Source of the DNA: Comamonadaceae bacterium
Lineage (GTDB): Bacteria > Pseudomonadota > Gammaproteobacteria > Burkholderiales > Burkholderiaceae_C
Length of the DNA: 33,012 nucleotides
Direction of reading: 5' to 3'
NCBI GenBank assembly: GCA_023259355.1
Contig: JAHFQI010000017.1
Span: 1 to 33,012 of the forward strand
How positions within the stretch are numbered: the stretch's first letter is position 1; each line of letters starts with the position of its first letter. Positions 1 through 33,012 of this stretch are shown here, piece after piece. Under the pieces are notes generated by a model that worked only from the letters and a program-made list of their open reading frames with translations, was not told the DNA's origin and made no database searches. The translations under genes and the position numbers were made by a program.

Positions 1-1
1 C

Positions 2-202
2 ATCAACGTTCGCAACCAGTTCAAGGGAAAAATCCGCGAAATCATTCGGGGCGATGTTGTCTCCGAGATCGATGTCGAAACGCCGTGGGGCATCGTGACA
101 TCCGTCATTACCACCCGGTCGGTGGACGACCTCAGCCTGGTCGTGGGCTCCGATGTGGTCGCCCTGGTCAAGTCCACCGAAGTGTCGATCGCCAAGCTGT
201 GA
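2..202 (+). CDS. C-terminal part of a molybdopterin-binding/TOBE (Mop) domain protein (5' truncated by window)
   Basis: Open frame from base 2 gives INVRNQFKGKIREIIRGDVVSEIDVETPWGIVTSVITTRSVDDLSLVVGSDVVALVKSTEVSIAKL*, typical Mop/TOBE fold pattern; TGA at 200-202. Confidence 0.85.
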   Translation: MNVRNQFKGKIREIIRGDVVSEIDVETPWGIVTSVITTRSVDDLSLVVGSDVVALVKSTEVSIAKL

Positions 203-298
203 TCGGCGGAATCTGTCGGCCTCAATCCGGTGCGGCGCGACCGATTCCCTTAAAGTACCCTCAAGGCACGAAACAACGCCATGAATGGAGTACCTCGG

Positions 299-1870
299 AT
301 GAAACGGTTGATCTACTTTGGGCTGGTCCTGGCGTCGATGCTGACGGCCGCGCAGGCGCAGACCCTGCGCTGGGCCGCGGCGGGCGATCCGCTGACGCTG
401 GACCCGTTTGCACAGAACGAATCGCTGACCAACGTGTTCAACGGCCAGATCTACGAGTTCCTGGTCGCGCGCGACAAGCAGCTCAACATCGTTCCCCAGT
501 TGGCCACGGAATGGAAGCAGAACGGGCCGCTCAAATGGACCTTCAAGCTGCGGCCCAATGTCAAGTTCCATGACGGGCGCCCGTTCACGGCCGACGATGT
601 GGTGTTCTCGCTGAACCGGGCCCGTCAGCCGACCTCGCAGATCGCCGCCTACGCCAATGCGATCGGCGAGGCGCGCAAGATCGATGACCTGACCGTGGAA
701 TTCAACCTGCCGCGTTTCAACCCGGTGTTCCTGCAGCACCTGAACACGGTGTACATCCTGAGCAAGGGCTGGGCCGAGGAGCACAAAGCCGCGAAAACCC
801 AGGATTTCGCGAGCAAGGAGGAGGCTTATGCCGCGTTTCACACCAATGGCACGGGCCCCTGGATGCTGGTGAGCCGCGAGCCTGACGTGAAGACGGTGCT
901 CAAGCGCAATCCGAATTACTGGAGCCGCATCGACAGCAACCTGCAGCAGGTGGTCTACACGCCGATCAAGAGCGACCCGACCCGCACGGCCGCGCTGCTG
1001 TCGGGCGAAATCGATTTCCTGCTCGATCCGTCGCCGCGCGATCTGGAGCGCCTGCGCGCCACGCCGCAGGTCAAGGTGATCGACGGCCCGGAGAACCGCG
1101 TGCTCTACATCGGCCTCGACCAGGGGCGTGACGAACTGCTCTACAGCAACGTCAAGGGCAAGAACCCGTTCAAGGACCTGCGCGTTCGCAAGGCGCTCTA
1201 CCACGCCATCGACATCGAGACCATCAAGACGCGCCTGATGAATGGCCAGGCGATCCCGACGGGCGCGCTGGTGCCGTCGCCGCTGGGCAGCTTCAACGAC
1301 CCCGAGATCGAAAAGCGCCTGCCCTTCGACCTGAGCGCGGCCAAAAAGCTGCTGGCCGAGGCCGGTTACCCCAACGGTTTCGAGTTCACGTTGGACTGCC
1401 CCAACAACCGCTACGTCAACGACGAACGCATCTGCCAGGCGCTTGCCGCGCAATGGGCCAAGGTGAACATCAAGACCCGCGTGAACGCCCAGCCCAAGGC
1501 GCTGTTCTTCGCCAAGCTTGACAAGCTCGACACCTCGGCCTACCTGTTCGGCTGGGGCGGCTCCATCACCGACCCCGAAACCACCTTCACGCCGATCTAC
1601 CGCAACCGGGGCGAGAAGGGCGTGGGCGAATACAACCGCGGCAACTTCAAGGACGACGAACTCGATGCGCTGGCGGCCGCTTCAAGCAAGGAGGTGGACC
1701 CCGAGAAGCGCAAGGCGCTGATCAAGCAGGTGTTCAAGCGCCACAACGAGCAGGTGCACCACATTCCGCTGCACCGCCAGTTCATTCCTTGGGCCGCGCG
1801 CACGAACGTGGATGTCGTGCACCGGGCCGACAACTGGCTCGAACTTCGTTGGGTGACCGTGAAGCCTTGA
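299..1870 (+). CDS. ABC transporter substrate-binding protein, peptide/SBP_bac_5 family
   Basis: MKRLIYFGLVLASMLTAAQAQ signal peptide, LRWAAAGDPLTLDPFAQNE..., KFHDGRPFTADDVVFSLNR motif; start at 299 preferred over 281 because of the signal peptide and upstream GGAG. Confidence 0.92.
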   Translation: MKRLIYFGLVLASMLTAAQAQTLRWAAAGDPLTLDPFAQNESLTNVFNGQIYEFLVARDKQLNIVPQLATEWKQNGPLKWTFKLRPNVKFHDGRPFTADDVVFSLNRARQPTSQIAAYANAIGEARKIDDLTVEFNLPRFNPVFLQHLNTVYILSKGWAEEHKAAKTQDFASKEEAYAAFHTNGTGPWMLVSREPDVKTVLKRNPNYWSRIDSNLQQVVYTPIKSDPTRTAALLSGEIDFLLDPSPRDLERLRATPQVKVIDGPENRVLYIGLDQGRDELLYSNVKGKNPFKDLRVRKALYHAIDIETIKTRLMNGQAIPTGALVPSPLGSFNDPEIEKRLPFDLSAAKKLLAEAGYPNGFEFTLDCPNNRYVNDERICQALAAQWAKVNIKTRVNAQPKALFFAKLDKLDTSAYLFGWGGSITDPETTFTPIYRNRGEKGVGEYNRGNFKDDELDALAAASSKEVDPEKRKALIKQVFKRHNEQVHHIPLHRQFIPWAARTNVDVVHRADNWLELRWVTVKP

Positions 1871-1887
1871 ACCCCCGGGTTTTCAGG

Positions 1888-3486
1888 TCAGATCACCCGG
1901 AACCCGTGCGTGCCGTCGCGGCCGAGCTGCTCGACGAGGCCGAATTCCCAGTCCAGGTAAGCCTGCATGGCTTCACGCGGGTTGTCCGTGCCTTCGTAGG
2001 GGCGGCGGTAGCGGTCGGTGCGAGGTGAGGCCAGCCGTGTCTCGCCTTGCTCCAGCGGCAATCCGGCTTCGATCCAGGCGAGCGTGCCCCCCCTGAGCAC
2101 CACGACCTCGGCGCCGGTGAGGCGCGCCAGATCGGCCGCGGCGTAGCGGGCCAGCTGGCTGCTGCCGCAGGTCAGCACGTAGCGCTGCGCTGCGGGGATG
2201 CGGGCCACGGCCTGGGCCAGCTCGGAGCGCAGCACGAACCACGCGCCGGGGATGTGGCGCTTGACGTAGTTGGCGCTGGTGGTCAGGTCGAGCACGGCCG
2301 TGTGTCCGGCCGGCGCCTGGGCCAGCCACTGCGCAAGCGGCGCCGAATCGGTCCATGACACCGGGCCGGCGGGCTCGGGGACGGGGGACGCGGTCGCGCC
2401 CGATTCGCTGAAGTCCGCCGCCGTGACACCGTCGAGCACCCAGACGTCCCAGCCCATCTGGGCGAGCCAGGACGCTGTCATGTTGGCGCGCACGCCGTCG
2501 TCGTCGGCCAGCACCAGGCGCGCGCCGCGAACGGGTGCCGACACGTCGGTCTCCTGAACCAGTTGGCCGCCCGGCGCGCTGCGGAAACCGGGCAGGTGGC
2601 CGACGGTGAACGCCTCGGGGGTGCGCACGTCGAAGCGGTAGGTGGTGCGGCCGGCCTCGGCGGCAAATCGGGGCAGGTCGGCGGGGGTGGCGCGGCGCAC
2701 GCCGGCACGGTCGGCCACGGCCCGCGCGTCGCGCGCCGCTTCGGCGCGTTGCGCGGGCGGGACCTCGGTGAAACGGCGGCTGGCGCCATGGTCCAGCGTC
2801 TGGCCGGCAAGCGTCCAGCCGATGGTGCCGTTGCGCAGCGCCGACACGGGGTTGGGGATGCCGGCATTCACCAGCGACTGCGTGCCGATGATGCTGCGCG
2901 TGCGGCCCGCGCAGTTCACGATGATGCGCGTGGCCGGATCGGGCGCCAGCGTGCGCGCACGCAGCACCAGTTCGGCGCCGGGCACGCTGATGCCCGAGGG
3001 GATGCTCATGGTCTGGTATTCGTCGAAGCGCCGGGCATCGAGCACCACCACGTCGGCCTGGCTGTCCAGCAGGGCCTTGACTTCCTCGGCGGCGAGCGAG
3101 GGTGTGTGGCGCACCGACTCGACGAGTTCGCCGAAGGCCTTGCTCGGCACGTTGACGTCCTTGAAGATCTCGCCACCCGCGTGGCGCCAGCCCTCCAGGC
3201 CACCGGCCAGCAGCGCCACATTCGTGTAGCCCAGGCGGCGCAGCGTGCGCGCGGCCGGATCGGCCAGGCCTTCGCCGTTGTCGTAGACCACGATGTCCGT
3301 GTCGCTGCGCGGGATGCGGGCCCAGGCATCGAGCTCGATGCGGCCGGCCGGCAGGTTGGCGGCGAACAGCGGATGTTCTTGCGCGAAGGGGTCTTCCTCG
3401 CGCACGTCCAGCAGGGCAATCTCGCGGCGGGCCAGCAGGGCCTGGCGAACGTCTTCAAAGGTCTTGAGGGGCAGGGCAGTGGTCAT
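1888..3486 (-). CDS. Multidomain rhodanese-like sulfurtransferase (four tandem rhodanese domains)
   Basis: Starts MTTALPLKTFEDVRQALLARREIALLDVREEDPF...; repeated DVR/DAR...GGxxxW pattern four times; CAGRTRS and CGSSQLA active-site loops in domains 2 and 4. Confidence 0.88.
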   Translation of the reverse strand: MTTALPLKTFEDVRQALLARREIALLDVREEDPFAQEHPLFAANLPAGRIELDAWARIPRSDTDIVVYDNGEGLADPAARTLRRLGYTNVALLAGGLEGWRHAGGEIFKDVNVPSKAFGELVESVRHTPSLAAEEVKALLDSQADVVVLDARRFDEYQTMSIPSGISVPGAELVLRARTLAPDPATRIIVNCAGRTRSIIGTQSLVNAGIPNPVSALRNGTIGWTLAGQTLDHGASRRFTEVPPAQRAEAARDARAVADRAGVRRATPADLPRFAAEAGRTTYRFDVRTPEAFTVGHLPGFRSAPGGQLVQETDVSAPVRGARLVLADDDGVRANMTASWLAQMGWDVWVLDGVTAADFSESGATASPVPEPAGPVSWTDSAPLAQWLAQAPAGHTAVLDLTTSANYVKRHIPGAWFVLRSELAQAVARIPAAQRYVLTCGSSQLARYAAADLARLTGAEVVVLRGGTLAWIEAGLPLEQGETRLASPRTDRYRRPYEGTDNPREAMQAYLDWEFGLVEQLGRDGTHGFRVI

Positions 3487-3506
3487 GGTGTGGAGCTTGC
3501 GAAGGT

Positions 3507-4130
3507 TCAGCGGGCGGCCCGCAGGCTCGCATTGAGTTCGGTGGACAGGTCCCAGAAATTGGGCAGCGTGGCATTGCTGTAGCCCGAGACGAAGGGCTTG
3601 CGCGTGCCGTCCTCCAGGAAGACCGAGCGCTGTACGGCGCCGATGTTGGCGCCATAGACGTGGATGCTGATGGACGCCTGGTCTGCCAGCGCATTGCTGA
3701 CCCGGTGCACGTCGCCGATGCGCGGCGAGACCGCCGCCACCTGGCCGGCGCGCAGGCTGTGCGCCGGCCCCTTGGGCAGCCAGCGGCCGTCGGGCGCCTG
3801 GGCATAGTCCTGCGCATGCTCGGCGCCGCGCAGCACACCCACCAGGCCCCAGACCGTGTGGTCGTGAATCGGGGTCGACTGGCCCGGGCCCCAGACGAAG
3901 CTCACGACCGAGAAACGCTCCAGCGAATCCGCGTGCAGCAGGTACTGCTGGTAGCGGTGGGGGTCCGGTTGTGCGAATGCCTCGGGCAGCCAGTCGTCGT
4001 GCGCGATCAGCTGGGCCAGCAGTTCGCCGCCGCGCTCGAGGATCTCGGGCTCTGACGGATCGTGGGTCAACAGGGTGGCCAGTTGCTGCACGAAGCTGCG
4101 CAAGCGTGAAAGTCGGGGCGATGGGCTCAT
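3507..4130 (-). CDS. Cysteine dioxygenase family protein (cysteine or 3-mercaptopropionate dioxygenase)
   Basis: Cupin motif WGPGQSTPIHDHTVWGLVGVLRGAE and later GDVHRVSNA...SISIHVYGANIG, characteristic of CDO-type thiol dioxygenases. Confidence 0.9.
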   Translation of the reverse strand: MSPSPRLSRLRSFVQQLATLLTHDPSEPEILERGGELLAQLIAHDDWLPEAFAQPDPHRYQQYLLHADSLERFSVVSFVWGPGQSTPIHDHTVWGLVGVLRGAEHAQDYAQAPDGRWLPKGPAHSLRAGQVAAVSPRIGDVHRVSNALADQASISIHVYGANIGAVQRSVFLEDGTRKPFVSGYSNATLPNFWDLSTELNASLRAAR

Positions 4131-4227
4131 GGCGGTGTCGGCTGAAGCGAGGTTGCCAGCATACGGTGCCGGCGATCAGGGGGAGCCCGTATTTCACCCG
4201 AAGACGGGCACCCTTGTTCGGATGGTT

Positions 4228-4256
4228 CCGCATATCCATGTCTGTTTTTCTTCGTT
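4228..4256 (+). promoter_or_regulatory. Candidate regulatory motif copy A: CCGCAT-N16-CTTCGTT
   Basis: CCGCAT at 4228-4233 and CTTCGTT at 4250-4256; shares the 13-mer GTTTTTCTTCGTT with copy B; 92 nt upstream of the SBP start, in the divergent region with the dioxygenase gene. Confidence 0.5.
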
Positions 4257-4348
4257 CACAGGGCCGGTTGCCTGGTTTGCAATCGGGGCCTTCGTGGACG
4301 GAACCTGTTTCTGTCCAGGTTCATATCCACCGAAAGAAAGGTCCTCTC

Positions 4349-5377
4349 ATGTTCACGTCCCCTGCACACACGGGCCCGGCGCGCGGCCTGTCGCGGCGTC
4401 AGTTGCTGCGCGCTGCCGGCGCAGCCGGCATGGTCGGTGCCGCCGGTCTGGCGGCCGGCCGCGGCGCGCTGGCTGCGGGCCCGCTGCGCGAGATCAAGCT
4501 CGCATGGAACGCCAACGCCGTCTGCCTGTCCGCGGTGCCCGTGGCGATCGAGCGCGGCATCTTCGAGAAGCACGGTCTCAAGGTGGATCTGGTCAATTTC
4601 AGCGGCTCGACCGACCAGTTGCTGGAGTCCATTGCCACGTCCAAGGCCGATGCCGGCGTGGGCATGATCCACCGCTGGCTCAAGCCGCTGGAGTCCGGCT
4701 TCGACGTCAAGCTGGTGGGGAGCAGCCATGGCGGCTGCTCTCGCCTGGTCGGCTACGCGCCGGCCGGCGTCACCTCGCTCAAGGCGCTCAAGGGCAAAAC
4801 GATCGCCGTGTCGGATCTCAACAGCCCCGGCAAGAATTTCTTCTCCGTGCTGCTGGTCAAGTCGGGACTCGATCCCGAGAAAGACGTGAACTGGCGCCAG
4901 TTCCCCGGCGACATGCTGGGCGTGGCGGTGGAGAAGGGCGAGGCGCACGCGATCGCCGATGGCGACCCCAATCTGTTCCTGATCGAACGTCGCACCAAGG
5001 GCCTGGTCGAGCTGGCCACCAACCTGAGCGGCGAATACGCCACCAAGACCTGCTGCGTGCTCGGTGTCAGCGGCAAGCTGGTGCGCACCGAAAAACCGGT
5101 GGCGGCCGCGCTGGCCCGGTCGATCAACGAGGCTTCCGACTTCATTGCGAACTACCCGAACGAGACCGCGAAGATCTACAGCCCGTATTCGAAGGTGCCG
5201 GTGGAGGACCTGCGGGCGGTGCTGGGCACGCTGACCCACAAGCACCACCCGAGCGGCAATGCGCTGCGACAGGAGATCGAGTTCTACGCACGCGACTTCA
5301 AGCTGGTGGGCGTGCTCAAGCCGAGCACCGATCCGGCCCGCTTTGCCGCCCACGTGCACGGCGACGTGTTGTCCTGA
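4349..5377 (+). CDS. ABC transporter substrate-binding protein, NitT/TauT/aliphatic sulfonate family, Tat-like signal
   Basis: SRRQLLRAAGAAGMVGAAGLAAGRGALAAG leader; EIKLAWNANAVCLSAVPVAIERGIFEKHGLKVDLVNFSGSTDQLLESIATSKADAGVGM; in-frame Met at 4349 inside the 3971 ORF. Confidence 0.92.
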   Translation: MFTSPAHTGPARGLSRRQLLRAAGAAGMVGAAGLAAGRGALAAGPLREIKLAWNANAVCLSAVPVAIERGIFEKHGLKVDLVNFSGSTDQLLESIATSKADAGVGMIHRWLKPLESGFDVKLVGSSHGGCSRLVGYAPAGVTSLKALKGKTIAVSDLNSPGKNFFSVLLVKSGLDPEKDVNWRQFPGDMLGVAVEKGEAHAIADGDPNLFLIERRTKGLVELATNLSGEYATKTCCVLGVSGKLVRTEKPVAAALARSINEASDFIANYPNETAKIYSPYSKVPVEDLRAVLGTLTHKHHPSGNALRQEIEFYARDFKLVGVLKPSTDPARFAAHVHGDVLS

Positions 5378-5396
5378 TGCCGCCGGGAGGATCACG

Positions 5397-6455
5397 ATGA
5401 CCACAGCAGACAACCTTCTGCCTTCGCCCGCCCCGGTGGCGTTCGCGCGGCGGCTGGGCCTTGTGCCCGGACTGTTCCGCACGGGGGCACGCCCGCATCA
5501 CACGTTCTGGTGGACCGGTGTGCTGGCGTCCGCCGGCTGGCTGGCGCTGGCCGTGCTCACGCTGGCCTGGCCCAACCAGGCCGTCGGCTTCAGCGACTGG
5601 GCCTTCACGGCCGAATTCGGGTGGCTGGCCGCCGCCATTGCGGGTGGGCTGCTCGTGCTCGGCCTGGTGCCCGATCGCACGGCGCCGGTCGCGTCGCGGC
5701 TTCGCCCGGCGGGGCCCTGGTTCGTCGCGCTGGCGCTGGGCTTTGCCGTCTGGGAGCTGTTGACGGCCAAGCTGGCCCTGCTGCCATCGCCGTTTTTCGC
5801 GCCCCCCCAGAGCCTGATCGAGGTCTACGTCACCGACTGGCGCAAGCTGCTGGACAGTGCCGGCAATTCGCTGGTGCTGTTGTCCAGCGGCATCGGTCTG
5901 GGCGCGACGGCGGGGCTGCTGATCGGTGTCTGGATCGGCTGGTCGCGTCGCGCCAACTACTGGATCCATCCGGTGCTGCGCGTGCTCGGGCCGTTGCCGA
6001 CCACGGCGCTGCTGCCGATCTCGTTCTTTTTCTTTCCGTCGAGCTGGTCCACCGCGGTGTTCCTGATCGCACTGGGCACGGGTTTTCCCGTGGCCATCCT
6101 CACCTGGTCGGGTGTGGCCAGTGTCAACAAGAACTACTACGACGTGGCACGCACGCTCGGTGCGTCGCAGTGGTTCCTGGTGCTGCGCGTCGCGGTCCCG
6201 GCCGCCTTGCCGCAGGTGTTCGTCGGCCTGTTCATGGGCCTGGGCCATGCTTTTGCCACGCTCGTGGTCGCGGAAATGCTGGGCGTGAAGTCCGGGCTGG
6301 GCTGGTACCTGACCTGGTCGCAGGGCTGGGCGGCTTATCCCAACATGTACGGGGCGCTGATCGTCATGGCGCTGCTGTTCTCCGGTGTCATCACGCTGCT
6401 GTTCCTGGTGCGCGACCGGGTGCTGTCGTGGCAGAAAGGCATCGTGAAATGGTGA
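5397..6455 (+). CDS. ABC transporter permease, SsuC/TauC-like, with extra N-terminal membrane region
   Basis: Permease EAA-like region DVARTLGASQWFLVLRVAVPAALPQVFVGLFMGLGHAFATLVVAEMLGVKSGLGW; start MTTADNLLPSP at 5397. Confidence 0.92.
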   Translation: MTTADNLLPSPAPVAFARRLGLVPGLFRTGARPHHTFWWTGVLASAGWLALAVLTLAWPNQAVGFSDWAFTAEFGWLAAAIAGGLLVLGLVPDRTAPVASRLRPAGPWFVALALGFAVWELLTAKLALLPSPFFAPPQSLIEVYVTDWRKLLDSAGNSLVLLSSGIGLGATAGLLIGVWIGWSRRANYWIHPVLRVLGPLPTTALLPISFFFFPSSWSTAVFLIALGTGFPVAILTWSGVASVNKNYYDVARTLGASQWFLVLRVAVPAALPQVFVGLFMGLGHAFATLVVAEMLGVKSGLGWYLTWSQGWAAYPNMYGALIVMALLFSGVITLLFLVRDRVLSWQKGIVKW

Positions 6456-7258
6456 ACCTCACTGAACAGCCGGGTGCCCCGTCACGGGCCGCCGAATCAA
6501 CCGCGGGCGCGCACATCGAGGTGCGCAACGTCAGCCATTGGTTTGAGCTGGCCAGCGGTCCTCTGCAGGTGCTCGACGATGTCGACCTCGAGATCAAGCC
6601 CGGCGAGTTCGTGGCCCTGCTGGGGCCCAGCGGCTGCGGCAAGTCCACGCTGCTGCGACTCGTGGCGGGCCTGGAGCCGGCCACCGCCGGGCAGCTTCGC
6701 CACGATGGCCAGCCCATCACGCGGCCCGATCCCTCGCGCATCGTGGTGTTCCAGGACCCGACCCTGTTCCCCTGGCGCACGGTCTGGGACAACGTGGCCC
6801 TGGGCCTGCAGGCGCGCGGCCTGCTCAAGTCGCAGCGGCCGCGCGTGGACGAGGCGCTGCGGCGCGTCGGGCTGGCGTCGTTTGCCAAGGTCTTCCCGCA
6901 CCAGCTGTCGGGCGGCATGGCGCAGCGCGTGGCGCTGGCGCGGGCCCTGGTCAACGACCCGAGTCTGCTGATTCTCGACGAGCCGCTGGGCAAGCTCGAT
7001 TCGCTGACGCGGCTGGCCATGCAGACCGAGCTGGTGGACCTGTGGCAACGCAGCGGCCTGTCGGCGCTGCTGGTCACGCACGACGTGGAGGAGGCCCTGT
7101 TCCTCGCGCAGCGCGTGGTGGTCCTGTCCGATCGGCCGGCCCGCATCCAGGCGGTGCTGACCAACGACCTGCCGTACCCGCGCCGCCGTGGCGATCCGCG
7201 CCTGGCCGAGTTGCGCCACGAGGCGCTGTCGCTGCTGGGCCTGGACGCGAGCTGGTGA
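6449..7258 (+). CDS. ABC transporter ATP-binding protein, SsuB/TauB-like
   Basis: Walker A GPSGCGKST, Q-loop FQDPTLFPWRTVWDNV, signature LSGGMAQRVALARAL, Walker B LLILDEPLGKLD; overlaps permease stop. Confidence 0.95.
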   Translation: MVNLTEQPGAPSRAAESTAGAHIEVRNVSHWFELASGPLQVLDDVDLEIKPGEFVALLGPSGCGKSTLLRLVAGLEPATAGQLRHDGQPITRPDPSRIVVFQDPTLFPWRTVWDNVALGLQARGLLKSQRPRVDEALRRVGLASFAKVFPHQLSGGMAQRVALARALVNDPSLLILDEPLGKLDSLTRLAMQTELVDLWQRSGLSALLVTHDVEEALFLAQRVVVLSDRPARIQAVLTNDLPYPRRRGDPRLAELRHEALSLLGLDASW

Positions 7259-7295
7259 GGCCGGTCCGGACCCGGCGGGAGAGGACTTCGCGGCG

Positions 7296-8474
7296 ATGAG
7301 CTGGACGCTGCCCTCGGTGGGTCTCAACGCACTGCTGGCCGGATTGCAGGAGGCGCAGCTGGCGCTGCGGGCCGTGCTGCACGCGCTGGGTCTGGCGCCG
7401 GACCTGCACGGCCAGCCGGCATGGCCGTTCGCGCAGCGCGTGGCGAGCGAGATGCTGGTGTTCGACGCCGGCCATGCGCGCCGCGTCGTGCTGGCCCTGG
7501 CCGCGGCGGCTTTGACCGGTGTGGCGCTGCTTCTCTCGATCCTCTGGCGCCGCGGACGTTACTGGATGTGGGCGGGCGCGTTGGCTTTGGTGGTGCTGAC
7601 GCCCTGGCCCGAGGCGCACCTGCTGTTCGCGCCAACGACGCCGACGGCCTTTCATGGCGCGACCAGCGGATTCACCGCGGAGGGCATCGAACGCGGCCGC
7701 GCCGTCTACGCGCAGCACTGCCTGCGCTGCCATGGCACCGATGGCCGGGGCGAGGGGCCGGACGCCGCGCGCCTGCCGATGTGGCCGCCCACGCTCAATG
7801 GCTCGCTGCTGTGGAAGCGCCTGGATGGCGAGCTGTTCTGGCACGTTCGCCAGGGCATGCAGGGCCGCGACGGGCGCGAGACCATGCCCGCTTTTGGCGC
7901 GCAACTCGCTGACGGGCAGGTCTGGGAGGTGCTGGACTTCCTGCAGGCGCAGGCCGCGGGCCAGATGCTGGCGCGCGAGGGAGCCTGGGCCTTTCCGGTG
8001 CGGCTGCCCGACGCCACCGTGCAGTGCCGCGCCGGACCGCCGCGCCGGCTGCGGCATCTGCACGGACAGCGTTTGCGCGTGGTGGCCGCCGGCCCCGGCG
8101 TCCCGCTGCCGGCCGACGACCCACGGCTGGTCACGGTCGCCCTGGCGCTGCCCGGTGTGGCGCCCGCGGGTGAACCGGAATGCCTCGTGCGCGATGCCGA
8201 GGCGGCGTCTGCCCTGGCGCTGGTGCTCGGCGTGACCGGAAACCGGCTCGCCGGCCACCAGGTCATGGTGGACCGCGACGGCTGGCTGCGGGTTCGCGGA
8301 CGCCCCGGCCAGGCCGCCTGGTCCGAAGACGATCTGGTGTGCCGTGCGGCGGGTGCCCCCAAGTCCCCGGCGCAGGCCACCGCTTCCCCAGGCGGCGCCG
8401 ATGGCCTCGAAAACCTGATCCGGCGCATGGATGCCGAACCCGTCCGCCTGCTGCGCGGCGGCTTTCCCCACTGA
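7296..8474 (+). CDS. Membrane-anchored c-type cytochrome
   Basis: Two hydrophobic N-terminal segments, then ERGRAVYAQHCLRCHGTDGRGEGPDAARLPMWPPTLNGS with CxxCH haem site and a distal Met region (RETMPAFG). Confidence 0.85.
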   Translation: MSWTLPSVGLNALLAGLQEAQLALRAVLHALGLAPDLHGQPAWPFAQRVASEMLVFDAGHARRVVLALAAAALTGVALLLSILWRRGRYWMWAGALALVVLTPWPEAHLLFAPTTPTAFHGATSGFTAEGIERGRAVYAQHCLRCHGTDGRGEGPDAARLPMWPPTLNGSLLWKRLDGELFWHVRQGMQGRDGRETMPAFGAQLADGQVWEVLDFLQAQAAGQMLAREGAWAFPVRLPDATVQCRAGPPRRLRHLHGQRLRVVAAGPGVPLPADDPRLVTVALALPGVAPAGEPECLVRDAEAASALALVLGVTGNRLAGHQVMVDRDGWLRVRGRPGQAAWSEDDLVCRAAGAPKSPAQATASPGGADGLENLIRRMDAEPVRLLRGGFPH

Positions 8475-8536
8475 CGGTGTGCCGAAGAGGGCGTGATCCT
8501 GCCCCGGGGCGGCCTGGCGCTGCGCTCATGCCGAAA

Positions 8537-8565
8537 CCGCATGTGGTCCCGCGTTTTTCTTCGTT
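8537..8565 (+). promoter_or_regulatory. Candidate regulatory motif copy B: CCGCAT-N16-CTTCGTT
   Basis: CCGCAT 8537-8542, CTTCGTT 8559-8565, identical spacing to copy A; 70 nt upstream of the LLM monooxygenase start. Confidence 0.5.
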
Positions 8566-8635
8566 GGCCCCGCGCCCGCTTGCTCCTATCGTGACGCTGA
8601 GGCAACGACCTCTTCAGTCATCACCAGGAGTTCTC

Positions 8636-9739
8636 ATGAGTGTCCAGTTCATCGGCATGATCCAGCCGCACGAGGTATCTGAAACCTTTGCGCACAAGGG
8701 GCCTTCGGTCGATCCGTCCTACGTGCGTGTGTTTGCCCAGGCCCATGAACATGCGGGCTTCGACCGCATCCTGGTGCCGGCCAGTTCGTCGAGCCCCGAC
8801 ACCCTGCTGACCGTGAACTACGCGGCCTCGGTCACGCGTGACATCCGCTTCCTGCTGGCGCACCGCCCCGGCTTCGTCGCGCCCACGGTGGCGGCGCGCC
8901 AGCTCGCCACGCTGGACCAGTACACCGGCGGGCGTGTTGCCGTGCACTACATCACCGGGGGGTCGGACGAGGACCAGCAGCGCGATGGCGATTTCCTCGG
9001 CCACGACGAGCGCTACGCCCGCACCGACGAATACCTCACTTTGCTGCGCCGCGTCTGGACGGAGGATCAGCCTTTCGACCATGAGGGCACCTACTACCGC
9101 GTCAAGGGCGCTTGGTCCGAGGTCAAGCCGCTGCAGTCGCCCTGTGTGCCGATCTACTTTGGCGGCGCCTCCGCCCCGGCGCTGCAGGTGGCTGGCCAGC
9201 ATGCCGATGTCTACGCCCTGTGGGGCGAGTCGCTGGCGCAGGCTGGCGATCTGGTGCGCCGGGTGCGCGGCGAAGCCGCCAAGCATGGCCGCAGCATCGA
9301 GTTCAGCATTTCATTCCGGCCCATCCTGGGCGCGACCGAAGAAGAAGCCTGGGCCAAGGCCGACCGCATCCTGGAAGACACCCGCCGCCTGCGCGTGGAC
9401 CAGGGCTTTGCCCGGGGCGGCGCGCTGCAAAGCGAAGGCGCGCGCCGGCTGCTGGCCGATGCCGCCAAAGGCGACCGGGTGGACGAGCGGCTGTGGACCG
9501 CGATTGCCCGCGAAACCGGCGGGCGCTCCAACAGCACCTCGCTGGTCGGCACGCCCGAGCAGGTGGCCGATGCGCTGCTCAAGTACTACGACCTGGGCAT
9601 CACCACTTTCCTGATTCGCGGCTTTGACCCGCTGCCCGACACCATCGCCTACGGCCGCGAGCTCATTCCGCTGGTGCGCCGCAAGGTGGCCGAGCGCGAC
9701 GAACAGCGCACCCTGGCCGCGGCACGCAAGGCCGCCTGA
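8636..9739 (+). CDS. LLM class flavin-dependent (alkanesulfonate) monooxygenase, SsuD-like
   Basis: MSVQFIGMIQPHE..., HAGFDRILVPASSSSPDTLL, FLLAHRPGFVAPTVAARQLATLDQYTGGRVAVHYITGG, HDERYARTDEYLTLLRRVW: SsuD-type signature. Confidence 0.93.
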   Translation: MSVQFIGMIQPHEVSETFAHKGPSVDPSYVRVFAQAHEHAGFDRILVPASSSSPDTLLTVNYAASVTRDIRFLLAHRPGFVAPTVAARQLATLDQYTGGRVAVHYITGGSDEDQQRDGDFLGHDERYARTDEYLTLLRRVWTEDQPFDHEGTYYRVKGAWSEVKPLQSPCVPIYFGGASAPALQVAGQHADVYALWGESLAQAGDLVRRVRGEAAKHGRSIEFSISFRPILGATEEEAWAKADRILEDTRRLRVDQGFARGGALQSEGARRLLADAAKGDRVDERLWTAIARETGGRSNSTSLVGTPEQVADALLKYYDLGITTFLIRGFDPLPDTIAYGRELIPLVRRKVAERDEQRTLAAARKAA

Positions 9740-9804
9740 AAGCACCCCAAGGGCCTGTCTGCGCGGCAGGTTTCGTTGCTTCTCTATTTTTTTGAAAGTC
9801 CGTC

Positions 9805-10638
9805 ATGTCAGCCGTTCTGTCTTCCCCTTCTTCTTTTTCATCACCGTCCCTCACGCTCGTGACCAACCCGAATCCGCAGCGCAAGGACTGGTTCGACGAC
9901 GTGCCGGCCCGCCCCACGCTGCAGGCCGAGCGCCAGTACCGCAAGGAGCGCCTGGCCGTGGCTTTTCGGCTGTTTGCCCAAGTGGGGCTGAGTCACGGCA
10001 TGGCCGGCCACATCACGGCGCGCGACCCGGAGCTGACAGACCATTTCTGGGTCAATCCGTTTGGCCTGCATTTCTCTCAGATCAAGGTGTCCGACCTGCT
10101 GCTGGTCAACGCCAGGGGCGAGATCGTGGTGGGCCAGGGGCCGCTCAACCGCGCGGCCTTCGCCATCCACGCGGCGCTGCACGAGGCGCGCCCCGACATC
10201 GTGGCCGCCGCGCACACCCACTCCACCTACGGCAAGGCGTGGTCCGCGCTCGGCCGCACGCTGGACCCGCTGACGCAGGACGCCTGCGTGTTCTACGGCG
10301 ACCATGCGCTGTTCGACGATTTCACCGGCGTGGTGCTGGAAACCGACGAGGGCTTTCGCATCGGCAAGGCGTTGGGCCATCGCAAGGCCGTGATCCTGAA
10401 GAACCACGGCATCCTGACGGCCGGCCCCACCGTCGAGTCGGCCGCGTGGTGGTACATCGCGCTGGAGAACGCCTGCCAGGCGCAGCTGCTGGCCGAGGCG
10501 GCGGGCAAGCCTAGCCCGATCGCGCACGAGGTGGCGACGCTGACCCACTCGCAGATCGGCGGGCCGGGCGGCGCGAATTTCGCGTTCCAGAGCCTGTTCG
10601 ATATCCTGGTGCGCCAGCAGCCCGAGGTGTTGCAATGA
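9805..10638 (+). CDS. Class II aldolase/adducin family protein
   Basis: GLSHGMAGHITARDPELTDHFWVNPFGLHFSQIKVSDLLLV and AAHTHSTYGKAWSALGR, ILKNHGILTAGPTVESAAW. Confidence 0.92.
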   Translation: MSAVLSSPSSFSSPSLTLVTNPNPQRKDWFDDVPARPTLQAERQYRKERLAVAFRLFAQVGLSHGMAGHITARDPELTDHFWVNPFGLHFSQIKVSDLLLVNARGEIVVGQGPLNRAAFAIHAALHEARPDIVAAAHTHSTYGKAWSALGRTLDPLTQDACVFYGDHALFDDFTGVVLETDEGFRIGKALGHRKAVILKNHGILTAGPTVESAAWWYIALENACQAQLLAEAAGKPSPIAHEVATLTHSQIGGPGGANFAFQSLFDILVRQQPEVLQ

Positions 10639-11780
10639 ACGCGCCGCTGACCTGGGGCCAGGCGGCGCGCGCCCTGAGCGTCGAATTCGCGGCCCGTGCG
10701 CCCGGACATGACCGCGATGCCAGCTTTCCGTTCGAGAACTTCAGCCAGCTGCACGAGGCGGGCCTGTTGAGCCTGGCCGCGCCGCGCGAGCTGGGCGGGC
10801 AGGGCGCCTCGCTGACCCAGTTGGCGGACGTGATCGGCGCCATCGGCCAGGGCGACCCCGCCACCGCGCTGGTGCTGATCATGCAGTACATCCAGCATCG
10901 CGGCATGGCGCCCGGCGGGCGCATCTGGCCGCGTCACCTGGCCGAACAGCTGGTGCGCGAATCGGTCGAGGGCGTGTCGCTGATCAACGCGCTGCGCGTC
11001 GAGCCCGAGCTCGGATCGCCCGCGCGTGGGGGCCTGCCGGGCACGGTGGCGCGCTGGACGCCCGACGGCTGGCGCGTGAGCGGCCACAAGCTCTATTGCA
11101 CCGGCGTGCCTGTCCTCCGCTGGTACGCGGTCTGGGTGCGGACAGACGAAGCCGAGCCGCGCGTGGGCACGGTGCTCGTGCCGGCGGGCCTGCCGGGCAC
11201 GCGCGTGGTCGAAACCTGGGACCACCTGGGGCTGCGCGCCAGCGGCAGCCACGACGTGATCTTCGACGAGGTGCTGGTCGAGCTCGACAACGCGATCGAC
11301 CTTCGGCCGCCGAAGGAGTGGGCCGCGGGTGATCCGGGCCTGCAGGCCGACATGACGGCGATGATGGGCGTGCTCTACACCGGCGTGGCCCGCGCCGCCC
11401 GCGACTGGGTGGTCGATTTCCTGCGGCAGCGCAAGCCGGCCAGCCTGGGCGCGCCGCTGGCCAGCCTGCCGCGGGCGCAGGAGATCGTGGGCCGGATCGA
11501 GGCGCTGCTGTTGACCAACGAACGTCTGGTGGCCAGCCTGGCGCGCGATGTCGATGCCGGCGTGCCGGTGCCGGCGGCCGACAGCGGCCTCATCAAGTCG
11601 GTCGTCACGAACAACGCCGTGCAGGCGGTGGAGGCGGCGCTGTCGCTCAGCAGCAACCACGGCATCTCGCGCCGCAACCCGCTGGAGCGCCACCTGCGCG
11701 ACGTGCTGTGCGGGCGCATCCACACGCCGCAGGACGACAGCGTGCACGTCGCCGCCGGGCGGCGGGTGCTGGGTGTCTGA
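10635..11780 (+). CDS. Acyl-CoA dehydrogenase-like flavoprotein (possibly SfnB/DszC-type sulfur acquisition oxidoreductase)
   Basis: LHEAGLLSLAAPRELGGQGASLTQLADVIGAIGQGDPATALVLIMQ, WDHLGLRASGSHDVIFDEVLV; ATGA overlap with the aldolase gene. Confidence 0.85.
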   Translation: MNAPLTWGQAARALSVEFAARAPGHDRDASFPFENFSQLHEAGLLSLAAPRELGGQGASLTQLADVIGAIGQGDPATALVLIMQYIQHRGMAPGGRIWPRHLAEQLVRESVEGVSLINALRVEPELGSPARGGLPGTVARWTPDGWRVSGHKLYCTGVPVLRWYAVWVRTDEAEPRVGTVLVPAGLPGTRVVETWDHLGLRASGSHDVIFDEVLVELDNAIDLRPPKEWAAGDPGLQADMTAMMGVLYTGVARAARDWVVDFLRQRKPASLGAPLASLPRAQEIVGRIEALLLTNERLVASLARDVDAGVPVPAADSGLIKSVVTNNAVQAVEAALSLSSNHGISRRNPLERHLRDVLCGRIHTPQDDSVHVAAGRRVLGV

Positions 11781-12789
11781 GGCATGGGCCGGGTCCGGGA
11801 AGGGGAGCCCCGCGCCGGTTCCCGCCCCGGTGGTCCTGCTCAACCAGCTCGGCGCAGCGACCGGACGGGCGCTTGTGACCCGACAGGCGCACGTCCTGCG
11901 CGTGATCGACGACGAAGCGCCCGCATGGGATCGCGCGCACGAGGCCGAGGTGCTGCTGACCGCGCCGCGCCACGGCTGGGGCCACGCGCCGGCCGAGGCG
12001 CCGCCGGGATGGCCGGGTCGGCTGCGCTGGGTGCATACCGCCTCGGTGGGCATCGACTTCTTTCCGGACTGGCTGTTCGAGGTGCCGCAGGTGACCTGCG
12101 CGCGCGGTGTCGCGGCCGTGCCGATCGCCGAATTCGTGCTCGCGGCGCTGCTGGAGCACGACCGCTCGCTGGCGCAGCGGCGCGTGGCCGGGCCCGTCGC
12201 GTGGCGCCGTGAATTCGAGCGGGCCAGTGCGTCCCCGATGCCGGTGCTGCAGGGCCAGACCCTGGGCTTGGTGGGCTTCGGCGCCATCGGCCACGAGGTG
12301 GCCCAGCGCGCACTCGCGTTCGGCATGGGCGTGATGGCCTTGCGCCGCACCAGCGCGCCGGTCGGCCTGCCGGGCGTGCGCGCCGTCGCCTCGCTGCACG
12401 AATTGATGGCGTGCTCGGACCATGTGGTGTTGGCGGCGCCGATCACGCCGGAAACCCGTCACCTCATCAATGCCGAGGCGCTGTCGCACGCGCGCCCGGG
12501 CCAGCACCTGGTGAACATCGCGCGCGGCCAGCTGGTCGATCACGAGGCCCTGCTGCGGGCGCTCGACGCGGGGCCACTGGCCGCGGCCACGCTCGATGTG
12601 ACCGACCCGGAGCCGCTGCCCGAGGGTCACGCGCTCTACCTGCATCCCCGCGTGCGCCTGACGCCGCACATTTCGTGGGCGGCCGGCGATGTAGAGGTGG
12701 CGACGCTGCGCAAATTCCAGGACAACCTGGACCGCTACCTCGCCGGACTGCCGTTGCACGACCGGGTTGATCCGGGCCGGGGTTACTGA
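11773..12789 (+). CDS. D-2-hydroxyacid dehydrogenase (NAD(P)-binding; hydroxypyruvate/glyoxylate reductase-like)
   Basis: GQTLGLVGFGAIGHEVAQRALAFGM Rossmann motif, LVNIARGQLVDHEALLRALDAGPLAAATLDVTDPEPLP; GTG start at 11773 overlapping the upstream stop. Confidence 0.88.
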   Translation: MSEAWAGSGKGSPAPVPAPVVLLNQLGAATGRALVTRQAHVLRVIDDEAPAWDRAHEAEVLLTAPRHGWGHAPAEAPPGWPGRLRWVHTASVGIDFFPDWLFEVPQVTCARGVAAVPIAEFVLAALLEHDRSLAQRRVAGPVAWRREFERASASPMPVLQGQTLGLVGFGAIGHEVAQRALAFGMGVMALRRTSAPVGLPGVRAVASLHELMACSDHVVLAAPITPETRHLINAEALSHARPGQHLVNIARGQLVDHEALLRALDAGPLAAATLDVTDPEPLPEGHALYLHPRVRLTPHISWAAGDVEVATLRKFQDNLDRYLAGLPLHDRVDPGRGY

Positions 12790-12819
12790 GCCGCGCCGAC
12801 AGCGTAGCCGGCTCACTTG

Positions 12820-12847
12820 CGCATAAGCATGCGCGAAAGCCTTCGTT
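12820..12847 (+). promoter_or_regulatory. Candidate regulatory motif copy C: CGCAT-N16-CTTCGTT
   Basis: CGCAT 12820-12824 followed after exactly 16 nt by CTTCGTT 12841-12847; 61 nt upstream of the SBP start at 12909; shares CTTCGTTGGC with copy B. Confidence 0.4.
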
Positions 12848-12908
12848 GGCAGGGCGCGCACCGGCTGGTGCAATGGCCCATCCCTGTCACTCACCGGAGT
12901 TCATCCCC

Positions 12909-13859
12909 ATGCAACGACGCCACTTCCATCGCCTCATGACGGCCTCCGCAGCCGCCGCTTCCTTCCTCTCGCCGGTGCTCGGCCATACCCAGTCGCGCAC
13001 GCTGCTGCGTGCCGGCGACCAGAAGGGCGGACTCCAGGCCCTGCTCGAAGCTGCCGGCGAGCTCAAGAACCTGCCTTATGACATCAAGTGGACCGAGTTC
13101 CCGGCGGCAGCGCCGCTGGCCGAGGCGCTGAATGCCGATGCGGTGGATTTCGGCCCGATCGGCGATGCGCCGCTGCTGTTCACGCTCGCCGCGGGCAGCC
13201 GCGTCAAGGCCTTTGCGGTCAACCGCTCCGACGCGTATGGCACGGCCATCCTCGTGGCGCCGAATTCGCCGCTCAAGGACGCGAAGGACCTCAAGGGCCG
13301 AAGCATCGCCACCAACCGCGGCTCGATCGGCCACTTCGTGAGCCTCAAGGCGCTCGAATCGGTGGGTCTCAAGGCCGACGATGCGCAGATCCGCTTCATT
13401 CCCCCGGCCGACGCCAAGCTGGCCCTGACCCAGGGTTCGGTGGATGCCTGGGCCACCTGGGAACCTTATACCGCGCTGGCCGAAACTGGCGGCCATGCGC
13501 GCGTGCTGGTCAATGGCCGCGGACTGTGGAGCGGGCTGAGCTTCCTCGCCGCCACCGATTCGGCGTTGCGTGACAAGCGCGCGATCCTGCAGGACTTCAA
13601 GCAGCGCGTGGTGCGCGCGCAAGTCTGGTCGTACCAGCGTCCTGCCGAATTCGGTGCGACGCTGGCCCGCATCATCGGCATCCCGGCCGACGCCGCACGC
13701 TTGCAGTTCGAGCGACGCGCGACGCGCTGGCAGGACATCGACAGCCAGGTGATCGCCGACCAGCAGCGCACGGCGGATTTCTACCTGGCCGCCGGCCTGG
13801 TGCGGCAGCGGCTGGACGTGCGCAACACCTTCGACACGAGCTTCAACGCCAGGGCCTGA
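12909..13859 (+). CDS. ABC transporter substrate-binding protein, SsuA-like aliphatic sulfonate family
   Basis: MQRRHFHRLMTASAAAASFLSPVLGHTQ leader, TLLRAGDQKGGLQALLEAAGELKNLPYDIKWTEFPAAAPLAEALNADAVDFGPIGDAP: SsuA hallmark. Confidence 0.95.
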   Translation: MQRRHFHRLMTASAAAASFLSPVLGHTQSRTLLRAGDQKGGLQALLEAAGELKNLPYDIKWTEFPAAAPLAEALNADAVDFGPIGDAPLLFTLAAGSRVKAFAVNRSDAYGTAILVAPNSPLKDAKDLKGRSIATNRGSIGHFVSLKALESVGLKADDAQIRFIPPADAKLALTQGSVDAWATWEPYTALAETGGHARVLVNGRGLWSGLSFLAATDSALRDKRAILQDFKQRVVRAQVWSYQRPAEFGATLARIIGIPADAARLQFERRATRWQDIDSQVIADQQRTADFYLAAGLVRQRLDVRNTFDTSFNARA

Positions 13860-14088
13860 ACGGCGCTCGCGCCAAGGCCAATTCCTTGCCACTTCGGTCA
13901 CTCAGTACCGACTCGGCCCGCAGCGCGGCGCGGACATCGCCGGCAATGCCTTCGGTGCCGACGCGGGCTACGGCAAGACGGCGGCCAGCCTGTTCGCCGG
14001 CCAGTCGCGGGGCGGCTTCGGTGGCGGCAATGCCAACGTGCGGCTGAAGGAAAACATCATCGGCGTCGCCTACGCCTGGAAGCTGTGA
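13858..14088 (+). pseudogene. Remnant of a Gly-rich, probably outer-membrane/beta-barrel type protein C-terminus (no start codon)
   Basis: Frame open from 13858 to TGA 14086-14088: ...QFLATSVTQYRLGPQRGADIAGNAFGADAGYGKTAASLFAGQSRGGFGGGNANVRLKENIIGVAYAWKL*; no ATG/RBS. Confidence 0.45.
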
Positions 14089-14155
14089 TCGGCGGGGTGC
14101 AGCGCCAGCGCCCGTGATATTCAGATGATTTGGTTATTACAAAACGATTACTCAG

Positions 14156-14166
14156 TCGTTTGAGTT
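14156..14166 (+). promoter_or_regulatory. TCGTTTGAGTT element in AT-rich promoter region upstream of encapsulin cluster
   Basis: 11-mer identical to 22268-22278 upstream of the sulfate operon; flanks are AT-rich in an otherwise GC-rich window. Confidence 0.4.
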
Positions 14167-14259
14167 TTCAAGCGACCTCTTTAGAGTCTCTTTCACCGCC
14201 TTCAGACACCGATCGGTGTCGGCGCGATACCACCAGAGAGACGAAAGGTTTTTTTCATC

Positions 14260-14727
14260 ATGACGCATGTATCGGAGTCTTCCAGGGTGGCCGATCCGCT
14301 GGAACCGGTCCGGGTCTTGGCGCTCGCCACGGGCCTTTCCTATGCGGGCGGTGTCCCGCCGCACCTGGCCTGGGCGCTGTTTTCGGCCGGGGACGCGCTG
14401 CTGGTCGACGTGCGCACGGCCGAGGAGCGCAAGTTCGTCGGCCATGTGCCGGGTAGCCTGCACGTGGCCTGGGCGACCGGCACGAGCCTGACGCGCAATC
14501 CGCGTTTCGCCCGCGAGCTGGAGGCCAAGGTCGGCAAGACCGCGACGCTGCTGCTGCTGTGCCGCAGCGGCAAGCGTTCGGCCCTGGCGGCCGAGGTGGC
14601 GGCCAAGGCCGGTTTCACGAACGTGTTCAACGTCCTCGAAGGCTTCGAGGGCGAGATCGACGCGCAGCAGCACCGGGGCGCGCAGGATGGCTGGCGCCAT
14701 CTCGGCCTGCCCTGGGTCCAGGATTGA
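14260..14727 (+). CDS. Single-domain rhodanese-like sulfurtransferase
   Basis: DALLVDVRTAEERKFVGHVPGSLHVAW, LLLLCRSGKRSALAAEVAAKAGFTNVFNVLEGFEGE: rhodanese with active Cys loop. Confidence 0.93.
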   Translation: MTHVSESSRVADPLEPVRVLALATGLSYAGGVPPHLAWALFSAGDALLVDVRTAEERKFVGHVPGSLHVAWATGTSLTRNPRFARELEAKVGKTATLLLLCRSGKRSALAAEVAAKAGFTNVFNVLEGFEGEIDAQQHRGAQDGWRHLGLPWVQD

Positions 14728-14743
14728 ATGAAGGCAAAGCACC

Positions 14744-15691
14744 ATGACCACCGTATTGGCCATCAAACCGCCGGATCAGCGCGCGCCCTTGTTCGACCTG
14801 CAGCAGGTGGTCAGCGGCCTGGCCGCAGTGCGCCAGCGCTGGCGTGAGGCGCAGCAGCGTTCCACCGAACCGGGTGGACGCGAGCTGCCTTCGCGTGACG
14901 CGCTCGCGCAGATCATGGACGGGCTGCGCGGCGCGCTGTTCCCCATGCGCCTGGGGCCGCCCGACCTGCGCCAGGAGAGCGAGGATTTCTACGTTGGGCA
15001 CACGCTCGACACCGTGCTGCACGCCTTGCTGGTGCAGGTGCGGCTGGAACTGGGGTACGACGCGCGCCATGGCGCGCAGGCCCCCGACGGCCTGTTGGAG
15101 CAGCGCGCGCTGCGCATCGTGCGCGAGTTTGCGCACGACCTGCCGCGCATCCGTGCCCTGCTCGACAGCGACGTGGTGGCGGCCTTTGAAGGCGACCCCG
15201 CGGCGCGCAGCGTGGACGAAGTGCTGCTGTGCTACCCGGGCATCCTGGCCGTGATCCACCACCGCGTGGCGCACCGCCTGTACGAGTTGGGCGTGCCGCT
15301 GCTGGCGCGCATCGTGGCCGAGCTCGCGCATGGCCAGACCGGTGTCGACATCCATCCGGGCGCGACCATCGGCGCCGGCTTCTTCATCGACCATGGCACG
15401 GGTGTCGTGATAGGCGAGACCGCCGTGATCGGCGAGCGCGTGCGCGTCTACCAGGCCGTGACACTGGGCGCGCGCAGCTTTCCCACCGACGCCTCGGGCC
15501 ATCCGCTCAAGGGTCTGCCGCGCCATCCCGTGGTCGAGGATGACGTGGTGATCTATGCCGGCGCGACCGTGCTCGGCCGGGTGACCGTGGGGCGCGGCGC
15601 CACCGTCGGCGGCAACGTCTGGGTGACGCACGACGTGCCGCCCGGTGCGAACGTCACGCAGGCGCGCCACCACGAGTCCGCAGGAACCTGA
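14744..15691 (+). CDS. Serine O-acetyltransferase (CysE/EpsC type)
   Basis: HHRVAHRLYELGVPLLARIVAELAHGQTGVDIHPGATIGAGFFIDHGTGVVIGETAVIGERVRVYQAVTLGARSF...HPVVEDDVVIYAGATVLGRVTVG left-handed beta-helix hexapeptides. Confidence 0.94.
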   Translation: MTTVLAIKPPDQRAPLFDLQQVVSGLAAVRQRWREAQQRSTEPGGRELPSRDALAQIMDGLRGALFPMRLGPPDLRQESEDFYVGHTLDTVLHALLVQVRLELGYDARHGAQAPDGLLEQRALRIVREFAHDLPRIRALLDSDVVAAFEGDPAARSVDEVLLCYPGILAVIHHRVAHRLYELGVPLLARIVAELAHGQTGVDIHPGATIGAGFFIDHGTGVVIGETAVIGERVRVYQAVTLGARSFPTDASGHPLKGLPRHPVVEDDVVIYAGATVLGRVTVGRGATVGGNVWVTHDVPPGANVTQARHHESAGT

Positions 15692-15724
15692 ATGGCGCCC
15701 GGCCTCCCTTGCGTTGCGACGCCC

Positions 15725-15994
15725 ATGACCCAGCTTGTCGCCAGTTTCGGCCTTGCGATCCGCCAGTTGCGCGAGCGGCAGGGCTGGTCACAGGAATCCC
15801 TGGCCGGGCGCGCTGACCTCCATCGCCCCTACGTGGGCGAACTCGAACGCGGCCAGGCGATCCCCTCGCTGGTGACGCTCGAAAAGCTGGCCAGTGCGTT
15901 GGGCCTGAGCCTGGCGAACCTGCTGGCCCACGCCGAGCGCATTTCACAGCGCCGGCTGGTCCGGGGCATCGAGTTGAAGGCGATAGCCTGTTGA
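15725..15994 (+). CDS. XRE-family helix-turn-helix transcriptional regulator
   Basis: FGLAIRQLRERQGWSQESLAGRADLHRPYVGELERGQAIPSLVTLEKLASALGLSLANLL; alternative start at 15692. Confidence 0.92.
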   Translation: MTQLVASFGLAIRQLRERQGWSQESLAGRADLHRPYVGELERGQAIPSLVTLEKLASALGLSLANLLAHAERISQRRLVRGIELKAIAC

Positions 15995-16060
15995 TGGATG
16001 GCTCTGGACTTCAGACACTCGAATTCGATTTTTTTATCCCAACCTACCCTGGAGTCTTCC

Positions 16061-16990
16061 ATGTCGGAAACCACCGTATCCCAGCTGGCGCTGGGTGACA
16101 ACGCCGCCCGCCAACTGGCGAATGCGACCAAGACCGCGCCGGTCCTTTCCACCATCAGCCCGCGCTGGCTGACCCATCTGCTGCAGTGGCTGCCGGTCGA
16201 AGCCGGCATCTACCGCCTCAACCGGGTGAAGAACCCCGAAGCCCTGCGCGTGCTGTGCGCCAAGCGCGACGAGTCAGAACTGCCGACCACCTTTGCCGAT
16301 TACGACGAGAAGCCGCGCGAGTACTTCCTGAACGCCGTCTCCACGGTGCTGGACGTGCACACGCGGGTGTCCGACCTCTACAGCAGCCCGCATGACCAGA
16401 TCAAGGAGCAGCTGCGCCTGACGATCGAGACGATCAAGGAAAAGCAGGAAAGCGAGCTGATCAACAACCCGGACTATGGCCTGCTGGCCAGCGTCCACCC
16501 CGACCAGATCGTCTACCCGCTGACCGGCGCGCCGACCCCCGACGACCTGGACGAGTTGCTCACCAAAGTCTGGAAGGAGCCGGCCTTCTTCCTGACCCAC
16601 CCGCTGGCGATTGCCGCTTTCGGCCGCGAGTGCACCCGCCGCGGCGTGCCGCCGCCGACCGTGAGCCTGTTCGGCTCGCAGTTCCTGACCTGGCGGGGCA
16701 TCCCGCTGATCCCTTCGGACAAGGTGCCGGTGGCCGATGGCAAGACCAAGATCCTGCTGCTGCGCGTGGGCGAGAAGCGCCAGGGCGTGGTCGGGCTGTA
16801 CCAGCCGGGTCTCGCGGGCGAACAGAGCCCGGGCCTGTCGGTGCGCTTCATGGGCATCAGCCGCAACGCCATCGCCTCCTACCTGATCAGCCTGTACTGC
16901 TCGTTGGCCGTGCAGACCGACGATGCGCTGGCGGTGCTGGAGGATGTGGAAGTGGGCAAGTTCCACGAGTATCCGGACACCTACAAGTAA
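16061..16990 (+). CDS. Family 2A encapsulin nanocompartment shell protein (SrpI-like)
   Basis: 309 aa: LALGDNAARQLANATKTAPVLSTISPRWLTHLLQWLPVEAGIYRLNRVKN...YDEKPREYFLNAVSTVLDVHTRVSDLYSSPHDQIKEQLRLTIETIKEKQESELINNPDYGLL...PLAIAAFGRECTRRGVPPPTVSLFGSQFLTWRGIPLIPSDKV: characteristic of the SrpI/MMP-I encapsulin family; adjacent cysteine desulfurase. Confidence 0.93.
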   Translation: MSETTVSQLALGDNAARQLANATKTAPVLSTISPRWLTHLLQWLPVEAGIYRLNRVKNPEALRVLCAKRDESELPTTFADYDEKPREYFLNAVSTVLDVHTRVSDLYSSPHDQIKEQLRLTIETIKEKQESELINNPDYGLLASVHPDQIVYPLTGAPTPDDLDELLTKVWKEPAFFLTHPLAIAAFGRECTRRGVPPPTVSLFGSQFLTWRGIPLIPSDKVPVADGKTKILLLRVGEKRQGVVGLYQPGLAGEQSPGLSVRFMGISRNAIASYLISLYCSLAVQTDDALAVLEDVEVGKFHEYPDTYK

Positions 16991-16999
16991 GGTCGGACG

Positions 17000-18925
17000 A
17001 TGTCTTCATCTGAAGTCCTGACGCCTGACGTCGAAGCGACGCCGCCGCCTGGCCTGCCCGATCCGGCGGTGCTGGCGCGCCTGGCGGGCGAATTCTTCGC
17101 GGCGCTGCCCGGCACGTCAGCGGCCGGTGGTGTGCCGGTGCCGTCCAACGCGCAGCCGGCGGGCCTGTCGCTGCCACCCGGGCTGTCCGGGCCGGCCACG
17201 CTGGCGGCCGTGCCCTTCGGCGCGATCCCGCCCGGCGCCAACCTGCTGCCGACCTCGCCGCAGACACCCGCCAATGCCGGCGCCTCGCTGCCGGCCTTGG
17301 TGCCGCACGCGCAGGCGCCCAATGGCTTGCCGGACCATGTCCTGCAGGCGGCGCCCGGCTACGACGGCCGATTGGGCAGCCAGGCGATCGGCGTGCCCCG
17401 GCTCGGGCCGGCGCCAACGGCTGCCGTGCCGGCTTCGGCGCCGCGCGGATCGGCGCCCGCCGCGTCGGTGCCGACGCCGACCGCGCCTGCCGCCTCGCCC
17501 TATTACTTCCTTGCCGAGCCGGGCCTGGCGGGTTCGGGCATTCCGACGGCTGGGCCAACCGCGCTGCCCGACGATCGCCTGACGGCGCAGAGCTTCGGCC
17601 TGCCGGGCAGCGAGGCCTTGCGCGAGTTGCTGAGCACGGGGCGTCGCGCGCCCTCGGTGCCGGGCGACCGTGGCATCCCGCAGGCCTCGTCGTCGGCGCA
17701 CCCGCCCTTCGACGTCAACGCCATCCGGCGGGATTTCCCGATCCTTCAGGAGCGCGTCAACGGCCGCCAGCTCGTCTGGTTCGACAACGCCGCCACCACG
17801 CACAAGCCGCAGGCGGTGATCGACCGGCTGGCCTACTTCTATGCGCACGAGAACTCCAACATTCACCGCGCGGCCCACGAGCTGGCTGCGCGCGCCACGG
17901 ATGCCTACGAGGGGGCGCGCGAGACGGTACGCCGCTTCATCGGTGCCAGCTCGACCGAGGAGATCATCTTCGTGCGCGGCACCACCGAGGCGATCAACCT
18001 GGTGGCCAAGAGTTGGGGGGCGAAGAACATCGGCGCCGGCGACGAGATCATCGTCTCCCACCTCGAGCACCACGCCAACATCGTGCCGTGGCAGCAGCTG
18101 GCGGCCGAGAAGGGCGCGAAGATCCGCGTGATTCCGGTCGATGACTCGGGCCAGGTGATCCTGGAAGAGTACCAGCGCCTGCTCAACGACAAGACCAAGA
18201 TTGTCTCGGTCACGCAGGTGTCAAATGCGCTCGGCACGGTCGTGCCGGTGAAGGAGATCGTGGAGATCGCGCACCGTCACGGTGTGCGCACGCTGGTCGA
18301 CGGGGCACAGTCCGTGAGCCACATGCGCGTGGACGTGCGCGCCTTAGGCACCGACTTCTTCGTCTTCTCGGGCCACAAGATCTTCGGGCCGACCGGTATC
18401 GGCGTGGTCTACGGCAAGCGTGACGTGCTGGAAGACATGCCGCCGTGGCAGGGTGGCGGCAACATGATTGCCGACGTGACTTTCGAGAAAACCGTCTACC
18501 ACGGCCCGCCCACCCGCTTCGAGGCTGGCACCGGCAACATCGCCGACGCGGTGGGCCTGGGCGCGGCGCTGGAGTACGTCGAACGCATCGGCATCGAGGC
18601 CATAGGCCGCTATGAGCACGATCTGCTGGCGTACGCCACGCACCACATGCAGCCGATCAAGGGCGTCCGGCTGATCGGCACGGCGCGTGACAAGGCCAGC
18701 GTGTTGAGCTTCGTGCTGGACGGCTACAGCACCGACGAAGTGGGCAAGGCGCTCAACCAGGAAGGCATCGCGGTACGCACCGGCCACCACTGCGCCCAGC
18801 CGATCCTGCGCCGCTTTGGCCTGGAGGCGACGGTGCGCCCCTCGCTGGCGTTCTACAACACCTGTGAGGAAGTTGATCGCATGGTGACCGTGGTTCGTCG
18901 CCTGAGCGCCGCGACCTCGCGATAA
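17000..18925 (+). CDS. Family 2A encapsulin cargo: cysteine desulfurase (SufS-like, type II) with ~236-aa disordered N-terminal domain
   Basis: Catalytic domain FDVNAIRRDFPILQERVNGRQLVWFDNAATTHKPQAVID..., PLP site FSGHKIFGPTGIGVVYGK, active Cys region VRTGHHCAQPILRRFG; residues 1-236 are Pro/Ala/Gly-rich. Confidence 0.95.
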   Translation: MSSSEVLTPDVEATPPPGLPDPAVLARLAGEFFAALPGTSAAGGVPVPSNAQPAGLSLPPGLSGPATLAAVPFGAIPPGANLLPTSPQTPANAGASLPALVPHAQAPNGLPDHVLQAAPGYDGRLGSQAIGVPRLGPAPTAAVPASAPRGSAPAASVPTPTAPAASPYYFLAEPGLAGSGIPTAGPTALPDDRLTAQSFGLPGSEALRELLSTGRRAPSVPGDRGIPQASSSAHPPFDVNAIRRDFPILQERVNGRQLVWFDNAATTHKPQAVIDRLAYFYAHENSNIHRAAHELAARATDAYEGARETVRRFIGASSTEEIIFVRGTTEAINLVAKSWGAKNIGAGDEIIVSHLEHHANIVPWQQLAAEKGAKIRVIPVDDSGQVILEEYQRLLNDKTKIVSVTQVSNALGTVVPVKEIVEIAHRHGVRTLVDGAQSVSHMRVDVRALGTDFFVFSGHKIFGPTGIGVVYGKRDVLEDMPPWQGGGNMIADVTFEKTVYHGPPTRFEAGTGNIADAVGLGAALEYVERIGIEAIGRYEHDLLAYATHHMQPIKGVRLIGTARDKASVLSFVLDGYSTDEVGKALNQEGIAVRTGHHCAQPILRRFGLEATVRPSLAFYNTCEEVDRMVTVVRRLSAATSR

Positions 18926-19024
18926 TAGGGGCTTCGTCGCAATGTCGGCCGGCATTCAATTGCCAGCCGACCTTTATTCCCAAAGCTGGCGCCCCCCGAA
19001 CCCATGGGGGCCAATCCAACCACC

Positions 19025-19801
19025 ATGAGCGCATTTCAAGAAGAGCGTGTACTGAGCGTGCACCACTGGACTGACCGCCTGTTCAGTTTCACCACCACCC
19101 GTGACCGGGCCATGCGGTTTTCCAACGGCCATTTCACGATGATTGGCCTGAAGACCGAGACCGGCAAGCCCTTGCTGCGGGCCTACAGCATCGTCAGCCC
19201 CAACTACGAGGAGTACCTGGAATTCCTCAGCATCAAGGTGCCCGATGGTCCGCTGACCTCGCGCCTTCAGAACATCAAGGTGGGCGACACCATCCTGATG
19301 GGCCGCAAGCCCACCGGCACCTTGCTGATTGATTACCTGCTGCCCGGAAAGCGGCTGTATCTGCTTTCCACCGGCACCGGTCTGGCGCCGTTCCTGAGCG
19401 TGGTGCGCGATCCGGCCACTTACGAGCGGTTCGAGCGCGTCATCCTGGTTCACGGCGTGCGGGAAATCGAGGAGCTGGCCTACCACGAGTACCTGACCGA
19501 GCATTTGCCGGCCCATGAGGTGCTGGGTGAGATGGTGGCCAGCCAGCTGAGCTATTACCCCACCGTGACGCGGGAAGATTTCATTAACACGGGACGCATC
19601 ACCACGCTGCTGGACAATGGCAAGCTGCACCAGGATCTGAACCTGCCCGACCTGAACCCGGCCGAGGACCGCGTGATGATCTGCGGCAGCCCCGGCATGC
19701 TGCGCGATGTCAAGACCATCCTGGGCAAGCGCGGCTTCCATGAAGGCACGACCACCACGCCGGGCGATTTCGTGATTGAGCGCGCCTTTGCCGAAAGCTG
19801 A
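19025..19801 (+). CDS. fpr: Ferredoxin--NADP+ reductase
   Basis: RLFSFTTTRDRAMRFSNGHFTMIGL, LLRAYSIVSPNYEEYLEFLSIKVPDGPLTSRLQNIKVGDTILMGRKPTGTL, MICGSPGMLRDVKTILGKRGFHEG. Confidence 0.95.
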   Translation: MSAFQEERVLSVHHWTDRLFSFTTTRDRAMRFSNGHFTMIGLKTETGKPLLRAYSIVSPNYEEYLEFLSIKVPDGPLTSRLQNIKVGDTILMGRKPTGTLLIDYLLPGKRLYLLSTGTGLAPFLSVVRDPATYERFERVILVHGVREIEELAYHEYLTEHLPAHEVLGEMVASQLSYYPTVTREDFINTGRITTLLDNGKLHQDLNLPDLNPAEDRVMICGSPGMLRDVKTILGKRGFHEGTTTTPGDFVIERAFAES

Positions 19802-19840
19802 GGCGTTTTTTCGTGTGTCAGTGACGTCCAAGGAGCCAAT

Positions 19841-20392
19841 ATGAGCTACAAGATTGCGGTGGTTGTGGGCAGTGTCCGCAAGGATTCCTTCAATCGGAAG
19901 CTGGCGCACGCGCTGGCCCGGATGGCGCCGGCGGAGTTCTCGTTCACGCAGGTTCGCATTGACGACCTGCCCCTGTACAACCAGGACGACGATGCCAACC
20001 CGGCGGACGCGGTCAAACGCCTGAAGTCGGAGATCCAGTCGGCGCAGGGCCTGCTGTTCGTCACGCCCGAGTACAACCGGTCCATGCCCGGGGTGCTCAA
20101 GAACGCCATCGACCACGCATCACGGCCCTACGGCCAGAGCGTGTGGGGCGGCAAGCCGGCCGGGGTGGTCGGCATCTCGGTGGGCGCGATCGGCACGGCG
20201 CTGGCGCAGCAGCACCTGCGCAATGTGCTGGCTTACCTGAACGTGCCCACGCTGGGCCAGCCCGAGGCGTTTGTCCAGGTCAAGGAAGGCCTGTTCGATG
20301 CCAATGGCGACATCGGCATCGAGAGCACCCGGCACTTCCTGCAAGGCTGGGTGGACAAGTACGTGGCCTGGGTGAAGATTCACAACCCCTGA
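19841..20392 (+). CDS. NADPH-dependent FMN reductase family protein
   Basis: YKIAVVVGSVRKDSFNRKLAHAL, LLFVTPEYNRSMPGVLKNAIDHASRPYGQSVWGGKPAGVVGIS. Confidence 0.93.
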   Translation: MSYKIAVVVGSVRKDSFNRKLAHALARMAPAEFSFTQVRIDDLPLYNQDDDANPADAVKRLKSEIQSAQGLLFVTPEYNRSMPGVLKNAIDHASRPYGQSVWGGKPAGVVGISVGAIGTALAQQHLRNVLAYLNVPTLGQPEAFVQVKEGLFDANGDIGIESTRHFLQGWVDKYVAWVKIHNP

Positions 20393-20413
20393 ACGGGCGC
20401 GTCACGCCAACGC

Positions 20414-20442
20414 AAAAGGGGCCCCTGGTGGGCCCCTTTTTT
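20414..20442. terminator. Rho-independent terminator, probably bidirectional
   Basis: Perfect 11-bp stem AAAAGGGGCCC-CTGGT-GGGCCCCTTTT followed by TT, between convergent FMN reductase and azoreductase genes. Confidence 0.9.
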
Positions 20443-20474
20443 CGTGAATGTCCTGCCCCAGCTTGAGGCGGCGT

Positions 20475-21125
20475 TCAGGCGGCTTGCGCGGCGCGGTCCT
20501 GGTTGGCGGCGACCGCGGTGTGGGCCTTGATCTCCAGATCGGCGGCCGACAGGGCCTGCGTGCGGGCCGCATCACCCATGGCCAGACCCTCGGCGCGCAC
20601 GAAGCGCACGTCGGTGATGCCGATGAAGCCAAACACTGTTTGCAGGTAGCTTTCCTGGTGCTCCATGGCGCGGCCGGCTTCGCTGGTCGAATACAGGCCG
20701 CCGCGGGTGGACGCCACGATCACGGTCTTGCCGGTGGCCAGGCCCTTGGGACCCTTGTCGGTGTAGGTGAAGGTGCGGCCGGGCTGGGCCACGCGGTCGA
20801 TCCAGGCCTTGAGCTGGCTGGGAATCGAGAAGTTGTAGAGCGGCGCGCCGATCACGATCACGTCGGCGGCCAGCAACTGGGACACCAGCGCCTCCGACAC
20901 GGCGTTTTCCCGCTTTTGCACCTCGCTCAGGCCTTCAGCGCCGGGACCGGCGCGGAAACCGAGGGAGTCAGCCGACAGGTGGCTGGGTGCGTCAACGGCC
21001 AGGTCCAGGTAGTCCACCACGGTGGCGGGGTGGCTGGTCAGCCATTGGGCGACGATGTCTTTGGTGAGCTGACGGGAAACCGAGTTGCCGCCCAAAACGC
21101 TGGAATCGATGTGAAGCAGTTTCAT
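20475..21125 (-). CDS. azoR: FMN-dependent NADH azoreductase
   Basis: [75 protein letters not shown]; start at 21125 within the longer ORF. Confidence 0.93.
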
Positions 21126-21264
21126 GATGAGGTCCTTTGCTGTGTGGGGCTGCACTCATTTGGCAACCATGGACAGATTGTGCGGATGCATCGATTCTTT
21201 GATAAGTCGGCAAATTTGCGATAGATTGTCCTATTAGTAGAACAGTTAACTTCAGGATGCCCGC

Positions 21265-22173
21265 ATGCAGGATCTCAACGACATGCTTTTTTTTGCCGAG
21301 GTGGTGGAACGCGGCGGTTTTGCCGCCGCCGGCCGCGCACTGGGCCTGCCCAAGTCGCGCCTGTCGCGCCGTGTGGCGGAGTTGGAAGGGCGGCTGGGCG
21401 TGCGGCTGTTGCAACGCACCACGCGGCGGCTCTCGCTGACGGATGTCGGCGCCCAGTACCTGCGCCATTGCGTGGCGGTGCGCGAAGAGGCCGAGGCGGC
21501 CGCCGATGTGGTGGCCCAGGTGCACACCGAACCGCGCGGCACCTTGCGCGTGGCCTGCCCCGTCACGCTGGCGCAGACCGTGGTGGGCGAACTCCTGCCG
21601 GGCTTCATGGCCCTGTACCCGCAGGTGCGCGTGGACATGCAGGTGAGCAACCGCGTGGTGAACCTGGTGGAGGAGGGCATCGACGTGGCGCTGCGCGTGC
21701 GATCCACGCTGGACGACAGCGGCAGCCTGGTCATCAAGCCGCTGGGCATCAGCCAGACCCTGCTGGTGGGCAGCCCCGCCCAACTGCAGCGCCAAGGCAC
21801 CCCGATGACCCTGAAGGAACTCGATCGGCTCGACACCGTGGCCATGTCGGCCGCAGAAGGGCGCGCCACCTGGCGGCTGCACGGGCCGGACGGGCAGGTC
21901 CACGAGTGGGTGCACCAGCCGCGTTGCGTGGCAGACGACCTGCTGACGCTGAAATTCGCCGTGCTGGGCGGCATCGGCGTCTGCGTGCTGCCGGACTACA
22001 TGTGCCACGAGGAGTTGGAGGCGGGACGCCTTGTGCAGGTCCTGCCGGGCTGGTGTCCGGTGCAGGGACGGGTCCATGCGGTGTTTGCCTCGCGCCGGGG
22101 GCTGGCGCCCGCTGTGCGGCGGTTTCTCGACTACCTGGGTGAGCACGTGGGCACAACGCAGGCCCTGCAGTGA
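21265..22173 (+). CDS. LysR-family transcriptional regulator
   Basis: N-terminal HTH MQDLNDMLFFAEVVERGGFAAAGRALGLPKSRLSRRVAELEGRLGVRLLQRTTRRLSLTDVG; divergent to azoR. Confidence 0.95.
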   Translation: MQDLNDMLFFAEVVERGGFAAAGRALGLPKSRLSRRVAELEGRLGVRLLQRTTRRLSLTDVGAQYLRHCVAVREEAEAAADVVAQVHTEPRGTLRVACPVTLAQTVVGELLPGFMALYPQVRVDMQVSNRVVNLVEEGIDVALRVRSTLDDSGSLVIKPLGISQTLLVGSPAQLQRQGTPMTLKELDRLDTVAMSAAEGRATWRLHGPDGQVHEWVHQPRCVADDLLTLKFAVLGGIGVCVLPDYMCHEELEAGRLVQVLPGWCPVQGRVHAVFASRRGLAPAVRRFLDYLGEHVGTTQALQ

Positions 22174-22267
22174 TATTGGCCAGTGCCTGGCCGCGATCAG
22201 CGCCGGAAGGCGCGTTGGCACCCGTGCATTTCATATGCCATTTTGTGCTTAGTTAAGAATAATATAT

Positions 22268-22278
22268 TCGTTTGAGTT
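22268..22278 (+). promoter_or_regulatory. TCGTTTGAGTT element in AT-rich promoter region upstream of sulfate transport operon
   Basis: Same 11-mer as 14156-14166, within AT-rich CATATGCCATTTTGTGCTTAGTTAAGAATAATATATTCGTTTGAGTTCTAAATAG. Confidence 0.45.
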
Positions 22279-22331
22279 CTAAATAGTGTTCCGCACAATG
22301 CAACGTATCTGTGCAATCCGAAGAGTGACCC

Positions 22332-22928
22332 ATGGCAAGCACCCCGCGCATCATCATCGTTCCCGGTTGGCGGGACTCCGGCCTCGGCCACTGGCAAAGC
22401 CTGTGGGCCGACCGGCTTTCAGGCGCCCTCCGCGTGAAGCAGGACGACTGGATCTCGCCGGTCCGCACGGCCTGGGTGCGATCGATCAGCCAAACCATTC
22501 TTGCGCAGCCCGGCCCCGTCGTGATCGCCGCCCACAGCCTGGGCTGCATCGCCACCACGCACCTGCCTGCCGAGGTGGCAGTCCGCATCCAGGGCGCCCT
22601 GCTGGCGGCGCCGGCCGACCCCGAACGACGCGGGGCGCTGGCCGACTTCGCCCCCGTGCCGTTCCAGAAACTGCCCTACCGCAGCGTGCTGGTCGCCAGC
22701 AGCAACGATCCGTATTGCCCGGTGCGGCTGGCTGGCGCCTATGCCCGTGCGTGGGGCAGCGAGTTTGTGCGCATCCAGGACGGCGGGCACATCAATGTCG
22801 AGTCCGGCCACGGCGAATGGCCGCTGGGCCTGGCGCTGCTGCAGTCGCTGGTCGGAGAGGACGGTGTCGCCTTCAACAACCCTGCACCGACCCTTTCAAT
22901 TTCAACTGACTCCCTGGAACCCATATGA
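22332..22928 (+). CDS. RBBP9/YdeN-family alpha/beta hydrolase
   Basis: RIIIVPGWRDSGLGHWQSLWADRL, VVIAAHSLGCIATTHL nucleophile elbow, ASSNDPYCP, GGHINVESGHGEWP. Confidence 0.92.
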   Translation: MASTPRIIIVPGWRDSGLGHWQSLWADRLSGALRVKQDDWISPVRTAWVRSISQTILAQPGPVVIAAHSLGCIATTHLPAEVAVRIQGALLAAPADPERRGALADFAPVPFQKLPYRSVLVASSNDPYCPVRLAGAYARAWGSEFVRIQDGGHINVESGHGEWPLGLALLQSLVGEDGVAFNNPAPTLSISTDSLEPI

Positions 22929-23917
22929 AAAAGACTGTCCGCCTCACCCTCGCTGCCCTGGCCTTGTCGGCCAGCGCATTGGCGCCGGCGCAAACCCTGC
23001 TGAACGTCTCCTACGACGTGGCGCGCGAGTTCTACAAGGACTACAACACCGCCTTCATCGCCCATTACAAGAAAGTCACGGGCAAGGACGTGAAGATCGA
23101 CCAGGCCCATGGCGGCTCCAGCGCCCAGGCGCGCGCGGTCAACGACGGGCTGGAAGCCGACGTGGTGACCATGAACACCACGACCGACGTGGACTTCCTC
23201 GCCAGCACCGGCGTGGTTGCCAAGGACTGGGCCAAGCGCTTCCCCGGCAACGCCTCGCCCACCACCTCCACCATGCTGTTCCTCACGCGCAACGGCAACC
23301 CCAAGAACATCCGCGACTGGGACGACCTCGTCAAGCCCGGTATCCAGGTGATCGTGGTCAACCCGAAAACCGGCGGCAACGGTCGCATGGCCTACCTGGC
23401 GGCGTGGGGCTACGTGCGCAAGAAGGGGGGCACCGACGCGCAGGCGGCCGAGTTCGTGGGCAAGCTCTACAAGAACGTGCCGGTGCTGGCCAAGGGCGGG
23501 CGCGATGCGACCACCATCTTCCTGCAGCGCAACATCGGCGATGTGCTGGTGACCTTCGAGTCCGAAGTGGTGTCGGTGGACCGCGAATTCGGCGCCGGCA
23601 AGGTCGATGCCGTGCACCCCTCCATCAGCATCGTCGCGGAAAACCCGGTGGCAGTGGTCGAACGCACGGTGGCGAAGAAGGGCACGGCCGAACTGGCCAA
23701 GGCCTACCTGGACTACCTGTACTCCGATGAGGCGCAGGAAATCGCCGCGAAACACGCGCTGCGTCCCCGTTCGCCGGCCATCCTGAAGAAATACGCCAGC
23801 ACCTTCAAACCGATCCAGTTCTTCACCGTGAACGATTATTTCGGCTCGCTGGCCGAGGCACAGAAAGTGCATTTCAACGACGGCGGCCAGTTCGACAAGC
23901 TCTACACCGTCAAGTAA
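22925..23917 (+). CDS. sbp: Sulfate ABC transporter substrate-binding protein
   Basis: LLNVSYDVAREFYKDYNTAFIAHYKKVTGKDVKIDQAHGGSSAQARAVNDGLEADVVTMNTTTDVDFLA...LRPRSPAILKKYASTFKPIQFFTVNDYFG. Confidence 0.97.
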   Translation: MKKTVRLTLAALALSASALAPAQTLLNVSYDVAREFYKDYNTAFIAHYKKVTGKDVKIDQAHGGSSAQARAVNDGLEADVVTMNTTTDVDFLASTGVVAKDWAKRFPGNASPTTSTMLFLTRNGNPKNIRDWDDLVKPGIQVIVVNPKTGGNGRMAYLAAWGYVRKKGGTDAQAAEFVGKLYKNVPVLAKGGRDATTIFLQRNIGDVLVTFESEVVSVDREFGAGKVDAVHPSISIVAENPVAVVERTVAKKGTAELAKAYLDYLYSDEAQEIAAKHALRPRSPAILKKYASTFKPIQFFTVNDYFGSLAEAQKVHFNDGGQFDKLYTVK

Positions 23918-24802
23918 ATGACCGCCGCCTCTCTTTCCGCGCCGATCTCAGCGGCGGCCCCGCCCGTGCGAAAGCGTGCCGCCCGGCGCGTTCTGCCGGG
24001 CTTCAACCTGACGCTGGGCTACACGGTGCTGTACCTGAGCCTGATCGTGCTGATCCCGCTGTCCGCACTGGTGTTCAAGACCTTCACGCTGACCTGGGAC
24101 CAGTTCTGGGCCGCCATCAGCGGGCCGCGCGTGCTGGCCTCGTACCGGCTGACCTTCGGCGCCTCGCTGCTGGCCGCCCTGGTGAACGTGTTTTTTGGCC
24201 TGCTGGTGGCCTGGGTGCTGGTGCGCTACAGCTTTCCCGGCAAGAAGATCGTGGACGCGCTGGTGGACCTGCCGTTTGCCCTGCCTACCGCCGTGGCGGG
24301 CATTTCGCTCACCGCCCTGCTGGCCGGCAACGGCTGGGTGGGGCAGTACCTGGAGCCGCTGGGCATCAAGCTGGCGTTCACGCCGGCCGGCGTGGTGATT
24401 GCGCTGATCTTCATCGGCCTGCCGTTCGTGGTCCGCACGGTGCAGCCGGTGCTGGAAGACGCTGAAAAAGAACTTGAAGAAGCCGCGACCTGCCTGGGCG
24501 CCACGCGCTGGCAGACCTTCACGAAAGTGATTTTTCCCTCCATCGCCCCCGCGCTGCTGACCGGCTTTGCCATGGCCTTCGCGCGCGCCATCGGCGAATA
24601 CGGCTCGGTGATCTTCATTGCCGGCAACATGCCCATGATTTCTGAAATCACGCCCCTCATCATCATCGGCAAGCTGGAGCAGTACGACTACGCCGGCGCG
24701 ACCGCTGTGGCGGTGGTGATGCTGGTGATCTCGTTCATCCTGCTGCTGGTCATCAACGCCCTGCAAGGGTGGCAGCGCAAGCGTTCGGGAGCTGCGGCAT
24801 GA
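23918..24802 (+). CDS. cysT: Sulfate ABC transporter permease CysT (CysU)
   Basis: [65 protein letters not shown]...[43 protein letters not shown]. Confidence 0.97.
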
Positions 24803-25722
24803 GCACGACCCGCACTGTCCGCCGGGCCCAGGCCGGGACGACCGAGCCGGCCTGGGTTCGCTACTCGCTGATCGGCCTGGCGCTGTGTTTCATCTTCCTG
24901 TTCCTCGTGTTGCCGCTGGCGGCCGTGTTCACCGAGGCGCTGCGCAAGGGTTTCGGCGCTTACATGGAAGCGCTCCAGGAGCCCGATGCCTGGTCCGCGA
25001 TTCGCCTGACGCTGATCACCGCCTTGATCGCGGTGCCGCTGAACCTGGTGTTCGGCGTGGCCGCCGCCTGGGCCATTGCCAAATACGAGTTCAGGGGCAA
25101 GGCCTTCCTGACCACGCTGGTGGACTTGCCGTTTTCGGTGTCGCCGGTGGTGGCGGGCCTGATCTATGTGTTGATGTTCGGGGCCCAGGGCTGGTTCGGG
25201 CCGTGGCTGATGGCGCACGACATCAAGATCGTGTTCGCGGTGCCCGGCATCGTGCTGGCCACGGTGTTTGTGACTTTTCCGTTCATCGCCCGCGAACTGA
25301 TTCCGCTGATGCAGGCGCAGGGCAGCGAGGAGGAGCAGGCCGCCATCGTGCTGGGCGCCACGGGCTGGCAGACCTTCTGGCATGTCACGCTGCCCAACAT
25401 CAAGTGGGGCCTGATCTACGGCGTGATTTTGTGCAATGCGCGTGCCATGGGCGAGTTTGGCGCGGTGTCGGTGGTGTCGGGCCACATCCGGGGCCAGACC
25501 AACACCATGCCCCTGCATGTCGAAATTCTCTACAACGAATACCAGTCGGTGGCGGCGTTTGCCGTGGCCTCGTTGCTGGCGCTGCTGGCGCTGGTCACGC
25601 TGGTGATCAAGTCCATCGTCGAATGGCGGCATGAGCGCGAATTGAAGGCCATCGCTGAACTGCCGCCCGAACGCCCCACTGCCGCACCCGACACCCCGCT
25701 GGTGGCCGGCGCAGCGCATTGA
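24799..25722 (+). CDS. cysW: Sulfate ABC transporter permease CysW
   Basis: [103 protein letters not shown] overlap with cysT. Confidence 0.97.
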
Positions 25723-25732
25723 AGGAAAACCC

Positions 25733-26821
25733 ATGAGCATCGAAATCCGCAACGTCAGCAAACAGTTTGGCGACTTCCACGCGCTGCGCAACGTCGACCT
25801 CGACATCCAGTCCGGCGAACTCGTCGCGCTGCTTGGCCCCTCGGGCTGCGGCAAGACCACCTTGCTGCGCATCATTGCCGGCCTGGAGACGGCCGACGCC
25901 GGCAGCATCCTGTTCAGCGGCGAGGACACCACCGACGTGGATGTGCGCGAGCGCCAAGTGGGCTTCGTGTTCCAGCATTACGCGCTGTTCCGCCACATGA
26001 CCGTCTTCGAGAACGTGGCCTTCGGCCTGCGCGTCAAGCCCCGTGGGCAACGCCCCAGCGAAGCCCAGATCAAGCAGAAGGTGCATGAACTGCTGGGCCT
26101 GGTGCAACTCGACTGGCTGGCCGACCGGTACCCCACGCAATTGTCCGGTGGTCAGCGCCAGCGCATTGCACTGGCGCGCGCACTGGCGGTGGAGCCCAAG
26201 GTGCTGCTGCTCGACGAACCCTTCGGCGCGCTCGATGCCAAGGTGCGCAAGGAACTGCGCCGCTGGCTGCGCCGCCTGCACGATGACCTGCACGTGACCA
26301 GCATCTTCGTGACGCACGACCAGGAAGAAGCTTTGGAAGTGGCGGACCGCGTGGTGCTCATGAACCAGGGCAAGGTCGAGCAGATCGGTTCGCCGCAGGA
26401 TGTCTGGGACCACCCCGCCAGCCCGTTTGTTTACGGCTTCCTCGGCGATGTGAACCTGTTCCACGGCCGCGCGCACGAGGGCGAGGTGCAGATCGGCGCC
26501 GATCACCACGGTGTTCGCCTGGCGTCGCCGGAGCATCTGGCCGCGCAGGACGCCAAAGCCTTTGCCTATGTGCGCCCACACGACCTGGACGTGCAGCGCT
26601 ACACGCCCGGCGCGACCGGCATCGTCGTCACGCTGTCGCGGGCGATCGTGATCGGGCCCATCGCCCGGCTGGAACTAAACCGGGTGGACACCACTCAAGC
26701 CAAAGACGCTGAATTGGTCGAGGCGCAGATTCCTGCGCAACAATTCAGGGAACTTGGCTTGCGCGAAGGCGAAACGCTGGTGCTGACACCACGCAAAGCC
26801 CGCGTTTTTGTGGAATCCTGA
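25733..26821 (+). CDS. cysA: Sulfate ABC transporter ATP-binding protein CysA
   Basis: [52 protein letters not shown]...[32 protein letters not shown]. Confidence 0.97.
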
Positions 26822-27333
26822 TGATTTTTCTGAACTGGCTTGAAACCTACCCCCGTCGTGTGTTCGCGGCCCTGGCCGCTGTCTGTGTCGCCCTGCTGGC
26901 CTTTGGCCTTTACCTGCAGCATGTGGTGGGGCTCAACCCCTGCCCGATGTGCATCGTGCAGCGGTACGCGCTGGTCATCGTGGCGGTCATCGCGGGGTTG
27001 ACGGCCGTCAGTGAGAAACGTTCGGTCCATCTGGGCGGCGCCGCACTGCTGCTGGTCATGGCGAGTTTCGGCGCCTTCGTGGCCGCGCGCCAGAGCTGGC
27101 TGCAGTGGTACCCGCCCGAGACCGTGACCTGCGGGCGCGATCTCTACGGGATGATCGAGACGTTCCCGCTCAAGCGCGCCTTGCCCATGATCTTCAAGGG
27201 CAGCGGCGACTGCTCGGCGGTGGACTGGACCTTCCTCGGCGGCTCCATCGCCAATTGGTCGTTCATCTGCTTCAGCGGCATTGCCGTGTTGACCTTGCTG
27301 CTGCTCTGGCGCAACAGCAAGGCAACGCGCTGA
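26821..27333 (+). CDS. dsbB: Disulfide bond formation protein B
   Basis: Four-TM pattern with NPCPMCIVQRYAL and VTCGRDLYGMIETFPLKRALPMIFKGSGDCSAVDWTFLGGSIANWSF; overlaps cysA stop by 1 nt. Confidence 0.93.
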   Translation: MIFLNWLETYPRRVFAALAAVCVALLAFGLYLQHVVGLNPCPMCIVQRYALVIVAVIAGLTAVSEKRSVHLGGAALLLVMASFGAFVAARQSWLQWYPPETVTCGRDLYGMIETFPLKRALPMIFKGSGDCSAVDWTFLGGSIANWSFICFSGIAVLTLLLLWRNSKATR

Positions 27334-27343
27334 AGTCAATCAA

Positions 27344-28045
27344 TCAGAGCGGCAGGCCGTCCAGCGTTTCGTAGGTGGCCCTGAGCCAGGTCTTGACACG
27401 CTGGCGCTCGAGCAGACCCAGCGTATCCGGGCCCGTGCGGTGGTTGATGGCGGCCCAGAAGCTGGCGTTCTGACGGTCGATCTTGCGCATGCTGGCCTCG
27501 TGCAACTGGGGCAGGGTGATGGTGCGGGCACCCAGCGCCTGGGCATTTTTCAGCGCTTGCGAGTCATCGAGTTGCGAAAAATCCGAGCCGCGGCCCAGGT
27601 TCTTGACGACGAAGTAGTTGGGGCCGGCACCAAAGGTGTTGATCAGGCGCTCCAGCAGGTCCACCGAATCCTTGCCGGCATCGGCCAGGTGCCAAAAATT
27701 GACCGTGACGCCCATCTCGGCAAGCAGCGCCAGCAAGTCCGAATCCTTGATCCAGCGTGCCAGCGGCGCCGCGGTCTGCGCGGCCAGGTCCACGATCACG
27801 CTGGGTTGCTGGCCGTCGGCGGTGTCTTCAAAGGCGCTGACGATCGTGTCCAGGCCCTCGTAGCTGTCCACCACGACGGGCGAAGCGTAGTCCGCATAGA
27901 AACGGGTGAACGAGGTGTGCGAGCGATCGGTGTCGAAGCCGGTGAAGGGCTGGCCCTTGTCCAGGAAATACTGGGCCAGCACGCGGGCCGCGACCGATTT
28001 GCCGACGCCGCCTTTTTCGCCGCCAATGAAATTGAGTGAACTCAT
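27344..28045 (-). CDS. ParA/MinD-like (TraL-like) P-loop ATPase
   Basis: MSSLNFIGGEKGGVGKSVAARVLAQYFLDKGQPFTGFDTDRSHTSFTRFY: deviant Walker A; start 28045. Confidence 0.82.
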   Translation of the reverse strand: MSSLNFIGGEKGGVGKSVAARVLAQYFLDKGQPFTGFDTDRSHTSFTRFYADYASPVVVDSYEGLDTIVSAFEDTADGQQPSVIVDLAAQTAAPLARWIKDSDLLALLAEMGVTVNFWHLADAGKDSVDLLERLINTFGAGPNYFVVKNLGRGSDFSQLDDSQALKNAQALGARTITLPQLHEASMRKIDRQNASFWAAINHRTGPDTLGLLERQRVKTWLRATYETLDGLPL

Positions 28046-28153
28046 GAGTTGGTCCTGTGGGTTGCCCACGGTTGATTGATGAAATGAAACCGGCAGACAT
28101 GCCGTGAAACCTTGCCGTGGAGACACAGCAAGATACGTGCGCGGGTTGAGGGA

Positions 28154-29503
28154 TCAGCTGAGCTTTTTGACCAGCACCTGGCTCTTGCGGTCCCAGTTGT
28201 ACTTGCGCTTGCGCGCCTCGGGCAGCCAGTCCGGGTCCACTTGGACGAAGCCGCGCTTGATGAACCAGTGCATGGTGCGCGTCGTCAGCACGAAGATGCT
28301 GGAAAGGCCCATGGCCCGCGCACGCTGCTCGATGCGTTTGAGGACTTTTTCGCCGTCGCCCTGGCCCTGCGAATGCGGCGACACGGTGAGCGCCGCCATC
28401 TCGGCGGTCTTGCCTTCGGGGTAGGGGTAGAGCGCGGCGCAGGCGAAGATCACGCCGTCGTGCTCGATGATGGTGTAGTTGGCGACGTCGCGCTCGATTT
28501 CGGTGCGGCTGCGCTTGACCAGGGTGCCGTCCTGCTCGAACGGTTCGATCAGCTGCAGGATGCCGCCCACGTCGTCGGCCGTGGCCTCGCGCAGGCTCTC
28601 CAGCTTTTCGTCCACGACCATGGTGCCGATGCCGTCGTGCACGTAGATTTCCAGCAGCAGCGCGCCGTCCACCGCGAACGGGATGATGTGGCTGCGCTCC
28701 ACACCCGCCTTGCAGGCCTTGACGCAGTGCTGCAGGTAGAACGCCGTGTCCGTCGGTCGGTGGCCGGGCTGCACGCGGGCCAGCAGTTGCTCCGCCGCCG
28801 CCAGCGGCAATTCGGTGTCGATGGGGTTGTCGTCGCTGTCGGGTTCGTCCGGCTTGATGCGGATGCCGGGAATCTCGGTGACAAAAATCAGCTTGTCCGC
28901 CTGCAAGGCAATGGCCACGGAGGTCGCGACCTCTTCCATGGTCAGGTTGAAGGCTTCGCCCGTGGGCGAGAAGCCGAAGGGCGACAGCAGCACCATGGCG
29001 CCCATGTCGAGGGTGCGCGTGACGCCGGCCACATCGACCTTGCGGACCAGCCCCGAGTGCTGGAAGTCCACGCCGTCCAGGATGCCCACCGGCCGCGCCG
29101 TGATGAAGTTGCCGGAGATCACGCGCACCGTGGACCCCGCCATCGGGGTGTTGGGCAGACCCTGGCTGAAGGCGGCCTCGATCTCGTAGCGCAGCTGGCC
29201 GGCAGCCTCCTGCGCGCAATCCAGCGCCACCTCGTCGGTGATGCGCATGCCATGCGAGTATTTCGCGGCATGGCCCTTGGCCCGGAGCTGCTCGTTCACC
29301 TGAGGGCGGAAACCATGCACCAGCACCACCTTCACGCCCATGCTCTGAATCATGGCCAGATCCTGCGCCAGGTGCTGCAGCTTGCCGGCGGCAATGGCCT
29401 CGCCGCACACGCCCACCACGAAGGTCTGGTTGCGGAACTTGTGGATGTAGGGCGCCACCGAGCGGAACCAGGGTACGAAGGTGAAATTGAAAACGGTGGA
29501 CAT
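28154..29503 (-). CDS. argA: Amino-acid N-acetyltransferase (N-acetylglutamate synthase)
   Basis: FVPWFRSVAPYIHKFRNQTFVVGVCGEAI amino acid kinase domain plus C-terminal GNAT region (LIEPFEQDGTLVKRSRTEIERDVANYTIIEHDGVIFACAALYPY). Confidence 0.96.
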   Translation of the reverse strand: MSTVFNFTFVPWFRSVAPYIHKFRNQTFVVGVCGEAIAAGKLQHLAQDLAMIQSMGVKVVLVHGFRPQVNEQLRAKGHAAKYSHGMRITDEVALDCAQEAAGQLRYEIEAAFSQGLPNTPMAGSTVRVISGNFITARPVGILDGVDFQHSGLVRKVDVAGVTRTLDMGAMVLLSPFGFSPTGEAFNLTMEEVATSVAIALQADKLIFVTEIPGIRIKPDEPDSDDNPIDTELPLAAAEQLLARVQPGHRPTDTAFYLQHCVKACKAGVERSHIIPFAVDGALLLEIYVHDGIGTMVVDEKLESLREATADDVGGILQLIEPFEQDGTLVKRSRTEIERDVANYTIIEHDGVIFACAALYPYPEGKTAEMAALTVSPHSQGQGDGEKVLKRIEQRARAMGLSSIFVLTTRTMHWFIKRGFVQVDPDWLPEARKRKYNWDRKSQVLVKKLS

Positions 29504-29567
29504 GGAGGTGGGGCGCAACACGGTGGCGGGGATAATCCCCGATTCTCTACGAAGTTCCCATCCATCC

Positions 29568-32500
29568 GTGTCCGCTGCGCCCCCGCCCCTGAAGATCGAG
29601 TTTCCCGAATCCCTCCCCGTATCGGGCAAGCGCGACGAAATCATGGCCGCGCTGCAGCAGCATCAGGTCATCATCGTCTGCGGCGAGACCGGCTCGGGCA
29701 AGACCACCCAGCTGCCCAAGATCGCGCTGGCCATGGGCCGTGGCAAGCTCAATGGCCCCAAAGGGCCGGACGGCCAGTTGCTGCCCGGCAAGGGGCGCCT
29801 CATCGGCCACACCCAGCCGCGCCGGATTGCTGCCAGCTCCGTGGCCAAGCGCATTGCCGAGGAACTGAACACGCCGCTGGGCGATGTCGTGGGCTTCAAG
29901 GTGCGCTTCCAGGACCGCCTGAGCCGCGACGCCTCGGTCAAGCTGATGACCGACGGCATCCTGCTGGCCGAGACGCAGACCGACCCGCTGCTCAAGGCCT
30001 ATGACACCATCATCATCGACGAGGCGCACGAACGCAGCCTGAACATCGACTTCCTGCTGGGCTACATCCGCCAGATCCTGCCGCGCCGGCCCGATTTGAA
30101 GGTGGTTGTGACCTCGGCCACCATCGACGCGGACCGCTTCGCGCAGCATTTCGCCTCGCGTGCCGGCCCTGCGCCAGTGATCATGGTTTCGGGCCGGATG
30201 TTTCCGGTGGAGCAGCGCTGGCGGCCGTTCGAGGAAAGCCGTGACTACGGCCTGAATGAAGCCATCGCGGACGGCGTCGATGAACTCTGGGCCGGTGGCG
30301 CGGGCGGCGATATCCTTGTCTTTCTGCCCGGCGAGCGCGAGATCCGCGAGGCCGCCGACCACCTGCGCGGCCACCTGTCGCACTCGCCGCTGAACCGCGG
30401 TGCCGAGGTGTTGCCCCTGTTCGCACGCCTGTCGCCGGCCGAGCAGGATCATATTTTTGATGCCCACAGCGGCCGGCGCATCGTGCTGGCCACCAACGTG
30501 GCCGAAACCTCGTTGACTGTGCCTGGCATCCGCAACGTGATCGATGCCGGCACCGCACGCGTGAAGCGCTACAGCTTCCGCAGCAAGGTGGAGCAGTTGC
30601 TGGTGGAGCCGATCAGCCAGGCCGCGGCCAACCAGCGCGCCGGCCGTTGCGGCCGCGTGGCCAACGGCATCTGCATCCGGCTGTACGACGAAAAAGACTT
30701 CAACGGCCGGCCGCGCTTCACCGACCCCGAGATCCTGCGCTCGTCGCTGGCGGGCGTGATCCTGCGCATGAAGTCGCTGCGCCTGGGTGTGGTGGAAGAG
30801 TTTCCGTTCCTCGACGCGCCCTCGGGCCGCGCGATTGCCGACGGCTACCAGTTGCTCAATGAACTGGGCGCGGTGGACGATGCCAACGAGCTGACACCGC
30901 TGGGCCAGGAGCTGTCGCGCCTGCCGCTGGACCCGCGCGTGGGCCGCATGATCCTGGAGGCGCGCGACCGCAACGCGCTCGATGAAGTGCTGGTGATTGC
31001 CTCGGCGCTGTCCGTGCAGGATGTGCGCGACCGGCCGATGGACGCGCAGCAGCAGGCCGACCAGGCGCACGCCAAGTTCGACGACGAGAAGAGTGAATTC
31101 ACCGGCTACCTGAAGCTGTGGAAGTGGATCAACGACGCCCGGGGCGGCGCGCCTTCGCTGCCTTCAGCCCGCGTCCAAAAGGACGCTGCCCGCAAGGGGC
31201 CGGTGTCGCAAGCCATCCTGCCGGTCGCCCAGCGTGCCGCGCAGGCCATGGCCGCCGCCCGGCAGACGCTGGCGGGGCAGGGGGTCGCGGCGCCATCAGC
31301 GGCTCCGCACCCCACGCACAAGCTCAGCAACCGGCAGTACGAACAGTTGCTGCGCCAGAACTTCGTCAGTGTGCGCCGCCTGCGCGAGTGGCGTGACATC
31401 TACAGCCAGCTGCACACCGTGGTGGCCGAGCACAAGTGGCCGCTCAACACCACGCCGGCCAGCTACGAGCAGCTGCACCTGTCGATGCTGGCGGGCCTGC
31501 TCGGCAACATCGGCTGGAAGATGGAGGAGGAAGAGGTTTACCTCGGGGCACGCGGCATCAAGTTCTACCGCCACCCCGGCGCCCACCTGTCCAAGAAGCC
31601 GGGCCGCTGGATCGTGGCGGCCGAACTGGTGGAAACCACGCGGTTGTTCGGCCGCGGCATCGCCAACATCGAGCCCCAATGGCTGGAAGAAGTCGGCGGC
31701 CACCTTCTCAAGAAACAGTTGCTGGACCCGCACTGGGAGAAAAAAGCCGCCCAGGTCACCGCGCTGGAGCGCGCCACGCTCTACGGCATCGTCGTCTACA
31801 GCGGCCGGCGCGTGAACTTCGGCAAGGTGGACCCGCACGCCGCGCGCGAAATTTTCATCCGCGAAGCGCTGGTGGGAGAGCAGTGGGACACCAAACTGCC
31901 CTTCCTCTCGGCCAACCAGAAGCTGATCGCCCGGGTGGAAGAGCTGGAACACAAGTCGCGCCGTCAGGACGTGCTGGTGGACGACGAGCTGATCTACGCC
32001 TTCTACGACCAGCAACTGCCGGCCGACGTCTGCGGCGGCGCCAGCTTCGAAGCCTGGTACCGCGAGGAAGTCCGGCGTCAACCCCAGTTGTTGATGCTGA
32101 CGCGCGAGGAGCTGATGCGCCACGAGGCGGCCGGCATCACCACCAACGCCTTTCCCAGGACGATCCGCTTGGGCGGCGTGGACTGCGCAGCCACCTACTT
32201 GCACGAACCTGGTGATGCCAAGGATGGCTTGACCGCGACGGTGCCTTTGTTCGTGCTGAACCAGGTCAACGAAGACCGCTGCGAATGGTTGGTGCCCGGC
32301 ATGCTCAAGGACAAGATCCAGGCACTGCTCAAGAGCCTGCCACAGCGCCCGCGCGGCCGCTTCGTGCCCTTGCCCGAAAGTGCGACACGGCTCGCGGCAG
32401 AGCTGGGCACGCCCGAGGGTTTTGGCCATGGCAGCCTGACGGATGCGCTGCTCAAGGTGGTGCGCGCAGCGACCAGCCTCGACGTGAAGCGCGCCGATTT

Positions 32501-33012
32501 CAAGCTCGACATGCTGAGTCCCCACCTGTTCATGAACTTCCGCATCGTGGACGAGCACGGCCGCCAGCTGGGCACGGGCCGCAATCTTGGCGCGCTGAAG
32601 GCGGAGTTGGGCGCCCAAGCGCGCGGGGCATTTCAGGCTCTGGCCGCGCTGAAGGTTTCGACTCCGGCTGCCGGGTCCGTTCCCTCTCCCTTTGGGAGAG
32701 GGCAGAGCGAGGGTATCGCCGCGCCACAAGAGCGTGGCGTCGGAACCAACAGCCGCCCCCACCCCAACCCTCCCCCAGCGGGGGAGGGCGCCAGACAGGG
32801 AGGCCGCGCCCCATCCCAGGCCGCCGCCAGCGCGGCCGAGCAGCGCCACACGGCCTGGACCTTTGGCGAATTGCCCGAGCTCATGGAAATCCGCAAGGGG
32901 GGGCAGACGCTGATCGGTTTCCCGGCGCTGATCGACCAGGGTGACGCCGTCACCATCGAGGTCTTCGACGAACCCGAAGTGGCTGCCGCGCGCCACCGCG
33001 CTGGTCTGCGCC
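29568..33012 (+). CDS. hrpA: ATP-dependent RNA helicase HrpA (3' truncated by window)
   Basis: GTG start at 29568 in frame with ...IMAALQQHQVIIVCGETGSGKTTQLPKIALAMG..., DEAHERSLNIDFLLGYI, TNVAETSLTVPGIRNVIDAG; frame remains open to window end (not in ORF track because no stop in window). Confidence 0.95.
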   Translation, partial: MSAAPPPLKIEFPESLPVSGKRDEIMAALQQHQVIIVCGETGSGKTTQLPKIALAMGRGKLNGPKGPDGQLLPGKGRLIGHTQPRRIAASSVAKRIAEELNTPLGDVVGFKVRFQDRLSRDASVKLMTDGILLAETQTDPLLKAYDTIIIDEAHERSLNIDFLLGYIRQILPRRPDLKVVVTSATIDADRFAQHFASRAGPAPVIMVSGRMFPVEQRWRPFEESRDYGLNEAIADGVDELWAGGAGGDILVFLPGEREIREAADHLRGHLSHSPLNRGAEVLPLFARLSPAEQDHIFDAHSGRRIVLATNVAETSLTVPGIRNVIDAGTARVKRYSFRSKVEQLLVEPISQAAANQRAGRCGRVANGICIRLYDEKDFNGRPRFTDPEILRSSLAGVILRMKSLRLGVVEEFPFLDAPSGRAIADGYQLLNELGAVDDANELTPLGQELSRLPLDPRVGRMILEARDRNALDEVLVIASALSVQDVRDRPMDAQQQADQAHAKFDDEKSEFTGYLKLWKWINDARGGAPSLPSARVQKDAARKGPVSQAILPVAQRAAQAMAAARQTLAGQGVAAPSAAPHPTHKLSNRQYEQLLRQNFVSVRRLREWRDIYSQLHTVVAEHKWPLNTTPASYEQLHLSMLAGLLGNIGWKMEEEEVYLGARGIKFYRHPGAHLSKKPGRWIVAAELVETTRLFGRGIANIEPQWLEEVGGHLLKKQLLDPHWEKKAAQVTALERATLYGIVVYSGRRVNFGKVDPHAAREIFIREALVGEQWDTKLPFLSANQKLIARVEELEHKSRRQDVLVDDELIYAFYDQQLPADVCGGASFEAWYREEVRRQPQLLMLTREELMRHEAAGITTNAFPRTIRLGGVDCAATYLHEPGDAKDGLTATVPLFVLNQVNEDRCEWLVPGMLKDKIQALLKSLPQRPRGRFVPLPESATRLAAELGTPEGFGHGSLTDALLKVVRAATSLDVKRADFKLDMLSPHLFMNFRIVDEHGRQLGTGRNLGALKAELGAQARGAFQALAALKVSTPAAGSVPSPFGRGQSEGIAAPQERGVGTNSRPHPNPPPAGEGARQGGRAPSQAAASAAEQRHTAWTFGELPELMEIRKGGQTLIGFPALIDQGDAVTIEVFDEPEVAAARHRAGLR
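32682..32788. repeat. REP/MITE-like two-hairpin palindromic element inserted in frame in hrpA
   Basis: CCCTCTCCC-TTT-GGGAGAGGG at 32682-32702 and CCCTCCCCC-AGC-GGGGGAGGG at 32768-32788; spacer translated in frame as part of GSVPSPFGRGQSEGIAAPQERGVGTNSRPHPNPPPAGEG. Confidence 0.8.

Follow-up and report, generated by a model that had tools for sequence, protein, structure and literature searches.

Conserved islands in the disordered N-terminal domain of a family 2A encapsulin cysteine desulfurase and their possible roles in cargo docking

The capture of cargo by family 2 encapsulins is poorly resolved. In the family 2A system of S. elongatus PCC 7942, the SrpI shell is associated with a cysteine desulfurase cargo, CyD (Synpcc7942_B2661), and Nichols et al. 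(2021, eLife, PMC8049743) reported two MEME motifs, LARLANEFFS and AASPYYFLDG, that are present in most SrpI-associated CyDs. Among the sfGFP fusions that they describe for the S. elongatus protein, CyD residues 1-225 make the best loader and residues 1-100 a weaker one, while residues 155-183 give no loading (PMC8049743). The same account records an increase in CyD activity upon encapsulation, as well as cargo density at the lumenal three-fold axis near residues F262 and Y273 of SrpI (PMC8049743). The published difference map corresponds to one or two desulfurase copies in a shell of 60 subunits, and free sites are therefore plentiful. A survey from 2021 treats the desulfurases as cargo without a defined targeting peptide (PMC8346489). 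Here we analyze a locus of this type from a Comamonadaceae bacterium, using as our window the whole 33,012-nucleotide stretch of contig JAHFQI010000017.1, and concentrate on the N-terminal region of its desulfurase.

The encapsulin locus and its neighborhood

There is no doubt that the gene at 17000-18925 on the forward strand encodes the desulfurase cargo of a family 2A encapsulin. The ORF is uninterrupted, opens with an ATG and encodes a protein of 641 aa, hereinafter CyD, of which residues 12-635 match NF041166 ('family 2A encapsulin nanocompartment cargo protein cysteine desulfurase') with 932.3 bits against a cut-off of 800. Its SufS-like catalytic part occupies residues 237-641 (17708-18922, forward strand), with the domain matches to TIGR01979 (562 bits versus a cut-off of 475) and PF00266 covering residues 237-635, and C598, in a catalytic-type RTGHHC motif, is invariant across the alignment. 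The ATG at 17000 adjoins the gene for an SrpI-type family 2A shell protein of 309 aa (16061-16990, forward strand; NF041162, PF19307; PDB 8t6r and 6x8m), whose stop codon ends at 16990. This shell matches NF041162 over its full length (532 bits, cut-off 380) and has no insertion, and hence is of the kind without a cNMP domain. It shares 82-84% identity with its counterparts in Acinetobacter baumannii, Burkholderia and Variovorax, compared with 74% for S. elongatus SrpI. Its three-fold residues F263 and Y274, which are the equivalents of F262 and Y273 of SrpI, are invariant in the 129 shells that we collected.

Further upstream on the forward strand are two genes that usually accompany family 2A desulfurases, one for a rhodanese-domain protein (14260-14727; PF00581) and the other for the serine O-acetyltransferase EpsC (14744-15691; NF041874 above cut-off). 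The order rhodanese, EpsC, small HTH gene and shell is the same as in Variovorax sp. PBL-E5 (locus L067). The small gene that separates epsC from the shell gene, at 15692-15994, encodes a Cro/C1-type HTH protein that is likely to be the regulator of the operon; its Variovorax counterpart is at 2706-2975 of L067. Immediately upstream of the encapsulin operon, at 12846-13859, lies a gene for an NMT1-like periplasmic substrate-binding protein of the ABC type, possibly a component for the uptake of sulfonate or a similar compound, which would fit a neighborhood concerned with sulfur supply. The kinship of encapsulin shells with HK97 capsids is well known. About 670 plasmid records match the present shell at less than 60% identity, and the enterobacterial ones among those listed, at 25-28%, carry the annotation phage major capsid protein.

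Conserved islands in the N-terminal domain

Residues 1-236 of CyD (17000-17707, forward strand) form a disordered N-terminal domain (NTD), as judged from composition, the AlphaFold2 (AF2) model and homology to the NTD of S. elongatus CyD. An earlier note, made from the letters of this DNA, had described the region as rich in Pro, Ala and Gly, which is indeed the case: they make up 18.6%, 18.6% and 11.4% of it (48.7% together), and Lys and Trp are absent. The note also held that a disordered N-terminal domain directs encapsulation in these systems. The 225-aa NTD of S. elongatus CyD, which has been tested (PMC8049743), is homologous to the present one; this bears the statement out and marks the present NTD as the probable cargo-loading domain. 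In an AF2 model computed on an 81-sequence alignment, pLDDT falls below 50 at residues 1-13, 39-107, 109-167, 173-194 and 221-230; the ordered segments are 14-38 and 195-220, along with 168-172, where it is locally raised. Helices are predicted at residues 22-34 (pLDDT of about 86) and 204-212 (about 80-81). On folding the NTD without the catalytic domain, they were recovered with a pLDDT of 87 (versus 86) and 78 (versus 81), and this similar confidence suggests that neither helix depends on the enzyme for its order. There is no solved structure of an NTD in the PDB, nor did a complex of a shell with any of the segments described below turn up there.

Three islands within this domain had been singled out in the earlier note, AVLARLAGEFFAALP (17066-17110), YYFLAEPGL (17501-17527) and GLPGSEALRELLSTGRR (17597-17647), with exact coordinates, and their conservation among the N-termini of family 2A desulfurases had been proposed as a check. 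We drew on plasmids, whole genomes and GTDB contigs for CyDs encoded beside family 2 shells, which yielded 104 non-redundant NTDs, and compared the present NTD with each of them in sliding windows of 15 residues, each against 100 shuffles. The highest similarity, with a mean Z of up to 7.7, falls at residues 19-39; further peaks lie at 190-213 (up to 4.6), about 97-135 (up to 4.0) and 157-175 (about 3), and the Pro/Ala-rich linkers are mostly at a Z of about 0-1.5. All three islands are conserved far above the shuffled controls, and the four peaks indicate that the three are real, that one further island had been overlooked and that the third needs to be shifted upstream. We number the islands accordingly, with I, III and IV being the three noted earlier and II the additional one.

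Island I (GLPDPAVLARLAGEFFAALPG, residues 18-38; 17051-17113, forward strand) reaches upstream to a GLPD at 17051 and follows the consensus GLPDxAxLARLAxEFFAALP; with its helix at 22-34 it is the main candidate for a docking helix. Island II (PALVPHAQAPNGLPD...APGYDGRLGSQAIGVP, residues 98-133; 17291-17398, forward strand; mean Z 2-4), the overlooked patch, whose peak covers LVPHAQAPNGLPD...YDGRLGSQAIGVP with a Z of up to 4, displays no order in the AF2 model and occurs mainly in closer relatives. Island III (ASPYYFLAEP, residues 165-174; 17492-17521, forward strand; consensus SPYYFL) begins upstream with the ASP at 17492 and includes the residues of raised pLDDT, 168-172. Island IV (QSFGLPGSEALRELLS, residues 197-212; 17588-17635, forward strand; consensus SFGLPGxxxLRxLL) has as its conserved core QSFGLPGSEALRELL (17588-17632), which starts some 3-6 residues before the version noted earlier; the C-terminal end of that version, STGRR, is without conservation. 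Its helix at 204-212 is amphipathic, and the island has the highest hydrophobic moment within the NTD. The published motifs take the form LARLAGEFFA at residues 25-34 and AASPYYFLAE at residues 164-173 of the present CyD; islands I and III are not new, being the LARLANEFFS and AASPYYFLDG published in 2021.

Iterated motif models, applied to 105 NTDs at a 1% per-sequence threshold, matched island I in 101, island III in 102, island IV in 88 and island II in 52 of them; a strict island IV model, trained with island I masked, matched 73. All 77 orthologs with a catalytic domain at least 75% identical to ours possess island I, as do 14 of the 19 at 70-75% identity; island III is present in 9 of these 19. 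Island II is present in 37 of 43 orthologs at 80% identity or above and in 2 of the 19 at 70-75%. Divergent forms of island I could be recognized by eye in orthologs missed by the window-based comparison (e.g. LDIDELTRIANELYAEGFP in locus L196), and a weak stretch of this kind, HADLVGRLAREIYGQG, in the family 2B-like locus L010. The sampled orthologs are mostly Betaproteobacteria, so that a part of the conservation reflects relatedness.

The common arrangement of these elements is I-(II)-III-IV-III', in which a second YYF motif follows island IV (48 of 105 NTDs); two YYF copies in any arrangement are found in 56 of 105. The present protein has a single copy and the layout I-II-III-IV, and the segment that links island IV to the catalytic domain (17636-17707) contains neither an aromatic residue nor a second YYF motif. 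Across orthologs the linkers vary from 14 to 232 aa between islands I and III and from 15 to 72 aa between III and IV, as expected of independent linear motifs on a tether. Islands III and IV are confined to the catalytic-proximal half of the NTD, and the spacing between the last YYF copy and the catalytic domain has a median of 21 residues.

As a control, we scanned 43 SufS loci that lack a shell gene (median open N-extension 21 aa; 9 with an extension of at least 60 aa) and obtained zero matches to islands I, III and IV. A degenerate island I pattern, which divergent forms would escape, matches only CyD in the same genome, with no other cargo candidate. An 18-fold excess of raw GLP[DG] counts over shuffles was set aside as evidence, since each island represents one conserved event rather than independent ones. 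The by-eye likeness of island I to the N-arm of the shell (DNAARQLANAT), which might have indicated mimicry, was rejected (p=0.53).

Two further groups of desulfurases delimit the distribution of the islands. The plasmid-borne CyD of Aliarcobacter cibarius (L064:3854-5362) adjoins a family 2A shell, and its NTD of about 96 aa is not rich in Pro and Ala. None of islands I-IV was detected in it, which indicates that they are not universal; judging from its sequence, this CyD must either load in a different way or be strongly diverged. The desulfurases of loci L010, L011, L012, L013 and L073 accompany shells in which the match begins only near residue 58 and which are family 2B-like. Such family 2B-like desulfurases keep a motif of the [FS]xxGxYYFL type before the catalytic domain, with a YYF match in L010, L013 and L073.

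Docking, tethering and alternative roles of the islands

We consider it quite probable that residues 1-236 constitute a Pro/Ala/Gly-rich disordered tether with short linear motifs, among which island I would be the principal docker and islands III and IV auxiliary. The tether with linear motifs is supported by the coincidence of the conservation peaks with the islands and by the AF2 model, in which only islands are ordered. Island I is predicted to form a short amphipathic helix, and it is mainly through this helix that CyD would dock on the lumenal face of the shell, probably close to the three-fold axis; this location is supported by the invariance, among the 129 shells, of the residues beside the cargo density. 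Islands III and IV, each of which alone would be weak or insufficient, may raise loading by avidity or keep the enzyme near the wall. We infer that island I itself touches the shell and that islands III and IV add avidity.

The assignment of these roles is supported by the published S. elongatus constructs, of which 1-100 coincides with island I and 155-183 with the YYF motif. S. elongatus CyD has a divergent island I (ERSLAQLAQAVLQD) that occurs in tandem, at residues 22-41 (L063:3404-3463, FNERSLEQLTQTVLQDLQQA) and 85-104 (L063:3593-3652, IDERSLAQLAQAVLQDPQLA), with a self-similarity of 55, which none of 500 shuffles equaled (maximum 51). The 1-100 construct holds the first copy and most of the second, and the 155-183 construct contains the YYF motif, GSGFYFIDE, at residues 175-183. 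As 1-100 loads and 155-183 does not, the published data point to island I as the loading element and argue against the sufficiency of the YYF motif, the loading result for 1-100 being mapped to island I by similarity because the S. elongatus copy is divergent. By this analogy island I is likely to be a docking site. The proposal of the earlier note that each island is a shell-docking site thus holds for island I at most, and the YYF island is insufficient by itself.

That note had also suggested that several islands could tether one enzyme at several lumenal sites, and the sequences make such multi-site tethering plausible. Island IV is similar to the first half of island I; the two share the pattern GLP[DG]xxxLxxL (column-shuffle p=0.0024 for an island IV model trained with island I masked), and the best match of this model outside island IV falls on island I in 57 of 101 NTDs, as compared with a mean of 14 for models with permuted columns. 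Taken together with this likeness between the two islands, the paired island I copies of S. elongatus, the duplicated YYF motif and the stronger loading by the entire NTD than by residues 1-100 are suggestive of multivalency. Islands I and IV, along with the tandem island I of S. elongatus, could then be versions of one docking helix that engages several equivalent lumenal sites, for which a shell of 60 subunits with one or two CyD copies offers ample room. However, at least one of 50 column-permuted models also reached 57 of 101, and the resemblance may accordingly be a common helix-start pattern; we regard the multivalent reading as tentative and somewhat doubtful. Its corollary, that one NTD bridges shell subunits, is taken jointly with it and is no likelier, and nucleation of shell assembly round the cargo may follow from such bridging. 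The more specific proposal that the NTD is a multivalent shell linker, in which I and IV duplicate a single GLP[DG]-helix docking motif and YYF motifs stand on both sides of IV in the canonical layout, we likewise hold to be possible though rather improbable. If true, one desulfurase would span several lumenal sites, the number of motifs would set the strength of loading and the position, and the duplication of island I in S. elongatus, like the loss of a second YYF motif from the present CyD, would represent evolutionary tuning of valency.

An alternative is that only island I docks, whereas islands III and IV interact with one another, with the catalytic dimer or with a sulfur acceptor, be it the rhodanese of the operon or a SufE-type protein, and in this way regulate activity instead of loading. 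The failure of the S. elongatus YYF segment alone to load sfGFP and the higher CyD activity on encapsulation, both from the account of Nichols et al. (PMC8049743), would suit such a role, as would the catalytic-proximal position of islands III and IV and the short median distance of the last YYF copy from the enzyme. Yet residues 1-225 outload 1-100 when all that they add in S. elongatus is island III and linkers (PMC8049743), helix IV is predicted with similar confidence in the NTD folded alone, island IV is similar to island I and the motifs are missing from all 43 non-encapsulated SufS enzymes; we therefore think this reading unlikely. Far less probable still is that the islands are leftovers of ancestry, or mere hydrophobic stretches of a biased tail, with no specific function. 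The betaproteobacterial bias of the orthologs would favor this notion, but the neighboring linkers of the same sequences remain near zero in the same comparison, islands I and III persist at 70-75% catalytic identity and the YYF match extends to the family 2B-like desulfurases, so that on the sequence evidence it is largely refuted. The docking role of island I, with III and IV as auxiliaries, accordingly remains our preferred reading.

Comparison with described encapsulin systems

The S. elongatus PCC 7942 system resembles the present one in its shell, EpsC and rhodanese genes, in the disordered NTD of about 225 aa, in both published motifs and in the SufS-type catalytic domain (72% identity), and its shell, 74% identical, has the same three-fold residues. 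It differs in the tandem divergent island I and in having no clear island IV, whereas the present CyD combines a canonical island I with islands II and IV and has just one YYF motif. Among catalytic domains, the nearest is that of the M. smegmatis cargo desulfurase 8kg1 (71% identity, TM-score 0.97), which is uninformative on the NTD as the solved chain comprises the catalytic domain only. In the A. baumannii family 2A system (L071), with a shell 82% identical to ours, CyD likewise has islands I, III and IV but differs in a second YYF motif after island IV and in giving no match to island II. A desulfurase encapsulin that stores sulfur was reportedly described by Benisch et al. in Science Advances in 2024, and that work may discuss the loading domain. 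More distantly, the family 2B terpene cyclase cargo with GPTGLGT motifs (PMC8346489) is alike in having short conserved motifs in a disordered tail, one of them repeated, that are proposed to function in loading; it differs in the enzymes, in the motifs and in a shell with a cNMP-binding domain.

Several features go beyond these descriptions, and some of them may be noted elsewhere: the YYF duplication, the resemblance between islands I and IV, the presence of an island II limited to a clade, and island IV itself, which is not named as a conserved helix in the literature searched. The motif map divides the loading domain into four separately testable segments, with island I as the foremost candidate, and indicates which tags should work for engineered loading. 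The system in this window is thus mostly a good example of a known one, to which it adds new detail.
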